Origin: an uncultured Acidobacteriota bacterium | Lineage (GTDB): Bacteria > Acidobacteriota > UBA6911 > CAINFC01 | Direction of reading: 5' to 3' | DNA: 64,000 nt | Assembly (NCBI GenBank): GCA_903847975.1 | Contig: CAINFC010000149.1 | Span: forward strand, 1-64,000 | In this document: piece after piece, positions 1 to 64,000 of the stretch | Numbering within the stretch: the first letter of the stretch is position 1 | Layout: every line of letters begins with the position of its first letter | Notes under the pieces: model-generated | Told to the model about the DNA's origin: nothing | Database searches by the model: none | What the model saw: only the letters and a program-made list of their open reading frames with translations | Program-made: the position numbers and the translations under genes

Positions 1-128
1 AACTGTCCCAAATCGTACCCAGGCGGCATGACCGAGTCCCGGTCATGCCGCCTGGGTGGATCGCAAATGGAACAAGGAAGCCAGGACAGGTGGTCCACTT
101 TTCCTTAGCACACCCGGTCTCTTTCTGA
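1..128. other. Possible terminal remnant of an insertion sequence next to a truncated resolvase gene
   Basis: This stretch holds no gene. It contains a perfect 18-bp inverted repeat (17-57) and, at about 83-106, a segment reading GACAGGTGGTCCACTTTTCC. That resembles, from memory, the repeated terminal sequences of IS21-family elements. It lies where the C-terminal half of the neighbouring RuvC-like gene should be, so an insertion is a plausible cause of that truncation. The family assignment is weak and no transposase is visible. Confidence 0.25.
17..57. repeat. Perfect 18-bp inverted repeat (stem-loop)
   Basis: ACCCAGGCGGCATGACCG at 17-34 is followed by a 5-nt loop and its exact reverse complement at 40-57. 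There is no T-run on either side, so it is not a classical intrinsic terminator. It may be a transposon-end terminator or a chromosomal palindromic repeat. Confidence 0.7.
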
Positions 129-428
129 TTAGCGCCGAAGGGTGCCCGGGGTAACGTCCACAAAAGGTATCTTGAAAGCCGTTAGCAGTCCCCTCAGGAA
201 GCCGTAGGACCGCCCGAATTTGAAGGTTGATGCAATGCCCTGCCCGGGGAAGGAATGGACCGATTCCAGGGCCGCCAGGCGAATGCAGCCGGAGTATTCC
301 TGCAGGATTGCAGCCGTGTCATGTTCGGTTTCTCCCATCGGGTATACAAGGCCGTCGCCATTATCGGCAATCAATCCGAAGCCCCCGGAGAAACCGGGAT
401 CAACCCCTAAAAAGTATGCGGTTTCCAT
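129..428 (-). CDS. RuvC-like Holliday junction resolvase, C-terminally truncated
   Basis: The 99-residue product starts with the RNase H-fold strand of RuvC-like resolvases: GVDPG with the first catalytic Asp at residue 10 and the second acidic residue in ALESVHSF (Glu55). Family members are usually about 150-180 residues and supply two further Asp residues from the C-terminal helix. Here the frame stops directly after VTPGTLRR, so that part is missing and the product is probably inactive. The start is supported by AAGGAGAAACCAGC before the ATG. It is the most downstream gene of the element's minus-strand series, 12 bp after the preceding gene. Its role would have been resolving branched replication intermediates of the element. 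Confidence 0.65.
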   Translation of the reverse strand: METAYFLGVDPGFSGGFGLIADNGDGLVYPMGETEHDTAAILQEYSGCIRLAALESVHSFPGQGIASTFKFGRSYGFLRGLLTAFKIPFVDVTPGTLRR

Positions 429-440
429 GCTGGTTTCTCC

Positions 441-1010
441 TTATGCCACTTCGAATAAATGGCCCTGGCTGCCTGCAGGTGCCGCCACTGGCAGGGAAAG
501 ATCCATGGGTGGAACCGCTCGAGGGCCCGCAGGTGCCGCCGATCGGCACAGGTGCTTATCCAGGAGGAAGCCGTTGCTGTCGAAGGTAAGCAGGAAATCC
601 CCCTGCTGTTCGGTCGTGAATTGGTCCTTTGTCGGTTCGCATACCTGGCGTGTCCGCCAGGCGTTGCCGTCGGCTCTTTCCTCAAAAAGCGTCAAGCCCC
701 CTGCCGTCGGAAGGTAGGATTGCTTCCATTCGGCAGGATCGTCCCCGGATCCGATGCGCCAGGCGCAGACGGCAACCGGTCCCTCCGTCCGGGTGATAAT
801 GATCCAATCCTCCCGCAGGGTATCCACCTGCCAGCCGCCCGATAATGCCCAGATCAATCCCTCACGGTTTGCCTGGATGACCTCCCGGTGGAAATCGGAT
901 AGTTTTCCGGCTGTTTTTTTGATGGTCCCGGTTTCCCGGTCATATTCCAGGAGAACACCTTCTTTTTGTATGGAAAGAAGGTGCTCGAAAAGTTGGTAGT
1001 TGATTGCCAT
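441..1010 (-). CDS. Hypothetical element protein with TubC-docking-like N-terminus
   Basis: A 189-residue protein I do not recognise as a whole. The first 55 residues (LLSIQKEGVLLEYDRETG, then a helix ending LIWAL) resemble the small N-terminal docking-like domain named after TubC that occurs on many plasmid and phage proteins. This is an impression from the pattern only. The middle is Trp-rich and the C-terminus Pro/Ala-rich. AGGAAAT precedes the ATG. The gene follows the DUF1737-like gene by 5 bp, so the two are co-translated or at least co-transcribed. Function unknown; the replication-gene context suggests an accessory role. Confidence 0.6.
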   Translation of the reverse strand: MAINYQLFEHLLSIQKEGVLLEYDRETGTIKKTAGKLSDFHREVIQANREGLIWALSGGWQVDTLREDWIIITRTEGPVAVCAWRIGSGDDPAEWKQSYLPTAGGLTLFEERADGNAWRTRQVCEPTKDQFTTEQQGDFLLTFDSNGFLLDKHLCRSAAPAGPRAVPPMDLSLPVAAPAGSQGHLFEVA

Positions 1011-1015
1011 ATTTC

Positions 1016-1267
1016 CTACTTTCTTCCCTGCCGATCATTCCTATCGTCAACCCCGGGCATATATGCCTGGTCGTGGGGGTGCGTCATTGCTTGGGCAAAA
1101 AGTAGGTAGGGATGATCCTCATCCCCAAGGAATGGATAAATCCCTCCTGCCGGCATGGGAGTTATACTGATACCTCCGCAAGGTACCCAGCCATGCTTCA
1201 TGTATTCCTGAACCTTGCTTGCCAGTTCACATTCATCTTCTTGATCGACTATGACAGTGTAATTCAT
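1016..1267 (-). CDS. Small DUF1737-like protein
   Basis: An 83-residue protein starting MNYTVIVDQEDECELASKVQ, continuing with a GWVPCGG turn and a YLLFAQAM strand. This matches the pattern of DUF1737 proteins (a beta-alpha-beta unit with a conserved GW motif), found in phages and bacteria with unknown function. The frame is open for another 20 codons upstream, but the internal ATG is preceded by AAAGAGAATTT, so I chose it. It lies between the primase gene and the 189-residue gene in the same transcription direction. Confidence 0.6.
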   Translation of the reverse strand: MNYTVIVDQEDECELASKVQEYMKHGWVPCGGISITPMPAGGIYPFLGDEDHPYLLFAQAMTHPHDQAYMPGVDDRNDRQGRK

Positions 1268-1371
1268 AAACAAATTCTCTTTTTTATCCAATTTACTATG
1301 TAGATAAATCAGGCAGTTTAAATACAATTCTCTATGGCATTTTTATGCCTGTTATAAACCAATTCGGTAAG

Positions 1372-4095
1372 CTAAAGGTACTCAATTTGGTCCTCTTTCG
1401 AACCTGTAGTTTTTGCCTGTTTTTGGTCTTGCGAAAAAATTTCGGTCATTTTTCGGGGTTCTATCGGTGACATCGGTGACAATGGCGTCTTTATTGGGTT
1501 TGAGGCCGATTTTGCATCGGTGACAGACTCCCCCTTGTCACCGATAGAAAATGCCGTAAGTCCGCATGAATACTCACTTGTCACCGATGTCACCGATAGA
1601 AAGTCATTTTTCAGGCAATTTTTTTCTTTTTCCTGTTTTTGGTCGGTGACCGGGGGTAGATACCGGCAGAAGGCATCCTCAAAGCTATCCCGAGAATAGC
1701 CCCAATTTGTCTTACCGTTTTGTCTTAAAGATTTCCTTTTTATGCCGAATTTTTGAAACACTTTTGGGAGGAAATATCCGCTGATCGGCTTCCCGTTTTT
1801 ATAATCAGCCCAAGGCCGATCTTCCAAAGCAATTAGCCTCTTGCAGATTGTGGCCGTGTGCAAACAGTCGGTCCCCTCCGCATCGAAAATGGACCGGATA
1901 TCTCCCAAAAGGAGGATGTCCCGGTTATCCTCCGATTCCTCTTCCTGGTTCCCGGACAGAACCAGGGAAGCAGAAATGGTCCGATCAAGCCATTCCTGCC
2001 CGAGCTCTTTTGCAATGGAAAGAAGCGGGGACCAATTGTCCGCCTGGCGGTCGTTCAATTTGGCCGGAGGATCGACAAAGGCCCAGGCGCAGCCGTCAAG
2101 GTGGTCGTCAACCCATCTTTTGATCTTCCGGTTCAAAACCTGGAGCTCCGGCGCCACTTTGGCGTAAATCAGGCGGTCCACCTTTTCGGCTGCCGTCTTC
2201 CGCTTCATCTGAACAATGATGGACCGGTCTTCCACTGTCCCCGGAAGGCTGCCGATTCCGGCAATCACCTTTGGACCGAAACACCTAAAAGCCCTTGGTT
2301 CGTGATCGTCCCCTACGGTTCGAACCACGATGGCGGTCTTCTTCCGCCAGCCGGAATTGATAATGCAGCGTAAATCCTCATTCCCTGCCGCCCCGGCATC
2401 GAATTCATCAATTAAAATGGTCGGGGAATACTTATCGATGGTCCGGAAAAGGCTGGCTGCGGAAATGCTCGAAGAAAGGCATGCCTTGTTTACCAGACCG
2501 GAAAGAATCTCCTCTGTCCGGGTTTTTCCGCATCGTTTCGTGGCGGAAAGTATCGCCAGGATAGGGGCGGTTTCCTGCTTTTCAACCGTAAAGGTGAAAA
2601 GGATCCATAGGGCAATGGTCAAATCGGCATGCGGAGGAAGAACCAGGAAGCGCTTCAGGAGGGAAAGCATGTCATTCATCAGCAGGTGGCCGTCAACCTC
2701 CTCCTCCCATGGTTCGGTTTCAGGAAATACCAGGCGGTCCCCTTCCTCCTCCTCGCTGGCCTTCTCCGCCAGGCCCAGGGCGCAATCAATCAATCGGGCA
2801 ATTCCGGGGATTTTTTTATCTTTCAGGGCCTGAACGGCAGCCATGCGAATCGCTGCCTTCCGCACTCCATCACTTTTTCCCGCTGCCTTCGCAAACTGCC
2901 GCAGGATCCCATCGGCCTGCTCCCCGGTGCTGTCGGCTGTAAGCTGTTCCAGGGCTCGAACCACTTCTGAAATGGAGGGCAAAACCTCTGCAGGGCCGGC
3001 CTGCTGCCCGGTGGCCGGGGTCCCCGGCTGTTCTGCCGCCGGTGCCGGTACGGGCCCGGAGGTCTGCCATTCGGCAACCTGGCCGGTCTGCGCCTGGCGC
3101 TCTTTCAGCGCTTCGGCCGCCTGCGCCAGGCTCGAAAAGTCCTCCTCCTGCTTCTTGCCAAATCCCCGGGCGCCGAGCTCCCGGGCAGCCGCGTCATAGT
3201 CCCCATTGTGCACAAGAATGGCGTAAGCCGTAAATTTCGTGTACCCGGTCCCAGGCTCAAATGCCGTCGAAGAGGTGAATACATATAAAATGTCGTGGCC
3301 GCCGTGGCCGGTCGTGGCGGAAATGCCCTGATCCTTCCCCGGTCGGCGCCAGTAGGTCACCTCCCCACGGGAAAACACCTGCTTCCAGCCGTGGGGCTCC
3401 AGCAGCTGTGCCCATGACGTGGCCCTCGAATAGTGATCCCCGGGCCGGTCCCCGGTTCCGCCGGTGCTCTCGTAATGCGCCGGACCGGCCTTGATGGCCT
3501 TGATCGGCATCATGTCGAATGACCGGGCTGCGGAAAGCAGAACCTCCCGCTCCTCCGGGGTGATCGTTGGGATGTTCATCAGGTCCCCGGCCGCCAGGCG
3601 GTATTCATTCCCCGTTGCGTGGCACTCCGGAGGGCAGCCCGGGGCAAGAACATATCCGCCTTCCGACCGGGTTTCGAAAATTACCTTCGGCCTGCCGCTG
3701 GACCCATCAGGTCGCATGGCAAGCTTCTGGTTCTTTCCGATGGAAGAACACCGGTAATACAGGTGTACCCCGTTTGAGGGTGTCACCACAACCGCCAGAT
3801 GGTTCAATAAGTCACCATGGCCCATCCGCTGGACGGTTTCTTTCCATTCGCCGATCGGGCTGCCGCCTTCGCAGTCGATGATTTCCAGATTGCCCGACAC
3901 TGCCCCGGCAATGATGGCAATTCCTCTTTTGTGCCCGTTCCCGTACCACTGCAGGAGCTCTTCGGCGGTAGGGATCCGGTTCTGCAGGTCGGTCCATGCG
4001 TGAATATCCGGGGCCTTGCTGCCGTCCGTTTTTACGGGCAGAACGGATAATCCTGCTTCGGTGTACCGCCTGGCGATATCGTATTGTTCACTCAT
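1372..4095 (-). CDS. Bifunctional primase-polymerase with C-terminal DUF3631 ATPase domain
   Basis: A 907-residue replication protein. Residues 5-190 form a Prim-Pol (archaeo-eukaryotic primase) domain with the acidic pair in NLEIIDCEG (Asp74, Glu76) and the conserved TPSNGVHLYY segment around His110. Residues 330-450 are a low-complexity Ala/Gln/Pro linker with helical parts. Residues 455-700 match DUF3631 with a Walker A-like ATKRCGKT (517-524) and Walker B ILIDEFD (559-565). The last 130 residues are hydrophilic. Such proteins initiate replication of phages, plasmids and integrative elements. AGGAGAAACATA precedes the ATG, and the gene begins 10 bp after the helicase gene. Its role in element replication is inferred from domains and context. 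Confidence 0.85.
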   Translation of the reverse strand: MSEQYDIARRYTEAGLSVLPVKTDGSKAPDIHAWTDLQNRIPTAEELLQWYGNGHKRGIAIIAGAVSGNLEIIDCEGGSPIGEWKETVQRMGHGDLLNHLAVVVTPSNGVHLYYRCSSIGKNQKLAMRPDGSSGRPKVIFETRSEGGYVLAPGCPPECHATGNEYRLAAGDLMNIPTITPEEREVLLSAARSFDMMPIKAIKAGPAHYESTGGTGDRPGDHYSRATSWAQLLEPHGWKQVFSRGEVTYWRRPGKDQGISATTGHGGHDILYVFTSSTAFEPGTGYTKFTAYAILVHNGDYDAAARELGARGFGKKQEEDFSSLAQAAEALKERQAQTGQVAEWQTSGPVPAPAAEQPGTPATGQQAGPAEVLPSISEVVRALEQLTADSTGEQADGILRQFAKAAGKSDGVRKAAIRMAAVQALKDKKIPGIARLIDCALGLAEKASEEEEGDRLVFPETEPWEEEVDGHLLMNDMLSLLKRFLVLPPHADLTIALWILFTFTVEKQETAPILAILSATKRCGKTRTEEILSGLVNKACLSSSISAASLFRTIDKYSPTILIDEFDAGAAGNEDLRCIINSGWRKKTAIVVRTVGDDHEPRAFRCFGPKVIAGIGSLPGTVEDRSIIVQMKRKTAAEKVDRLIYAKVAPELQVLNRKIKRWVDDHLDGCAWAFVDPPAKLNDRQADNWSPLLSIAKELGQEWLDRTISASLVLSGNQEEESEDNRDILLLGDIRSIFDAEGTDCLHTATICKRLIALEDRPWADYKNGKPISGYFLPKVFQKFGIKRKSLRQNGKTNWGYSRDSFEDAFCRYLPPVTDQKQEKEKNCLKNDFLSVTSVTSEYSCGLTAFSIGDKGESVTDAKSASNPIKTPLSPMSPIEPRKMTEIFSQDQKQAKTTGSKEDQIEYL

Positions 4096-4105
4096 TATGT
4101 TTCTC

Positions 4106-5434
4106 CTACTTTATTTCGTATCCGGCTTCCCGATAGGCTGCCCGGCGGCTGGCCGCCTGGCTGTAAAGCAGTCCATGGGCATCGATGAAATCAAAAACAA
4201 CGGGTGACCGCTTCCCCGGTACCTGCCGGCAGGCCCGTCCCACGATTTGCAGGGCTTTTGCTTTGCTCCGGAAAGGTGAACCGAGAATAAGGGCCTCAAT
4301 ACAGGGGATATTGCTGCCTTCTCCCATTAGGGAAACGGTGCTTATCAGCTTCCGGATTTTTCCGGAGGTGAATTCCTCCAGGGTGGCATCCCGGGTATCC
4401 TGCCGTGTTTCCCCGGTCAAAACCTCTGCCCCGGTCATGTTGCCAAGGGTTTTTGCATGCAAAATTCGCTCGCAAAGCAAGAGCGTCGGCCGTCCTTGCT
4501 CTGCAGAATTGGTTAAAAGATCGCCAAGAAGGCGGTTCCGGTCGGGATCATTGGAAAGATGCTCGATAATGGATCCGAAGTCGGTTTCCTCCGGAGGTGC
4601 GGATCCGGTTTTTACAAAGTGAACGATCGGTCGCGCCAGCTGGCCCGCCTGGAAAAGGTCGGTGCTTTCCACCTTATGCCAGATCGGACCGCAGCCGGCC
4701 TCAATAAGGAAGTCGAGCCCATCGATTCTGTATGGCGTGGCGGAAAGTCCGAAGCGGTATCTTGCCGGGCATCGGTTCACGGCCGATAGGAATTGATTTG
4801 CCGGGGTGTGATGCGTTTCATCAATTATCAGGAGTCCGAACTGCTGCAGATATTCATCCGGCATTCGCTGAATGGTCTGAACCATTCCGATATGCAGAGG
4901 AGCTCCGCTGTCCTGCTTCAGTCCTCCGCAGATTATGCAGGGATCAAACCCGAGAAAGTGCCGGCACTCGTTCCGCCACTGGGAAAGCAGGTTCTGCCGA
5001 TGACATAGTATGAGAGATTTTTGCTGCAGCTGGCTGGCGATATAAAGCGCCATTGTCGTTTTCCCGGCCCCGGTGGCCGCCTGCAGGATGCCCTGTAGGT
5101 GCCCCAGCATGGCTGCCGTTGCTTCCTCCTGGTAATCGCGCAGGACGCCAGTAAACGTAGGGAAAGGGCAGGGGGCGAGAACGGTGTGATCCTGGATTGT
5201 CGCCGCCGGATACTTTGCTAAAACATCGCAGATCAAGCCCCGGCTCCCGGTAAGCCGGCCGGACCGGTCGTAATCGATCGGGTAAATACTTTGAGGGGTT
5301 TTGCGGATGTAAAGGCCCAGCCGAAGGCGCCGGTCATAGTCCGGGTTTCGCCTGGCGAATTGGAAAATGAGGGCTGCTTCCTCTTGCCTGGTAAGCCCTC
5401 CGAAGGTTAGAATTGAGTCGATTGTGATTTTCAT
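4106..5434 (-). CDS. Superfamily 2 DNA/RNA helicase (DEAD/DEAH, phage type)
   Basis: A 442-residue helicase. Motif I is ATGAGKT (residues 120-126), motif II is IIDETHH (203-209), motif III is GLSATPYR (229-236), and motif VI is the QIVGRACRQ segment near residue 400. The order Q-motif-like RDYQEEA, then motif I, is typical of the UvsW/XPB-like group that phages use to remodel forks and branched DNA. About 95 N-terminal residues form a separate small domain. It lies directly upstream of the primase gene and is probably part of the same replication operon. The ribosome binding site is weak, so the start could differ by a few codons. Confidence 0.85.
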   Translation of the reverse strand: MKITIDSILTFGGLTRQEEAALIFQFARRNPDYDRRLRLGLYIRKTPQSIYPIDYDRSGRLTGSRGLICDVLAKYPAATIQDHTVLAPCPFPTFTGVLRDYQEEATAAMLGHLQGILQAATGAGKTTMALYIASQLQQKSLILCHRQNLLSQWRNECRHFLGFDPCIICGGLKQDSGAPLHIGMVQTIQRMPDEYLQQFGLLIIDETHHTPANQFLSAVNRCPARYRFGLSATPYRIDGLDFLIEAGCGPIWHKVESTDLFQAGQLARPIVHFVKTGSAPPEETDFGSIIEHLSNDPDRNRLLGDLLTNSAEQGRPTLLLCERILHAKTLGNMTGAEVLTGETRQDTRDATLEEFTSGKIRKLISTVSLMGEGSNIPCIEALILGSPFRSKAKALQIVGRACRQVPGKRSPVVFDFIDAHGLLYSQAASRRAAYREAGYEIK

Positions 5435-5478
5435 GGGTTTATCTCATGGATCCGTCACCTTGGCATAAAGAATTTGAT

Positions 5479-5514
5479 ACCCCGCCGATGTTAGCAGCAC
5501 CGGCGGGGTTTTTT
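5479..5514 (+). terminator. Intrinsic terminator-like hairpin, plus-strand orientation
   Basis: ACCCCGCCG (5479-5487) pairs with CGGCGGGGT (5501-5509) around a 13-nt loop and is followed by a T-run (5509-5514). It is oriented against the surrounding minus-strand genes. It may block antisense transcription or act weakly in both directions between the 171-residue gene and the helicase gene. Confidence 0.5.
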
Positions 5515-5540
5515 GTCTAACGGAAAACGACGGCTTATTC

Positions 5541-6056
5541 CTATGCCCAAGGATTCGCAGAAGCAACCGGTGCAGGTGCTGGAACCACTTGTACCGGTTT
5601 TTCTGCCGCAGGCGCCAGGCCTGCCGGCTCCATTAGAATCACCTGGAACACTCCCAGCTTCCCCTTGATTTCCTTCGTTGAAAATCTGGTTAAAACCTGG
5701 CCGAGCTCATACCCTCTAGAGGAAACGCTTTGCTCGAAGGCCTGCAGGTTGCGAACGCTTGAAGAGGGTATCGGAAGAATTGCCTCCTTCCCGTCCCCCA
5801 GATCCAAAGCGAGATCGGCCCTAGGTTTGTAACCTTCCGGGTGTTCGTTGGCCCAGGGGATTGAAATCATTTTAGAGTTTTCCCATTTCGCGAGATAAAG
5901 ATTCAAACTACTAATCTGCGCTGAAAAGGTGGAGGTGTGCTTGCCGGCAAAATCAAAACCGCCGCTGCGGTTCACCCTGATGTATTTATCGGAATCCCCG
6001 CCGAGATTAGCAGTCCGCAGGGCATCAATTGCAGGTTTCATTAGGCTATTTGACAT
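5541..6056 (-). CDS. Hypothetical element protein (171 aa)
   Basis: I do not recognise this protein. It has a mixed alpha/beta pattern up to about residue 140, then an Ala/Pro/Val-rich flexible tail ending in NPWA. A compact domain plus a flexible tail with a short hydrophobic tip is the layout of many phage single-strand binding or recombination accessory proteins. The acidic tip of true SSB is absent, so this is only a suggestion. GAGGAAAT precedes the ATG. It is located between the excisionase-like gene and the helicase, with a hairpin downstream. Confidence 0.5.
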   Translation of the reverse strand: MSNSLMKPAIDALRTANLGGDSDKYIRVNRSGGFDFAGKHTSTFSAQISSLNLYLAKWENSKMISIPWANEHPEGYKPRADLALDLGDGKEAILPIPSSSVRNLQAFEQSVSSRGYELGQVLTRFSTKEIKGKLGVFQVILMEPAGLAPAAEKPVQVVPAPAPVASANPWA

Positions 6057-6144
6057 TGTGTAAATTTCCTCATTTTTGAATTTTCAAAATTAGACTTTTG
6101 TTTGGTTGTCATCTTTCACCGGGAAAGGCCCGGTGCCTTGCTGC

Positions 6145-6351
6145 TTATGCCGGCTGCCGAATCTCACGATTCTTCATCCACCTTTCCAGATCCGTCGGTC
6201 TTACACGAATGGACCGGCGCCGTCTTCCCGTGCTGATGAGAACCCCGGGAATGAAACCGGATGCGATTGCACCGTAGGTCCAGGCCAGCTTCATGCCGAG
6301 CGTTTCTGCCACTTGCTTCGGTGTCATCAGGGGTTCCAATTTTCTGTCCAT
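6145..6351 (-). CDS. Excisionase-like HTH (MerR/HTH_17 type) DNA-binding protein
   Basis: A 68-residue protein with the signature of small winged-helix excisionase/HTH_17 proteins: LMTPKQVAETLGMKLAWTY as helix-turn-helix, a basic wing with RRRRSIRV, and a final helix LERWMKNREI. Such proteins bend attachment-site DNA during excision or repress element genes. A near-perfect Shine-Dalgarno sequence (AAAGGAGGTGG) precedes the ATG. Its presence next to a tRNA-integrated element supports a role in excision control, although the integrase is not in this window. Confidence 0.7.
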   Translation of the reverse strand: MDRKLEPLMTPKQVAETLGMKLAWTYGAIASGFIPGVLISTGRRRRSIRVRPTDLERWMKNREIRQPA

Positions 6352-6448
6352 TTAACCACCTCCTTTTCTGTAAATTTCATCGTTCACATAAATTATCGGT
6401 CGGCAGGGGTGGCGAAAACAGGCATTATTCCTGCCTGATAAGGAAAAT

Positions 6449-7417
6449 TTACTTTTTCTTGAAACCCTTTGTAGGTGCCGGTTTTGTTGCTTTCTGTTTT
6501 TTTCCGGCGGTTTTCTGCTGGTTATCTGCTGGTTTGAATACCTTCCCTCTAAACCACCTAACAAATTCCTCGTCAATACCACCCCTTTTTTTATCCCCAT
6601 ACGGCCGATAGTTTTTAAGAAACGTCGGTTTTCCGCTGGTAAAAAAACCCAATCGCCGGCCGTCGGCTTTCAGGGCCTCAATTTCAGACGGGTACAATCC
6701 TTTTTCATCCACCTCATGATCTAGCCATGAGAAAAAATTCGATAGAATTCGTTTTCCTTTAGCGCTCCTTAACCTTTCCTGTTTCTCTGCACAGAATTCC
6801 TCGAAAGAAATGGAAGTCTTTCCAGTTTGCTTGTCCGCCAGGCTATCAATACTCCCAAAATACAAAATGGAGGAAACGACACTGGCTAAGTCATCCAATT
6901 GAGACTCAAACTCTTTTGGTTGAATCTCAATCACGTCTTTCATCTGGCTTACCACGTCAACTAATGCTGAAATGGAATAGCGTTGCAGCATTCCCCCGTG
7001 ATTGGATTCGAAAAGTAAATAAGCCAATAGATAACCCTTTACCTCATTAAGGACCGGGATACTTAGCGCCATAAACATCATACTGATTGCAGGATGGGAC
7101 CGATATTTGAATGTAAGCCCTTGGTTGGATCCATTCTCTTTGCCCCGAATGGTCCGAATGTGCCAAATGGGGAGGAAGCTTTCGGGCTTCGATTTAGTAT
7201 CAACCTGTATTTCCTGGTTCAATAAGCCATGCAATCTGGTTCCAGGAAGAAGTGAATCATCCTCAATCCTATTGATTGCCAATTCAAGGAGTTTGATTTC
7301 TTTCAGAAAGTAAATGGAGCCGATCTTAGGTTCTTTTGCTTTTTCCGCAATCGCAGAAAACACTCTTTCAAATAGTGTCCGTTTGATTTCGCTTTGGGAT
7401 TTAGCTGCTGGTCCCAT
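6449..7417 (-). CDS. Hypothetical A+T-rich element protein (322 aa)
   Basis: Unrecognised protein. It is mostly helical, contains hydrophobic stretches around residues 120-140 that look like buried core rather than membrane segments, and ends in a Lys/Gln/Pro-rich basic tail (last 30 residues). The open frame extends 10 codons further upstream, but the internal ATG at 7417 is preceded by GAGAGGTGAACACT, an excellent ribosome binding site, so I start there. Base composition is clearly more A+T-rich than the chromosomal genes to the right, a sign of foreign origin. The basic tail could contact nucleic acid. No function can be assigned. Confidence 0.6.
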   Translation of the reverse strand: MGPAAKSQSEIKRTLFERVFSAIAEKAKEPKIGSIYFLKEIKLLELAINRIEDDSLLPGTRLHGLLNQEIQVDTKSKPESFLPIWHIRTIRGKENGSNQGLTFKYRSHPAISMMFMALSIPVLNEVKGYLLAYLLFESNHGGMLQRYSISALVDVVSQMKDVIEIQPKEFESQLDDLASVVSSILYFGSIDSLADKQTGKTSISFEEFCAEKQERLRSAKGKRILSNFFSWLDHEVDEKGLYPSEIEALKADGRRLGFFTSGKPTFLKNYRPYGDKKRGGIDEEFVRWFRGKVFKPADNQQKTAGKKQKATKPAPTKGFKKK

Positions 7418-7566
7418 AGTGTTCACCTCTCTTTTATTGGTTGTCACCTCTTTTAAATCAGGACGCGGGGAAGATCCCGGGAGGTGATACCGGGATCTTA
7501 TCGGGTGGCCGCCCTATCCCCGCGCTGCCTAGTTGGCAGATCGTCTAAACTCGGTTTATGGTTTCA

Positions 7567-7881
7567 TTAATTCGCTTCCGGCGTCAATTGCCGGACCGGA
7601 TGATTCTGGCAGTCCCGTCCGTAGGAAACAAGGCTGCAGGAATCGCAATCCCCGCTGTTCTGAGTGCAATAGTCCTCTTTTGCCTGCGGAACAATTTCCT
7701 CCTCCACGATTTGTTCATCGTTATAAACCATTGCCCCGGGAAGAAGTTTCGCGAAGGCCCTTACCATTCCGTTAACCAACCGGCCTGCAAAGCCGTCTAA
7801 CTCAAAAAGCGGCTGGCCTGGTTTAAGTGGGTTGGTTTCCGATTCAATAAAAATGCTGTAGCGGAGTTCGTACCGTTTCAT
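7567..7881 (-). CDS. Hypothetical small protein (104 aa), first gene of the element series
   Basis: Unrecognised. It starts MKRYELRYSIFIESET after AAAGAGGTGAATT, an excellent ribosome binding site. The C-terminal third has four Cys residues (YCTQNSGDCDSCSL and RDC), which could bind a metal, but the spacing fits no family I know. It is the first minus-strand gene after the tRNA-Arg boundary, about 240 bp from it, and the region upstream carries repeat motifs suggesting regulated transcription of the element operon from here. Confidence 0.55.
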   Translation of the reverse strand: MKRYELRYSIFIESETNPLKPGQPLFELDGFAGRLVNGMVRAFAKLLPGAMVYNDEQIVEEEIVPQAKEDYCTQNSGDCDSCSLVSYGRDCQNHPVRQLTPEAN

Positions 7882-7895
7882 AATTCACCTCTTTG

Positions 7896-8039
7896 TTGGG
7901 CTTTGCTTTAATTATTTGTTCCGGCATGGCCCGGGATTGGGCATGAATATTGATGCAGGCTGTTTTTACTCTTTGGGCTCCCTTTGGGCTAACGGATGGA
8001 AAAACCCCCTCAAAATGGAAATAATGGAGAACATTTCCA
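7896..8039. promoter_or_regulatory. Repeat-rich control region at the element boundary
   Basis: The stretch 7882-8118 has no gene. TTGGGC occurs four times (7896, 7937, 7973, 7984), the last two inside a 9-bp direct repeat CTTTGGGCT spaced 11 bp, one helical turn. A perfect inverted repeat TGGAAAT-N10-ATTTCCA lies at 8016-8039. These could be operators for an element repressor or arm-type recombinase sites. There is no experimental support. Confidence 0.35.
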
Positions 8040-8118
8040 AAGGGAAACGGAATAGGGGCATATGGACCGGAATGGCTGTATTTATGCGGGTTCCGCGCCT
8101 GGATTGGGGTAGAAAGGG

Positions 8119-8195
8119 TGGCGCGCCCGGCCCGACTCGAACGGGCGACCTGCAGATTCGAAGTCTGACGCTCTATCCAACTGAGCTACGGGCGC
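8119..8195 (-). tRNA. tRNA-Arg (anticodon TCG), CCA encoded
   Basis: The minus strand reads a full cloverleaf. The acceptor GCGCCCG (5' end at 8195) pairs with CGGGCGC, and the discriminator G is followed by an encoded CCA ending at 8119. The D-arm contains AGCTCAGTTGGATAGAGC, the anticodon loop is CTTCGAA with anticodon TCG, and the T-loop is TTCGAGT. The element lies directly at its 3' end, so the tRNA gene is the likely integration site. Confidence 0.93.
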
Positions 8196-8324
8196 ATTCG
8201 CGGCTTTCACGGGAAGTTTAAATACTTTTGAGCGGGCCGTCAACTGAAAAATTGAGAGGAGCCGGAACCCGGCGGCGCCGCCAACGTGGTATGATAGGAA
8301 AAAGGAAAGTACAGGGAGAAGGCA

Positions 8325-9485
8325 ATGGGCTTTGAGTTTGCCACCGCCGGGCAGATCCTTTTCGGATCCGGCAGCTTCGAAAGGCTGGGAGGACTGGCTT
8401 CCCGCTTCGGTTGCCGCGCCCTGATCATCACCGGGCGCCAGGGCCGGTTTGACCCGGCCATCCGGGACCGGCTGGAAGCCGCCGGGGTACAATCCTCCTT
8501 TTTCTCCGTTTCCGGGGAGCCGACCGTCGAAACGGTTTCCCGGGGTGTCGAAGCCGGACGGGGCTTCGGGGCCGACCTGGTCGCCAGCATCGGAGGCGGC
8601 AGCGTTCTGGATGCCGGCAAAGCCATCGCCGCCCTGCTGACCAACCCGGGAGAACCTCTGGATTACCTGGAGGTGATCGGACGGGGCAAAGCATGGAGCC
8701 GCCCCTCCCTGCCATATATCGCCGTCCCGACCACCGCCGGAACCGGCACCGAGGTGACCCGCAACGCCGTGCTGACCAGCCCGGAGCACGGGGTCAAAGC
8801 CAGCCTGCGAGGCCCCTGGCTGCTGCCCGCCGTTGCCCTGGTCGACCCGGAGCTCACTTACGATCTGCCGCCGGACATCACCGCCGCCTCCGGCATGGAC
8901 GCCCTGGCCCAGGTGATCGAACCCATGGTCTCGGCGAAAGCCCAGCCGCTGACCGACGCCCTCTGCCGCGAAGCCCTGCCGCGGGCGGCGCGCTCCCTGC
9001 GTCGGGTTTTCGAAGACGGCCGCGACAAGAAAGCCCGCGAGGACATCTGCTTCCTCAGCCTCTGCGGAGGCCTGGCCCTGGCCAATGCCGGGTTGGGAGC
9101 CATCCACGGTCTGGCAGCCCCTCTGGGCGGCATGTTCGCCGCGCCGCACGGGGCGCTCTGCGCCTGTCTGCTGCCCGGCGTGGTTCGGGCCAACCTCTCC
9201 GCCCTGGCCGGCCGGGATCCCTCCTCGACGGCCCTTTCCCGCTACCGGGAAATCGCCGCCCTGCTGACCGGAAGCACTGCCGCCGCACCGGAAGCCGCCG
9301 TCCAGTGGCTTCTGGAAACCCGCTCCCGGCTGCAGATTCCCGGCCTCGCCCGCTACGGCATGCGCCCCGAACATATCCCCGCAGTGGTCGAAAAGGCCCA
9401 GGCGACCAGCAGCATGAAGGGAAATCCGGTTCGCCTTTCCGCGGAGGAGCTGGCAGCCGTCCTGGAGGAGGCCCTGCACCCATGA
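8325..9485 (+). CDS. Iron-containing alcohol dehydrogenase
   Basis: A 386-residue group III (Fe-dependent) alcohol dehydrogenase, a family that interconverts alcohols and aldehydes or ketones with NAD(P). The nucleotide-binding GGGSVLDAGKA is near residue 90. The metal-binding region has ASGMDALAQVIE (Asp) and AIHGLAAPLGGMFAAPHG (two His), as expected. The length is typical. GGGAGAAGGC precedes the ATG. It overlaps the next gene by ATGA, so the two are translationally coupled. The substrate cannot be read from sequence; 1,3-propanediol- or lactaldehyde-type activity and maleylacetate reductase are within the family. Confidence 0.88.
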   Translation: MGFEFATAGQILFGSGSFERLGGLASRFGCRALIITGRQGRFDPAIRDRLEAAGVQSSFFSVSGEPTVETVSRGVEAGRGFGADLVASIGGGSVLDAGKAIAALLTNPGEPLDYLEVIGRGKAWSRPSLPYIAVPTTAGTGTEVTRNAVLTSPEHGVKASLRGPWLLPAVALVDPELTYDLPPDITAASGMDALAQVIEPMVSAKAQPLTDALCREALPRAARSLRRVFEDGRDKKAREDICFLSLCGGLALANAGLGAIHGLAAPLGGMFAAPHGALCACLLPGVVRANLSALAGRDPSSTALSRYREIAALLTGSTAAAPEAAVQWLLETRSRLQIPGLARYGMRPEHIPAVVEKAQATSSMKGNPVRLSAEELAAVLEEALHP

Positions 9486-10138
9486 ACCCTCCCGCCCGAC
9501 AGGACGATTCCGGCTTACGCAGCCCGCATTCCGCCTGCCCGCGCATCCTGGACGTGGGCTGCGGCCGAAAAAAAATCCCCGGCGCCACGGGTGTCGACCG
9601 CCACCCGCTGGAGGGAGTGGATGTTGTCCACAACCTGGAGCAGTTCCCCTATCCCTTTGCGGACGAATCCTTTGACATCATCCACGCCCATCATGTCATA
9701 GAGCACCTGCGGGATCCCGGCGCCTTTATGGCCGAACTCTTCCGGATCGCCGCGGCCGGGTGTTCCCTGCACCTGAGCACGCCTCACTATTCCTCCATGG
9801 GCTCCTGGCGCGATCCGACCCATTTACACCATTTCAGCATCTATACGTTCGAATATTTCACGGAAGAGCATCCGGCCGACTACTATGCCGGCGGTTCGCG
9901 CTGGATCCTGGTCCGGTCGGAAATCCGGATGCTGCGCCTGTGGAAACGGACCGGACTGGAATGGCTCCTGAATCTGCCCAACCGGTTTCCATCCATGCGA
10001 TGGTTCCGGAAGACGTGGGAAGAATATGGCTGTTTTCTTTTCCGGGCCCGGGAAATACGGGTATTGTTTCGCGCCGGGAAGCGCGCCGGCCCGGAGCCGG
10101 GAAAAAGCATAACGCAAGGAGGTTTCAAAAACCAGTAA
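9482..10138 (+). CDS. Class I SAM-dependent methyltransferase
   Basis: A 218-residue protein with motif I ILDVGCG near residue 25, an acidic strand-2 residue in GVDRHP, and the FDIIHAHHVIEHL post-I/motif II pattern of the Methyltransf_11 family. The start at the ATGA overlap with the dehydrogenase gene was chosen because the longer open frame only shadows that gene. The C-terminus (WFRKTWEEYGCFLF) resembles cupin-less small-molecule or glycan methyltransferases. The substrate is unknown. Cytoplasmic; co-transcribed with the dehydrogenase. Confidence 0.8.
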   Translation: MNPPARQDDSGLRSPHSACPRILDVGCGRKKIPGATGVDRHPLEGVDVVHNLEQFPYPFADESFDIIHAHHVIEHLRDPGAFMAELFRIAAAGCSLHLSTPHYSSMGSWRDPTHLHHFSIYTFEYFTEEHPADYYAGGSRWILVRSEIRMLRLWKRTGLEWLLNLPNRFPSMRWFRKTWEEYGCFLFRAREIRVLFRAGKRAGPEPGKSITQGGFKNQ

Positions 10139-10162
10139 ACCTAATTATTACAATACATGCGC

Positions 10163-10191
10163 TTATTCCCGCAAGTGCTGTGTTATATAAT
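10163..10191 (+). promoter_or_regulatory. Sigma70-like promoter before the radical SAM gene
   Basis: TTATTC (10163-10168), a 17-bp spacer and a perfect TATAAT (10186-10191) lie about 70 bp before the radical SAM start. The -35 match is poor. Confidence 0.45.
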
Positions 10192-10259
10192 AATATGGAT
10201 AACCCGGATGAAAAAGCTGTTCATCGGAAACAACAATTCCTTCAGCGTCGAGAAAACTT

Positions 10260-11840
10260 ATGGACGTCAATAAGCACAGAAATACAGGGAAAGGGGAGCC
10301 GGAATTCCCACAAGGCAACGGCGCTCCCGGCCGGTCCCGGTATGAGGCTGTACTAAGTTCGCCCATTACCCGCCGCCTGCTTCAATCCTGGACCGAGCGA
10401 AACGGCAACGGAACCTGCGCTCTGGAAAATATCTTCCGGACCTATGCCAATCCGGAGGCCAACTTTGCGGAGCGGCTGCGCTACTTTCTGCCGCACCGGA
10501 TGATCGACCTTTTCGCCTCCTTTAACAAAGCAGACAAGGAAACTCTACGCCACCGGGTTCTCGGCCACAGGCCTACCGCCCGGACCCTGATCAACACCGC
10601 CCGATCCATCGGAACCTACGGGCTCACCAAGCCGCAGCGCTTTGCCGCGCCGATCATCGTGGTCTGGAATATTACCCAGGCCTGCAACCTGGCCTGCAGG
10701 CACTGCTACCAGGACGCCTCCCGCCGGCTGCCCGACGAGCTGACCCAGCAGGAGCAGCTGGATATTATTGACCAGCTCTCCGAAAATTACGTGGGCATGC
10801 TGGCTTTCGCCGGAGGCGAGCCGCTGATTTCCCGGGAGTTCTGGGAAACATGCCGGTACGCCGTCCAGCGGCACCTGCACGTCACCGTTGCCACCAACGG
10901 AACACTGCTGACCGAAGCCAACGTGACCCGGCTGCGCGAAATCGGCGTCAAGATCATCGAAATCAGCCTGGACAGCACCCGGCCGGAAAAACACAACGCT
11001 TTCCGCGGGAAAGGCATGTGGGAAAAGACGGTGCAGGGTATCCGCAATGCCATAGCCCAGTCGGACGGACGAAACTACCGGGTTTCCGTGGCCTCCACCA
11101 TCACCCGGATGAATTTCGCCGAGCTGGAGGATCTGATCCGCTTTTCCGCCGATCTCGGAGCCCACACTTTCAATGCCTTCAACTTCATTCCCACCGGACG
11201 CGGCAGGAAAATCATGGAGGACGATCTCACCCCCCGGGAGCGGGAGGAAATGCTGGAAATCCTGACCCGGCACATGAACGAGGACCGGATCACGGTGCTC
11301 TCCACCGCCCCGCAGATGGGTCGGGTCTGCCTGGAATCCGGGATGGGTGAGACGGCCCGGATCACCATCGGCCACGGCGGATCGGCCCGCGGCAAGGAGG
11401 TGCAGCTCTATACCGAGTACATCGGCGGCTGCGGCACCGGGCGCTGCTACTGTGCCATCCAGCCCAATGGCCTAGTCACGCCCTGCGTCTTCATGCCCAA
11501 GGTCGTCGGAGACCTGCGCCGGCAGAAGTTTATGGAAATCTGGAAAAACTCCGAATCCTTCCTGGCCCTCTGCGACCGCAACGACCGGACCGACCATTGC
11601 CAGGTATGCACATACAAATTCAAGTGCGGCGGCTGCCGGGCCAGAGCCTTTAATTACACGGGAGATTTCCGCGCCGGAGATCCGGGATGCATTTACAACC
11701 TGAAGCAATGGGAGGAGCTGGTGCAGGAAAGCCAGGAGCACCCTCCGGAAATAGTAGAACCCCTGGCCGCACCCTCCGGAAAGGCCGGGCCTGGCCCCGG
11801 GCCTTTCTCCCGGCAAGGTGCGGAACCGACAACCTATTGA
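10260..11840 (+). CDS. Radical SAM enzyme with SPASM domain
   Basis: A 526-residue protein. About 130 N-terminal residues form an extra helical domain. The radical SAM core follows with ACNLACRHCYQD supplying Cys142, Cys146 and Cys149 for the 4Fe-4S cluster, and the AFAGGEPLI (GGE) motif for SAM. The C-terminal SPASM region has many Cys: GGCGTGRCYC, VTPC, then the DHCQVC and FKCGGC pairs and a last Cys in GDPGC, enough for auxiliary clusters. The family includes peptide-modifying enzymes, anaerobic sulfatase-maturing enzymes and haem-pathway enzymes. No precursor-peptide gene is visible. A sulfatase-maturing role is possible because two sulfatases lie nearby, but the N-terminal extension is not typical for that group. 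Confidence 0.88.
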   Translation: MDVNKHRNTGKGEPEFPQGNGAPGRSRYEAVLSSPITRRLLQSWTERNGNGTCALENIFRTYANPEANFAERLRYFLPHRMIDLFASFNKADKETLRHRVLGHRPTARTLINTARSIGTYGLTKPQRFAAPIIVVWNITQACNLACRHCYQDASRRLPDELTQQEQLDIIDQLSENYVGMLAFAGGEPLISREFWETCRYAVQRHLHVTVATNGTLLTEANVTRLREIGVKIIEISLDSTRPEKHNAFRGKGMWEKTVQGIRNAIAQSDGRNYRVSVASTITRMNFAELEDLIRFSADLGAHTFNAFNFIPTGRGRKIMEDDLTPREREEMLEILTRHMNEDRITVLSTAPQMGRVCLESGMGETARITIGHGGSARGKEVQLYTEYIGGCGTGRCYCAIQPNGLVTPCVFMPKVVGDLRRQKFMEIWKNSESFLALCDRNDRTDHCQVCTYKFKCGGCRARAFNYTGDFRAGDPGCIYNLKQWEELVQESQEHPPEIVEPLAAPSGKAGPGPGPFSRQGAEPTTY

Positions 11841-11848
11841 AATAAATT

Positions 11849-12730
11849 ATGCAGAAAACACGCTCTTCTTCGCGCCGGGAATTCCTGGCCGTTACTTCCA
11901 CCGTGCTGGCTGCCACCGTCCCTTCCCTTGCCGCAGAGGAACCGACCATCGGGCAGGTGATCGAAAGGATCATCGGCCAATGCGCCGGCAAGCCCCTGGC
12001 TCAGACCGTGGACACCCTGAAGACCGGCGACCCGTCCTGGAAAGTCAAAGGCATTTCCACCACTTTCATGGCCACGCGGGAAGTCATCGAAAAAACCGTT
12101 CAGCGCGGCTTCAACTTCATCATCACCCACGAGCCAACCTTCTGGAACCACACCGACGACACGTCCTGGCTGGCGCAGAACCCGGTTTATCTCTCCAAGC
12201 GGCGCCTGGCGGAAGATAATAAAATCGCCATCTGGCGGTGCCACGACTACTGGCACACGCTCAAGCCGGACCCGGTCGTGGCCGGCCTGGCCAAAGCGCT
12301 GGGATGGGAAAAATACATGGATCCGGAAGGCCGGGGGATCTGCACCATCCCCCCCGCTTCCCTTCAGGAGCTGGCGGCCCACTTCAAGGAAAAGCTCGGC
12401 CTGCAGGCGGTTCCCGCCGTGGGTCGGAAGGACCTGGCATGCCGCCGGGTGGCCCTGATCGTCGGCGCCTCCCCGGGCCGCCCGCAAATCAACCTCTTAA
12501 GCCGCCCGGATATCGACGCCCTGGTGGTGGGCGACATCAACGAATGGGAAGGATGCGAGTTTGCCCGCGATGCGGTTCAAGCCGGAATGGGAAAGGGATT
12601 CCTCGTCCTGGGCCACGCCCCCAGCGAGGATCCCGGAATGAAATACCTGGCAGAGTGGCTCTCGCCCCAGCTGCCAGGCGTACCGATCGTTCACATTCCG
12701 GCCAACAGCCCGTTTCACTTCTTTTTGTAG
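11849..12730 (+). CDS. Tat-exported NIF3-like dinuclear metal protein
   Basis: A 293-residue protein starting with a twin-arginine signal: SSRREFLAV followed by an Ala/Val/Leu stretch and cleavage near SLAAEE. The mature part follows the NIF3/YbgI pattern: a helical start, FIITHEPTFW (metal-binding His), WRCHDYWH in the middle, and the C-terminal DALVVGDINEWEG plus FLVLGHAPSED near the second metal site. NIF3 proteins form toroidal hexamers with a di-metal centre; their reaction is not established. Export is unusual for this normally cytoplasmic family. The gene starts 8 bp after the radical SAM gene, so the two probably form an operon. Its 3' end overlaps the convergent DUF4405 gene by 16 bp. 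Confidence 0.8.
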   Translation: MQKTRSSSRREFLAVTSTVLAATVPSLAAEEPTIGQVIERIIGQCAGKPLAQTVDTLKTGDPSWKVKGISTTFMATREVIEKTVQRGFNFIITHEPTFWNHTDDTSWLAQNPVYLSKRRLAEDNKIAIWRCHDYWHTLKPDPVVAGLAKALGWEKYMDPEGRGICTIPPASLQELAAHFKEKLGLQAVPAVGRKDLACRRVALIVGASPGRPQINLLSRPDIDALVVGDINEWEGCEFARDAVQAGMGKGFLVLGHAPSEDPGMKYLAEWLSPQLPGVPIVHIPANSPFHFFL

Positions 12731-13536
12731 CTGCGCATGATTTCCACCAGGTCAAAGGCCCGCTTGCCGGCTTTTTCGGCCGCGTCACGCACCTTGTCAT
12801 CGGCTGAGGCCTGAATCCCCTGGGATTTCAGGGCTTCCAGGGCTTCTTCCGGCGTCAGCAGCAGATCCTTGGCCGCCTGGGCTATGGTTTTCTGCCCCAG
12901 ACCGCCGCCGACGGGATGTCCGCCGTTGGCCGCCGGCTTGGGCAGCAGCAAATTGTAGAGATTCAGGGGGGACTTCCCGGAAGCGGCGGCCAGATCCTGC
13001 AGCTTCTGCTCCGGTCCCAGGACGCCGATCCCGGCGCTCTTCAGGGTATCCACGGCCTTTTCCGGCGACATGGACAGGCGGGTGGCAATTTCTCCGATGG
13101 AAAGCAGCTCCATATGGGCCACCGGCGGCGCCAGGCTGGTATCCTCCCAGGAATTTTTTGCGGTTTCCCCCAGGGAGAGAAATCCGCTGAAAGGCTGCAG
13201 GCCGAAAATCGTACCGCCCAGAACGACCAGCGTCAGAACCAGGGAACCCACTAATTCCCGTGAGGAGGAGGTGCGGGCGGGCATTTTCACCAGGTAGCAC
13301 CAGAACAGCGACCAGTTGAATTTCAGCAGGTGGAACAAGCCGGCAGTCAGGAATACCACGGCCGACAGGTTGTGGATTCCGGTCCATTTCTGTTTGGTCA
13401 GACCCCAGATGCTCCAGTCGGTCCAGTTGGCAATCCGCCCCGGAGGAGAAATGAACAATACGATGCCGGAAATCATCAGAATAACAAAACACCAGGTGAG
13501 CAGGAGGCTGGTGAAAACTTTATAGTTGAATTTCAT
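12715..13536 (-). CDS. DUF4405 membrane protein with duplicated C-terminal helical domain
   Basis: A 273-residue protein. Residues 1-120 hold three or four transmembrane helices (about 7-29, 54-72, 96-116) with His55 and His69, the pattern of DUF4405, a small cytochrome b561-like family that may bind haem. A linker leads to two copies of a roughly 53-residue helical repeat (145-197 and 216-267). They share the scheme: AxxL, (S/T)PExA, LKxxGI, K(L/V)xDxA, GK, L. The soluble part probably faces one side of the membrane as a sensor or binding module. A signal-anchor start (MKFNYKVFTSLLLTW) fits the chosen ATG. A pair of operator-like repeats lies upstream. Confidence 0.75.
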   Translation of the reverse strand: MKFNYKVFTSLLLTWCFVILMISGIVLFISPPGRIANWTDWSIWGLTKQKWTGIHNLSAVVFLTAGLFHLLKFNWSLFWCYLVKMPARTSSSRELVGSLVLTLVVLGGTIFGLQPFSGFLSLGETAKNSWEDTSLAPPVAHMELLSIGEIATRLSMSPEKAVDTLKSAGIGVLGPEQKLQDLAAASGKSPLNLYNLLLPKPAANGGHPVGGGLGQKTIAQAAKDLLLTPEEALEALKSQGIQASADDKVRDAAEKAGKRAFDLVEIMRSYKKK

Positions 13537-13715
13537 GAATGGTTCTCTCCTTTTTTTCTGTTATCGGAAGCGGGTTCTTTCTCTCTTTTTCGTCAGAAGG
13601 AACTGCAAAACGCATGCCGGGCGGACCCCGCAGAAACCAAGTAAAACAAATGCATACAAATCAATATCTTGCATGCCAGGCGCCCAATCTGCCTTTGCTT
13701 GCACCCCTATAAATT

Positions 13716-13762
13716 GCGCAAATATTGCACGAACCATTAAAATAAAGAGCGCAAATATTGCA
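13716..13762. promoter_or_regulatory. Tandem 14-bp operator-like repeats, 33 bp apart
   Basis: GCGCAAATATTGCA occurs exactly twice, at 13716-13729 and 13749-13762. The centre-to-centre distance is 33 bp, close to three helical turns, so a protein could bind both on one DNA face. The first copy overlaps the palindrome TTGCGCAA. A degraded third copy (AATATCTTGCA) lies near 13665. The 317-bp stretch 13537-13853 holds no gene and is A+T-rich; on the minus strand it is the upstream region of the DUF4405 gene. Confidence 0.5.
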
Positions 13763-13853
13763 TAAAAAACGGGCTCTGTGCAAAAAAATCACAGGAAGAG
13801 GAAAAAGACGGCGAGGGTAAGGAAGCAGCAGGAAAAGATGCTGTCGCCATTGT

Positions 13854-14399
13854 TCAGAGATACCGGCGTACTTTTCGGCGATACTCCACGAAGCCGGGAA
13901 AATTCTCCTCCAGGAATTTTTCTTCGGCCAGGATGATCCGGTGATGAAGTAAAACAGTAATGGCGACCGCAGCAGCGTTGACCCAGGAAAAGGCAAAGAT
14001 CAGGGAGGCGCCCATAACCAGGTAGAGGGAAAGGTACAGGGGGTTGCGGGAGACGGCAAAAACTCCACTGGTCACCAGGGCGGTTTTCTCCTCCGGAAGC
14101 CCCATGCGCAGGCTGGAACCCAGGCCGCGGAACGCCAGCGAGAAGAGGACCACTCCGGCGATCATCAGCAGCAGGAAGGCAACCCAGCCGACGACCGGAA
14201 GCTCCCTGCCGCCCCGGGCCGCCGTAGCCATCAGCAGAATCAGGCTGAGCGCCGCAGCCAGCTTGGCCATGAGAAAAAGAGGCCGGGCAATGGGCGGCCT
14301 GCCCAAGGGATTGCACCCGGCGCGCCTCCCGAACCGCACCATCTGCAGAGCCAGGCAGCCCAAGCTGCCGAAAACCACAATTCGCGACAGCCAATCCAC
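13854..14399 (-). CDS. Isoprenylcysteine carboxyl methyltransferase-like membrane protein
   Basis: A 181-residue protein with four or five hydrophobic segments and the C-terminal signature of the ICMT/PEMT family: GVFAVSRNPLYLS (the RNPxY motif), followed by two membrane helices and EEKFLEENFPGFVEYRRKVRRYL. Bacterial members methylate unknown small substrates or lipids at the membrane. The open frame extends into the upstream sulfatase gene. I chose GTG at 14399, just after the sulfatase stop, with GAGGGG about 11 bp upstream; this start is uncertain. Probably co-transcribed with the sulfatase (5 bp gap). Confidence 0.65.
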   Translation of the reverse strand: MDWLSRIVVFGSLGCLALQMVRFGRRAGCNPLGRPPIARPLFLMAKLAAALSLILLMATAARGGRELPVVGWVAFLLLMIAGVVLFSLAFRGLGSSLRMGLPEEKTALVTSGVFAVSRNPLYLSLYLVMGASLIFAFSWVNAAAVAITVLLHHRIILAEEKFLEENFPGFVEYRRKVRRYL

Positions 14400-14404
14400 A
14401 GCCG

Positions 14405-16084
14405 CTATTTCCCCTCCGCGGCCGGTGCGGCCGGCTGATCGGAGCGGGCCAGCCGGTAGGTGTCCTCCGTGTGGCGGTGCCACAGGGCTTCCAGCTCGCG
14501 CACCTTGTCCGGCAACTGCGCCGCCAGGTTGTGCGATTCCCCGCGGTCCCGACTGAGGTCATAAAGCTCCCATTCCCCCTTGGCCGCAGCGACCAGCTTC
14601 CAGTCGCCGACCCGAATGGCGCGGTTCCCCTCGTGCAGCCACCACAGGTACTCATGCCGGACCGTGCCATCACGGCGGAAAGCGGGCAGCAGGCTTTGCC
14701 CCGGCGCCGGTGGCACGAGAGCGCCCTGCATCATGGAGGGTTTCTTTACTCCGCCGGCTTCCAAAAGCGTGGGAACAAGGTCCACCAGGTGGGCGACGTT
14801 GTGCCGCAGCTCCCCGCGAGCCTGCAGCCCGGAGGGCCAGTGAACCAGCAGCGGGGTGCTGATGCCGCCCTCGTGCACCCAGGTCTTATGGCGCCGCAAC
14901 GGGGTATTCGAGGCGCTGGACCAGCCGGGTCCCAGGCAGAGGTAGGTAGCCGCCGAACCCATCGGCGCCGCGGGATCGTGGCCGTCGCCGCGCACCATGA
15001 TTTCCGCACTGGCACCGTTATCGGAAAGAAACAGGATCAGGGTGTTGTCGAGTGCCTTCATCTCCCGGAGCTGCGCGATCACCCGTCCGATTTCCCGGTC
15101 CATGCGGTCCACCATGGCGGCATGAATGGCCATTTTCACGGCCTGGAAATTGCGCTGCGCCCCGGTCAGCTCCTCCCAGGGGAGGGGCCGGTTGATCTCT
15201 CCCGGCCCCAGCTTCTGCAGCGCGTCAGGGAAGTGATAGGGGGGGCCGACCTCCCGCTCCATGGCCGGCAGCAGGTGATGGATGATCCCCGCTTTCTTCA
15301 TCCGCTCGTGCCGCTCGGCCGACATCACGTTCCAGCCTCGCCGGTAGGAATCGCGGTACCGGTCGATGTCCGCCTGAGGGGCCTGCAGGGGAAAGTGAGG
15401 AGAAGTAAAGCAGAGGTAGTGAAAAAATGGCCGCTCCCGGTAATCCCGGGCATGCTCCTTGAGACAGGCGACCGCATGGTCCGCCGCGGCCGCCGTGACG
15501 TAATAGTCGGCGGTCTGTTCGGCCGGCTGCCCTTCGACGGTATTGCCGGCGGCCTTGAAGAAGTTGCTCTGCCCCGCCGAGCCGATATCGAAGCTCCGGT
15601 CGAAGCCGCTTTCGAGAGGCTTGCCGTCGATATGCCATTTCCCGGAGTGGTAGGTGCGATACCCGGCGCCCCGCAGCAGCTCCGAGAGCAGGGGCGCCCA
15701 GACAGGACGACGGCCGGAGGCGCCGCTGGGTACGCCGGGAACCGTGTCGCGCCGGATCTGCTGGGCGTAATAGCCGGTCATCAGCGCCCCGCGGGAGGGC
15801 CAGCAGCGTGCGGTGTTGTAAAACTGGGTAAAGCGCAGTCCCCCGGCGGCCAGGCGGTCCAGGTTGGGAGTTGAGATTTCCCCGCCGTAGCAGCCCAGGT
15901 CGGAATAGCCCAGGTCGTCGGCAACAATGACCAGGATATTCGGCGGGGCTTTTGCCGCCAGGAGCGACGTTCCGGCCGCCAGGAGAAAAAGGCACGCCAG
16001 CACCCATCCTCGCCAACGGCAGAACGGCAGGATCGTTCCGTTTTCCCGGAGGATTGCAACACCCCCATTTTCGGTTTTCTTCAT
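14405..16084 (-). CDS. Secreted sulfatase (arylsulfatase A-like)
   Basis: A 559-residue protein with a Sec-type hydrophobic segment (about 27-44, ending LLAAKA). The mature start is the sulfatase hallmark NILVIVADDLGYSDLGCYGG, whose two Asp bind calcium. The formylglycine motif is CWPSR (Cys94), so the catalytic Cys is intact and needs oxidation by a maturing enzyme. Later family features include FLSDNGA and a GDWKL segment near the C-terminus. It hydrolyses sulfate esters in the periplasm or outside the cell; the substrate is unknown. It is followed by the membrane methyltransferase gene and preceded by the metallo-hydrolase gene on the same strand. Confidence 0.9.
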   Translation of the reverse strand: MKKTENGGVAILRENGTILPFCRWRGWVLACLFLLAAGTSLLAAKAPPNILVIVADDLGYSDLGCYGGEISTPNLDRLAAGGLRFTQFYNTARCWPSRGALMTGYYAQQIRRDTVPGVPSGASGRRPVWAPLLSELLRGAGYRTYHSGKWHIDGKPLESGFDRSFDIGSAGQSNFFKAAGNTVEGQPAEQTADYYVTAAAADHAVACLKEHARDYRERPFFHYLCFTSPHFPLQAPQADIDRYRDSYRRGWNVMSAERHERMKKAGIIHHLLPAMEREVGPPYHFPDALQKLGPGEINRPLPWEELTGAQRNFQAVKMAIHAAMVDRMDREIGRVIAQLREMKALDNTLILFLSDNGASAEIMVRGDGHDPAAPMGSAATYLCLGPGWSSASNTPLRRHKTWVHEGGISTPLLVHWPSGLQARGELRHNVAHLVDLVPTLLEAGGVKKPSMMQGALVPPAPGQSLLPAFRRDGTVRHEYLWWLHEGNRAIRVGDWKLVAAAKGEWELYDLSRDRGESHNLAAQLPDKVRELEALWHRHTEDTYRLARSDQPAAPAAEGK

Positions 16085-16121
16085 CTCCTCTCCTTTTATT
16101 TATATAATGAAGAGCCGGTTT

Positions 16122-16802
16122 TCAACGAACGGCAAAATAGTTGTCGTGCCCGGGAATGACGATATCCGCCAAACGGGCCAGCCGGTCCATGCTGCGTGCC
16201 GCCTCCTTCGGATCGACGGCATTGAAGTAGCTGCGGCGCTCTCTCCAGAAATCGGCGGTGGCCACGGCATCTCCGGCTACGGCGATTCTCTTCTTTCCGC
16301 AGGAAAAAACCAGGCTGTGGTGGGAGACGGTGTGCCCCGGGGTGGCAACCACCCGCGCAAAAGGAAGGAGCGCTTCCCCGGCCGGCTTGATCGGGCGCGA
16401 GCACTTCGAGCCGCGGTTCAGCTCCCCGGCCACCGCCGGTGCCGCAAACCATTCCGCCCGCGGAAAGTGCTCGATGCCGGCCCAGTGGTCGCCGTGCTCG
16501 TGGGTCACGAAGACCGCCCGGATATCCTCCGCCTTTAACCCGGTGCGGCGGTCCAGCTCGCGGGCCATTTCCCCTGCGTCCTTCAGGGAGGGGTCGACCA
16601 GCAGGACCAGGCGGTCACCGGCAATCAGGGTGCAGGTGCAGATGGCGCTGCGATAGGGCTTCTGGTCGGATTCTCCCCAATAGCGGTTCCGGCTGAGGTT
16701 TCCGATGGTCAGCACCGCCCAGCGGCGGGCTTCTTCCATGCCGCCGCCCAGCCCGGCGGCCAGAGCGGTTCCGAGAAAGGTGCGGCGGTTCCCGGGGCTC
16801 AT
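16122..16802 (-). CDS. Tat-exported MBL-fold metallo-hydrolase
   Basis: A 226-residue protein. The N-terminus NRRTFLGTALAAGLGGG is a twin-arginine signal. The metallo-beta-lactamase fold shows THEHGDHWAG (HxHxDH zinc motif), ATPGHTVSHH (third His), AVAGDAVATADF (bridging Asp) and a last VIPGHDNYF (His). The substrate is unknown; the fold covers lactonases, thioesterases and sulfatases. The start was placed at the ATGA overlap with the aldo/keto reductase stop, since the longer frame only shadows that gene. The overlap implies translational coupling with the reductase. Confidence 0.82.
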   Translation of the reverse strand: MSPGNRRTFLGTALAAGLGGGMEEARRWAVLTIGNLSRNRYWGESDQKPYRSAICTCTLIAGDRLVLLVDPSLKDAGEMARELDRRTGLKAEDIRAVFVTHEHGDHWAGIEHFPRAEWFAAPAVAGELNRGSKCSRPIKPAGEALLPFARVVATPGHTVSHHSLVFSCGKKRIAVAGDAVATADFWRERRSYFNAVDPKEAARSMDRLARLADIVIPGHDNYFAVR

Positions 16803-17779
16803 CAGCGCGTCTTCCAGTATTCCAGGGCCGGCCCGCGGATGGTGTCGAACTTTCCGCTTCCCGCCCGGGCGCGCAGCGCGGCCATCTGCTCTTCCGGCAA
16901 TGGCCGGAACGACTGCGCGGTGCGGACGTCGTCCTCCAGCTGCCCGATGGTGTTGAAGCCCAGAGCGGCGGCGGTAATCGGCAGGCTCAAGGTATAGCGC
17001 AGGCAGTCCCCGGCGCTGAAGGTTCGCAGCAGAAAGGCGTTGCCGAACACCTTGATCGCCAGGCAGCCCAGCCCCTTCTCCCGGGCCGCAGGCAGGGCGG
17101 TCTTTTCGAAGCTCATCTCCACCGAATCCGAAAAGCAGGTATCGGCCACATGCAGGGGCATCAGCGCGGTATCGAACCGCTCGGCGCGGCGCAGCATTTC
17201 CAGGTGCACCCTGGGATCCCGACAGTTGGTGTAGCCGATGAAGCGGCACTTGCCCGCCTTTTTGGCCTCCTGGAAGGCTTCCATGGCGCCCCCGGGCTGA
17301 AAGATCTGCTCGACCTCGGCCATGCGGTTGACCCCGTGCAGTTGCCAGAGGTCCACGTAATCGGTCTTCATGCGCTGCAGCGAGGTTTCCAGCTCCTCCA
17401 TGGCCCCTTTGCGGGTGCGCTGCCCGGACTTGGTAGTCAGAAAGATTTTTTTACGGAACGGCGGAATGGCGGCTCCGTAGACATCCTCCGCCTTGCCGTC
17501 AAAGTAGCTGCGGGCCATATCGAAGTAGTTCACCCCCAGATCGTAGGCCCGGCGGACCACGGCCACCCCTTCTTCCATGGAAACCAGATGAAACCGCGCC
17601 CCGCCCATGCCGATGACGGTCAGGTTCACGCCGGTTTTCCCCAGGGGGCGCGTCGGGATTCCGCCCGCTTTCACCTTGGGCGGTTTGGCGGAAGCAAGGC
17701 CGCACAGTCCGGCAAAAGCGGCCCCGGCAAAGGACCGGCGCTTCCAGAGCATGGTGCCAGGCAGGATGCATTGACTCAT
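16802..17779 (-). CDS. Tat-exported aldo/keto reductase
   Basis: A 325-residue protein. KRRSFAGAAFAGLCGLASA near the N-terminus looks like a twin-arginine signal. The AKR fold shows GVNYFDMARSY (catalytic Asp and Tyr), TKSG (Lys) and DLWQLHGV (His), so the catalytic tetrad is present. These enzymes reduce aldehydes or ketones, or oxidise sugars, with NAD(P). A Tat-exported form with bound cofactor is known in several phyla. AAGGAGCAACTC precedes the chosen ATG. The gene overlaps the downstream metallo-hydrolase gene and is divergent from the trans-sulfuration gene. Confidence 0.82.
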   Translation of the reverse strand: MSQCILPGTMLWKRRSFAGAAFAGLCGLASAKPPKVKAGGIPTRPLGKTGVNLTVIGMGGARFHLVSMEEGVAVVRRAYDLGVNYFDMARSYFDGKAEDVYGAAIPPFRKKIFLTTKSGQRTRKGAMEELETSLQRMKTDYVDLWQLHGVNRMAEVEQIFQPGGAMEAFQEAKKAGKCRFIGYTNCRDPRVHLEMLRRAERFDTALMPLHVADTCFSDSVEMSFEKTALPAAREKGLGCLAIKVFGNAFLLRTFSAGDCLRYTLSLPITAAALGFNTIGQLEDDVRTAQSFRPLPEEQMAALRARAGSGKFDTIRGPALEYWKTR

Positions 17780-17801
17780 GAGTTGCTCCTTGGAAAACGT
17801 G

Positions 17802-17830
17802 TTGAATGATTCCGACAAGCATATTATCCT
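17802..17830 (+). promoter_or_regulatory. Divergent promoter region, aldo/keto reductase and trans-sulfuration genes
   Basis: On the plus strand TTGAAT (17802-17807), a 17-bp spacer and TATCCT (17825-17830) precede the PLP enzyme. On the minus strand TTGTTC, a 16-bp spacer and GATAAT overlap the same place and could serve the reductase operon, so the two units may be co-regulated. Confidence 0.45.
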
Positions 17831-17911
17831 ATTCGTAATCAGGAGAACAACGCCGGCGGCTCGCCCGCCGGAAAATGAGAACCGGAAGCGAACAGAAAGG
17901 GATGGCGACGG

Positions 17912-19105
17912 ATGGACCCGAGCAGGACTTTTTTCACACAGGCCGTGCACGCCGGGATGGAGGATAATCCCGAAGCTCACGGGAAGCCGGTCTCCGTGCC
18001 GATTCACGCGGCGGTCACCTATACCTATGAGAAAATGGAAGATCTTTCCGCGGCGCTGCATGAAAACCGCGGATACTGCTACGCCCGCTACGGCAGCCCT
18101 ACGGTTTCCGCACTGGAAAGGGCGGTGGCGGAGCTGGAGGGCACGGAGGATGCCGCCGCCTATGCCTCCGGCATGGGCGCCCTGCACGGGGCCTTCGCCC
18201 AGGCCGGCATCACCCCCCGGCGGCCGGTGCTTTCCGCCCGCAACATCTACGGCGCCACGGACGTCCTGCTGCGCCGGATGTTTGCCGCCCAGGAAGCCCT
18301 GCACTTCGTGGAGATCACCGCAGAGGCTGCCTGGAAGGCGGCCATCGAGCGGCTGCGGCCGGCGGCCGTTTTCCTGGAAATCATCAGCAACCCGCTGCTC
18401 AAGATTCCGGAGGTCCCGGAAATCGTGCGCTGGGCCCATCGGCATGACGCCCTGGTGATCGTTGACAACACCTTCGCCACGCCGTTTCTTTACCGCCCCG
18501 CGGCCGACGGAGCGGATCTGATCCTCCACTCGGCCACCAAGTACTTCGGCGGACACGGCGACGTCCTCGGCGGGGTGGCGGCCGGCGGAGCGGAGCGGGT
18601 CCGGGAGCTGCGCTTCCAGCAGCGGTCCTTCGGGGCCAACCTGGGACCCTTCGAAGCCTGGACCGTGCTGCGCGGGCTGCGCACCCTGCCCCTGCGGATG
18701 CGGGAGCACTGCGCCAACGCCCTGCAGGTGGCCTCCTGGCTGCAGCGGCAGCCGATGATTTCCCGGGTGATCTATCCCGGGCTTCCGGACCATCCGGACC
18801 ACGGCCGGGCCGCCCGGCTTTTCCGCCCGGGCTGCTTCGGGGGAATCGTCTCCTTCGAGATCCGCCACGCCGGCCAGCCGGAAGTGTTCCGCTTCATGGA
18901 AGCCCTGCGGCTGATCCTGACCGCCACCAGCCTGGGGGACGTTTACACCCTGCTGCTCTACCCGGCGCAGTCCAGCCACCACGCCCTGGGAAGCGAGGAG
19001 CGGTTGCGGCAGGGAATCAGCGACGGGCTGCTGCGGCTTTCGGTGGGAATCGAGTCGGCGGAAGACATCATCGCCGACCTGGACCAGGCGCTCCGGCGCA
19101 TCTGA
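17912..19105 (+). CDS. Cys/Met metabolism PLP-dependent enzyme (trans-sulfuration family)
   Basis: A 397-residue enzyme of the cystathionine gamma-synthase / gamma-lyase / O-acetylhomoserine sulfhydrylase family. The PLP lysine is in HSATKYFGGHGD. Other landmarks are ARYGSPTVSALE near the N-terminus, AYASGMGA, and VIVDNTFATP (Asp that contacts the PLP nitrogen). The length is normal. Members make or break C-S bonds in cysteine, homocysteine and methionine, so this gene links the surrounding sulfatase region to sulfur metabolism. Which reaction it catalyses cannot be decided. AGAAAGGGATGG lies before the ATG. It is followed 13 bp later by a secreted protein gene. Confidence 0.87.
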   Translation: MDPSRTFFTQAVHAGMEDNPEAHGKPVSVPIHAAVTYTYEKMEDLSAALHENRGYCYARYGSPTVSALERAVAELEGTEDAAAYASGMGALHGAFAQAGITPRRPVLSARNIYGATDVLLRRMFAAQEALHFVEITAEAAWKAAIERLRPAAVFLEIISNPLLKIPEVPEIVRWAHRHDALVIVDNTFATPFLYRPAADGADLILHSATKYFGGHGDVLGGVAAGGAERVRELRFQQRSFGANLGPFEAWTVLRGLRTLPLRMREHCANALQVASWLQRQPMISRVIYPGLPDHPDHGRAARLFRPGCFGGIVSFEIRHAGQPEVFRFMEALRLILTATSLGDVYTLLLYPAQSSHHALGSEERLRQGISDGLLRLSVGIESAEDIIADLDQALRRI

Positions 19106-19118
19106 GAGAGAGGAACCC

Positions 19119-20744
19119 ATGATCCGAAAGATTCCCTGTTCCTGGTCCCGCCTGGCACTGGCCGCCTGGCTTTCCGTGGCCGCCATTCAGGCCCAGACGG
19201 CGGAAGAGAAGCAGCTTGCCCGGGCCCGGGATTCGGCACGCATCGCCGGCTATTCGCTGGGCAAGGTGCAGCGCTGGCTGCGGGAAATCTGCCTGCCGGC
19301 CATCGATCCCGACACCGGGCTGTTCCGCGATTTCGGGGAGAAGACCGAGACCTGGAATTACCGCGACACGGCCGCCGACTGCTATCCCTTCGTGGTCTGG
19401 GCAGCCTACCTGACCGACACCGATGTTTTTCAGGGAGCCATGCGGCGCATCCTCCAGGCGGAGCAAAAGCTCTGCAACCGGGTCGACCGCCTGCCGGTCG
19501 ATTACAGCTTCCGCACCCGGCGCCAGGCGGAGGTGACGCCCGACCAGATGGTATTCGGGGCCAGCGAGTACGTCAAGGACGGCCTGGTGGCCATCGTGGA
19601 GCTGACCGGACGGAACGAGTGGTTCGAGCGCTACCGGGGCATCGTGGACGACCTCTTTGCCCATGCGGCCTACGACACTCCGTACGGAAAAATCCCGTCG
19701 GACAACGTGGAAGTCAACGGAGACCTCCTGCAGGCCCTGCCGCGGCTCTACACCATGACCGGAGACCGCAAATACCTGGAGTGGGCGCACCGCATCGCCG
19801 ACCGCTACCTCAAGCCCGGCGGCTTCGTGCCTGCCCGCCTTTCCGACCACGGCTGCGAGATCATCGGCGGCCTGGGGCTGCTCCTGGCAGTGGACGCCAC
19901 CGCCGACCCCCCCAAAGCAAAAGAGTACGAGCCCCACTACCGCTATATGGCCGACCAGATCCTTCTGCGGGGCACCAATTCGGACGGAATCGTCGTCGGC
20001 GACCTGCAGCCGGCCGTCGGCCCGCACGACAACGTCGTCACCCGGGACGGCTGGGGCTACGACTACGTGGGATTGCTGGACTACGACATGGCCCTGCCGC
20101 AGCCGCGCTATACCAATTACATTCGCTTTGCCATGGGCAACCTGCTCAAGCCGCGCTACCGGAATTTCAACTGGGACCACAGCTCCCGCGACAACCTGGC
20201 CGACTCCGTGGAAGGAGGATTGTACCTGCTCCAGTACCTCCCGGTGGAGGCCGCCTTTGCCTGGGCCGACCGGGAAACGGCTCTGGTCCTGGCCGACGAA
20301 GCGAATCCCGACCGGCTCTGGGAGACCCAGAAGCTGGAGGCCAACGCGGTGCGCACCGTGCTGATTCACGCCATGCTGCACACCTGCAACACCATCGCCC
20401 GGCCCTGGCGCGGCGACCTGCAGCTCGGCGCCGCCCCGCTCGACGGCGGGTTGGTGGCGGTCATGAAGGCCGAAAAAGATTACCGCGGCCTGCTGCAGTT
20501 CGACATTCCCCGGCACCGCGCCTGGTTCCGCTTCGAGAAAAACTGGCCGCGCATGAACACCATGCCGGAATGGTTTGTGGTGGAACCGGGATGCCGCTAC
20601 GCCTGGAAGGACCTGGCGGACGGCACGGACAAGGAATACTCCGGCGAGCAGCTCTCCCGGGGGATCGAGGTACGGCTGCGGGCCGGACAGATGCGCTCGT
20701 GGAGGCTGCAGCCCCTGCCGGGCGCGGGCGCAGCGCCCCGCTGA
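19119..20744 (+). CDS. Secreted protein with six-hairpin glycosidase-like fold
   Basis: A 541-residue protein with a Sec signal (about residues 10-25, cleavage near IQAQTAEE). The body shows repeated helix pairs with aromatic, Asp-rich turns (NYRDTAADCYPFVVWAAYL, NVEVNGDLLQALPRLY, YLEWAHRIADRYL). This is the pattern of (alpha/alpha)6-barrel glycoside hydrolases and epimerases. The last 100 residues are beta-rich, as in heparinase-like or unsaturated glucuronyl hydrolase-like enzymes. I cannot name a family. Catalytic residues are not assigned. It lies between a trans-sulfuration gene and a convergent sulfatase, which fits a role in breakdown of a sulfated carbohydrate, as inference. Confidence 0.6.
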   Translation: MIRKIPCSWSRLALAAWLSVAAIQAQTAEEKQLARARDSARIAGYSLGKVQRWLREICLPAIDPDTGLFRDFGEKTETWNYRDTAADCYPFVVWAAYLTDTDVFQGAMRRILQAEQKLCNRVDRLPVDYSFRTRRQAEVTPDQMVFGASEYVKDGLVAIVELTGRNEWFERYRGIVDDLFAHAAYDTPYGKIPSDNVEVNGDLLQALPRLYTMTGDRKYLEWAHRIADRYLKPGGFVPARLSDHGCEIIGGLGLLLAVDATADPPKAKEYEPHYRYMADQILLRGTNSDGIVVGDLQPAVGPHDNVVTRDGWGYDYVGLLDYDMALPQPRYTNYIRFAMGNLLKPRYRNFNWDHSSRDNLADSVEGGLYLLQYLPVEAAFAWADRETALVLADEANPDRLWETQKLEANAVRTVLIHAMLHTCNTIARPWRGDLQLGAAPLDGGLVAVMKAEKDYRGLLQFDIPRHRAWFRFEKNWPRMNTMPEWFVVEPGCRYAWKDLADGTDKEYSGEQLSRGIEVRLRAGQMRSWRLQPLPGAGAAPR

Positions 20745-20770
20745 GCCGGCCGCCGGCCCGGATCCGGCGC

Positions 20771-22120
20771 CTATTTCCGGTCCACGTCCTTTTCCCAGGC
20801 CTGCAGCTCTTTCTGCAGCTGGGCCACCAGGTCGGAGCGGCTTTCGTAAAAGTTGAGGCCCTCGCTGATATCGAAGCCCAGGTTGAAAAGGTAGGGCTTC
20901 TGCGGCGTCAGGTAGAGCTTCCAGTCGTCCCGGATCACCGCCCTCTCCCTCTGCCGGCGGCCGCCGTGGCGCCAGAACAGGGCGCGCTTGGGGAGCGACT
21001 TCAGCTCGCCGAGCGCCGGCCAAAGGGAAATCCCGTCCGGCCGCAGGTCATCCGGCAGGGGGCACCCGCAGGCTTCGGCCACGGTGGGCAGAAAGTCGAT
21101 GCCCATGGCCGCTTCCATCAGGATCATGTTGGCCCGGACCCGCCCGGGCCAGAAGGCGATCGCCGGCACGCGGATTCCTCCCTCGCGCAGCATTCCCTTG
21201 CCGCCGCTCAGGTGGGCGTTGGAGCCGGGCACCCGGGCCCCGTTGTCGGAGCAGAAGAACAGGAAGGTGTCGTTCTCCAGGCCCAGCTGCTTCAGGCTTT
21301 CCATGACCCGGCCCACGGAAGCGTCCAGGGCCTCCACCATCTCGCGATAGGCATTCGCCTGGTCTTCGCGCACGCCTTCCGCCGGCCCCGCGTCCCCGGG
21401 CTTCCGGTACGCTTCGTCTTTCTTCCCCTGGTAAGGATAGTGAGCGGCCGCGTGGGAAAGGAAAAGGCAGAAGGGCTCGGCCCGGTGCTGCTCCATGAAG
21501 CGGATGCCGTGCTGGGTGATCAGGTCGGTCACATACCCTTTTTCTTCGCTGCGCCGGTCGTTGATCCACCAGTCCCGGGCGCCCTGGATGTCGAGGTGGC
21601 TGTGATAGTCGATGCTCTCGCTCAGAAAGCCGCGGAATTCATCGAAGCCCTGGCGCAGGGGGCGGGACTCCTCGGCGCCGCCGAGGAACCACTTCCCGAA
21701 TAGCGCCGTCGGATAGCCGGCCTTTTTCAGCATCCGGACGAAGGTAAACTCCCCGGGAGGCAGGGCCTGTCCCGTCAGGCTTCTGCCGGGCCCCGTTTCT
21801 CCTTCCAGCCCGAAGCGCTGCGGATAGCGCCCGGTCAGCAGCGCGGCCCGCGGCGGTCCGTCCACCGGGCTGTTGGAGTGAAAATTGTAAAAGCGCATGC
21901 CGCGCCGGGCCAGGGCGTCCAGGTGGGGCGTCCGGATATAGGTGCCGCGGAAGCACCGCAGATCCCCGAACCCGAGGTCGTCCGCCAGGATCAGGATGAC
22001 GTTCGGCTTGCGGGACTCCGGCGGACCGGCAAAGGAGCGCGAGGAGGCCACGGAAGCCGCCCAGGCGCCCGATCCGAGCATCCGGGCGAAACGGCGCCTG
22101 GTGAGCGGGCTGACATTCAT
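20771..22120 (-). CDS. Tat-exported sulfatase-family protein with degenerate active site
   Basis: A 449-residue protein. The N-terminus LTRRRFARMLGSGAWAASVA is a twin-arginine signal. The family start NVILILADDLGFGDL (metal Asp pair 47-48) and the later LFFCSDNGARVPGSN are intact. The nucleophile motif C/S-x-P-S/T-R is replaced by DGPPR (Asp87 to Arg91), so there is no Cys or Ser to form formylglycine. It may be inactive, a binding protein, or a hydrolase with different chemistry. ATG at 22120 follows AAGGATGAATGT; the longer frame upstream has no support. Its 3' end faces the secreted six-hairpin-like gene. Confidence 0.85.
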   Translation of the reverse strand: MNVSPLTRRRFARMLGSGAWAASVASSRSFAGPPESRKPNVILILADDLGFGDLRCFRGTYIRTPHLDALARRGMRFYNFHSNSPVDGPPRAALLTGRYPQRFGLEGETGPGRSLTGQALPPGEFTFVRMLKKAGYPTALFGKWFLGGAEESRPLRQGFDEFRGFLSESIDYHSHLDIQGARDWWINDRRSEEKGYVTDLITQHGIRFMEQHRAEPFCLFLSHAAAHYPYQGKKDEAYRKPGDAGPAEGVREDQANAYREMVEALDASVGRVMESLKQLGLENDTFLFFCSDNGARVPGSNAHLSGGKGMLREGGIRVPAIAFWPGRVRANMILMEAAMGIDFLPTVAEACGCPLPDDLRPDGISLWPALGELKSLPKRALFWRHGGRRQRERAVIRDDWKLYLTPQKPYLFNLGFDISEGLNFYESRSDLVAQLQKELQAWEKDVDRK

Positions 22121-22298
22121 ACATTCATCCTTGCAAGAAAATGATCGGTTGATGCTTTCCGGGAAGCCGTTCCTGACCCTTCCCTGTCCCCGTGCCATTT
22201 CCCATGCCGGTACGCGGAGACGCCTCCCACGATTATTCTAGCCCAAGAAAATTTTTTCGTCTCCCGGAAAAAGCGCTACAATTCTGCAGGAAAAGAAT

Positions 22299-23195
22299 AT
22301 GGAAAGCACATCGGAAAAGAAAACCGCCTTAACGGAAAAGGTACGGGTGGCGGCCGTACAGATGGTCTCCGGGCCGGAGGTGGCCGAAAACCTGGAAACC
22401 GCCTCCCGGCTGGTAGCCGAGGCCGCGGGCCGGGGCGCCCGGTTGGTTCTGCTCCCCGAGTATTTCGCCATCATGGGCCGCCGGGACAAGGACAAAGTCA
22501 AGGCCCGGGAGGAGGAGGGGCGCGGCCCGATCCAGGAATTTCTGGCCGCCACCGCGGCCCGGCACCGGATCTGGCTGGTCGGCGGATCGGTCCCCCTGGC
22601 GGTTCCCGAACCGGACAAGATCGCCAACAGCTGCCTGGTCTTTGACCCGCAGGGGCAAAGGGCGGCGCGCTACGACAAGATCCACCTGTTCCGCTTCCAT
22701 CTGCCGTCGGATCGCTACGACGAGTCGCTGACCATTCGGCCCGGCAGCCGGCCGGTTGTTCTGCCGACTCCCTTGGCCTCCGTCGGCCTTACGATCTGCT
22801 ACGACATACGCTTCCCCGAGCTCTACCGGGCGCTGGGGCGGATCGACCTGGTCCTGGTCCCCGCGGCTTTCACCGAAACCACCGGCCGGGATCACTGGGA
22901 AATTCTGCTCCGGGCCCGGGCCATCGAAAACCAGTGCTACCTGCTGGCCTCGGCGCAGGGCGGACGACACGAGAGCGGCCGGGAAACCCACGGCAACAGC
23001 ATGCTGATCGATCCCTGGGGAAGAATTATGGACCGCCTGGCCAAGGGGCCGGGAATCGTAGTGGGAGACCTGGACCCGGCACAATTGCAGGAGGTACGGC
23101 AGAAGCTGCCGGCCCTGGAACACCGCGTCTTTGCGGTGGAGGCCCCCGGGCCGTCCCGGGAAACGGATCCCGTCGGAAAGGGAAAAAACGGCTGA
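22299..23195 (+). CDS. Carbon-nitrogen hydrolase (nitrilase family, NIT1/NIT2-like)
   Basis: A 298-residue enzyme with the family Glu-Lys-Cys triad: LLPEYFAIMG (Glu), YDKIHLFRF (Lys) and LTICYDIRFPELYR (Cys). The whole arrangement, including DKIHLFRF and SAQGGRHESGRETHGNSM, resembles deaminated-glutathione amidase and omega-amidase (NIT1/NIT2), which repair transamination side products. Cytoplasmic. AGGAAAAGAAT precedes the ATG. It overlaps the downstream thioesterase gene by TGATG, so the two are coupled. Confidence 0.88.
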   Translation: MESTSEKKTALTEKVRVAAVQMVSGPEVAENLETASRLVAEAAGRGARLVLLPEYFAIMGRRDKDKVKAREEEGRGPIQEFLAATAARHRIWLVGGSVPLAVPEPDKIANSCLVFDPQGQRAARYDKIHLFRFHLPSDRYDESLTIRPGSRPVVLPTPLASVGLTICYDIRFPELYRALGRIDLVLVPAAFTETTGRDHWEILLRARAIENQCYLLASAQGGRHESGRETHGNSMLIDPWGRIMDRLAKGPGIVVGDLDPAQLQEVRQKLPALEHRVFAVEAPGPSRETDPVGKGKNG

Positions 23196-23959
23196 TGGAA
23201 AATCTCTGGACCGGATCCTTCACCGTGCGCGCCGGAGAGGCGGACCTGTACGGCAGAGCCAGTCTGCGAACCCTTTCCCAGTACCTGGAAGAGGCCGCCT
23301 ATCGTCATGCCGACCGGCTTGGATTCAGCTACCACCCCATGCGGGAGAAAGGAGTCTTCTGGGTTCTTTTCCGGATGCGCCTGGAAGTGGACCGCTACCC
23401 GCAGTGGACGGAAGAGGTCGAGCTGGAAACCTGGGCCCGCGGCTTTTCTAGGCTGTTTGCCCGCCGCGACTTCCTGATCCGCGATGCCCGGAGCCAGGTC
23501 ATCGGGCGGGCCTCGAGCCAGTGGCTGCTGCTCGGCCTGGAAAACCGGCGTCCGGTCCGCCCGGAAACCGTTTTTTCCATGCCGGCCGAAGGCACGGAGA
23601 GGAGCGCTCTGCCGGCCGATCCGGGAGCCGCACCCCAGGCGACCTCCTATTCCGAAAGCCACCGGATCGCCGCCCGCTACGGCGACCTGGATGTCAACCG
23701 GCACGTGAACCATACCCGCTATGTCGAATGGGCCCTGAACTGCATGGAGCCCGGATGGTACGCCCACCGAACCATCCGGACTCTGCAGATGGAATACCTG
23801 GAGGAAACGCGGGACTCCTGCCCCATCCGCCTGGAAAAGGGGCCCCTGGACAGCCGGTCCCTGGCCATTCGAGCCGTGCGGGAAGATACCGGAAAAGCCG
23901 TTTTTCACGCATTTCTTCAGTGGGACGACACACCGATCCCCTGTGAACCAACCTCTTGA
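23195..23959 (+). CDS. Acyl-ACP thioesterase (double hotdog)
   Basis: A 254-residue protein with two tandem hotdog domains. The N-terminal domain has EADLYGRASLRTLSQYLEEAAYRHADRLG; the C-terminal one has RYGDLDVNRHVNHTRYVEW, the conserved Asp-Asn-His region of the FatA/FatB-like family. It releases fatty acids from acyl carrier protein and may set membrane lipid or storage lipid chain length. The start overlaps the nitrilase stop (TGATG). The longer upstream frame is a shadow of the nitrilase gene. Confidence 0.85.
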   Translation: MENLWTGSFTVRAGEADLYGRASLRTLSQYLEEAAYRHADRLGFSYHPMREKGVFWVLFRMRLEVDRYPQWTEEVELETWARGFSRLFARRDFLIRDARSQVIGRASSQWLLLGLENRRPVRPETVFSMPAEGTERSALPADPGAAPQATSYSESHRIAARYGDLDVNRHVNHTRYVEWALNCMEPGWYAHRTIRTLQMEYLEETRDSCPIRLEKGPLDSRSLAIRAVREDTGKAVFHAFLQWDDTPIPCEPTS

Positions 23960-23974
23960 CGAAAGGAAAAAACG

Positions 23975-24721
23975 ATGCGCTTAAAACTCATGTCTCTGCT
24001 GCTTATGGTGCTCCTGGTTTTCGGATGGACGAGCGGAGAGCTCTCCGCCAAAGGGAAGATCCGGGTTCTGCTGGTTACCGGGGACGATGCCGCTCCTTCG
24101 CACGACTGGAAGGAAATCGCCAAAGCCACCACGGACGTGCTGGTGCAGTCCGGCAGGTTTGATGTCAAAATCAGCGAGGAAATGACCGTTCTGGAATCCG
24201 ATAGGCTGGCGAAGGATTACGATCTCATTTTTCTGACCCGCTACAACCGCAAGGGAACCCTGTCCGACAAGGGAAAAGAGAACCTGCTGGCCTTCGTCCG
24301 CAGCGGCAAAGGATTTGCCCTTTCCCACCTGGCCAGCGCCTCCTTCCCGGAGTGGGGCGAATTCCGCAAAATGGTCGGCCGCTACTGGGTCATGAAGCAG
24401 TCGGGACACGGGCCTCGTTCGGTTTTCAAAAACAGGATCGTGGATTCCAGGCATCCGATTACCCGGGGGATTTCCGACTTCGATACCGACGACGAGCTTT
24501 ATGCCAAGCTGCAGGGAGAGGAAAAAATCAACGTGCTGGTCACCGCCGATTCCGACTGGAGCAAAAAGACCGAGCCGCTGGTGTTTACCCTGAGCTACGG
24601 CAAGGGCCGGGTGTTCCAGGAAGCCTACGGCCACGACAGCAAAGCCATTCACACCCCGGAAGTAGCCAGGATCATCGTTCGCGGCTGCGAGTGGGCGGCC
24701 ACCGGCAAGGTTTCGAAATAG
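23975..24721 (+). CDS. Secreted ThuA-domain protein
   Basis: A 248-residue protein with a Sec signal (LMSLLLMVLLVFGW, cleavage near LSAKGK). The rest matches the ThuA (trehalose-utilisation, class I glutamine-amidotransferase-like) fold: RVLLVTGDDAAPSHDW, YDLIFLTRYN, a nucleophile-elbow-like SGKGFALSHLASASF, and the C-terminal LVFTLSYGKGRVFQEAYGHD. ThuA proteins are linked to sugar metabolism, but no Cys sits at the elbow, so amidotransferase activity is not expected. GAAAGGAAAAAACG precedes the ATG, 15 bp after the thioesterase stop. Confidence 0.82.
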   Translation: MRLKLMSLLLMVLLVFGWTSGELSAKGKIRVLLVTGDDAAPSHDWKEIAKATTDVLVQSGRFDVKISEEMTVLESDRLAKDYDLIFLTRYNRKGTLSDKGKENLLAFVRSGKGFALSHLASASFPEWGEFRKMVGRYWVMKQSGHGPRSVFKNRIVDSRHPITRGISDFDTDDELYAKLQGEEKINVLVTADSDWSKKTEPLVFTLSYGKGRVFQEAYGHDSKAIHTPEVARIIVRGCEWAATGKVSK

Positions 24722-24891
24722 CGCGCACCGGCCGCCTGCGTGCGGCCGTCAAGGGAAGATAATCTCGCAAAAAAAGTCTTTGTTCAGAGTTCAAGCTTTG
24801 GTTTGCGTGGCACAAGCGGAAACCTGCTCGCAGCCCGCAGCCTGAAGGCTGTACTCAAAACGGCTTTCGTTTGTAGGTTTGTTTTCGGCTG

Positions 24892-25013
24892 GCTACTTTT
24901 TGCAGCTTCATCGTGGAAGGCGGCCCGGAAAAAAGTGGTGCATACGTCCGGGTCTGCCGTCCCTGCGGGACTTTGCCTCGAAATAACAGCAGGCCAGTCC
25001 CGTTGGACGGCAG
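24892..25013. repeat. Relict transposable-element end plus nested stem-loop repeat
   Basis: The 354-bp stretch 24722-25075 holds no gene. A 20-nt segment at 24892-24911 matches 18 of 20 bases of the right terminal inverted repeat of the MITE-like element at 53273-53538. Next to it, CTGCCGTCC (24954-24962) pairs with GGACGGCAG (25005-25013), with an inner GGGACT/AGTCCC stem. The segment 24955-24989 recurs near 39052-39087 with 33 of 36 positions shared. A separate 7-bp stem CGGCCGC/GCGGCCG sits at 24729-24748, just after the ThuA gene. Confidence 0.5.
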
Positions 25014-25022
25014 GGCAAGCGG

Positions 25023-25057
25023 GGGGAGGGCAGCAACCGGGCGCCGCAGCCCTCCCC
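25023..25057 (-). terminator. Hairpin downstream of the DUF4340 gene
   Basis: GGGGAGGGC (25023-25031) pairs perfectly with GCCCTCCCC (25049-25057), 19 bp beyond the DUF4340 stop. There is no clear T-run in the minus direction, so termination is plausible but not certain. Confidence 0.4.
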
Positions 25058-25075
25058 AATCCGATCGGATCGTGC

Positions 25076-26521
25076 CTATTTCTTTTCTGGAGTGTTATCC
25101 GCCAGCAGGTCAGCGGACTTCACTTTGAACTTTTCCTTGAAGTCTTTTTCCAGGATCTTGGCCCCCGGCTCATCCGCCAGCTTGGCCCAGGTTCCCTCTT
25201 CGGTGTCCTTGCCGAGCAGCAGCTCCTGGCGGGGCTTGCCTTCCTGTTCAAATGCCACCCGCACTTCCGGAGAACCGAGTCCGGAAACCGTCATATCCAG
25301 GGGTGGATCGGCCAGCCGCTTGGCTTTGTTATATTCCGCCGCGGAAAGCATTGCCATCACGGTTTCGCTTTTAGCCTTTTTCTTCTTGTCCGGCGTGACC
25401 CAGTCGCTTTCCCCTTCCTTGACCAGGGTGATGGTCTCGGAGCCCTGTATGATTTCGATCTTTTTCAGCTTGGACCGGTCCAGGGCCAGGATGGATTTAT
25501 CCCGGAAGTCCTCGATCTTCTTGTTGAGCCTTTCCACCATGTATTTGTCGACCACCAGGACCGCAGTCCGGGAATCGTCTTTGGCATAAAAGGTGGCATC
25601 GGCGGGAAGATCGGCAATGCTCCTGGCATCCGGCTTGTCCTTTTTGTCCTTTTCCTTGGCGTCCTTTTTTTCCGCATCGGGAGAGGCCGCCGGCGGCGTA
25701 CCCGCCGACTTCAGGCTGCCGATCTTAAAGCGCTTCAAGGTGCGATCCTTGCCGATCACCAGGGAAATCTCATAGGTTCCGGGATCCAGACCGGTGCTGG
25801 TGCCGGGCTCCACCTTGTCGATAAACTCCTTGACCGACCCGGAAAAACCGCTGAGCAGCGAACTGATTTCTCCCTTGTCCGCCTTGCCCTGAAAAGGCGA
25901 CTTGATCTTCCAGTCTTCCCCCTCTTTCTGGAACTGGTAGCTGCCGGCCGGATTGCGCAGGGTGATCTCCTGCACCTCGTCCTGGTTGAACTTCAGGGCT
26001 GCTTTCTGGCGCAGGTCGTACAGCTTTTTATTAAAGGGGGTGAACTGGCTGGAGCTGACCATGAGGACGTCCGCCCCCTTGGGGGTTTTGGCGTAGACGC
26101 TCGACTGGGTCGGATTGTCGTCACCGAAGAGCACCTCCTGGTCGGCTCCGCCTGTCTTGACGGTCACTTTGAGCCGCGGCGACTCCAGCCCGAAGCTCTT
26201 CAGGTCCTTTTCGCCTTCCAGCCGGCTCTCCGAGGATATTTCCGCTGCGGTCCGGGCCATGTTGTTCCACTCGTATTCCTCGCCGTCGGTTTCCACCGGC
26301 TTGAGGATCTTCCAGCCCGTGCCATCGCGGCGCCCGTGGATTTCCCCCTCCGCCGAAACCAGTGTGATTTCCTGGACTTTGGGCTCTTCCACCTGAAAAA
26401 TCTTTTTCTCCGCTTTTTCTTTTTCTTCCCGCTTCTTGCCGCCTTCGATCTCGTAATAATAGACGTAGGCGGAGAGGGCGATCAAAACCCCGAGCGAGAT
26501 CAGGGTGTTACGCATTTTCAT
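25076..26521 (-). CDS. DUF4340 envelope protein of the ABC/Gld-type operon
   Basis: A 481-residue protein with one N-terminal membrane anchor (ISLGVLIALSAYVYYY). A Lys/Glu-rich segment follows, then repeated beta-rich units containing the family pattern GWKILKPVETDGEEYEWNNM, LKSFGLESP and VLFGDDNP. DUF4340 proteins are regularly encoded beside GldG-like and ABC-2 permease genes, and their function is unknown. Here it is the last gene after ATPase, permease and GldG-like genes, 67 bp downstream of the latter. A central Lys/Asp/Pro-rich spacer at about 275-300 suggests two halves. Probably periplasmic, working with the transporter. Confidence 0.8.
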   Translation of the reverse strand: MKMRNTLISLGVLIALSAYVYYYEIEGGKKREEKEKAEKKIFQVEEPKVQEITLVSAEGEIHGRRDGTGWKILKPVETDGEEYEWNNMARTAAEISSESRLEGEKDLKSFGLESPRLKVTVKTGGADQEVLFGDDNPTQSSVYAKTPKGADVLMVSSSQFTPFNKKLYDLRQKAALKFNQDEVQEITLRNPAGSYQFQKEGEDWKIKSPFQGKADKGEISSLLSGFSGSVKEFIDKVEPGTSTGLDPGTYEISLVIGKDRTLKRFKIGSLKSAGTPPAASPDAEKKDAKEKDKKDKPDARSIADLPADATFYAKDDSRTAVLVVDKYMVERLNKKIEDFRDKSILALDRSKLKKIEIIQGSETITLVKEGESDWVTPDKKKKAKSETVMAMLSAAEYNKAKRLADPPLDMTVSGLGSPEVRVAFEQEGKPRQELLLGKDTEEGTWAKLADEPGAKILEKDFKEKFKVKSADLLADNTPEKK

Positions 26522-26588
26522 GAAGGACTCACTCCACTCAGAAGGAAAGAAAAGCGGGCCCGAAATTCCGGACCCGCCTTCGGTTTAC

Positions 26589-28190
26589 TTACAGGCGTTT
26601 CCGCCGCAGCCAGACCACTACGCCGGCCAGCAGTACCAGAACCGGCATCAGCACCACGGAGGAATAAAAGAGCGTTTTCTGCTGCCGGCTGGTCAGCACT
26701 ACCCGCTTATCCAGCGGATCCTTCGGGCGGATGGAGATCATGTCCTCGTCCGCGGCCAGCCAGTTACACATGTTCAGAAAGAGATTCCCGTTTCCCTGCT
26801 GCCGGAAGAAACGGTTGGTGGCAAAATCGGAGTCGCCGACCACCACCATGCGGCTTTGCCTGGCGGCCGTCTTCTCCTTGCCGGCCGCATCCAGCGTGGC
26901 CGAAACGTCCTTGGTAACCGCCACGCCCATCGAAACCGGGCCCTGGAGATCCTTCCCCTGGTCGAACTGCACCTGCCCGCGGAGATCGCCGGTTTCGGCC
27001 CAGCTTTGCGGATTGCTTTCCAGCAGCTTCTCCACCTTGTAGCCGGTGGGCGCGCTGGCTGTAGGAGCCACCGAGCGGGCCAGAGGGAAAAATGTCATCG
27101 CCCGGAATTTATCCGTAATCCGGTGGGCGGGGTAGGTGGTGACCAGCGGAATTTCCGGCCCGGCGCCGAAGAGGCGTCCGACGCCGCTCACGTCCACCAC
27201 CACGTTCCTGCCCACCTCCACCCCACGGTCTTTCAGCATGTCTTCGAATCCGGGGGCCGGATCGGGGTCGACTGCCAGCAGCAGGCTGCCGCCGCCATCG
27301 AGGTATTTTTTAATCAGCTCCACCTCCTGGGGGAAAAGCGCCTTCTGCGGTCCGGGAACGATCAGCAGCGAACAGTCCTGGGGAACGGCATTCTCCCGCA
27401 CCAGGTTCAGGGTCTTGACAACGAAGTTCTCCTTCTCCATCTGGGCCTTGGCCTGGCTGTAGCCGTTTTCGTCCTGGCCGTCCAGGGATTTCTCCTCGTG
27501 CCCGTCCAGGAAATAGGCCGTCTTGGTGCCCTCCCGGGTGACTTTGATCAGGGCGTTGGTCAGGTCTTCCTCCCGGATGGGCTCCTGCTGCTTTTCAATC
27601 TTTTCCACCTTTTTCCCGGTTTCCAGGATCACCGTGCCGTACTTGGCGGAGCTGCCGGTGAAAGGGTTGGAAAAGTTGCCGTACACGCGAACGTTGTATT
27701 GCTTGGCGATCTGCGGTTTCTTGTTGGGGTCGATGAACTCGTAGGAGATCTGCGGGGAGATGCCGCGGTACTCGACCAGCAGGTCGCGCAGCGGGCGGTA
27801 TTCCCCTCCCTCAAAGAAGGCCTTGACGGAAATGGGAGTTTTCAGCCCCTTCAGAATATTGACCGTCTGCGATGCCAGGGAAAACTCCCCCTGCGGGGTG
27901 AGGTCCCAGCGCTTGGGGTACCGCTGTCCCAGGAAATTGACCAGGCCCAGGATTCCCAGAATGATCACCACGGAAAGCAGGGACTGCGCCCCCAGAAGGG
28001 TGGAGCGCTTGCGCATGCTTTCCATCATCTGCCGGTAGTTCAGCGCCGCCCCGGCCAGAAACAGAGCCGCCCCGGCAATCGTCAGTATCTTGGCGGTCAG
28101 GGTCCACACATCGTCCAGGGAATAGGCCACCAGCCCGCATAAAAGAACGGCCACCCCAATCCAGGCCAGGTAATCCAGAATTTTCTTCAT
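26589..28190 (-). CDS. GldG-like ABC transporter accessory protein
   Basis: A 533-residue protein with three N-terminal membrane helices (about 10-30, 33-53, 70-88) and one at the C-terminus (VLMPVLVLLAGVVVWLRR). The extracytoplasmic body has the GldG/IFT52-like features RWDLTPQGEFSLASQTVNIL and FLDGHEEKSLDG plus LDGGGSLLLAVDPDP. GldG works with GldA and GldF in gliding Bacteroidetes, but homologues occur in many non-gliding phyla as part of an export unit. The start at 28190 uses GGAGGGGATA and overlaps the permease stop (TAATG), so translation is coupled. Confidence 0.82.
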   Translation of the reverse strand: MKKILDYLAWIGVAVLLCGLVAYSLDDVWTLTAKILTIAGAALFLAGAALNYRQMMESMRKRSTLLGAQSLLSVVIILGILGLVNFLGQRYPKRWDLTPQGEFSLASQTVNILKGLKTPISVKAFFEGGEYRPLRDLLVEYRGISPQISYEFIDPNKKPQIAKQYNVRVYGNFSNPFTGSSAKYGTVILETGKKVEKIEKQQEPIREEDLTNALIKVTREGTKTAYFLDGHEEKSLDGQDENGYSQAKAQMEKENFVVKTLNLVRENAVPQDCSLLIVPGPQKALFPQEVELIKKYLDGGGSLLLAVDPDPAPGFEDMLKDRGVEVGRNVVVDVSGVGRLFGAGPEIPLVTTYPAHRITDKFRAMTFFPLARSVAPTASAPTGYKVEKLLESNPQSWAETGDLRGQVQFDQGKDLQGPVSMGVAVTKDVSATLDAAGKEKTAARQSRMVVVGDSDFATNRFFRQQGNGNLFLNMCNWLAADEDMISIRPKDPLDKRVVLTSRQQKTLFYSSVVLMPVLVLLAGVVVWLRRKRL

Positions 28191-28972
28191 TATCCCCTCC
28201 ACCGGTATGATTCAACAGATCGATAGGTCAACAGGATGCCGAAAACCGTCAGGCTGATATAAAAGATGACGCCCGGCGTATCCACCACTCCCTTGATGAA
28301 ATCCTCCAGGTGCTGGATAACCGAGAGGTAGCTGACAATCTGCTGCATCACCGTGCCGGTGGAACCGGCGAAGGCATCCACAATCCAGAGGACCAGGATC
28401 ATTCCGAAGCCCAGCACCGCGGCGATGATCTGGTTCTCCGTCAGGGTGGAAACAAACATGCCCAGAGCCACCAGGCTGGCCCCGTAGAGCAGCAGCCCCA
28501 GGTAGCCGGAAAAGATGGGTCCCAGCGAAGGAGTGGAAAAGTAGAACAGCGTTCCCATCAGCAGGAAGGACAACCCGAGCATGCAGCAGAAAAAAGTCAG
28601 GCCGGCGAAAAACTTGCCGAGCACCACCTGAATATTGGTCAGCGGCACTGTCAGCAGCAGTTCGATGGTCCCCCGCTTTCTCTCTTCCGAGAACAGGCCC
28701 ATGGTGATCATCGGAATCATGAACAGCAGGATGACGCTCAGGGTTCCGAAGAAATTGCGGGCCACCATGCCGGGTACGTCGATGGGCTGCGCCGGCTGAC
28801 CGTACTGCTGGGAGCGCATCCCCTGCATCATCGCCGATTCGACAATGGCCGTGAAAATGTTGGAGTAGAACAGCCCGGCCAGCAGGACGAAAATGGTCAG
28901 GACTACATAGGCAATCGGCGAGTAGAAGTAGGATTTGAAATCCCTTCCGAAAATAGCCAGAATATTTTTCAT
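28190..28972 (-). CDS. ABC-2 type permease (GldF-like)
   Basis: A 260-residue integral membrane protein with six hydrophobic segments, starting MKNILAIFGRDFKSYFYSPIAYVV as in GldF/NosY-type permeases. It contains the ABC-2 signature SEERKRGTIELLLTVPLTNIQVVLGKF near residue 95, where the ATPase contacts the permease. It forms the membrane channel with the ATPase encoded 48 bp upstream. The transported substrate is unknown. Confidence 0.87.
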   Translation of the reverse strand: MKNILAIFGRDFKSYFYSPIAYVVLTIFVLLAGLFYSNIFTAIVESAMMQGMRSQQYGQPAQPIDVPGMVARNFFGTLSVILLFMIPMITMGLFSEERKRGTIELLLTVPLTNIQVVLGKFFAGLTFFCCMLGLSFLLMGTLFYFSTPSLGPIFSGYLGLLLYGASLVALGMFVSTLTENQIIAAVLGFGMILVLWIVDAFAGSTGTVMQQIVSYLSVIQHLEDFIKGVVDTPGVIFYISLTVFGILLTYRSVESYRWRG

Positions 28973-29020
28973 AAAACTCTCTCTTTCAATGTTTCTCGAG
29001 GATGGAAGGAAAAGGCTTTC

Positions 29021-29977
29021 CTAGGCCGCCTGCACTCCGGAATGATCCTCGGAGGTGACCAGCTTGATGAACACTTCCTCCAGGCTCATGGTGACCGTGC
29101 GCATTTCCAGCAGGCCGAAGCCTCCCCGGACCACCGCCGAAGCCAGATCCCTGCGGATATCCTGGTTCAGCTGGCTCTCCACGTGGAACCGGGAAACTTC
29201 ACCCGTCTGACCTTCCGCCAGCACTTTGCTGACCCCGGGAACTCCTTCCAGAGCTTTCTGCAGGGCCTCGGCGGCTCCGGCCGCTTCCAGGTAGATGCGC
29301 TCCGCACCGCGAAGCTTGCTGGTCAGGTTTTCCGGCGTATCCACCGCAATGATTTTGCCGCGGTCGATGATCACCACCCGGTTGCAGGTCATGCTCACTT
29401 CGGGAAGGATGTGGGTCGAAAGAACGACGGTGTGGGACCCGGCCAGACCTTTGATCAGCTGCCGGACGTCGTTGATCTGCTTGGGATCCAGGCCGATGGT
29501 GGGCTCATCCAGCACCAGGACTTCCGGATCTCCGAGCAGGGCCTGCGCCAACCCGACCCGCTGCTTGTATCCTTTGGACAGCTTGGCGATAATCCGGTGG
29601 GCAACATCCTGCAAACGACACTTCTCGATGACATCGTCCACTCCCGGCTCCCGCTGTTTGGCTCCCACCCCCTTGATTTTGGAAACAAACCGCAGGTAGG
29701 ACCGTACCGTCATTTCGTGGTACAGGGGCGGATTTTCAGGAAGGTAGCCGATCCGGCGCCGGGCTTCCAGGGACTGTTCGTAGACGTCGAATCCCGCTAC
29801 GCGGGCACTGCCGCCGGTCGCGGGCATGTAGCCGGTTACAATGCGCATCGTGGTCGTCTTGCCCGCTCCGTTGGGACCGAGAAAGCCCAGAATCTCTCCC
29901 TTGTCGACCCGGAAGGTAACCCCATCGATCGCTTTAATGCCGTTAAACGTTTTGGATAGATTCTCTACTTCTATCAA
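29021..29977 (-). CDS. ABC transporter ATP-binding protein (GldA-like)
   Basis: A 318-residue ATPase. Walker A is GPNGAGKTTTMR, the signature region is LSKGYKQRVGLAQALLGDP, Walker B is VLVLDEPTIGLDP, and the switch His is in VVLSTHILPEV. After the nucleotide domain comes a roughly 90-residue C-terminal regulatory domain, common in the DrrA/GldA group. I start at TTG (29977), which follows AGGAGGCAAGCT at ideal spacing. The frame stays open upstream to 30163 but that part has no family similarity. It is the first gene of the four-gene export operon. Confidence 0.87.
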   Translation of the reverse strand: MIEVENLSKTFNGIKAIDGVTFRVDKGEILGFLGPNGAGKTTTMRIVTGYMPATGGSARVAGFDVYEQSLEARRRIGYLPENPPLYHEMTVRSYLRFVSKIKGVGAKQREPGVDDVIEKCRLQDVAHRIIAKLSKGYKQRVGLAQALLGDPEVLVLDEPTIGLDPKQINDVRQLIKGLAGSHTVVLSTHILPEVSMTCNRVVIIDRGKIIAVDTPENLTSKLRGAERIYLEAAGAAEALQKALEGVPGVSKVLAEGQTGEVSRFHVESQLNQDIRRDLASAVVRGGFGLLEMRTVTMSLEEVFIKLVTSEDHSGVQAA

Positions 29978-30199
29978 AGCTTGCCTCCTGGCGAAAATTG
30001 GTAATGGCAATCGTCCAGCAATAAAAAAAGGCGACTGCCAACTGAAACTCTGTTCCTGCCTGCAACCTCCCGGCCCTTTTCGAATAATGGAGCGAAACAG
30101 GGCAGACACGGGCGGAGGGCTGCTTTTCTTCGCACGGCGGGAGTTACCCGGCCGCGCATACACCCCTTCAGGCCCCGGAAGGCGCCCGAAAAATGTAAG

Positions 30200-30228
30200 A
30201 AATTAACAAAATAAGCCCATATAGTCAA
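30200..30228 (-). promoter_or_regulatory. Sigma70-like promoter for the Gld-type ABC operon
   Basis: On the minus strand TTGACT (30228-30223) and TAATTT (30205-30200) are separated by 17 bp, about 220 bp before the ATPase start. The 460-bp divergent stretch 29978-30437 otherwise contains no gene I can support. A convincing plus-strand promoter for moxR was not found, although TTGACG occurs at about 30252. Confidence 0.5.
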
Positions 30229-30437
30229 GTTATCCGTTTGTACTGCCTGGACTTGACGATAGCTTCCGCCATGTAACGGTGTTGGTATACGCGCCTCTTT
30301 TTTCCCGGTTCCCGAAAATTTTTATCTTTCCATTCCGGATCGACATTTTGTATCTTAATGAGGCCGGTGCGGTCCGGCCGGGGAACTTTTGGATTCCCGG
30401 ATCGTAAAAGGAAGCCGGAAGAAAACAGGGGATTCAT

Positions 30438-31424
30438 ATGCAATTTGAAATTCAAGAGATTCAGGAAAAGGTTCGCGAAAAAAGCGCCTTTATCGAGCGG
30501 CTCCAGCAGGAGATGCAGCGGGTCATCGTCGGGCAGCGCTACATGGTGGACCGGTTGCTCATCGGTCTTCTGGCCCAGGGCCATATCCTGGTGGAAGGAG
30601 TCCCGGGCCTGGCCAAAACGCTGGCGGTCAAAACGATGGCCCAGTCCATACGGACCCAGTTCCGGCGCATTCAGTTCACGCCCGACCTGCTCCCCGCCGA
30701 TTTGCTGGGCACCATGATCTACCACCAGAAAACCGGTGAGTTCCTTCCGAAAAAAGGGCCGATTTTCGCCAATGTTATTCTGGCGGATGAAATCAACCGC
30801 GCTCCGGCCAAGGTGCAAAGCGCTCTTCTGGAAGCCATGCAGGAGCGTCAGGTCACGATCGGAGACACCACCTTCCCGCTGGAGGAGCCGTTCCTTGTTA
30901 TGGCTACCCAGAATCCGATCGAACAGGAGGGAACCTACCCGCTGCCGGAAGCCCAGGTCGACCGGTTCATGCTCAAGCTGCGCGTCGATTATCCCAGCGC
31001 CGCCGAGGAGAGGCAGATCCTCGATCGCATGGCGGAAAAAGACGCCGCTCCCGCCCAGGCGGTGGTGGAGCCTTCGGAAATTCTTTCGGCCCGGGAAGCC
31101 TTGCCGATGGTTTACATGGACGACAAGCTTAAGGATTACATCGTGCAGCTGGTGCTGGCCACCCGGGACCCCGTCCGTTTCGGCCTGGATATCAAGGGGC
31201 TGATCGAGTACGGCGCCTCCCCGCGGGCCACCATCTTCCTTTCCCGGTCAGCCAAGGCATACGCGTTTCTGCGACGCCGCGGATACGTTACGCCGGACGA
31301 CATCAAGTCGATCGGACTGGATGTGCTCCGCCATCGGATTATCCTGACTTACGAAGCCGAAGCCGAAGCGGTCACCAGCGAGGAGATTATCCGGCGCGTA
31401 TTCGACAAGGTTCCTGTTCCCTGA
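30438..31424 (+). CDS. MoxR family AAA+ ATPase
   Basis: A 328-residue AAA+ ATPase with Walker A GVPGLAKTLAVK (near residue 53), Walker B VILADEINRAPAKVQSALLEAMQERQVT and sensor 1 VMATQNPIEQEGTYPLPEAQ, all diagnostic for MoxR. MoxR proteins act as chaperones that insert metal or assemble complexes through partner von Willebrand A domain proteins. Here the partners are encoded directly downstream (DUF58, BatA, BatB). Cytoplasmic. CAGGGGATTCAT lies before the ATG. First gene of an eight-gene operon. Confidence 0.92.
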   Translation: MQFEIQEIQEKVREKSAFIERLQQEMQRVIVGQRYMVDRLLIGLLAQGHILVEGVPGLAKTLAVKTMAQSIRTQFRRIQFTPDLLPADLLGTMIYHQKTGEFLPKKGPIFANVILADEINRAPAKVQSALLEAMQERQVTIGDTTFPLEEPFLVMATQNPIEQEGTYPLPEAQVDRFMLKLRVDYPSAAEERQILDRMAEKDAAPAQAVVEPSEILSAREALPMVYMDDKLKDYIVQLVLATRDPVRFGLDIKGLIEYGASPRATIFLSRSAKAYAFLRRRGYVTPDDIKSIGLDVLRHRIILTYEAEAEAVTSEEIIRRVFDKVPVP

Positions 31425-31452
31425 GTCGGGGCGTTCGGATCGGGCAGAGGCC

Positions 31453-32334
31453 ATGCTTCCTGGCGAAGTTTTAAATAAGATCCGTCGGATCCAGATTACA
31501 ACCAACCGGATGGTGGAGGACCTTCTGGGAGGAGAGTACCACTCCGTCTTCAAGGGGCGCGGCATGGAATTCGACGAAGTCCGGCCCTATCAGAGCGGCG
31601 ACGACATCCGCAGCATCGACTGGAACGTCACCTCGCGCACCGGGCACCTGCATGTCAAGCGCTACGTGGAAGAGCGGGAGCTGACGGTCATGCTGCTGAT
31701 CGACGCCAGCGCTTCCATGCGCTTCGGGTCGGGCCCGCGCAGCAAATCCGAAGTCTGCGCGGAGATCGCCGCGCTGCTGGCCTTTTCCGCCATCCGCAAC
31801 CACGACAAGGTCGGGGCCCTCTTTTTTACCGATCGCGCCGAGCGGTTCGTGCCGCCGCGGAAAGGGAGCAAGCACGTTCTCCGACTGGTTCGGGACATCC
31901 TGTGCTTCGAGCCCCGCGGCCGGGAAACCGATATCGGCGAGGCCCTGCGCACGTTCAACTTGGCGATTCGCAAGCGCTGCGTCGCCTTTCTGCTCTCCGA
32001 TTTCGGCGGGCCGGACTTCTCCCGGCCTCTGAAGGTAGTCAATCGCAAGCACGACGTTGTGGCCGTGCCTATCGAGGACCGGCGGGAGAGCCGGTTGCCC
32101 CCGGCGGGCATCGTCGTCTGGGAGGATGCCGAAAGCGGCGTGCAGCTGGAAATGGACACCTCGCTGCTGTCGGTCCGGGAGGGATTCCAGGACTTCGCCG
32201 CGCGGCGGCAGGCCGCCCGGCGCGCCCTGTTCCAGTCGGCAGGCGTGGATTTCATCGAGGTTTTCTCGGACCTTCCTTACGAGGCCCCGCTGGTCGGCTT
32301 CTTCCGGCGCCGCTCCCAGAGAATGAGGCATTAG
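31453..32334 (+). CDS. DUF58 protein (VWA-like)
   Basis: A 293-residue protein typical of DUF58: RRIQITTNRMVEDLLGGEYHSVFKGRGMEFDEVRPYQSGDDIRSIDWNVTSR is spread over residues 8-57 and gives the family signature. A degenerate VWA metal site LLIDASASM follows. It always accompanies MoxR ATPases and is thought to be the soluble partner that links ATPase and membrane VWA proteins. It follows moxR by 28 bp. Confidence 0.9.
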   Translation: MLPGEVLNKIRRIQITTNRMVEDLLGGEYHSVFKGRGMEFDEVRPYQSGDDIRSIDWNVTSRTGHLHVKRYVEERELTVMLLIDASASMRFGSGPRSKSEVCAEIAALLAFSAIRNHDKVGALFFTDRAERFVPPRKGSKHVLRLVRDILCFEPRGRETDIGEALRTFNLAIRKRCVAFLLSDFGGPDFSRPLKVVNRKHDVVAVPIEDRRESRLPPAGIVVWEDAESGVQLEMDTSLLSVREGFQDFAARRQAARRALFQSAGVDFIEVFSDLPYEAPLVGFFRRRSQRMRH

Positions 32335-32339
32335 GAGAT

Positions 32340-33359
32340 ATGCGCGGTTTTCCTCTTGCTTCTCCCTGGCGCCTGGCAGCCCTGCTTTTCCTGCTGCTGG
32401 CCATCCGGCTGCCCGGGGCCCGAGCCGAAAGCGGGCCGACGCTGGAAGCCAGCAGGGAGCCGCAGCAGAACATCACCGTGGGCGATCCCATCCGGTTGAC
32501 CCTGCAGGCCGATCTGCCGGAAGGCTGGCAGGTCCGGTTCCCGACGCCGGGCGGCACGCTGGGAGACTTTACCGTGCTCGGCGCCCAGAGCCCCCCGCCG
32601 TCCGAAATGCCGGATAAGCGGAGCCGGCACAGCTGGGTCCTGCAGGTCGCCGCCTACCGCCCGGGCCGGTTCGAAATTCCTTCTTTGTCCGTTTCCTTCA
32701 CCGATCCCTCCGGGAAAAAGCAGGAGCGTTCCACGACACCGATGCCGGTGGAAGTGATCAGCGTTCTCCAGGAAAAATCCCCGGAGCTTCGAGACCTGAA
32801 AGGGCAGGAAGTTCTATACGAGAGTTACCTGTGGCTTTGGCTTGGCTTGGCCGGAGCGCTGCTGGCTGCGGCGGCCGCCTGGTGGATCCGACGCCGGTGG
32901 CAGAAGCGGCAGACCCCTTCAGCGGCATCCTTCGCCGCGCCCCTGCTGCCGCCCCACGAGGAAGCCCGGGGGGCACTGGACCGGCTGCTGGCCGGGCCGC
33001 TTACGCCGCGCGACCCCCTCTTTTACCTGCACCTTTCCGAGATCATCCGGCGGATGATCGGGCGCCAGTTCGAAGTTGCCGCCCTGGAATACACCACCGC
33101 GGAGCTCATGGCGGCCCTGGCGGCCCTGCCCGGCATGCCACTGCCTGCCGGACGCCTGGAGCCCTTCCTGGGCCAGTGCGACCTGATCAAGTTTGCCCAA
33201 TACCTGCCGGCCGCTGAAGAGCAGACGCACCTGGTTTCGGAAGCCCGCGCGTTCATTCTTTGCTGCCGGCAAGCCTGGGAGAAGCGCCGGGCCGAGGCCG
33301 AGGCCGAAGCCCGGGCCGGGCTCCCCGCGCAAAAGCCGAACAGGACCGGTCCCGTTTAG
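32340..33359 (+). CDS. Bat-operon membrane protein (BatD-like, short)
   Basis: A 339-residue protein with a Sec signal (LAALLFLLLAIRLPGARA), an Ig-like beta domain (residues 30-145: ITVGDPIRLTLQADLPEGW), one membrane helix (about 160-180) and a cytoplasmic helical region. The last region ends in CDLIKFAQYLPAAEEQTHLVSEARAFI, a pattern shared with the C-terminus of the full BatD encoded later in the same operon (MDHCDFARF). It thus looks like a short paralogue of BatD. AGGAGAT precedes the ATG; 5 bp after the DUF58 stop. Confidence 0.7.
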   Translation: MRGFPLASPWRLAALLFLLLAIRLPGARAESGPTLEASREPQQNITVGDPIRLTLQADLPEGWQVRFPTPGGTLGDFTVLGAQSPPPSEMPDKRSRHSWVLQVAAYRPGRFEIPSLSVSFTDPSGKKQERSTTPMPVEVISVLQEKSPELRDLKGQEVLYESYLWLWLGLAGALLAAAAAWWIRRRWQKRQTPSAASFAAPLLPPHEEARGALDRLLAGPLTPRDPLFYLHLSEIIRRMIGRQFEVAALEYTTAELMAALAALPGMPLPAGRLEPFLGQCDLIKFAQYLPAAEEQTHLVSEARAFILCCRQAWEKRRAEAEAEARAGLPAQKPNRTGPV

Positions 33360-33361
33360 CC

Positions 33362-34354
33362 ATGTTCCGATTCGCCTACCCCTGGATGCTGGCCTTTCTG
33401 CTGATTCTTCCCGCGCTGCTGGGCTGGGAGTGGTACCGCCGCAAGCGACGGCCGGTGCTGCGCTTCTCCTCCCTGCAGGGCCTTTCCGCCTTCGTGCCCG
33501 CCTGGACGGTCCGGGCAAGAAGGCTTCTTTTTGCCGGCCGGCTGCTGGCCCTGGGCCTGCTGGTGGTGGCCCTAGCCCGGCCCCAGCAAGGCTTTACGGA
33601 AGACGACATCCTGACGGAAGGGATCGACATCGTCGTTGCCCTGGATGTATCCGGAAGTATGGCCGCCGAGGACTTCCAGCCCCGGAACCGGCTTTATGTC
33701 GCCAAGGATGTGGTCCGCCAGTTCATCGAGGGCAGGCATTACGACCGGATCGGCATGGTGGTTTTTTCGGCGGAGAGCTTCACCAAGTGCCCCCTGACCC
33801 TGGACTACGGCGTGCTGCTGCGGCAGCTGGAGGATGCCCGGCTGGGAACCATCCGCGACGGGACGGCCATCGGCACGGCCCTGGCCACGGCCGTCAACCG
33901 GCTGAAAGCCACCCGGGCCAAAAGCAAAATCATTGTCCTGATTACCGACGGCGTCAATAATACCGGGGAAATCGATCCGCAGACGGCAGCGGAAATTGCC
34001 CGCGCGGTGGGCATCAGGGTTTATGCCGTCGGCGTCGGCCGCCGGGGAGTCGCCCCGTTCCCGGTCGACGACGGCTTCGGAGGAAAGCGCACCGTCTCCA
34101 TGCAGGTGGAAATCGATGAAGAGGGTCTGGGGAAAATCGCCGCCACCACCCGGGGGCGCTACTTCCGGGCGGAAGACAGCAACGCCCTCCGGGAAATATT
34201 CCAGACCATTGACCGGCTGGAAAAATCGGAAGTGCGGGTGCGATCCTACACCCACTACAACGAGCTTTACTCCCGCTTCGCCCTGGCGGCGCTGGCCCTG
34301 CTGCTTTTGGAATTCCTGCTCGTTCAAACCCGTTTTCGGAGCCTTCCGGAATGA
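33362..34354 (+). CDS. batA: BatA-like von Willebrand factor A membrane protein
   Basis: A 330-residue protein: two N-terminal membrane helices (about 8-22 and 55-75), a VWA domain with the intact metal site VALDVSGSMAAEDF (DxSxS) plus GTAIGTAL (Thr) and ITDGVNNTGEID (Asp), and a C-terminal helix (FALAALALLLLEFLLV). BatA was named in Bacteroides aerotolerance operons. It is proposed to act with MoxR in periplasmic complex assembly or stress resistance. The start follows the preceding stop by 2 bp. Confidence 0.87.
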   Translation: MFRFAYPWMLAFLLILPALLGWEWYRRKRRPVLRFSSLQGLSAFVPAWTVRARRLLFAGRLLALGLLVVALARPQQGFTEDDILTEGIDIVVALDVSGSMAAEDFQPRNRLYVAKDVVRQFIEGRHYDRIGMVVFSAESFTKCPLTLDYGVLLRQLEDARLGTIRDGTAIGTALATAVNRLKATRAKSKIIVLITDGVNNTGEIDPQTAAEIARAVGIRVYAVGVGRRGVAPFPVDDGFGGKRTVSMQVEIDEEGLGKIAATTRGRYFRAEDSNALREIFQTIDRLEKSEVRVRSYTHYNELYSRFALAALALLLLEFLLVQTRFRSLPE

Positions 34355-34385
34355 AGCCGATGCGCACCGCGGAGAGATGGCAGCC

Positions 34386-35387
34386 ATGAACTGGGGAGAG
34401 CGCCTGTATTTGCTTCTGCTCTGGCTGATCCCGATCGCCCTGGCCTTTCTGCTGTGGGGCCGGTGGAGGGCGCAGCGCGCTCTTCAGCTGATGATCTCCG
34501 CAGCCATGGCCGCCCGTATGGTGCAGGGTGCAGCCCGCTGGCGCTGGAAGATGAGCGCCGCCCTTTTGCTACTGGGGCTGACCGTCCTAATTCTGGCCTT
34601 GGCCCGCCCGCAATGGGGGACGCGCCTGGAAACCGTCACCCGGCGGGGCATCGACGTGGTCCTCGCCGTCGACTCCTCGCTGAGCATGGAGAGCGCCGAC
34701 GTGGCCCCCACGCGCCTGGAGAGAGCCAAGTACCTGATGAAAGGCCTGATCGACCGCCTGGGGGAAAACCGGGTGGGCGTCGTTTCCTTTGCCGGCACCG
34801 CTTACCTGCAGTGCCCCCTGACCCTGGATCATGCCGCGGCCCGCATGTTCCTGGACATCATGGACTCGCGCACCGTGCCCACCGCCGGCACCGACCTGGG
34901 CGCCGCCATACGCGCCGCACTGGCCGCGCTCCCCCGGCAGGAAAAGAAATACAAGGTGCTGGTCCTGCTCACCGACGGCGAGGATCACGAGGGATCGGTC
35001 GACCCGGCCCTGGAAGAGGCCCGGCAGGCCGGCCTGATCATCCACTGCCTGGGTATCGGCACCCCTGCCGGCCAGCCGATTCCGGTCCTGGATGAAAGCG
35101 GAAACGCCGCCGGCTTCAAGAAAGACTCCGCGGGAAGCGTGGTGGTCAGCCGCCTGGACGAGGCCACTCTGAGCCGCATCGCCGAATCCACCGGCGGCAA
35201 ATACTTTTTCACCGGCAGCGGGCAGATGGGAATCGAAGGGCTGATCGCGGAGATTTCCGGCATGGACAAAAAAGAGCTCGAATCACGCATGGTGCGGAAT
35301 TTCGAAGACCGCTTCCCCTGGTTCCTGGGGCTGGCGCTTTTTCTGCTGGCGGCAGAAACCGTGCTGCGCTCCCGTCGGGGCCTGTAA
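34386..35387 (+). CDS. batB: BatB-like von Willebrand factor A membrane protein
   Basis: A 333-residue protein with the same layout as BatA: N-terminal helices (LYLLLLWLIPIALAFLLW and SAALLLLGLTVLILALA), a VWA domain with VLAVDSSLSMESAD, GTDLGAAI and LLTDGEDHEG, and a C-terminal membrane helix. The ATG at 34386 has GGAGAG at good spacing; an in-frame ATG at 34377 is too close to it. BatA and BatB likely form a membrane pair controlled by MoxR. Confidence 0.87.
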   Translation: MNWGERLYLLLLWLIPIALAFLLWGRWRAQRALQLMISAAMAARMVQGAARWRWKMSAALLLLGLTVLILALARPQWGTRLETVTRRGIDVVLAVDSSLSMESADVAPTRLERAKYLMKGLIDRLGENRVGVVSFAGTAYLQCPLTLDHAAARMFLDIMDSRTVPTAGTDLGAAIRAALAALPRQEKKYKVLVLLTDGEDHEGSVDPALEEARQAGLIIHCLGIGTPAGQPIPVLDESGNAAGFKKDSAGSVVVSRLDEATLSRIAESTGGKYFFTGSGQMGIEGLIAEISGMDKKELESRMVRNFEDRFPWFLGLALFLLAAETVLRSRRGL

Positions 35388-35414
35388 CCCGGAATCGGAA
35401 ATCAACAGGAAACG

Positions 35415-36239
35415 ATGGCCATGATAAAAATGAACCAAGGCTTCTCTCCCGTTTTTCCCCCTTCCCCCCGGACTTTGCGAACGGCCCTGCTGGCCGCCGC
35501 TTTCCTGCTCCCCTGCGAGGTGCGGGCGGAATCGGTGGCCTCCAAAGTCAGGCAGGGCAACCAGCGCTACGAGCAGAAAATGTACGACCAGGCCCTGCAG
35601 CACTACAGCGAGGCCCTGGCGCCGGACCCCGCCCGGAACGAAATCCGCTACAACCTGGGCAACACCCTGTACCGCCAGGGGAAGTTCGCCGAGGCCGCCA
35701 CGGAACTGCGCAAGGCCGCCGGAGCCCCCTCCGCCGCACTGCAGGCCAAATCCCTCTTCAACCTGGGCAATGCTCTTTACCGGGCCAACGATTTTCAAGG
35801 GGCTCTGTCGCAGTATACCGCCGCGCTGAAAGTCAATCCCGGGGATGCCGACACCAAGCACAACCTGGAGCTGGCCCTGAAAAAGCTGGAGGAGCAAAAG
35901 CAGCAGCAGAAAGACTCTCCGGACCGGAACCGATCGGACCAGGACAAAAAGCAGGAGGAGAAGAAGCAGGATTCCTCCTCTTCCCCGCCCGAGCAGCAGA
36001 AAAAGGAAAATGCCCCCCAGAAGTCCGGGCAGGAGGAAAAGAGGGAGCCGCAGAAATCCGAATCCTCCTCCGGCGGAGAGCAGAAGCAGGCCAATCCGCC
36101 TCCCTCCTCCCAGGAGAAAAAGATGGACCTGCAGGAGGCGGAGCGCCTCCTGCAGGCCATGGAAGCCAAGGAGCGCCAGGAGCAGCTTCGCCAGCTGCAG
36201 CTGCTGCATCGGCAAAAAGGCCGGGAAAAGGACTGGTAA
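35415..36239 (+). CDS. TPR protein of the Bat operon (BatC-like)
   Basis: A 274-residue protein with a Sec signal (LLAAAFLLPCEVRAES) and three TPR units (residues 40-155: NQRYEQKMYDQALQHYSEAL, NLGNTLYRQGKFAEAATELR, NLGNALYRANDFQGALSQYT). A long Lys/Gln/Glu/Ser/Pro low-complexity tail follows, ending in a helix LQEAERLLQAMEAKERQEQLRQLQ. Periplasmic scaffold. The same TPR-plus-charged-tail form is found in BatC of other Bat operons. Confidence 0.8.
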   Translation: MAMIKMNQGFSPVFPPSPRTLRTALLAAAFLLPCEVRAESVASKVRQGNQRYEQKMYDQALQHYSEALAPDPARNEIRYNLGNTLYRQGKFAEAATELRKAAGAPSAALQAKSLFNLGNALYRANDFQGALSQYTAALKVNPGDADTKHNLELALKKLEEQKQQQKDSPDRNRSDQDKKQEEKKQDSSSSPPEQQKKENAPQKSGQEEKREPQKSESSSGGEQKQANPPPSSQEKKMDLQEAERLLQAMEAKERQEQLRQLQLLHRQKGREKDW

Positions 36240-36254
36240 ACCCGGGAGAATCCG

Positions 36255-38144
36255 ATGAAACGAAATCCATTATCGAATACGTTCTCTTTTCCGACCCGGA
36301 CGCCAGGATGGGTGACGGGAAGCCTGCTTTGCGCCTGGACCTTTTTCGCGGCTTCCCTCTGCCCGGCGCAGACCCGGGCCCAGCTGGATGTCAGCGCCGA
36401 AAAGATCGGCGTCAACGAGCAGCTGGTCCTGACAATCACCGTCTCCGGGGATACTTCCATTTCCCAGGACAGCGCCCCGGAGCTTGGCAGCCTGCAGGGT
36501 TTTCGCATCGTTTCCGGGCCCAGCACCTCCAGCCAGTTTCAGTGGATCAACGGCCGGACGTCTTCTTCCCTGAGCTTTCAATACGTCCTGCTGCCGGACA
36601 AACCGGGGCGCTACACGCTGGGGCCCTTTGCCGTCCCTGCCGGCGGAGCCCGGCTGCAGACCAATGCGGTCCAGGTGGAAGTAACCGCCGACTCCGGCAC
36701 CCCGGCGGCACCGCGGCCAGGGCGCCGCGCACCGGGGAGGTGGCCGCCGGGCTGGCCGACGACGGACGAGGAGCAGCCGGAACCGGCTGCCGATCCGGGA
36801 GACGGCCTGTTCGTGGCCATCGAACCCTCCCGGCGGCAAGCCTATCCCGGGCAGCGCATCGACCTGGCGTACCGCCTGTACACCCGCTTTTCCATCAACA
36901 GCCTGCAGCTCAAGGAGGCGCCCGCCCTGCAAGGCTTCTGGGTGGAAGACATCAAGACCGCCGAGCAGCCGGTGGGAGAGCAGCTTACCGTGCAGGGCAA
37001 GCCCTATACCGCTTTTGTGGTCAAGCGCCAGGCGGTTTACCCCAACACGCCCGGCAAATGGAACCTGCCGGCGGCGCTCTTTTCCATGGAGGTCCGCACC
37101 CGGGGCAGCAATCCCTTCTCGTTTTTTGACCTCGGCACCTCGCAGACCGTGTTCCGCCGCACGGAGCCGGTGGCCATCACGGTGCTCCCTTTCCCCGCCT
37201 CCGGAAAACCGGCCCAGTTTCAGAACCTGGCCGGACGCTTCGAGCTGCACGGCCAAGCCGACAAGACAGAAGCCAAAGTGGGAGAGGCGGTCTCCTGGAA
37301 CGTCACCCTGAGCGGCACGGGCAACCTGAATACCGCCGGCGACCTGCCCTTGCCCGCCATGCCTGACTTTCAGCTGTTTTCCTCCAAGAGCAAGGTGCAG
37401 GGCGGATCGCAGCAGGGAACCAAAACCTGGGATCTGGTGCTGATTCCGCAGAAGGCAGGGCGCCTGACCATTCCCGGAATTCAGCTCCCCTATTTCGATC
37501 CGGAGGCGGAGGCCTACAAAACCGCAGCCAGCGAACCGATTCCGCTGCGCGTTTCGCCGGCCGCTCCCGGCTCGGCCGCCACCTCGGCGCTCCCCTTTTC
37601 CGCCGCCCGGCCGCTGACCCGGCAGGGAACGGACATCAATTTCATCAAGCTGGAACCCGGCTCCCTGGAGAGCGGTTCCCCGGAAGGGCCCGGCACCCTT
37701 CTCCTGGCTGCTCTTTTTCTGGCTCCCCTGCTGCTCAATGTGGGCCTGTGGTGGCGGCGCAAAGAAGGAGAAAAGGAAGCGCGCAATGCCCCGCTTTACC
37801 TGCGCCGACGCGCGGCAGGCAAAGCCCTGGATACTCTGCGGCGCCTGGAAAAGAACCTTTCCGCTTCCGCGCCGGGAGCGGACTTCTACTCGCAGCTGGG
37901 GCAGGCCTTTGCCCTCTTCCTCTCCGAGCGATTCGAATTGCCGGCCATCGACCTGACCCGCGAGCAGGTGGAGGAAAGGCTGCTGGCGCTGCAGGTCCCG
38001 GCCGATGAGATCCGCCAAACCCTTCAATCCATGGACCACTGCGACTTCGCCCGGTTCGCCCCTTCCGCGGTGACCCCGGGAGACGCTTCCGATTCTTTGC
38101 GAAACATCCGGGAACGGATCAGGAGTCTGGATCATCATGCGTAA
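36255..38144 (+). CDS. batD: BatD-like protein
   Basis: A 629-residue protein: a signal peptide ending ASLCPAQTRAQ, several Ig-like beta domains (VSAEKIGVNEQLVLTITVSG; GLFVAIEPSRRQAYPGQRIDLAYRLYT; AKVGEAVSWNVTLSGTGNL), a membrane helix at about 475-495 (LLLAALFLAPLLLNVGLWW) and a cytoplasmic helical end. This is the standard BatD (DUF7507/BatD) arrangement. It overlaps the batE gene by 8 bp, which indicates coupled translation. Confidence 0.88.
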   Translation: MKRNPLSNTFSFPTRTPGWVTGSLLCAWTFFAASLCPAQTRAQLDVSAEKIGVNEQLVLTITVSGDTSISQDSAPELGSLQGFRIVSGPSTSSQFQWINGRTSSSLSFQYVLLPDKPGRYTLGPFAVPAGGARLQTNAVQVEVTADSGTPAAPRPGRRAPGRWPPGWPTTDEEQPEPAADPGDGLFVAIEPSRRQAYPGQRIDLAYRLYTRFSINSLQLKEAPALQGFWVEDIKTAEQPVGEQLTVQGKPYTAFVVKRQAVYPNTPGKWNLPAALFSMEVRTRGSNPFSFFDLGTSQTVFRRTEPVAITVLPFPASGKPAQFQNLAGRFELHGQADKTEAKVGEAVSWNVTLSGTGNLNTAGDLPLPAMPDFQLFSSKSKVQGGSQQGTKTWDLVLIPQKAGRLTIPGIQLPYFDPEAEAYKTAASEPIPLRVSPAAPGSAATSALPFSAARPLTRQGTDINFIKLEPGSLESGSPEGPGTLLLAALFLAPLLLNVGLWWRRKEGEKEARNAPLYLRRRAAGKALDTLRRLEKNLSASAPGADFYSQLGQAFALFLSERFELPAIDLTREQVEERLLALQVPADEIRQTLQSMDHCDFARFAPSAVTPGDASDSLRNIRERIRSLDHHA

Positions 38145-38949
38145 TTTTTTTCTTCCTGGACCCGTGCGGAAAGGAACACCCGGCCCGCTGCTCCGTGCTT
38201 TTCTGCCGCTCCTTCTCCTCTCGCTCGGTGCCGGCCGGACCGCCGCCGGCATCGAAGAAAACCGCCGCGCCTTCGCCGAGGCCAACCAGGCCTACCAGCA
38301 GGGAAACTTCGAAGCCGCCATCCCGCTCTACGAAAAGCTGGTCCGCCAGGACGTGCGCCAGGCGGCGGTCTACTATAACCTGGGAAACGCCTACTTCAAG
38401 AGCGGCAAGCTCGGACTGGCCATCGCCAATTTCGAGCGCGCCCGGCGGCTGGAGCCTTCCGACCGGGACATCGCCGAAAACCTGGCGTTTGCCCGGGCGG
38501 GCTGCGCGGACAAGGTTGAAGAAAAAGAAACTCCTTTCTGGCTCTCCGGACTGCTGCGCTTCCACCACCTGCTCCCTTACGGAAAGCAGCTCTGGCTCAC
38601 GGTTCTTTTCTGGGCGCTGGCCAACCTGGCCTGGGGCCTGCGGCAGGCGGCCGCCCTGGAAAGATGGAAAAATTTGGCGCCCTGGGTGGCCGCTCTTCTG
38701 CTGGCGCTCACCCTGGTCTCGGGTCTCTCCGCCTTTCTGAAGCTCCCCTCCTCCGGGCCGACGGAAGCGATTCTTCGCGTGGAAAAGAGCGACCTGCTGA
38801 GCGGTCCGGCGGAAGGCAATGCGGTGCTGGCCACCCTCCATGAAGGATTCAAGGTGGAAATCCGGCAGCAGACCGCGGACTGGTGCCAGGCGGTGCTCCC
38901 CAACGGCTGGAACGGTTGGATCCGCCGCAGCCACCTGGAGATCCTTTAG
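38137..38949 (+). CDS. batE: BatE-like TPR and SH3 protein
   Basis: A 270-residue protein with signal peptide (LLRAFLPLLLLSLGAGRTAAG), TPR units (NQAYQQGNFEAAIPLYEKLV, NLGNAYFKSGKLGLAIANFERA), two membrane helices (about 148-168 and 182-205) and a bacterial SH3 domain (residues 210-270: DLLSGPAEGNAVLATLHEGFKVE, then WNGWIRRSHLEIL). This is the BatE layout. Last gene of the operon; convergent with the pilus regulator gene. Confidence 0.85.
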   Translation: MRNFFLPGPVRKGTPGPLLRAFLPLLLLSLGAGRTAAGIEENRRAFAEANQAYQQGNFEAAIPLYEKLVRQDVRQAAVYYNLGNAYFKSGKLGLAIANFERARRLEPSDRDIAENLAFARAGCADKVEEKETPFWLSGLLRFHHLLPYGKQLWLTVLFWALANLAWGLRQAAALERWKNLAPWVAALLLALTLVSGLSAFLKLPSSGPTEAILRVEKSDLLSGPAEGNAVLATLHEGFKVEIRQQTADWCQAVLPNGWNGWIRRSHLEIL

Positions 38950-38984
38950 GATAGCTTCGCAAAAATTCGTTTTTCGTCCGGCTC

Positions 38985-39087
38985 TGCCGTCCCCGATGGG
39001 ACTTGGGTTACCTCCGACCCAACCCGGCAATGAATTGCAGGGCCATAATCTTGCCGTCCCTGCCGGGACTTTGCCTTGGAATAACAG
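38985..39087. repeat. Two copies of a GTCCC/GGGAC hairpin repeat
   Basis: TGCCGTCCC-CGAT-GGGACTTGG (38985-39006) and TGCCGTCCC-TGCC-GGGACTTTG (39052-39074) form the same small stem. The second copy continues as 39052-39087, matching 33 of 36 positions of 24955-24989. The 212-bp stretch between batE and the pilus regulator gene holds no coding sequence. Confidence 0.6.
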
Positions 39088-39107
39088 GCCTGTACCGGTT
39101 TTCGCGG

Positions 39108-39143
39108 GGCCGTTCTTTAAGAGGGAAGAGCGGCCTTATTGCC
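39108..39143. terminator. Bidirectional hairpin between batE and pilR
   Basis: GGCCGTTCTT (39108-39117) pairs with AAGAGCGGCC (39126-39135) with one G-U pair, followed by TTATT. It lies between convergent operons, where a shared terminator is expected. The T-run is weak. Confidence 0.4.
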
Positions 39144-39161
39144 AATTTCTCGGGCAGACTC

Positions 39162-40523
39162 CTAGCGGATGTCGTGGGTGTGCAGCTTGTGCCGCAGGGA
39201 GCGGTACGACAACTTCAGGAATTCCGCCACCTTGACACGGTTCCACTCGAAGCGTTTCAGGGTATCCATCAGGATCCGCTTCTCCAGGTCCCGCAGATAG
39301 GCATCGAGATCGAAGCTTTCCCCGCTCCAGAAAGGAAGGGCGGCCACGGTTTCGGCCGCCGCCAGCTTCTGGACTTTCAGGGGAAGCAGCTGCGGCTGTA
39401 TCTCTTCTCCGGTCTCCAGGGTGCTCATCCGCTCCATCACGTTCTCCAGCTCCCGGACGTTCCCCGGCCAGTTGTACTGCTCCAGGAGGTGCAGGGTTTC
39501 GGGAGCAATGCGCGGCACCCGGCGCTCGTTCCGGGCCGCAAAGCGCTCCAGGAAGTGAAGCGCGAGCAGCGGGATGTCTTCCTTTCTGTCGCGCAGCGGA
39601 GGAAGGTGGATGGGTAAAACGGCGATCCGGTAGTAGAGGTCCTCCCGGAATCGACCGGCGGATACCTCCTGATCCAGCTCCCGGTTGGTCGCGGCGATGC
39701 AGCGCACCCGTATGGAAATTTCCTGGGTTCCACCCAGGCGGCGAACCTGGCGTTCCTGCAGCACCCGGTTCAGCTTGACCTGCATGCTGAGGGGCATTTC
39801 CCCGATTTCATCCAGGAAAATGGTTCCCCCGTGGGCCGATTCAAACAGCCCCATTTTCCCGCTGGCCGCGCCGGTGAAAGCCCCCTTCATGTACCCGAAG
39901 AGCTCGCTTTCCAGCAGCGCTTCCGGAAAAGCGCCGCAGTTGATGCTGACGAAGGGGCCCTCCCGCACCCGGCTGGCTTCGTGAATCGCGCGGGCCACCA
40001 GCTCCTTGCCGGTCCCGCTCTCGCCGGTCAGCAGTATGGTGGAGTCGGTGGGAGCGGCCATGCCGATGGTCTTGTAGACCTCGATCATCCGCGGGCTGGC
40101 CCCGATGATGCGCCGCTGGGTTTCCAGCTCGCTGCGCAGCTGGCTGACCTCGTGGCGCAGTCGCTTCCTTTCCAGCGCCCGGCGGGCCAGGCTGATCAGC
40201 TCCTCCACATCGAAGGGCTTGGTAATGTAATCGTAGGCACCGCTTTTCAGGGCTTCGATGGCCGTCTCCGGAGAAGCATAGGCGGTAATCATGACGAAGG
40301 GAGTATCGGCGCAAATTTGCCGGGATTCCTTGAGCAGGTCCACGCCGTTGCCGTCCGCCAGCTGGATGTCGCAGAAAACCAGGTCGTAGGCCTGTCCCCG
40401 AAGCAGGGCCAGCCCTTCCTGAAAGGAGGAAGCCTCGGAAGTAACCATCTGCTGCTGCTGCAGGATAATCGAAAGGGTCTCCCGCAGGCCCAGGTCGTCA
40501 TCGATGATCAGTACGCGGTTCAT
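39162..40523 (-). CDS. pilR: PilR-like sigma54-dependent response regulator
   Basis: A 453-residue NtrC-family regulator. The receiver domain (1-120) has the DDD acidic pocket, the phosphoacceptor Asp in VFCDIQLADGNG and Lys in SGAYDYITKPF. The AAA+ domain shows GESGTGKELVARAIHEAS (Walker A), the sigma54-contact loop GAFTGA, and GGTIFLDEIGEMPL (Walker B). The C-terminal Fis-type HTH is RVKVAEFLKLSYRSLRHKLHTHDI. It activates sigma54 promoters such as pilA in related systems. It starts 4 bp after the sensor kinase gene. No pilA lies in the window. Confidence 0.88.
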   Translation of the reverse strand: MNRVLIIDDDLGLRETLSIILQQQQMVTSEASSFQEGLALLRGQAYDLVFCDIQLADGNGVDLLKESRQICADTPFVMITAYASPETAIEALKSGAYDYITKPFDVEELISLARRALERKRLRHEVSQLRSELETQRRIIGASPRMIEVYKTIGMAAPTDSTILLTGESGTGKELVARAIHEASRVREGPFVSINCGAFPEALLESELFGYMKGAFTGAASGKMGLFESAHGGTIFLDEIGEMPLSMQVKLNRVLQERQVRRLGGTQEISIRVRCIAATNRELDQEVSAGRFREDLYYRIAVLPIHLPPLRDRKEDIPLLALHFLERFAARNERRVPRIAPETLHLLEQYNWPGNVRELENVMERMSTLETGEEIQPQLLPLKVQKLAAAETVAALPFWSGESFDLDAYLRDLEKRILMDTLKRFEWNRVKVAEFLKLSYRSLRHKLHTHDIR

Positions 40524-40527
40524 ACGG

Positions 40528-42162
40528 CTATGCTCTCATGATTGTTCCGGATCCTTGCAAACGGGGAAGCTCCAGCAGGATTTTTGTTCCCTGCCGCAGC
40601 TGGGATTCCACCTGAATTTTACCCTTATGCAGGCCAATGATCTGATAAACCAGTGCCATTCCGATACCCAGGCCGCCCTTGGAGTGACTGAAAAAGGGCT
40701 CGAAAATGTGCGCTTTTTCTTCCTCATCCATGCCGATGCCGCTGTCGCTGATCTCAACCCGAATGGCATCCGGCTCACAGGGAGCGCAGCAGATCTGCAA
40801 GGTCCCCCCGTCGGGCATCGCCTTGAGCGCATTCAGGGTCAGGTTCCAAAGGACCTGGCGGACCATGTCCGCATCGGCCTGCAGGTGTATGCCATGCTCC
40901 GGGGGTTCAAAAAGCAGGCGGTGGGATTCCCGGCGAAGGGGGTGAACCTCCAGCAGGGAAAGGGTTTCGGCAATGGCTTCGCCCAGCTCCAGGATGCTGA
41001 TCTGCAGCGGCCTTGGCCGGGCATAGGCCAGAAAATCCTCGATGATCTTGTTGAGTCGCTTCGACTCCCGTAACACGATGCCCATCAAACGGGCGTTGTC
41101 CTCTTTCAGATTGGACTGCTTGTGCAGAACCTGAATGGCGCCGTGCATGGAAGCCAGCGGATTGCGGATTTCGTGGGCAATGGCCGCCGCCATCCGGCCG
41201 ATGGCCGACATCCGGTCCTGCTGGTGCAGCTGCTCCTGCAGCCGCTTGATCTCAGTCAGGTCCTGAAAAGAAATCACATAGCCGATCATCTCCTGATTGC
41301 GGTTGGACAGCGGAGAGATACTGAAGCCCAGGTACTTCCGCCGTCCGGCCAGGCTGACCATCCAGAACTCGCTGCGGGAGTGCTCCCGGGGCAGGCCCTT
41401 GGTTATGTCTTCCCACCAGAGCGTAAATTCTTCAAAGAAAACCTCGCGGACATGCCGGCTCTGGATTTCCTCCGGGGCACGGTCCAAAAGGATGCCGCTG
41501 TAATAGTTGGCGGTGTGCACCCGGCCGGCGAGATCGGTGGTAATCAGACCGCTGCGGATGCTCTCGATGGTCAGGAAATGAAGCATCTGCAAATCGGCCA
41601 GGGAGTGGATTTTGGCCTCCAGCTCCTCCCGGGTGATTTTCAGGCGGTTGGAGAGCACCGCCGAAAGGGCCGCCACGCTGAAAAAGCCGATGACCACAAT
41701 GCCGATCTGGTAATGAACCTCCGGAATGCTGCTATTGTCGGGAAAGGGGAGCAGCACGCCGAAGTAAGCGATGTCGATCAGACCCACGTAAAAAATGGTG
41801 GCGATTGCCGCGGCGGCATAACCGGATTTTTTGGTGAGCAGCAGGGAGGTGTAGCCGATGACCACGAGATACAGGCTGGTGTATGGGCTGTGGATTTCGC
41901 CGGATCCGTAGATCAGCAGGGTGATGATCCCCTGGTCCCAGATGATCTGCAGATAAAGCTGCCACGCGTAGCGCTGGAACAGCAGGGCCAGGGCCAGAAA
42001 GAAGGATGATCCCAGGTAAATCAGCAGCAGACCGGCCAGGGCCGGGCGGATGCCCCAAAAAAAGGAGGGGCTGGGGATCAGGATGGAAGCCGGAAACAGG
42101 ATCAGGGTGGCCAACAGGAGGCGAATGACCACTACCCAGAGAATCTGACGCTGCGAAAGCAT
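40528..42162 (-). CDS. pilS: PilS-like sensor histidine kinase
   Basis: A 544-residue kinase. The N-terminus has six membrane helices (residues about 8-185). A PAS domain follows (LADLQMLHFLTIESIRSGLITTD to SFQDLTEIKRLQEQLHQQDR), then the H-box IAHEIRNPLASMHGAIQVL, N-box VLWNLTLNALKAMPDGG, DSGIGMDEEEK and GLGIGMALVYQII. The order membrane-PAS-kinase and its position before the PilR gene match PilS, which senses pilin levels in the membrane in Pseudomonas. Confidence 0.88.
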   Translation of the reverse strand: MLSQRQILWVVVIRLLLATLILFPASILIPSPSFFWGIRPALAGLLLIYLGSSFFLALALLFQRYAWQLYLQIIWDQGIITLLIYGSGEIHSPYTSLYLVVIGYTSLLLTKKSGYAAAAIATIFYVGLIDIAYFGVLLPFPDNSSIPEVHYQIGIVVIGFFSVAALSAVLSNRLKITREELEAKIHSLADLQMLHFLTIESIRSGLITTDLAGRVHTANYYSGILLDRAPEEIQSRHVREVFFEEFTLWWEDITKGLPREHSRSEFWMVSLAGRRKYLGFSISPLSNRNQEMIGYVISFQDLTEIKRLQEQLHQQDRMSAIGRMAAAIAHEIRNPLASMHGAIQVLHKQSNLKEDNARLMGIVLRESKRLNKIIEDFLAYARPRPLQISILELGEAIAETLSLLEVHPLRRESHRLLFEPPEHGIHLQADADMVRQVLWNLTLNALKAMPDGGTLQICCAPCEPDAIRVEISDSGIGMDEEEKAHIFEPFFSHSKGGLGIGMALVYQIIGLHKGKIQVESQLRQGTKILLELPRLQGSGTIMRA

Positions 42163-42310
42163 TTTGATTTCAAGCCGGATTCTGGCGCCGTCCGGAACCC
42201 GATAGCCGGAATTGGGATGGGACAGGCGATGCAGGTTTGAAAGTGTATTCCTTTGGAATTCCGATTTCCGTCTTCCCGATCCCGGGCGGATGGTTCCGGC
42301 CGTTCGGCTT

Positions 42311-43525
42311 TTATCCGCCGGCCAGTTTGGCGATCAGCGAAAAGATGGGCATATACATGGAAATAACGATTCCTCCGATGGTAATGCCCAGGAAGATCAT
42401 CATCACCGGCTCCAGCATCTTCATCAGGTTTTCCACGGCGGCATCCACCTCTTCCTCGTAGTAGTCGGCCAGCTTGGACAGCAGGGTATCGAGTTCTCCG
42501 GTCTGCTCCCCGATGCTGACCATCTGGGTCACCATGGAAGGGAAAATGCCGCTGGCTCGCATGGGCTCCGCCATCGTCTTGCCTTCCTCGATGGCTTTAC
42601 GAATGGTGAAGATCGCTTCCTGGACGATCACGTTCCCTGCGGTCTTGGCGGTAATGTCCAGCCCCTCGATGATGGAAACGCCGCTGGTGAAAAGCGTGGC
42701 CAGCGTCCGGGCAAACCGGGCGATGGCAATTTTTCGCAGGGCGTTTCCCATGACCGGGATATTCAGAAGCAGGCGGTCGATCACCCGCCGGCCATTGTCC
42801 GTGGCATAGTACGAACGGACTCCCATGCCGGCCAGAAAGAAACCGGCGATGATAAAAGGGAAGTAACTGGTGGCGAAATTGCTGATGGCGATCACGATCT
42901 GGGTGGGCAGGGGAAGGGCGGCGCCCAGCCCCTCGAACAGGGATTTGAAGATCGGAATGGCGTACACCAGGATCACCAGAATCACCGCAACGGCCACCAG
43001 CAGAATGGAGGTGGGATAGATGGAGGCGGAAATCAGCGCTCCGCGGAGCTTGAGGATTTTTTCCGCATAGGCGGTGAGGCGCTTCAGGATGGTATCCAGG
43101 ATGCCGCCGGCTTCTCCGGCGGCAATCATGTTGGTGTACAGGTTGTCAAAGGTCCGCGGGTGCTTGCGCATGGCTTCGGAAAGCGAGGAGCCCTGTTCCA
43201 CATCCGTATACACATCGGTGAGGGTACTCTTGAAAATCTTGTTCGGGGTCATATCCGCCAGAATGCGCAGCCCCTGGACGAGCGGCAGCCCGGCGTCGAG
43301 CATGATGGCCAGCTGCCGGCTGAAAAGAGCCACCTCTTTGAGAGGCACTCCTTTGGGGGCGCGCTTCATCACGTTCACGGTCATTTTCTTTTCCCGGACG
43401 GAAACCGGGGTGATCCCTTCCTTGCGGAGCTGCGCCGTGACTCCGGCGGGATCGTTGGCGGTCAGCTCTCCGCTGACGACGGCCTGGGTTCGGTTGTTTC
43501 TTCCCTTGTATTCAAAGACCGGCAT
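42311..43525 (-). CDS. pilC: Type IV pilus inner-membrane platform protein PilC
   Basis: A 404-residue member of the GspF/PilC family. Two duplicated cytoplasmic domains (FSRQLAIMLDAGLPLVQGLRIL and FARTLATLFTSGVSIIEGLDI) alternate with membrane helices (about 160-185, 205-230, 370-395). It couples the motor ATPases to pilin extraction and assembly. The gene follows pilT by 3 bp, as in Geobacter- and Myxococcus-type operons. Confidence 0.93.
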   Translation of the reverse strand: MPVFEYKGRNNRTQAVVSGELTANDPAGVTAQLRKEGITPVSVREKKMTVNVMKRAPKGVPLKEVALFSRQLAIMLDAGLPLVQGLRILADMTPNKIFKSTLTDVYTDVEQGSSLSEAMRKHPRTFDNLYTNMIAAGEAGGILDTILKRLTAYAEKILKLRGALISASIYPTSILLVAVAVILVILVYAIPIFKSLFEGLGAALPLPTQIVIAISNFATSYFPFIIAGFFLAGMGVRSYYATDNGRRVIDRLLLNIPVMGNALRKIAIARFARTLATLFTSGVSIIEGLDITAKTAGNVIVQEAIFTIRKAIEEGKTMAEPMRASGIFPSMVTQMVSIGEQTGELDTLLSKLADYYEEEVDAAVENLMKMLEPVMMIFLGITIGGIVISMYMPIFSLIAKLAGG

Positions 43526-43528
43526 AGT

Positions 43529-44680
43529 TTACCCCCTTGGCCCCGGTTGCACACCCGGCCGCGGACGAACCGGCGGCTGGTTCGCCCCGGCGGCCGGCCC
43601 CGGAGCGGCTCCCGACCGGCGGATGATATCGCTGAGCTCATCTTTCTGGGAGCTGGCCTCCATGGCCTGCTCCTGGGTAATATCCTTGTTCAGGTACAAC
43701 TGAAGCAGCGCCTGATTGAAGGTCTGCATGCCGAACTTATCCTGCCCGACCTGCATGGCGGAATAAATCTGGTGGATCTTGTCCTCGCGAATCAGGTTCC
43801 GTATGGCGCTGTTGGGAATCAGGATCTCCATGGCCATCACCCGGCCTTTTCCGTTCGCTTTGGGAAGCAGCGTCTGGCACAGAATGCCCTCCAGCACCAT
43901 GGACAGCTGGGTGCGGATCTGGCTCTGCTGATAAGCCGGGAAGACGTCGATGATACGGTTGATGGTGCTGGCCGCCGTGTTGGTGTGCAGGGTGGCGAAG
44001 GTCAGGTGTCCGGTTTCGGCAATCCGCAGGGCGGACTCCACGGTTTCCAGATCCCGCATTTCTCCGACCAGCACCACATCGGGGTCTTCGCGGAGGGCCA
44101 CGCGCATGGCTGAGGCGAATGACTCGGTATCTTCCCCGACCTCGCGCTGATTGACGATGCATTTTTTATGCACATGCAGGAATTCGACCGGATCTTCAAT
44201 CGTCAGAATGTGCTCGTGCCGCTCTGCGTTGATCTTATCGACCATGCAAGCCAGGGTGGTCGATTTGCCGCTGCCGGTGGGACCGGTTACCAGCACCAAG
44301 CCTCGGGGCAGCTCGCAAAGCATCTTGACCTGCGGGGGAAGGCGCAGGGCATCGAAGCCCAGAATTTCGAACGGAATTTTCCGGTAGACGGCCGCCACCG
44401 AACCCCGCTGGGTGAAAACGTTCACCCGGAAGCGGCAAAGGCCTTTGATGCCGAATGCAAAGTCCAGTTCCCTTTTTTCTTCGAAGCGGTGCTTCTGGGC
44501 ATCGCTCATCAGGCTGTATACCAGGCGCTTGGTATCGGGAGGGGTCAGCACCGGATACTCCATGGGCACCAGATCGCCGTGCAGCCGGAGCTGAGGAGCG
44601 GAGCCGGATGTAATGTGCAGGTCCGAAGCTGCCGTTTCGTATACTTTCTTGAGCAGGTCGGTCAGGGTAAAACTCTCCAT
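43529..44680 (-). CDS. pilT: Type IV pilus retraction ATPase PilT
   Basis: A 383-residue ATPase. Walker A is TGPTGSGKSTTLACM, the Asp box lies near ILTIEDPVEF, and Walker B lies in VLVGEMRDLETVESALRIAETGHL. The retraction-specific AIRNLIRE motif is present (NSAIRNLIREDKIHQIYSAMQ), which separates it from the assembly ATPase. The last 30 residues are a Pro/Gly/Arg-rich tail beyond the usual end. It drives pilus retraction and twitching motility in the cytoplasm. Confidence 0.95.
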   Translation of the reverse strand: MESFTLTDLLKKVYETAASDLHITSGSAPQLRLHGDLVPMEYPVLTPPDTKRLVYSLMSDAQKHRFEEKRELDFAFGIKGLCRFRVNVFTQRGSVAAVYRKIPFEILGFDALRLPPQVKMLCELPRGLVLVTGPTGSGKSTTLACMVDKINAERHEHILTIEDPVEFLHVHKKCIVNQREVGEDTESFASAMRVALREDPDVVLVGEMRDLETVESALRIAETGHLTFATLHTNTAASTINRIIDVFPAYQQSQIRTQLSMVLEGILCQTLLPKANGKGRVMAMEILIPNSAIRNLIREDKIHQIYSAMQVGQDKFGMQTFNQALLQLYLNKDITQEQAMEASSQKDELSDIIRRSGAAPGPAAGANQPPVRPRPGVQPGPRG

Positions 44681-44764
44681 GATTCGTTCCTCTGTGAGCG
44701 GTTGGTTCTCCGCTAAAGAAGCAGGGCCCGATTTCCGAAGCGCGTTTCCACACTATCACCCCTT

Positions 44765-46492
44765 CTACAGGTTGACGGTTTCCCGGACGACTTCATCGAT
44801 CGACGTGAGTCCCTGCTTGATTTTGTGAATTCCGCTGCGGCGCAGGGTGATCATTCCCTCATCGACTCCTTTTCTTCGCAGTTCCCGGGCGGATGCCCCG
44901 ATTAAAATGAGCTCCTGGAGTTCGTCGCTGATCTCCATCACTTCATACAGCCCCACCCGCCCGCGATACCCGTTCCCGTTGCAGTTTTTGCAGCCGGCCC
45001 CCCGGTAGACCTTCATGTCCCCGGCCTCTTCGGGGGTCACGCCGAGATCCAGCAGGGTTTGCAGCGGAACCGGGTAGGGCTCCTTGCACTCCTGGCATAT
45101 CTTGCGCACCAGGCGCTGGGCACAAATCAGGTTGACCGAAGTGGCTACCAGAAACGGTTCAATGCCCATGTTGAGCAAGCGGCTGATCGAGGAGGGGGCA
45201 TCGTTGGTGTGCAGGGTGCTGAAAACCAGGTGTCCGGTCAGGGCGGCCTTGATGGCGATTTCGGCGGTTTCAAAGTCGCGGATTTCGCCCACCAGAATGA
45301 TATTGGGATCCTGGCGCAGGAAAGAGCGCAAGGCCGCGGCAAAGGTGAGCCCTATCTGCTCGCGCACCTGCACCTGGTTGATGCCGGGGAAGTTGAATTC
45401 CACCGGATCCTCGGCGGTCATGATGTTGGTTTCCGGCTTATTCAGCTTGTTGATGGAAGAATAGAGCGTGCTGGTCTTTCCGCTCCCGGTCGGACCGGTC
45501 ACCAGAACCATTCCAAACGGCTTGAGAATAGACTTCTCAAAACGGGCCAGGGAATCCTGCTCGAAACCAAGCCTAGTCATATCCAGAGGCAGACTGCTTT
45601 TATCCAGGATGCGGAGCACGATCTTTTCGCCGAAAAGGGTCGGCAGCGTGCTGACCCGAAAATCGACTTCCCGGTTCTCTCCCTTATGGTGAGTCCGGAT
45701 TTTGATCCGACCGTCCTGGGGAATGCGTTTTTCGGAAATGTCGAGCTTCGCCATGATTTTCAGGCGGGAAGTGACGGCATCCTTCAGCTTGACCGGCGGA
45801 GTCATGGAAACCTGCAGAATCCCGTCCACGCGGTACCGGACCCGGAACTCATGCTCATACGGTTCGATATGAATATCGCTGGCCCCCCGCTTGAGGCTTT
45901 CGGCAATAATCATGTTCACCAGCTTGATGATAGGGGCCTCTTCGCTGGCGTTCTGCAGCTCATCGGTGGTTTTTTCCTGCTGCAGATCGGCCGCCAGATC
46001 CACCTCGATACCATCTGTCGGCTTTCCGGCGATTTCCTGGTAAACTTTTTTCAGCTCGATGGCATGGGTGGTTCCGTAGTATTTTTCGATCGCCTCGCGG
46101 ATGGAGCTGATCGAGGCCACCACCGGCTCGATGGCCAACCCGGTCATGAACTTGATGTCGTCCAGGTCGGCGACATTGGTCGGATCGGTGGAGGCGATGG
46201 TCAGGGTGGAACCCACCCGGCTCAGGGGAATAATCTGGTATTTCTGGGCGGTTTCCTGGGTGATCAGGCGCAGGATATCGGAATCGACATCAAAATAGGA
46301 CAGATTAATGGAAGGTATGCCGTAATTGCGGCAGATGGCGGAGGCGATATCCTCGTCGGAGACAAAACCCAGATCCACCAGGAGGTTCGCCAACCGCCCG
46401 CCCTGCGTCGACAGTTGTTTGGTAGCAGTGTCCAGCTGTGCTCGGGTTATCAGGCTTTCCTGAATGAGCATTTCGCCTAGTTTGGTGATCAT
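44765..46492 (-). CDS. pilB: Type IV pilus assembly ATPase PilB
   Basis: A 575-residue ATPase of the GspE/PilB family. Residues 1-150 form a MshEN-type N-terminal domain (LGEMLIQESLITRAQLDTAT), which in relatives can bind cyclic di-GMP. Walker A is TGPTGSGKTSTLYSS, the Asp box is ITMAEDPVEF-like (IMTAEDPVEF), Walker B is in ILVGEIRDFETAEIA, and the zinc-binding tetracysteine is CQECKEPY plus GCKNCNGNGYRGR. It powers pilus extension. First gene of the pil operon; upstream 46493-46784 carries its promoter region and that of the divergent tRNA gene. Confidence 0.93.
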   Translation of the reverse strand: MITKLGEMLIQESLITRAQLDTATKQLSTQGGRLANLLVDLGFVSDEDIASAICRNYGIPSINLSYFDVDSDILRLITQETAQKYQIIPLSRVGSTLTIASTDPTNVADLDDIKFMTGLAIEPVVASISSIREAIEKYYGTTHAIELKKVYQEIAGKPTDGIEVDLAADLQQEKTTDELQNASEEAPIIKLVNMIIAESLKRGASDIHIEPYEHEFRVRYRVDGILQVSMTPPVKLKDAVTSRLKIMAKLDISEKRIPQDGRIKIRTHHKGENREVDFRVSTLPTLFGEKIVLRILDKSSLPLDMTRLGFEQDSLARFEKSILKPFGMVLVTGPTGSGKTSTLYSSINKLNKPETNIMTAEDPVEFNFPGINQVQVREQIGLTFAAALRSFLRQDPNIILVGEIRDFETAEIAIKAALTGHLVFSTLHTNDAPSSISRLLNMGIEPFLVATSVNLICAQRLVRKICQECKEPYPVPLQTLLDLGVTPEEAGDMKVYRGAGCKNCNGNGYRGRVGLYEVMEISDELQELILIGASARELRRKGVDEGMITLRRSGIHKIKQGLTSIDEVVRETVNL

Positions 46493-46734
46493 GGCCCCGT
46501 GTGTTATTCCGAAGTTAACATTAAGCTAGCCAAAACAGGTTATGACGTTCCGGTCTGCCGCCCGGCGGTCAGGCTGTTGAATCCTGCCTAACAGGACATA
46601 GCATTTTCCCTCCTATTCCAACAAGAGGAATTGTACTATAAGCGGCTAAGGTAAGCTATTTAAATTTTTTACCCGGTATTACTCCCGAAATCGCCGGCCA
46701 AACCATAGGACCCTCAAGCGTAAGCGGTATTGGC

Positions 46735-46762
46735 TTGCATTCGCTTCCAGAAAAATTATAAT
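46735..46762 (+). promoter_or_regulatory. Sigma70 promoter of tRNA-Leu
   Basis: TTGCAT (46735-46740), a 16-bp spacer and a perfect TATAAT (46757-46762) lie 22 bp before the tRNA 5' end, the right distance for a short leader. Confidence 0.65.
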
Positions 46763-46784
46763 TAGAAGGCCATTGGCAACCGGT

Positions 46785-46866
46785 GCGAAAGTGGCGGAAT
46801 TGGCAGACGCGCTGGACTTAGGATCCAGTCCCGCAAGGGGTGGGGGTTCAACTCCCCCCTTTCGCA
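46785..46866 (+). tRNA. tRNA-Leu (anticodon TAG)
   Basis: Acceptor GCGAAAG (46785-46791) pairs with CTTTCGC, with discriminator A at 46866. The anticodon stem CTGGA/TCCAG encloses CTTAGGA with anticodon TAG. A class II variable arm (CCCGCAAGGGG) is present and the T-loop is TTCAACT. CCA is not encoded, unlike the tRNA-Arg in this window. Confidence 0.95.
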
Positions 46867-47009
46867 TGCCGCACACCGGCAAACGCCCCGGCAAGGATCC
46901 GCCGCCGGGGAAGGGTGAAGTTGCAGGCGGAAGTCCGGGCCGGGATTCGGCTTGTTTGATTTAAGATCCGAGGGAGGCCTGTTTTCGCTGCCCCCAAGAA
47001 AGGAAGCTT

Positions 47010-48287
47010 GTGTCTCAGTTTGAAATCAGCCATGCAGGTGATTCGAAAGTTGTATTGCGGGTAAACATTGAGGGTGAGGAAGTATCCCAGGAGTACACCC
47101 AGATCTGCCAGACCATAGCCAAGCAGGTTCATGTCCCGGGATTCAGGCGCGGGAAGGTGCCTCTTCCTCTGGTAAGGAAGCGATTCGCTTCCTACATCGA
47201 GGAGGAAATGGGGCGAAGCCTGGCCCCCCGCTATTTTGAGCAGGCAGTGGAAAAGGAAAAAATAAAGCCGATCTCCGCCCCTCATCTGGACCGGTTTGAG
47301 GTGATCGGGCAAGACAAAGCTTCCATGGACATTTCCTTCGAGGTTCTGCCGTCCATCGATGTCGGGAATTACCGCGGCCTGTCTGCTGTGGCCCCGCCGG
47401 TTGCCGTCTCCGACGAAGAAGTGCAGGAAAGCCTGGAAAGCCTGCGACGGCGCCTGGCGAGATTTCTCCCGGTCGAAAACCGTCCGGCCCGGAACGGGGA
47501 TTTCCTCAGTGTCGACATGAAAGGGAAGCTGGAAGACGGATCGGGGGTCGAGTTCCAGGATCGGTCCGTTTCCGTGGAACTGGGGGGCGAGGGGACTCAT
47601 CCCGACATTACGGAGAACCTGACCGGAGCGGCCACCGGAGAAACACGAAATTTTTCTGTCACCTACGCCTCCGATTTTTCGAACAAGCGGCTGGCCGGGA
47701 AGACCGTCCTCTACGAAATGAATGTCGTAGCGGTTCGGGAGCGGCAGCTGCCGCCGCTGGACGACGACCTGGCCAAAGAGATCGGGGACCACCCCACCCT
47801 GGAGGACTTGAAGAAAGAGCTCTCCGAACAGATCCGATCGAACAAGGAACGCGAAAGGCAGGACCAGATCCAGACGAAAATCATGGAGCAGCTCCTGAAC
47901 CGCTACCCCTTCGAGCCGCCGACGTCGATGGTCGAGGAAGCGCTTCACGACCGGCTGATCTCCTTCTCCTATAACCTGCAGATGCAGGGCATCGACCCGG
48001 ACCGGCTGGGGCTCAACTGGCACAAGATCGCCGAGGAGTCCAGGCCCCAGGCGGTGGAAGCGGCCCGCAGCCACGTAATCATCGACCTGATCGCCCAGAA
48101 GGAGTCGCTGGAGGTTTCCGAGGAAGAGATCAGCGAGGAGATCCGCGCTCTGGCGAGCCGCAGCGGCAAGACTCCGGACGCTTTCCGGGCCAACCTGCAA
48201 AAGGAAAACCGGCTGGAAGTGCTCCGCCGCCAGCTGCTGCGGCGCAAGACCCGTCATTTTCTCAACCAGCACGCCCTGATAGATTAA
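47010..48287 (+). CDS. tig: Trigger factor (ribosome-associated chaperone, peptidyl-prolyl isomerase)
   Basis: A 425-residue protein. The ribosome-binding N-domain ends with the signature [18 protein letters not shown] (residues 44-61). An FKBP-like domain follows at about 160-240 ([33 protein letters not shown]), then the helical C-terminal chaperone domain. It binds nascent chains at the ribosomal tunnel. GTG start preceded by AAAGGAAGCTT. It heads the classic tig-clpP-clpX-lon cluster and lies shortly after tRNA-Leu. Confidence 0.93.
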
Positions 48288-48346
48288 AACTTATTACGTA
48301 CAGGTTGGGTGCCATTCGTAACCATTCAGAACAGGGGAGAACAGGG

Positions 48347-48940
48347 ATGACTTTGATTCCCATGGTAGTGGAACAGACCGGGCGGGGCGAACGAGCCTAT
48401 GATATATACTCCCGGCTGCTCAAGGACAATATCATTTTTCTGGGCAGTCCAATCGACGACCAGGCCGCCAATCTGGTCACCGCCCAGCTACTGTTTCTGG
48501 AAGCGGAAGACCCGGAAAGAGACATCAGCATCTATATCAATTCTCCGGGAGGATCCATCTCCGCCGGCCTGGCCATTTACGATACCATGCAATTTATCAA
48601 ACCGGACGTCACCACGATCTGTATCGGACAGGCAGCCAGCATGGCCGCAGTGCTGCTCGCGGCCGGTGCCAACAAGAAGCGGTTCGCCCTGCCCAACGCC
48701 CGGATCATGATCCATCAGCCCTTCATGAGCGGGCTTTCCGGCCAGGCGACCGACATCGATATCCATGCCCGCGAGATCCTCCGGCTCCGCCAGATCATGA
48801 ACGATATCCTGGCCAGGCACACCCACCAGGAGGCATCGAAAATCCAGTCCGATGTCGAGCGCGATTATATAATGAGCGCGCAGCAGGCCAAAGACTATGG
48901 TATTATTGATGAGGTGATTCATTCGCGGGATTCCCGATGA
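48347..48940 (+). CDS. clpP: ATP-dependent Clp protease proteolytic subunit
   Basis: A 197-residue serine protease. The catalytic Ser98 is in [12 protein letters not shown], His123 in ARIMIHQP, and the Asp in the VERDY region near residue 172. [21 protein letters not shown] is the oligomerisation/handle signature. ATG at 48347 gives the usual length; the frame is open 14 codons upstream without support. It forms the barrel that degrades substrates unfolded by ClpX, encoded next. Confidence 0.95.
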
Positions 48941-48976
48941 ATTTGTCATTTTGACCTTTCTGGAAAGGCCTAATCA

Positions 48977-50215
48977 GTGAAAAAAGAACCCAGTGAAACG
49001 AATATTTACCGCTGTTCCTTCTGTCAGAAGAGCCAGGAACAGGTGCGGAAGCTGATATCCGGTCCGACCACGGTGTTCATTTGCGATGAATGCGTATCCG
49101 TTTGCAATGAAATACTGGCCGATGAAACCCCGGAAACAGCCAAGCTGAACAAGCTGCCCAAGCCCCAGGAAATCAAGGCTCTGCTGGATGCCTATGTGAT
49201 CGGGCAGGAAATCACCAAGAAAAAGCTGGCGGTGGCCGTTTACAACCACTACAAGCGCATGGAGATCAGCAAAAAGCGCTCCGACGTCGAATTGCAGAAG
49301 AGCAACGTGCTGCTCATCGGCCCCACCGGGACCGGCAAAACTCTGCTGGCTCAGACCCTGGCCCGGATGCTCAGCGTACCCTTCGCCCTGGTGGATGCCA
49401 CTACCCTGACGGAAGCGGGATATGTGGGAGAGGATGTGGAGAATATCATCCTGCGGCTGCTGCAGGCGGCGGGAGGAGACCGCGAAAGATGCCAGCAGGG
49501 AATCATCTATATCGATGAGATCGACAAGATTGCCCGAAAGGACGAAAATCCCTCCATTACCCGGGATGTCTCCGGAGAAGGGGTTCAGCAGGCTCTTCTG
49601 AAAATTCTGGAAGGGACCGTAGCCAACGTCCCTCCCCAGGGAGGAAGAAAACACCCGCACCAGGAGTTTGTGCAGGTGGACACCACCAACATTCTTTTCA
49701 TCTGCGGCGGGGCCTTCGTGGGCCTGGAAAAAATAATCCAGAGGCGGATCGGCAAAAAAACGGTGGGCTTTATCCAGAGACAGCAGGGGAAAGGATTGCA
49801 GGCCGATGCCCAGAATGTGCTGGATTTCCTGCAGCCCCGGGACCTGATCAAATACGGGCTGATTCCCGAGTTTGTCGGCCGGCTGCCGGTGGTGGGCACG
49901 CTGCACGACCTGGACGCCAAGGCGCTGGTCGAGATTCTCACCAAGCCCAAGAACGCCCTGGTCAAGCAGTACCTCAAACTGATGGAGTACGAAAACGTGA
50001 AGCTCCAGTTCACCCCCGAAGCGCTCGAAGCGGTGGCCTCGGAAGCCATGGAACGGAAAATGGGGGCCCGCGGACTCAAGATCATCCTGGAAGACCTGAT
50101 GCTGGACCTGATGTACCAGCTCCCCTCCCAGAAGGAAGCCCGGGAATTCATCATCACCAAGGAAATGGTGCACAACAAAGAGCTTTGTTTTTCGCTCCTG
50201 GAAAAGGCGGGATAG
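48977..50215 (+). CDS. clpX: ATP-dependent Clp protease ATP-binding subunit ClpX
   Basis: A 412-residue AAA+ unfoldase. The N-terminal C4 zinc domain CSFCQKS ... [10 protein letters not shown] (residues 13-40) recognises adaptors and substrates. Walker A is [15 protein letters not shown], Walker B is [10 protein letters not shown], and the pore loop lies in [11 protein letters not shown]. The ClpP-docking loop (IGF in most species) reads VGFIQ here ([10 protein letters not shown]), as in several phyla. GTG start. Confidence 0.95.
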
Positions 50216-50223
50216 GTAAATAT

Positions 50224-52635
50224 ATGGCGTTTGAAACGGAAAAACAGATTCTGAAGCTTCCGATGATCCCGATCCGGGACGTGGTCGTGTTTCCCTATAT
50301 GATGATCCCCTTCGTCATCGGGCGCCCCGCGTCGGTCCGGGCTTTGGAACTGGCCCTTTCCCGGGACAAGCGGGTCTTCCTGGCCACGCAGAAGGATGCC
50401 GGCATCGACAACCCGGAAGCCGGTCAAATTTTCAATGTCGGCGTGGTGGCCAATACGGTGCAGAGCGTCAAGCACCCGGACGGAAACATCAAAGTGCTGG
50501 TGGAGGGGGTGCAGCGGGCGCGTACTCTTCGGGTGGAAACCGAGGACGAAACCATGATGGCCTACGTGGAAGTAATGGTCCCCTCGGAAAAAGTGACCCC
50601 GAAGCTTACCGTGCTGGTTAAAAAGCTCAACGGGGCCTTCGAGGAATACGCCAAACTGAACCCGCAGGTCAATTTCGAAGCCCTGCTGAACACCTTTCGG
50701 ACCAACGATGCGGAACGGCTGGCGGATACGCTTTGCGCCAGTCTCCCTCTGACCATCCCGGAAAAGCAGAATCTGCTGGAAATTTTCGATATTGCCGAGC
50801 GGGTGGAGCGGATCACCGAAATTGTCGAAATTGAGATCGAGAAGATCAAGGTAGACCGCAACATCCAAAACCGCGTCAAGCGCCAGATGGAGCGGGCCCA
50901 GAAAGAATACTACCTGAACGAGAAGATCAAGGCGATTCACAAGGAGCTGGGCCGCAAGGACGAAAAAAACGAAATCGACGAGCTGCGCTCTGCCATCGAC
51001 AAAGCGCGCATGCCCAAGGAAGCCCGGGAAAAAGCCCTGAAAGAGCTGCAGCGTTTGGAGATGATGCCCCCGCTATCGGCCGAGTCCACGGTTTCCAGAA
51101 CCTACATCGACTGGCTCCTGGCCATGCCCTGGTCCAAGCGAACCCGGGAAATACGGAATCTGAAGAAGGCCGAGCAGGTGCTGGAAGAGGACCACTACGG
51201 GCTGGAAAAGATCAAGGAGCGGATTCTCGAGTTCCTGGCCGTGCGCCACATGGTGCAAAAACCGCAGGGAACCATCCTCTGCTTTGTCGGCCCTCCGGGA
51301 TGCGGCAAGACCTCCCTCGGGCGCTCCATCGCCCGGGCAACGGGAAAATCCTTCGTTCGGCTCTCCCTGGGAGGAGTCCGGGATGAAGCGGAAATACGCG
51401 GCCACCGCCGAACCTACATCGGGTCCCTGCCCGGCCAGATCGTCCAGATGATGAAAAAGGCAGGCGTCAAGAACCCGGTATTCCTGCTGGATGAAGTGGA
51501 CAAGATGAGCATGGACTTTCGCGGAGATCCCTCCGCCGCCCTGCTGGAAGTGCTGGATCCGGAGCAGAACTCCACTTTCGTAGACCACTACCTGGATACG
51601 GAGTTCGACCTGTCCGAGGTCATGTTCATCGCCACCGCCAACGTCCTGTACTCCATTCCCAAGCCGCTGCAGGACCGCATGGAAATTATCGATCTTTCCG
51701 GATACACCGAGCTGGAAAAGCTGGAAATCGCCAAACGCTTCCTGGTGAAGAAGCAGCTGAAGTCCGCCGGCCTCGGCCCCTCGCAGCTGGGCACCCCGGA
51801 CAACACCCTTCTGCAGATTATCCGCCGCTACACCAAGGAATCCGGAGTGCGCAACCTGGAGCGGGAAATCGGAAAAATCTGCCGGAAAGTGGTGCGCAAA
51901 ATTGTCTCCGGAGATTTCGCCCCCAAGACAACCCAGGCGATCGAACCCCAGCATTTAAGCGAATACCTGGGAGTGCCGCGCTACCGGCAGCAGAGCGTGA
52001 GCGAAACCAATGAAGTCGGGCTGGCCACCGGCCTGGCCTGGACGGAGGTCGGCGGAGAAGTCCTGCTGACGGAAACCACCCTCACCGATGGCCGCGGGAA
52101 ACTGACGCTTACCGGAAAGCTGGGGGAAGTCATGCAGGAATCCGCGCAGGCGGCCATTACCTTCGTGCGCTCCCGCGCCGCCGAATACGGGATCAACAGG
52201 GATTTTTACCGGCGGATGGACATGCACATCCATATTCCGGAAGGAGCCATCCCCAAGGACGGGCCTTCCGCTGGGATTACCCTGGCGACGGCCATTGTCT
52301 CGGCTCTGACCAAGATCCCGGTGCGCAGCGATGTCGCCATGACGGGGGAAATCACCCTGCGCGGAAAAGTCCTCCCGATCGGGGGGCTGAAGGAAAAGAT
52401 GCTGGCCGCTCACCGGGAGGGGATCAAAACAATCATTATCCCCATGGAGAATGAAAAGGATCTTCAGGACATTCCCGAGGAAATCAAAGGCTCCCTGGAA
52501 ATCAAGATGGTGGAGAACATGGACGAGGTGCTCCAAGTCGCCCTGGAACATCCTCCCCGGAACCAGGATCAGAAGGATTTTCCCCAGACATCGCTGGGAA
52601 AAGACTTCCCTGGAGCCCAGCCGATCCGGCACTAG
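50224..52635 (+). CDS. lon: ATP-dependent protease La (Lon)
   Basis: An 803-residue protease with the full LonA layout: N-terminal substrate domain ([23 protein letters not shown]), coiled coil, AAA+ with [17 protein letters not shown] and FLLDEVDKM, and a C-terminal Ser-Lys protease with [14 protein letters not shown] and [14 protein letters not shown]. It degrades misfolded proteins and regulators. ATG at 50224, 8 bp after the clpX stop, fits the family start [13 protein letters not shown]. Confidence 0.96.
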
Positions 52636-52661
52636 ACCTGCGATCGGCTCCCGAGGATTTC

Positions 52662-53276
52662 GTGAAACGCTTGACAGCTGAGCTCAGATGTTGTAGCTTT
52701 CACCCTTCGCAGTTCCCAAGGGACCGGCTTCCGCAAGTAGCGTTTGCCGGCCGATCCAATGTAGGAAAGTCTTCTTTGATTAACCTGCTGGTTGGCCAGA
52801 GCCAGCTGGCGCGCAGCAGTAACACTCCCGGCAAAACGAGGGGTATACATTTTTACCTGGTCCACCGGAAGCTTTATTTCGCCGATCTTCCCGGCTACGG
52901 TTACGCAAGAACGAGCCAGGAAACACGCCGACAGTGGGGCGACCTGATCGGGCGCTACCTGGAAGAATTGCCGGAAAAAAATATCGTTCTGGTGGTTTTG
53001 GATTGCCGTCTGCCTCCATCCGCCCTGGACCTGCAGATGAGAGACTGGCTGGAGAACCGCAGCCGAAAGTACGCGGTGGTTCTCCATAAAGCCGACAAAA
53101 TCAGCCGGGGGGCACAACTGCAGGCGGTATCGGCCATTTCACGGGAAATGGCCAACGCTCCGGTATATCTCAGCTCCTCCCCCACCGGGTTGGGCCGAGA
53201 GGCGATCTGGAACGGCATTCTCGACATGTTGGAAATGGAAAAGTTCCCGTTTCTGCACGGGAATCCGTCATCATGA
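52662..53276 (+). CDS. engB: Ribosome biogenesis GTPase (EngB/YsxC)
   Basis: A 204-residue GTPase. G1 is AGRSNVGKSSLINLL, the switch region is SNTPGKTRGIHFY, G3 is ADLPGYGYA, and G4 is LHKADK. It assists late 50S subunit assembly. GTG start. The last codons and stop (TGA at 53274-53276) lie within the left terminal repeat of a MITE-like insertion, so the original C-terminus may have been changed by a few residues. Confidence 0.92.
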   Translation: MKRLTAELRCCSFHPSQFPRDRLPQVAFAGRSNVGKSSLINLLVGQSQLARSSNTPGKTRGIHFYLVHRKLYFADLPGYGYARTSQETRRQWGDLIGRYLEELPEKNIVLVVLDCRLPPSALDLQMRDWLENRSRKYAVVLHKADKISRGAQLQAVSAISREMANAPVYLSSSPTGLGREAIWNGILDMLEMEKFPFLHGNPSS

Positions 53277-53538
53277 AAGTGCAACAAGTAGCAGGAACCC
53301 CAAAGGGGTTCCGGAACACAGCCCGGGGTTGCGCCGCAGGTGCTACCCCGGGTAGGCGGATTTGTTTAAAAAACAGCCCTGTAATGGCTGCGCAAACACC
53401 TGGCATTGATGGATTTAGCGCAACCCTTTCAGGGTTGTCGCCTCGGAACATCCCTACCCAGGGCAGGCGCGAAGCGCGCCAGACCTGGGCTGCGATCCGA
53501 ATCCCTTTTAGGGCTTTCGCGACTTTTTGCACCTTCAT
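53273..53538. mobile_element. MITE-like element with terminal inverted repeats, at the engB stop
   Basis: ATGAAAGTGCAACAAGTAGC (53273-53292) and the reverse complement of 53519-53538 agree at 17 of 20 bases, and CCGTCAT flanks both ends (53265-53271 and 53539-53545) as a possible target duplication. The inside is a chain of stem-loops: GGAACCCC/GGGGTTCC, CCCGGGGT/ACCCCGGG, CAGCC/GGCTG, CAACCCT/AGGGTTG, CCCAGG/CCTGGG and CCCT/AGGG. There is no coding sequence. The rest of the stretch up to rho (53539-53663) shows no clear promoter. Confidence 0.6.
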
Positions 53539-53663
53539 CCGTCATGAAGAATCCGCAATAAACGGAAGGGGAAAGAAACGATCGCTTCGGAAAGAAGCAG
53601 CCACCCTGGAACCGGGGGAACCGATGGAATTTCAATTATCGTCTTATCGATGGGAGAGTATTT

Positions 53664-55100
53664 ATGCCTGATGAAGTAAACACAACCGCTCCGGGAACTC
53701 ACAAATCCGCAAAAGAGGGCAAGCCCGGCGGTGAAAAAGCGGAAAGAAAGAGTAAATCCACGAAAAGCAAGGATAAAGCCGCCGATCGGGGCGTACAGCT
53801 GGACGTGGAAAATGAAGCCAATGGCTATACCCCCAAAGAGGGTGCTGAGCCCTTGAACATTCGCGACCTCAAGGAGATGAATATCGGCACCCTGATGTCC
53901 GTCGCCAAATCCCTGGATGTGAACGGGGCCGCCGGCATGCGCAAGCAGGAGCTGATCTTCCAGATCCTGCGGGCCCAGACGGAACAGAGCGGCCTTATTT
54001 TCGCGGAGGGAGTGCTGGAATGCCTCCCGGACGGTTTCGGCTTCCTGCGAGCCCCCGATTATAACTATCTGCCGGGCCCCGATGATATCTACGTCTCCCC
54101 TTCCCAGATCCGCAAATTCGACCTTCATACCGGGGATACCGTGTCCGGACAGATCCGCCCCCCCAAGGAGGGGGAGCGCTATTTTGCCCTGATCAAGGTG
54201 GAGGCGGTCAATTTTGAACCTCCCGACATCGCCCGGGACAAAATCTTTTTCGACAACCTGACCCCTTTGTACCCCATGGACCGGCTGCGGATGGAATGCG
54301 CCTCGGACAACATATCCGCGCGGATCCTCGACCTGCTGACCCCCATCGGCAAAGGGCAGCGCGGGCTGATAGTCTCTCCCCCGCGCGCCGGTAAAACCAT
54401 GCTCCTGCAGACCATCGCCAACTCCATCACCCGGAACCATCCGGAGGTTTACCTGATTGTTCTGCTGATCGACGAGCGGCCGGAAGAAGTCACGGACATG
54501 CAGAGATCGGTAAACGGGGAAGTAATCAGCTCCACCTTCGATGAGCCGGCCAGCCGCCACGTGCAGGTTGCGGAAATGGTCATCGAAAAGGCCAAGCGTT
54601 TTGTGGAGCACAAGAAGGATGTGGTCATCCTGCTCGACAGCATCACCCGGCTGGCCCGGGCCTACAATACCATCGTCCCCCCCAGTGGTAAGGTGTTGTC
54701 CGGCGGCGTCGATTCCAATGCCCTGCAGAGGCCGAAGCGGTTCTTCGGATCGGCCCGCAACATCGAAGAAGGCGGCAGCCTGACCATCATGGCCACCGCC
54801 CTGATCGATACCGGAAGCCGCATGGATGACGTTATCTTCGAGGAATTCAAAGGGACGGGAAACATGGAAATTATCCTGGACCGGCGCCTGGTAGACCGGC
54901 GGATTTTCCCGGCCATCGACATCAACCGCTCCGGAACCCGCAAGGAGGAGCTGCTGATGAACCGCGACGAATTGAACCGCGTCTGGATTCTGCGCAAAGT
55001 TCTGACCCCCATGTCGGTGGTCGAAGGAATGGAGCTTCTCACCGAAAAGCTGGCCAAGACGCGCAGCAATCATGACTTCCTGCAGTCCATGGCTGGCTGA
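53664..55100 (+). CDS. rho: Transcription termination factor Rho
   Basis: A 478-residue hexameric RNA helicase. Residues 1-65 are a Lys/Gly/Thr-rich disordered extension before the usual start ([21 protein letters not shown]). The RNA-binding cold-shock-like domain has [20 protein letters not shown]. The ATPase has [12 protein letters not shown] (P-loop), [16 protein letters not shown] and [16 protein letters not shown]. coli Rho is 419 residues, so the extra length is the N-terminal extension, which is common in several phyla. GGGAGAGTATTT precedes the ATG. Confidence 0.95.
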
Positions 55101-55136
55101 TCGCCTCGCGCAGGCAGGGGAAAGGATAGGAAAGAT

Positions 55137-56108
55137 ATGAAGGATCGCCGGTTTGGAAGGCTGGGCTGGGAGGTTTCGGAAGTAGGGTACGGCATGTGGG
55201 GGATGAGCGGATGGACCGGCTCCAGCGAGCAGGAGGCCTTCGATGCCCTGCAGCGCTCCGTAGAACTGGGCTGTACCTTTTTCGATACCGCCTGGGCTTA
55301 TGGAGAAGGTCACAGCGAGAGCATGCTGGGCCGCCTGGTCCGGGCCAACCCGTCCCGGCGGCTGTTTACCGCCACCAAAATACCCCCCAGGAACCGCTGC
55401 TGGCCCAGCCGCCGGGAACACCATCTCGACGACTGCTACCCTCCGGAATACATGGAGGAATATGTCCATCGCAGCCTGCGGAATTCCGGCCTCAGCCGGT
55501 TTGACCTGGTCCAGTTTCACACCTGGGAGGACAGCTGGATGGAGGACGACCGCTGGGTGCGCAAGATGGATGACCTGCGATCGCAGGGGCTGCTGCAGGG
55601 CGTCGGGATCAGCATCAACCGCTGGGAGCCATGGAACGCCCTCCGCGCGGTCCGCAGCGGCCTGATCGATGCCGTCCAGGTCATTTACAACCTTTTTGAC
55701 CAGGCCCCCGAAGACGAGCTGTTCCCCGCCTGCCGGGAGCACGGAGTCGCTGTGATTGCCCGGGTCCCCTTTGACGAGGGCTCCCTGACCGGGACGCTCA
55801 CCAAGGAGACCACCTGGCCGCAGGGAGACTGGCGTAACACTTATTTCGTGAAGGATAATCTGGCGCAGAGCGTGGACCGGGCCGAGGCTCTCAAGACGCT
55901 TCTCCCCTCAGGCATGTCCCTGCCTGAACTGGCGATCCGGTTCATCCTCAGCCATCCGGATGTCTCCACGGTCATTCCCGGCATGAGGCAAGTCCGCCAT
56001 GTGGAGGAAAACGTGGAGTCCGGGAACCATGGGCCGCTGTCCGCCGAGATGATCCGCGCTCTCCGGGCCCACCGCTGGGACCGCACTCCGACCCGGTGGT
56101 CTCAGTAA
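55137..56108 (+). CDS. Aldo/keto reductase
   Basis: A 323-residue cytoplasmic AKR without signal peptide. Catalytic residues are in FFDTAWAYGEGHSE (Asp, Tyr), TATKIPP (Lys) and VQFHTWED (His). The C-terminus has VIPGMRQVRHVEENV, the cofactor-binding end of the AKR11/12-like groups. It reduces aldehydes or ketones or oxidises alcohols with NAD(P); substrate unknown. GGAAAGAT precedes the ATG, 36 bp after rho. Confidence 0.87.
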   Translation: MKDRRFGRLGWEVSEVGYGMWGMSGWTGSSEQEAFDALQRSVELGCTFFDTAWAYGEGHSESMLGRLVRANPSRRLFTATKIPPRNRCWPSRREHHLDDCYPPEYMEEYVHRSLRNSGLSRFDLVQFHTWEDSWMEDDRWVRKMDDLRSQGLLQGVGISINRWEPWNALRAVRSGLIDAVQVIYNLFDQAPEDELFPACREHGVAVIARVPFDEGSLTGTLTKETTWPQGDWRNTYFVKDNLAQSVDRAEALKTLLPSGMSLPELAIRFILSHPDVSTVIPGMRQVRHVEENVESGNHGPLSAEMIRALRAHRWDRTPTRWSQ

Positions 56109-56175
56109 TCCGGGGCCAAACTTCCCGGCTCCGGAATAGAGAGGGATGCCATCCATAATTATTTCGCAAGTTGCT

Positions 56176-56204
56176 TTGACATCGGCGGAATCATCGGGTA
56201 TTAA
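56176..56204 (+). promoter_or_regulatory. Strong sigma70 promoter of the SRP RNA gene
   Basis: TTGACA (56176-56181), a 17-bp spacer and TATTAA (56199-56204) are a near-consensus promoter. Transcription would start near 56211, about 75 nt before the SRP RNA helix. It lies in the 341-bp stretch 56109-56449 without protein genes. Confidence 0.75.
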
Positions 56205-56239
56205 TTTTGGGTTAGCTACGCTACGTTCGATAAAAGCAA

Positions 56240-56280
56240 AAGCGGCACGGAGACGCTCCGTGGGAGCGTCTTGGCCGCTT
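56240..56280 (+). other. Stem-loop in the leader of the SRP RNA transcript
   Basis: AAGCGGC (56240-56246) pairs with GCCGCTT (56274-56280), and inside it AGACGCTCC (56251-56259) pairs with GGAGCGTCT (56263-56271) around a GTG loop. It lies between the promoter and the SRP RNA, so it would be part of the primary transcript. It may be a processing signal or a terminator of the upstream gene, though it has no T-run. Confidence 0.6.
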
Positions 56281-56285
56281 AGTAT

Positions 56286-56390
56286 CCGGGCTTCGGGCCC
56301 TGTGCAATATAACCCTCGAACCATGTCAGGTCCGGAAGGAAGCAGCATTAAGAGGAACATTATATGTGCCGCAGGCAACCCGAAGCCCGG
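56286..56390 (+). ncRNA. ffs: Signal recognition particle RNA, small bacterial type (4.5S)
   Basis: A 12-bp closing helix CCGGGCTTCGGG / CCCGAAGCCCGG (56286-56297 with 56379-56390) encloses the conserved SRP core ATGTCAGGTCCGGAAGGAAG followed by CAGCA, including the GGAA tetraloop and the internal loops that bind Ffh. Length is about 105 nt. Position directly before dnaX-ybaB-recR is classic for ffs. The RNA acts with Ffh in co-translational membrane targeting. Confidence 0.92.
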
Positions 56391-56449
56391 GCCAGTTCCG
56401 GTTTCCACCCCCTGCATCCATTCTGCCTTTGCCGGGAGAAAAATTTTTT

Positions 56450-58078
56450 ATGTCTTACCAGGTTAGCGCGAGAAAGTACCGCCCGCAGAGTTTTGCCGAT
56501 CTGGCCGGGCAGACGGTGCCGGTCCGCGCACTGCAGAACGCCATTCAGAGAAACCGTATTTCCCATGCCTATCTATTCAGCGGCCCGCGGGGAGTCGGCA
56601 AGACGACCATGGCGCGAATCCTGGCCAAAGCCCTCAACTGCGCCCAGGGTCCGACGAGTGAACCCTGCGGCCAGTGCGACCCCTGTCTGGAGATTACCCG
56701 CGGCAACGACATGGATGTCATGGAAATTGATGCCGCCTCCAACCGCGGCATCGACGATATCCGCCGGCTGAGGGACATTGTCCAGTTTGTGCCGGTGCGC
56801 GACCGCTTCAAGATTTTCATCATCGACGAGGCTCATCAGCTTACCACGGAGGCATTCAATGCCCTGCTGAAAACCCTGGAAGAGCCCCCCGGCCATTTGA
56901 AGTTCGTACTGGCCACCACCGAAAAGCAGAAGCTTCCGGGCACCATACTCTCCCGTTGTCAGCAGTTCGACTTCCAGCTTATCCCGGTTACGGTGATCGC
57001 CTCACGCCTCCGCGATATCCTGGCCACTGAAAACCTGAGCTACAGCCCGCGCGCCGTGGAACAGATCGCTCTGGCGGCGGAAGGGAGCCTGCGGGACGCC
57101 TTGTCGCTCCTGGACCAGGTGATCAGCTACTGCGGCCCGGATGCCTCCGATGAAGAAGTGGAAGCCGTTCTGGGAGTAGTCGACTTTACCCTCCTGGAGC
57201 GCCTGACCCTGGCGATTGGCGGACAGAATCTTGCCGAGGTGCTGCGCGTCATCGAAGAGGTCTACGAGGCCGGATTCGATCTGCAGGTTTTCTGCCGCCG
57301 CATGCTGGAGCATGTCCGCACCCTGCTGGTCATCCGCGCCGCCGGGCCGGATTCCACGCTGGTGAACCGGACGGAATCCCAGGCTCCCCGGCAGGAAGCT
57401 CTGGCCAAAGCTTTTTCTGCCGAGGACCTGCTGCGGTTTCTAGATCTGCTGGTGCGCACCGAACAGGAGATGCGCTGGGCCTATTATCCTCGTTTTACCC
57501 TGGAGCTGGCCCTGCTCAAAATGGCTACCTTACCCCGGATGGAGCCCCTTTCGGCTATCCTGGCCGATTTGCGGCGCCTGCCGGACGGCCCTCCCGCCCC
57601 GGCCCCACTGCCGGCGGCCAGGCCGTCAGGTTTGGCGGAGGCTTCCCCGCGGGAAAAGCCCGCCCCGGCGAGTACGCCTCCGGCCGCCGCCGCTCCGGCA
57701 CCGCGCCGGAGCAGCCCGGAGGAATTCCAGCAAGCCCTCCGCGAGCGCCACAGCCAGATTGCTTCCTGGGTTAGTCTGGCGAATACGCAGGAATGGAGCG
57801 ATAAAGTCCTGACCTTACGGTTTTCCGGCGAGTACCGGATGGTCTTCGACAAGCTGAACGAATCCGCCAACCGGCGCATACTGGAGCAACTGGCGGTGGA
57901 GACCATGGGCGCCGAAGCCAAAGTACACCTGGAACTGGAATCCAGAACACCCGCCGGAGAAAACAGTGCCAGCCCGAAAAACATGGGAACCGATCCCCTG
58001 GCTTCCGTAAGGAAAGATCCCGTCCTGGGCCCCTTCCTGGAGCATTTCCCGGGAGAGGTGACCCTCAAGGAGAAATAG
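56450..58078 (+). CDS. dnaX: DNA polymerase III subunits gamma/tau
   Basis: A 542-residue clamp-loader ATPase. Start MSYQVSARKYRPQSFADLAGQ is typical. Walker A is SGPRGVGKTTMARILAKALNC, the zinc module is CAQGPTSEPCGQCDPC, and Walker B is IFIIDEAHQL, followed by a lid domain. A Pro/Ala-rich linker (about 385-440) leads to a C-terminal domain ending around DPVLGPFLEHFPGEVTLKEK. I saw no run of six or more A in the middle that would suggest programmed frameshifting to gamma. The longer open frame upstream runs into the SRP RNA and is not coding. Confidence 0.94.
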   Translation: MSYQVSARKYRPQSFADLAGQTVPVRALQNAIQRNRISHAYLFSGPRGVGKTTMARILAKALNCAQGPTSEPCGQCDPCLEITRGNDMDVMEIDAASNRGIDDIRRLRDIVQFVPVRDRFKIFIIDEAHQLTTEAFNALLKTLEEPPGHLKFVLATTEKQKLPGTILSRCQQFDFQLIPVTVIASRLRDILATENLSYSPRAVEQIALAAEGSLRDALSLLDQVISYCGPDASDEEVEAVLGVVDFTLLERLTLAIGGQNLAEVLRVIEEVYEAGFDLQVFCRRMLEHVRTLLVIRAAGPDSTLVNRTESQAPRQEALAKAFSAEDLLRFLDLLVRTEQEMRWAYYPRFTLELALLKMATLPRMEPLSAILADLRRLPDGPPAPAPLPAARPSGLAEASPREKPAPASTPPAAAAPAPRRSSPEEFQQALRERHSQIASWVSLANTQEWSDKVLTLRFSGEYRMVFDKLNESANRRILEQLAVETMGAEAKVHLELESRTPAGENSASPKNMGTDPLASVRKDPVLGPFLEHFPGEVTLKEK

Positions 58079-58084
58079 AACCGC

Positions 58085-58387
58085 ATGAAAAACTTTCAAC
58101 AGATGCTTCGCCAGGCGGAAGCCATGCAGGCCCAGCTGAAGCAGGAAATGGCGAATATCGTGGTCGAGGCCACCTCCGGCGGAGGGATGGTTTCCGTTCG
58201 GATGAACGGGTCCAAACAGATCGTCGGCTTGAAAATCGAGCCGGAGGTCATCAACCCCCGGGAAGCCGATATGCTTCAGGACCTGATCATGGCCGCCATC
58301 AACCAGGCGGGCCAAAAAATCGAGGAGCGGATGGGAGAGCAGGTCGGCAACCTGGCCCAGATGCTTAAAATTCCCGGCCTCGGCTGA
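58085..58387 (+). CDS. ybaB: YbaB/EbfC nucleoid-associated protein
   Basis: A 100-residue protein with the family pattern: MKNFQQMLRQAEAMQAQLKQE helix, VEATSGGGMVSVRMNG strand pair, and VINPREADMLQDLIMAAINQAGQKIEERM helix. Homodimer that binds DNA without strict sequence preference; almost always lies between dnaX and recR, as here (6 bp after dnaX, 8 bp before recR). Confidence 0.93.
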   Translation: MKNFQQMLRQAEAMQAQLKQEMANIVVEATSGGGMVSVRMNGSKQIVGLKIEPEVINPREADMLQDLIMAAINQAGQKIEERMGEQVGNLAQMLKIPGLG

Positions 58388-58395
58388 CCGTCTCC

Positions 58396-58995
58396 ATGCG
58401 CGAAGCCCGCCCCGCCATTCAAAACCTTCTGGAGGAGCTGAAGCTGCTGCCGGGTATCGGACCCAAATCGGCGCAGCGGATTGCCTATGGGATTCTCCGC
58501 AAGTCCCCGGAAGAGATCGAGCGCCTGGCCTCGGCCGTCTCCGCCCTGCGGGAACGGATCTTCAGCTGCCGGCGATGCAACAACCTCTCGGAACAGGACC
58601 CCTGCGCCATCTGCGAGGACTCCGAACGCAATTCCCACGTACTCTGCGTTGTGGAAAATCCTTTCAATATCCTGACAATTGAAAAGACCGGCGAATACCG
58701 GGGCCGGTATCACGTGCTTCATGGCAGCCTGGCGCCTCTTAGCGGGGTGGGCCCGGAGCAGCTCAAAATCGGCAATCTCCTGTCCAGACTTTCCCCCGAA
58801 GCGATCGAAGAGGTTATCGTGGCCACCAATCCCAATGTGGAGGGGGACGCTACGGCCCTTTTCCTGGCCCAGCAGATCAAACCCGCGGGAGTCAAGGTCA
58901 CCCGCATCGCCATGGGGCTTCCGGTGGGCAGCGACCTGGAATATGCCGATCAGGTGACGATCACCCGGGCCATTGCCGGTCGAAGAGAACTCTGA
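58396..58995 (+). CDS. recR: Recombination protein RecR
   Basis: A 199-residue protein. Helix-hairpin-helix LPGIGPKSAQRIAY, zinc motif CRRCNNLSEQDPCAIC, and a Toprim domain with LCVVENPFNILTIEKTGEYRGRYHVLHG and later ATNPNVEGDATALFLA, followed by GLPVGSDLEYADQVTITRAIAGR. It works with RecF/RecO to load RecA at gaps. Convergent with the next gene, 12 bp apart. Confidence 0.95.
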   Translation: MREARPAIQNLLEELKLLPGIGPKSAQRIAYGILRKSPEEIERLASAVSALRERIFSCRRCNNLSEQDPCAICEDSERNSHVLCVVENPFNILTIEKTGEYRGRYHVLHGSLAPLSGVGPEQLKIGNLLSRLSPEAIEEVIVATNPNVEGDATALFLAQQIKPAGVKVTRIAMGLPVGSDLEYADQVTITRAIAGRREL

Positions 58996-59007
58996 AACCG
59001 GGGGAAC

Positions 59008-59583
59008 TTATTCCCGGACCGGGATCGAACTGAAGCTGATGCGCCCCTGGGGTTGCCCGGAACCTAAAGGATCGAGATATACCACACCCCGGTCTGTCCC
59101 CTGAAAACAGATGACCGCAAAGGGAAATGCATCCTGGTTGGCATCCAGGTAAAGACGGATCTGGTCGTAAAAGGTTTTCCCGCCGTACGCCACCTTGTTC
59201 CCAAAGAACAAAGCGACGTTCTTGGACTTGACCTGGTCCGCCGCCACGATGAGCCTTCCCTTGTAGCTGGGATCCGCCAGCGTGTGGATATCCACCAGGA
59301 CATAACCATCCTTGCGCTCCAGGCGCAGAATTTCTCCGCGGTGCTCGTCGTACACGATGAACAGGCCCGCCCTTTGCCTGGTGCGCAACGGCTCCTGCAC
59401 TTGCGTCGAAGGGTTCTCCTCCTTCAGATAGCCCAGCACATCCGCCATCCGGTTCCCCTTCCGGGTCTGCCAGTATCCGGGCTCTTCCAGGTTCCCGGCC
59501 TTGGGGGATGCGGTTTGAGCCGCCAGGGAGGGAAGAAAGACGGACGTGGTGGCAAGCCAAAGAATGATTTTTCCTGTTTTCAT
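59008..59583 (-). CDS. Secreted protein of unknown function
   Basis: A 191-residue protein with a Sec signal (IILWLATTSVFLPSLAAQ). The mature part begins with a helical segment (YWQTRKGNRMADVLGYLKEE) and continues with beta strands (AGLFIVYDEHRGEILRLERKDGYVLVDIHTL; KTFYDQIRLYLDANQDAFPFAVICFQGTD). I know no family for it. It is transcribed from its own start (gap of 68 bp from the TPR gene), and the longer frame upstream is not supported. Confidence 0.55.
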   Translation of the reverse strand: MKTGKIILWLATTSVFLPSLAAQTASPKAGNLEEPGYWQTRKGNRMADVLGYLKEENPSTQVQEPLRTRQRAGLFIVYDEHRGEILRLERKDGYVLVDIHTLADPSYKGRLIVAADQVKSKNVALFFGNKVAYGGKTFYDQIRLYLDANQDAFPFAVICFQGTDRGVVYLDPLGSGQPQGRISFSSIPVRE

Positions 59584-59651
59584 GGATTCCGTGCCTCCTT
59601 AAAAACAAATTGTAAACGGAATACTCCGGACAATTCAAGGAAAAACAAACC

Positions 59652-62183
59652 TTAAGTACCCGCCGGCTTGACCTTCCCGGAGCGCAGCTCCTCCCGCATT
59701 TCCTGGATTCTTTTTTGAATGTTGCCGAGCAGGGCCGGCTCCCCTTTCCAGACCTTGATGAACTGTTCATAGGCGCCGATGGCTTCTTCGTAGTTTTTCA
59801 TTTCCTCAAGAGCCTTACCCATGTTGTAATAGGGCTGAGGCAGGCTGGGGTCCAGTTCCAAAGCCTTTTTATAGGAATCCACCGCGGAAGAAAACTGCTT
59901 GATGTTAAGGTAGATATTGCCGATATTGAAGTAAGGGGTAGCGTTCTTGGGATCGAGCTCCACCACCTTCTGGTAGGCGTCCAGAGCCTTCCGGAAGTTT
60001 TGCTGGCGATAATACATCAATCCCATAGCCATGTGCGTATCGACATACTTTGGGTCCAGAGCCAGGGCTTTCTGATATTGCTCTTCCGCATGCGGGAAAT
60101 CCTCCGCCTCCCGGTAGGTGGCCGCTAATCCCAGGATCAGCTCAACAACTTTCGGAAAATTCTGGAGGCCCTGGTGGTAGGTACGGACCGCGTCATCATA
60201 CCTTTTCGCTCTCAGGTTCGCCTCGCCGAGCCTGAGGGCGGGCAGTACGGACTCAGGAAATAGCTGCTGCGCATTGCGAAAATTTCCCAAGGCATCCCCG
60301 ATCCGGTTCGTCAGCATGTAAATGTCTCCCAGCTTGAGGTAGGCCAACAGCAAAGTGGGTTCCATCCGCACCGCCTTTTCGAGGCACTCGACCGACCGGC
60401 TTACCTGCCGAAGGTTCTGCGCCACAATACCCATATTCAGCCAGGCAATGGAAGATCCAGGATTGAGCTCGATAGCCTTTTGAAAATAGGCGAGAGCCTG
60501 GTCGTTCTGATCCAGCAGTACGTGAACCGAACCGAGGGCATTCAACACGCGCACCGAGGCCGGCTGCCGCTTGAGCCCCTGCTCGTAGGCGGCGCGGGCT
60601 TCGTTCAGTTTTTTCTGAAGCTCCAGGATATTCCCCTGGACCAGCCAGGGATCCGCAAGGTTCGGGGAAAGGGACCGGGATCGATCCAGGGATTTTTCCG
60701 CCTCTTCCAACTGGCCGGAACCGGCAAGGGCTCGGGCCAGCTCGCTCTGAGCCAAGGCACTGTCTGGATTCAGCCGGGCTGCTGTCCGGATAGGCAGGAC
60801 ATACTTTTCTCCCTGCCGGTCGGGAGCTTCCCGCTCCGCCAGGCGGACCGCCGCCTTCAGACAGGACGGATCGGATTGATTCACTGCCAGCAGCCACCCC
60901 TTTTCCGTTTTCCTCTCCCAGGAATAATAAACATTCAAGGCCAACAGGACGACCAGAACGGCCCGGCCGGCCCAGACTCCTGCCGGGGAGCCCTTTCCCC
61001 TTCCCGGGCTTCCGCTGAAAAGTCCCGCCAGAGCCAGCGCAACTCCCACGAGAGGAAGGTACGCGTAAGTAATGCTAAGAGCGTGGGGCGTCGGGGACAG
61101 CCAGTTCATCAACGGCAGAATCCCCAGAACAAGGAACCAGAGGAATAAAGCCTTGCCGGATCTTCTCGCGGCCATCCAGCCCGCAAAAACAGACAGGGCA
61201 ATCCAAAGCAACACGGTTCCGAGCAGGCCCGGATCGGCAGGCGACGCAATGGAGGAAAAATCGTAGAGATCCCCTCTCGGGCGAAAAGGAGAGACCATCT
61301 GCACCAGGTACATCCCGCCGAGCTTCCATCCGTTGGCCAGGGAAGCCCAGAATCCCTGCTCGATCAAAGGATTATTTACGGTTTCCACCCGGCCTGTCAG
61401 GGATGAGGGGCGAACGCCTATGGCCGCATATTTCCAAAGCGCGTATACCAGGAAGGTGGCGGCCCAGAGGGTATAATCGACCCAGCGCCGGACCAGGTTT
61501 TCTTTCATTTCGAACATCTGACCGGTTTTGGCCGGCGCGGAGGATGGGCCGGATGCATCGGCGGCAATCATGAGAAAGAAAAACACAAGCGCTTTTTCAT
61601 GGCTTAACAGAGCGGCCAGAAAACAGAGCGGGGCAGCCATACGGCCTAGGTTCAGGCTGACTCGCCCGTCCGTTCTGCCCCTCTGCAGGTGAAGGTACCA
61701 GGCCAACAGGCCCAAAAAAACAAAGAGCACTTCCTCCCGACCCGCAAGGGATGCGGCGGCGGAAACAGCAGCCGGGTGAACGGCAAAAATAAGCGCCGCA
61801 AGGGAGGCCAGTGCGGCGTGACCGCTCCAGGCACGAATCGTCAGATAGATCAGGAAGGCAACCGCCCAGTGCAGTATCCAGTTCACTACGCGAAACGGAA
61901 CCGGATTTTCCTTGTCCCCCAGAGCATTCCAACGCAAACTGCTCACGCTCAGGGGCCGGTATTGGTCCAACCCCACGGTTCCCAGGCGGCTGAAAAAGGG
62001 GGAAAGGGCCGACTGCCCGAGCCCTTTGGCCTGCACATAAGGATTGCGTAAAAGGTTTTTTTCCTGCTGAAAAAGCTCCGCATTAAAATTCAACCCGAAG
62101 GCAACCAGGGTAATCACCGCCAGCAAAAGGGCGGTCCGTTGGGCTGCTTGTCGCGTATCCGAAAAATGAAAACTCATCCACAT
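59652..62183 (-). CDS. Multi-pass membrane protein with C-terminal TPR array
   Basis: An 843-residue protein. About ten membrane helices fill residues 15-430, including an early helix (TALLLAVITLVAFGLNF), a periplasmic loop with LDQYRPLSVSSLRWN, and several helices with GxxxG-like patterns. The second half holds about ten TPR units (for instance ALAYFQKAIELNPGSSIAWLNMGIVAQN and VDTHMAMGLMYYRQQNFRKALDAYQKVVELDPKN). The layout resembles TMTC-type membrane/TPR glycosyltransferases; the early loop lacks the acidic pair that I would expect there, so enzymatic activity is doubtful. AAGGATATTGGC precedes the ATG. Confidence 0.75.
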   Translation of the reverse strand: MWMSFHFSDTRQAAQRTALLLAVITLVAFGLNFNAELFQQEKNLLRNPYVQAKGLGQSALSPFFSRLGTVGLDQYRPLSVSSLRWNALGDKENPVPFRVVNWILHWAVAFLIYLTIRAWSGHAALASLAALIFAVHPAAVSAAASLAGREEVLFVFLGLLAWYLHLQRGRTDGRVSLNLGRMAAPLCFLAALLSHEKALVFFFLMIAADASGPSSAPAKTGQMFEMKENLVRRWVDYTLWAATFLVYALWKYAAIGVRPSSLTGRVETVNNPLIEQGFWASLANGWKLGGMYLVQMVSPFRPRGDLYDFSSIASPADPGLLGTVLLWIALSVFAGWMAARRSGKALFLWFLVLGILPLMNWLSPTPHALSITYAYLPLVGVALALAGLFSGSPGRGKGSPAGVWAGRAVLVVLLALNVYYSWERKTEKGWLLAVNQSDPSCLKAAVRLAEREAPDRQGEKYVLPIRTAARLNPDSALAQSELARALAGSGQLEEAEKSLDRSRSLSPNLADPWLVQGNILELQKKLNEARAAYEQGLKRQPASVRVLNALGSVHVLLDQNDQALAYFQKAIELNPGSSIAWLNMGIVAQNLRQVSRSVECLEKAVRMEPTLLLAYLKLGDIYMLTNRIGDALGNFRNAQQLFPESVLPALRLGEANLRAKRYDDAVRTYHQGLQNFPKVVELILGLAATYREAEDFPHAEEQYQKALALDPKYVDTHMAMGLMYYRQQNFRKALDAYQKVVELDPKNATPYFNIGNIYLNIKQFSSAVDSYKKALELDPSLPQPYYNMGKALEEMKNYEEAIGAYEQFIKVWKGEPALLGNIQKRIQEMREELRSGKVKPAGT

Positions 62184-62330
62184 GCCAATATCCTTAGAAA
62201 AAGACCCTGCTAACCTGTTTTTTTCGTTATGCCACAGAAAAAATTCCCGTCCCCGGCTAACGGCGAAACCAGGAATTAGTTCCCGATCAGATTAAAAACT
62301 ATAGCTTTATCCCCTGGGAAAAGGAAAAAC

Positions 62331-62359
62331 TTTTCATAACAGCCCATCAGAGTTATACT
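62331..62359 (+). promoter_or_regulatory. Possible promoter and hairpin leader before the last gene
   Basis: TTTTCA (62331-62336), a 17-bp spacer and TATACT (62354-62359) lie about 175 bp before the start. A hairpin GGCAAGG (62374-62380) / CCTTGCC (62394-62400) sits just downstream, near the predicted transcript start. The 349-bp stretch 62184-62532 has no gene. Confidence 0.4.
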
Positions 62360-62532
62360 ATTCCGATGACAAAGGCAAGGTATTTTTTCCGTGCCTTGCC
62401 GGGTAAACGGAATGTGGCATTTACGGGACCGCCCGGGAATCGTCCGGCAGCCGCTGCATGGAAATCGGCTGGGGAAGAATGGAAGGGAACTCCGACCGGG
62501 ACCAGGCCCAATTCAAAACTTTAGGATCAATT

Positions 62533-64000
62533 ATGGCTAAGGTCGAGATCGCTAGCATGATTCAGGAAGCCCTTGCGCGGCTTGTCGAGCCTCCGTTGCT
62601 TCAACTCGAGCAGCAGGTTGCCCGGGTAAAGGAGCACCTTCTCGGGGAATTGTCCTCCGTTCAGTCCCAGCTGGGTCCGTCCGCTCGAACGGGTGCCTAT
62701 GAAGAAATGGTTCAAACCATTTCGGATCTCGCCTGGCAGCAGGCAGAACAGCAGGCAGAGCAGCGGGTTAAGCAGACGGAAGCCTGCCTGGAAGACCGGT
62801 TCCTTTCGCTGGTCCAAAGCGGACAGAAGATCCTTGGCGGGACAAGCCAGTCCGAAATACTGGCAGCGCTGCTGGAAGCAGCCGACCGCTTTGCCGGCCG
62901 CATCATCCTGTTCCTGTCCAGAGGCGATAACCTGGTCGGATGGAAAGGAGCCGGATCGGCTTTGCCTGCGGATGCTTCCCTGGTTGCCGGACTGCAGTTC
63001 GAAAAGAGGGAGGACGGCAATGCAATCTCCGAAGCCTTCTGCCGGCAGGTTGCCGTTCAAAAAGATTTTGCCTCGGCCGGACTCAGTTTTCTACCTTCCG
63101 CAGAAGGCCGCGATCCGGAAAGTCTGATTGCCGTCCCGCTGATGGTTGCGGGCAAAAGCACAGCCGTGCTCTATGCCGATTCCCACAGGACCGATCCCTA
63201 TCCGTTCCAGCCCCAAGCGATTCTTTTCCTGGCGTCCCTGGCGCAGATTCGAATTGAACTCATCACCTTCTCGCGAACCATGCAAAAGGTGGGACTCACC
63301 ATTTCTCCAGTGGCGGAATCCCTCCCTGTCAAAGCAATTCCGGTTGCTGCCCCGCCGGTACCGGAAGCACGGCCGGCCTGTCCGCCGGAACCGGAGCCGG
63401 CTCCGAGTCAGCCGGAACCTCCGCCGGAGCCGGCAGAGGTTCCTTCGCCCGTCCCGGAACCGGAACGTGAAGCGGAACCTGCACCTGTACCCGAACCCGA
63501 GCCGCTGCCATTCGCCGGGATCGCCGCACCGGAACCGCCCTCTCAGGAACCTCCTGAACCGCCACAGCCGCCGGCCGATGACTGGCCCGCTGCGGAAGAG
63601 GCGGCCCCTGAAATCATCTGCGCCGCAGAAGAGCCGCCGGTGGCAGTGGAGATCGAGCCGGTATTTGTCGCGGCAGTCGAAGAAGAAGCGGCCGCTCCGG
63701 AAGAACAAGCGGAAATTCCCATCGCCCCGGTCGTTCCGGATCTGGAAGAAACTCTGCACATCCCCATCAGCCAGATTTCTCCCGGATCGCAGGACCAGAT
63801 CCAGGAAGTAGAAGAGCCGGTTGCCGTCCCCGAAGAGGCGGTTGCCGTGGAAGTCATCGAAGCTCCTCCGGAGGAAGAGCCCAAGGTAATACCTTCCCCT
63901 GCCGCAAAGCAGGAGGAAAAAGAGAGGGTTTCCTCCTTTTCCTTTACGCCGGAGGACATGCAGACCGGGCAATTCAAAATGTCCATGATGGACCTTTTAT
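62533..64000 (+). CDS. Pro/Glu-rich protein with coiled coil and GAF-like domain (incomplete at window end)
   Basis: The frame begins at ATG 62533 (AGGATCAATT before it) and is open to the window end, 489 codons. Residues 1-90 are helical and Gln/Glu-rich, likely a coiled coil (QQAEQQAEQRVKQTEACLEDRFL). Residues about 100-250 look like a GAF-type ligand or sensor domain (ILAALLEAADRFAGRIILFLSRGDNLVGWKG; SLIAVPLMVAGKSTAVLYAD). From about 265 the protein is a long Pro/Glu/Ala linker with few structural elements, ending at the edge with FSFTPEDMQTGQFKMSMMDLL. The stop is outside the window. The function is unknown; a sensor or scaffold tied to the cell surface or polarity would fit. Confidence 0.65.
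   Translation, partial: MAKVEIASMIQEALARLVEPPLLQLEQQVARVKEHLLGELSSVQSQLGPSARTGAYEEMVQTISDLAWQQAEQQAEQRVKQTEACLEDRFLSLVQSGQKILGGTSQSEILAALLEAADRFAGRIILFLSRGDNLVGWKGAGSALPADASLVAGLQFEKREDGNAISEAFCRQVAVQKDFASAGLSFLPSAEGRDPESLIAVPLMVAGKSTAVLYADSHRTDPYPFQPQAILFLASLAQIRIELITFSRTMQKVGLTISPVAESLPVKAIPVAAPPVPEARPACPPEPEPAPSQPEPPPEPAEVPSPVPEPEREAEPAPVPEPEPLPFAGIAAPEPPSQEPPEPPQPPADDWPAAEEAAPEIICAAEEPPVAVEIEPVFVAAVEEEAAAPEEQAEIPIAPVVPDLEETLHIPISQISPGSQDQIQEVEEPVAVPEEAVAVEVIEAPPEEEPKVIPSPAAKQEEKERVSSFSFTPEDMQTGQFKMSMMDLL

Follow-up and report, generated by a model that had tools for sequence, protein, structure and literature searches.

An S1-family sulfatase homologue with aspartate at the formylglycine position, a candidate lineage-specific pseudo-sulfatase from an uncultured Acidobacteriota bacterium

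Here we describe a sulfatase-like protein of 449 amino acids (P0001), encoded on the minus strand at positions 20771-22120 of the window, the 64,000-nucleotide stretch of contig CAINFC010000149.1 analysed in this work, in which an aspartate occupies the position that sulfatases convert into formylglycine. By sequence and fold P0001 certainly belongs to the S1 sulfatase family but, judged from its residues, it fails the features that define an active formylglycine sulfatase, namely the convertible Cys or Ser and the His of the GKWH motif. With no Cys or Ser that FGE or anSME could convert, P0001 is predicted to be unable to form formylglycine. We interpret it as a lineage-specific pseudo-sulfatase that has probably been kept to bind a ligand in a calcium-dependent manner, a reading to which we give a probability of about 0.5.

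The formylglycine site of P0001 reads S-P-V-D87-G-P-P90-R91-A-A-L-L-T-G, with the pentapeptide D87-G-P-P90-R91 (21848-21862, minus strand) replacing C-[ST]-P-T-R, so that the nucleophile Cys and the Ser/Thr of the activation motif are gone while the Arg stays. The first-pass annotation had placed DGPPR exactly where sulfatases carry C/S-x-P-S/T-R, and the alignment puts it there. The motif falls outside the published catalytic signature of S1 sulfatases, [CS]-[STACGMV]-[PA]-[STAGF]-R (PMC5066984), at positions 1 (Asp) and 4 (Pro). A Gly at the x position is common, being present as C-G-P-S-R in other sulfatases of the same genome and also in PDB 6psm, and the true departures are therefore Cys to Asp and Ser/Thr to Pro. 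A third departure, absent from the first-pass annotation, is Phe145 (21686-21688, minus strand), found where GKWH has the His that coordinates formylglycine, as established for SmCS His104 and assigned here by homology (PMC5870055). This His, which serves formylglycine, is present in 81% of the SulfAtlas set and at position 145 in 29/29 close homologues of P0001, but it is not absolute across the family, since G, D, Y and other residues occur among 266 aligned members. In SmCS, the C54A substitution lowers kcat/KM about 10^5-10^6-fold or more and H104A about 10^3-fold (PMC5870055).

The rest of the site is kept, and all eight metal and sulfate ligands (D47, D48, D292, N293, R91, K143, H227 and K308) stay in P0001. 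The calcium ligands Asp47-Asp48 (21977-21982, minus strand), the metal Asp pair already reported as intact in the first-pass annotation, and Asp292-Asn293 (21242-21247, minus strand) are in place in the alignment. The sulfate ligand Lys143 of GKW (21692-21694, minus strand) was assigned by homology to SmCS Lys102 (PMC5870055), the leaving-group acid His227 (21440-21442, minus strand) by homology to SmCS His201, and the partner of this acid, Lys308 (21197-21199, minus strand), by homology to SmCS Lys309.

Family membership is clear from the PF00884 score of 172 bits (cut-off 25) and from the AlphaFold2 model, which was built on a 28-sequence alignment and reached a mean pLDDT of 89.6 and a pTM of 0.89, with active-site blocks mostly above 90 and residues 1-30 at about 45-55. 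The nearest solved structures, at 30-38% identity, are S1_19 and S1_16 sulfatases (PsS1_19B 6psm/6prm; AMOR S1_16 9fo1; Pedobacter 7stt/7stv), the closest formylglycine-dependent S1 group to P0001. The whole fold superposes on them with VIA-align Z values of 49-51.5 and rmsd of 1.8-2.2 Å over 386-393 residues, the individual values being Z 51.5 and 2.0 Å over 389 residues for Pedobacter 7stv and Z 51.4 and 1.8-1.9 Å over 389-391 residues for PsS1_19B 6psm/6prm; the top Foldseek match of the model is PsS1_19B C77S. P0001 shares with these enzymes the calcium ligands and the sulfate and leaving-group residues, but differs from them in having no Cys or Ser at the nucleophile position, a Pro in the activation motif and a Phe for the formylglycine-coordinating His. 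The phosphatases, phosphodiesterases and phosphonate hydrolases of the superfamily that use a Ser or Thr nucleophile usually have a second metal site. P0001 does not belong with this group, as it carries Asp and clusters within the Cys sulfatases.

The gene starts with an ATG at 22120 preceded by AAGGA about 7 nt upstream (22128-22132), and its product begins with a Tat-type signal peptide, MNVSPLTRRRFARMLGSGAWAASVASSRSFA (22028-22120, minus strand), read by eye from the sequence and opened by twin arginines (TRRRFAR) ahead of the sulfatase domain. Codon-position GC is 0.66/0.47/0.87, much as in the neighbouring genes. Codon bias looks normal, and the frame, start codon and signal peptide are undamaged. 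The open reading frame, strand and residue numbers given in the first-pass annotation were all correct, as was its mention of a normal CWPSR sulfatase some 4.7 kb away on the same strand; this canonical S1 neighbour lies at 14405-16084 (minus strand), 4.69 kb from P0001, and does not share an operon with it. By gene order P0001 is monocistronic, and no operon partner was found, the flanking genes being convergent (19119-20744, plus strand) and divergent (22299-23195, plus strand). The convergent gene encodes an exported protein of 541 amino acids that matches nothing in Pfam or NCBIfam and nothing significantly by sequence in the PDB, and whose sequence has a helical-repeat look resembling alpha/alpha-barrel carbohydrate enzymes.

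To place the substitution within the family, P0001 was compared with its relatives. The closest are G000:C38 (47% identity), G012:C197 (45%), G000:C214 (44%) and the Gemmatales protein L064 (47% over residues 21-353), all with C-S-P-T-R and GKWH, and no closer relative than these was found in 38 class genomes or in a 396-genome phylum sample, comparison sets made up of genomes from outside the genus and family of the source genome. The first of them, a paralogue from the same genome (G000:C38:16122-17390), matches P0001 over residues 20-446 and has in common with it the substrate-side motif IDYxSHxDxxGxxDWW and an intact pocket, but is canonical at both sites. In a maximum-likelihood tree P0001 falls within a well-supported (100/99) clade of canonical Cys sulfatases in which its exact sister position is poorly fixed, and its branch measures 0.93, compared with 0.53 for the C38 paralogue and 0.46-0.55 for 3 of 4 neighbours. 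Across the 266 aligned members the nucleophile column contains C in 252, S in 10, T in 2 and D in 2. The source genome (8.13 Mb) encodes about 75 proteins with a sulfatase domain, FGE-type domains also being numerous in it (28 match rows), and among the sulfatases fetched from it about 70 have Cys, one phosphodiesterase-like protein has Thr and only P0001 has Asp.

No orthologue keeping the Asp was found among the sulfatases of the source genome, the 38 class genomes or the 396 phylum genomes. Recurrence of DGPPR in related genomes, the check proposed in the first-pass annotation, was addressed by this alignment and by scanning DNA, and a second sulfatase with the motif did not appear. The pattern D-x-P-[STPA]-R...TG gave 10 matches in the 396 phylum genomes, P0001 being the only sulfatase among them, and a slightly looser pattern gave 28 matches and no sulfatase in 294 genomes of the phylum of Planctomycetes bacterium Pan216; these patterns require Arg as CGN and miss Ser as AGY, so that Asp variants coded with AGR or AGY escape them, as the Pan216 protein considered below did. 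Since all close homologues found carry canonical C-x-P-S/T-R, the Asp change is limited to the P0001 lineage.

Two further paralogues in the source genome have altered active sites. L220 (G000:C244:771-2060) keeps its Cys in C-S-P-S-R but has D48 changed to N, GKWH changed to GKWN and Gly at the Lys308 position, and from its sequence it is possibly a second pseudo-sulfatase with a different lesion. L214 (G000:C63:25000-27200), which also keeps the Cys, has by alignment an Asn in place of the second metal Asp and a Leu where P0001 has Lys308.

How P0001 departs from its homologues bears directly on whether it is merely decaying. An alignment with 29 homologues contains 50 positions that are invariant to 96% or more, and P0001 keeps 46 of them, the four changes being C87D, T90P, G119A and H145F. 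Three of these four make up the formylglycine module, that is, the converted residue, the Ser/Thr of the activation motif and the formylglycine-coordinating His. Four random hits on 50 sites would include all three module residues with p = 0.0002 and, given the change at C87, T90 and H145 would both fall within the remaining three with p = 0.0026, values to be taken as a guide and not as a strict test because the module, while drawn from known chemistry, was defined after viewing the P0001 sequence. Simple random decay is thus a poor fit, and the concentration of changes in the module argues that selection went on acting on the scaffold, calcium site and sulfate pocket once the formylglycine machinery no longer served a purpose. 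A defect that is local only, the outcome that the first-pass annotation had set against its own proposal, holds in so far as the change belongs to this lineage alone, but a random defect is unlikely with the formylglycine module as the target.

We propose that in this lineage the gene of a canonical exported formylglycine-dependent S1 sulfatase was duplicated or diverged, and that the whole module would then have been swapped (Cys87 to Asp, motif Thr90 to Pro and His145 to Phe) with the fold, calcium site and sulfate pocket kept. The folded protein would be exported by Tat and would bind Ca2+, with Asp87 as the ligand that replaces the formylglycine diol; the old substrate pocket may hold a sulfated glycan, or a similar anionic one, without cleaving it, and the role of P0001 would be that of a binding, sequestering or partner subunit. 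Native PsS1_19B holds calcium, and its formylglycine-less C77S variant binds intact kappa-neocarrabiose in the conserved sulfate subsite (PMC6923384). P0001 resembles this engineered protein and the C69A and C69S variants of arylsulfatase A in being a sulfatase fold without a working nucleophile, and differs from them in that those are laboratory Ala or Ser mutants, whereas its Asp is natural and the partner His is replaced as well. A literature search for natural pseudo-sulfatases found nothing on point. Against a binding role, the Asp87 carboxylate would lie directly under the sulfate and could push it away if calcium did not balance the charge, there is a single sequence with no Asp orthologue to show conservation over time, the longer branch also fits relaxed constraint, and neither a partner gene nor an operon hints at a role. 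Between the two readings offered in the first-pass annotation, the binding pseudo-enzyme comes out better supported, and different chemistry has no positive evidence.

The strongest competitor, which we regard as unlikely, is that P0001 is a recently inactivated paralogue heading for loss, in which redundancy among about 75 sulfatases allowed decay and the rest of the protein is intact because little time has passed. The large redundant family, the singleton status of a motif that no orthologue keeps, the longer branch and the damaged active site of the C244 paralogue are all consistent with such a gene, but it would have to take three changes, amounting to at least five bases, in the formylglycine module against 1 of the 47 other near-invariant sites, and to do so with frame, start, signal peptide and codon bias intact.

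A re-tooled hydrolase is more doubtful. Here Asp87 would act as the nucleophile, through an acyl-sulfate or acyl-phosphate intermediate, or as the general base for direct attack by water, and calcium, K143, H227 and K308 would remain functional. Every other catalytic ligand is indeed kept, and Asp evolved at this site on at least two occasions in distant clades, accompanied in both proteins by an aromatic residue at 145: the Planctomycetes bacterium Pan216 protein L135 (L135:7830-9239) has D-A-A-S-R and GRWY. P0001 and this protein are alike in the natural Asp at the nucleophile position and the aromatic replacing His, but the Pan216 protein sits in a distant clade and has lost further catalytic residues. 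The tree spoke against common descent of the two Asp proteins. By alignment L135 carries K143R and H227K, whereas L266, the paralogue closest to it in that genome, is canonical; the separate clade, the greater loss of ligands and the canonical paralogue together mark it as an independent event, and the loss of K143 and H227 resembles degeneration, which speaks against hydrolysis. Tyr at 145 also occurs in some Cys-type members of the 266-member alignment and, with only two Asp cases, the pairing of Asp with an aromatic 145 is a hint only. Moreover, the literature search gave no precedent for an Asp nucleophile, and compared with the formylglycine diol Asp is longer by one carbon. To our knowledge, the nucleophiles of the alkaline-phosphatase superfamily are Ser, Thr or formylglycine, which counts against this alternative. 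The broader idea that the sulfatase fold has a second catalytic state, which carries Asp plus an aromatic for His, evolved independently on at least two occasions and uses the Asp without formylglycine as nucleophile or general base on phosphate or sulfate esters, is speculative and less probable again.

Finally, that a sequencing, assembly or binning error masks a normal C-x-P-S/T-R is very improbable even for an assembly of 326 contigs, because relative to the codons of the C38 paralogue (TGC/ACC/CAC) the changes C to D, T to P and H to F take five or more base substitutions, none of which breaks the frame, and a base-calling slip would have to become several independent multi-base errors in two places about 170 bases apart with no frameshift.

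A pseudo-sulfatase of this kind bears on how the family is read in genomes, as automatic annotation labels every PF00884 protein a sulfatase and P0001, as far as its residues tell, cannot be activated in the usual way; sulfatase-rich bacteria possibly hold further PF00884 proteins that are likewise beyond usual activation. P0001 is probably an isolated variant within a very common family, and a conserved Asp lineage or any activity dependent on Asp87 would sharply raise the significance of this singleton. Ester hydrolysis by P0001, if it occurs, would mean a new nucleophile for a well-studied superfamily, and retained binding of sulfated glycans, if confirmed, would make it a natural example of a sulfatase that has become a binding protein.
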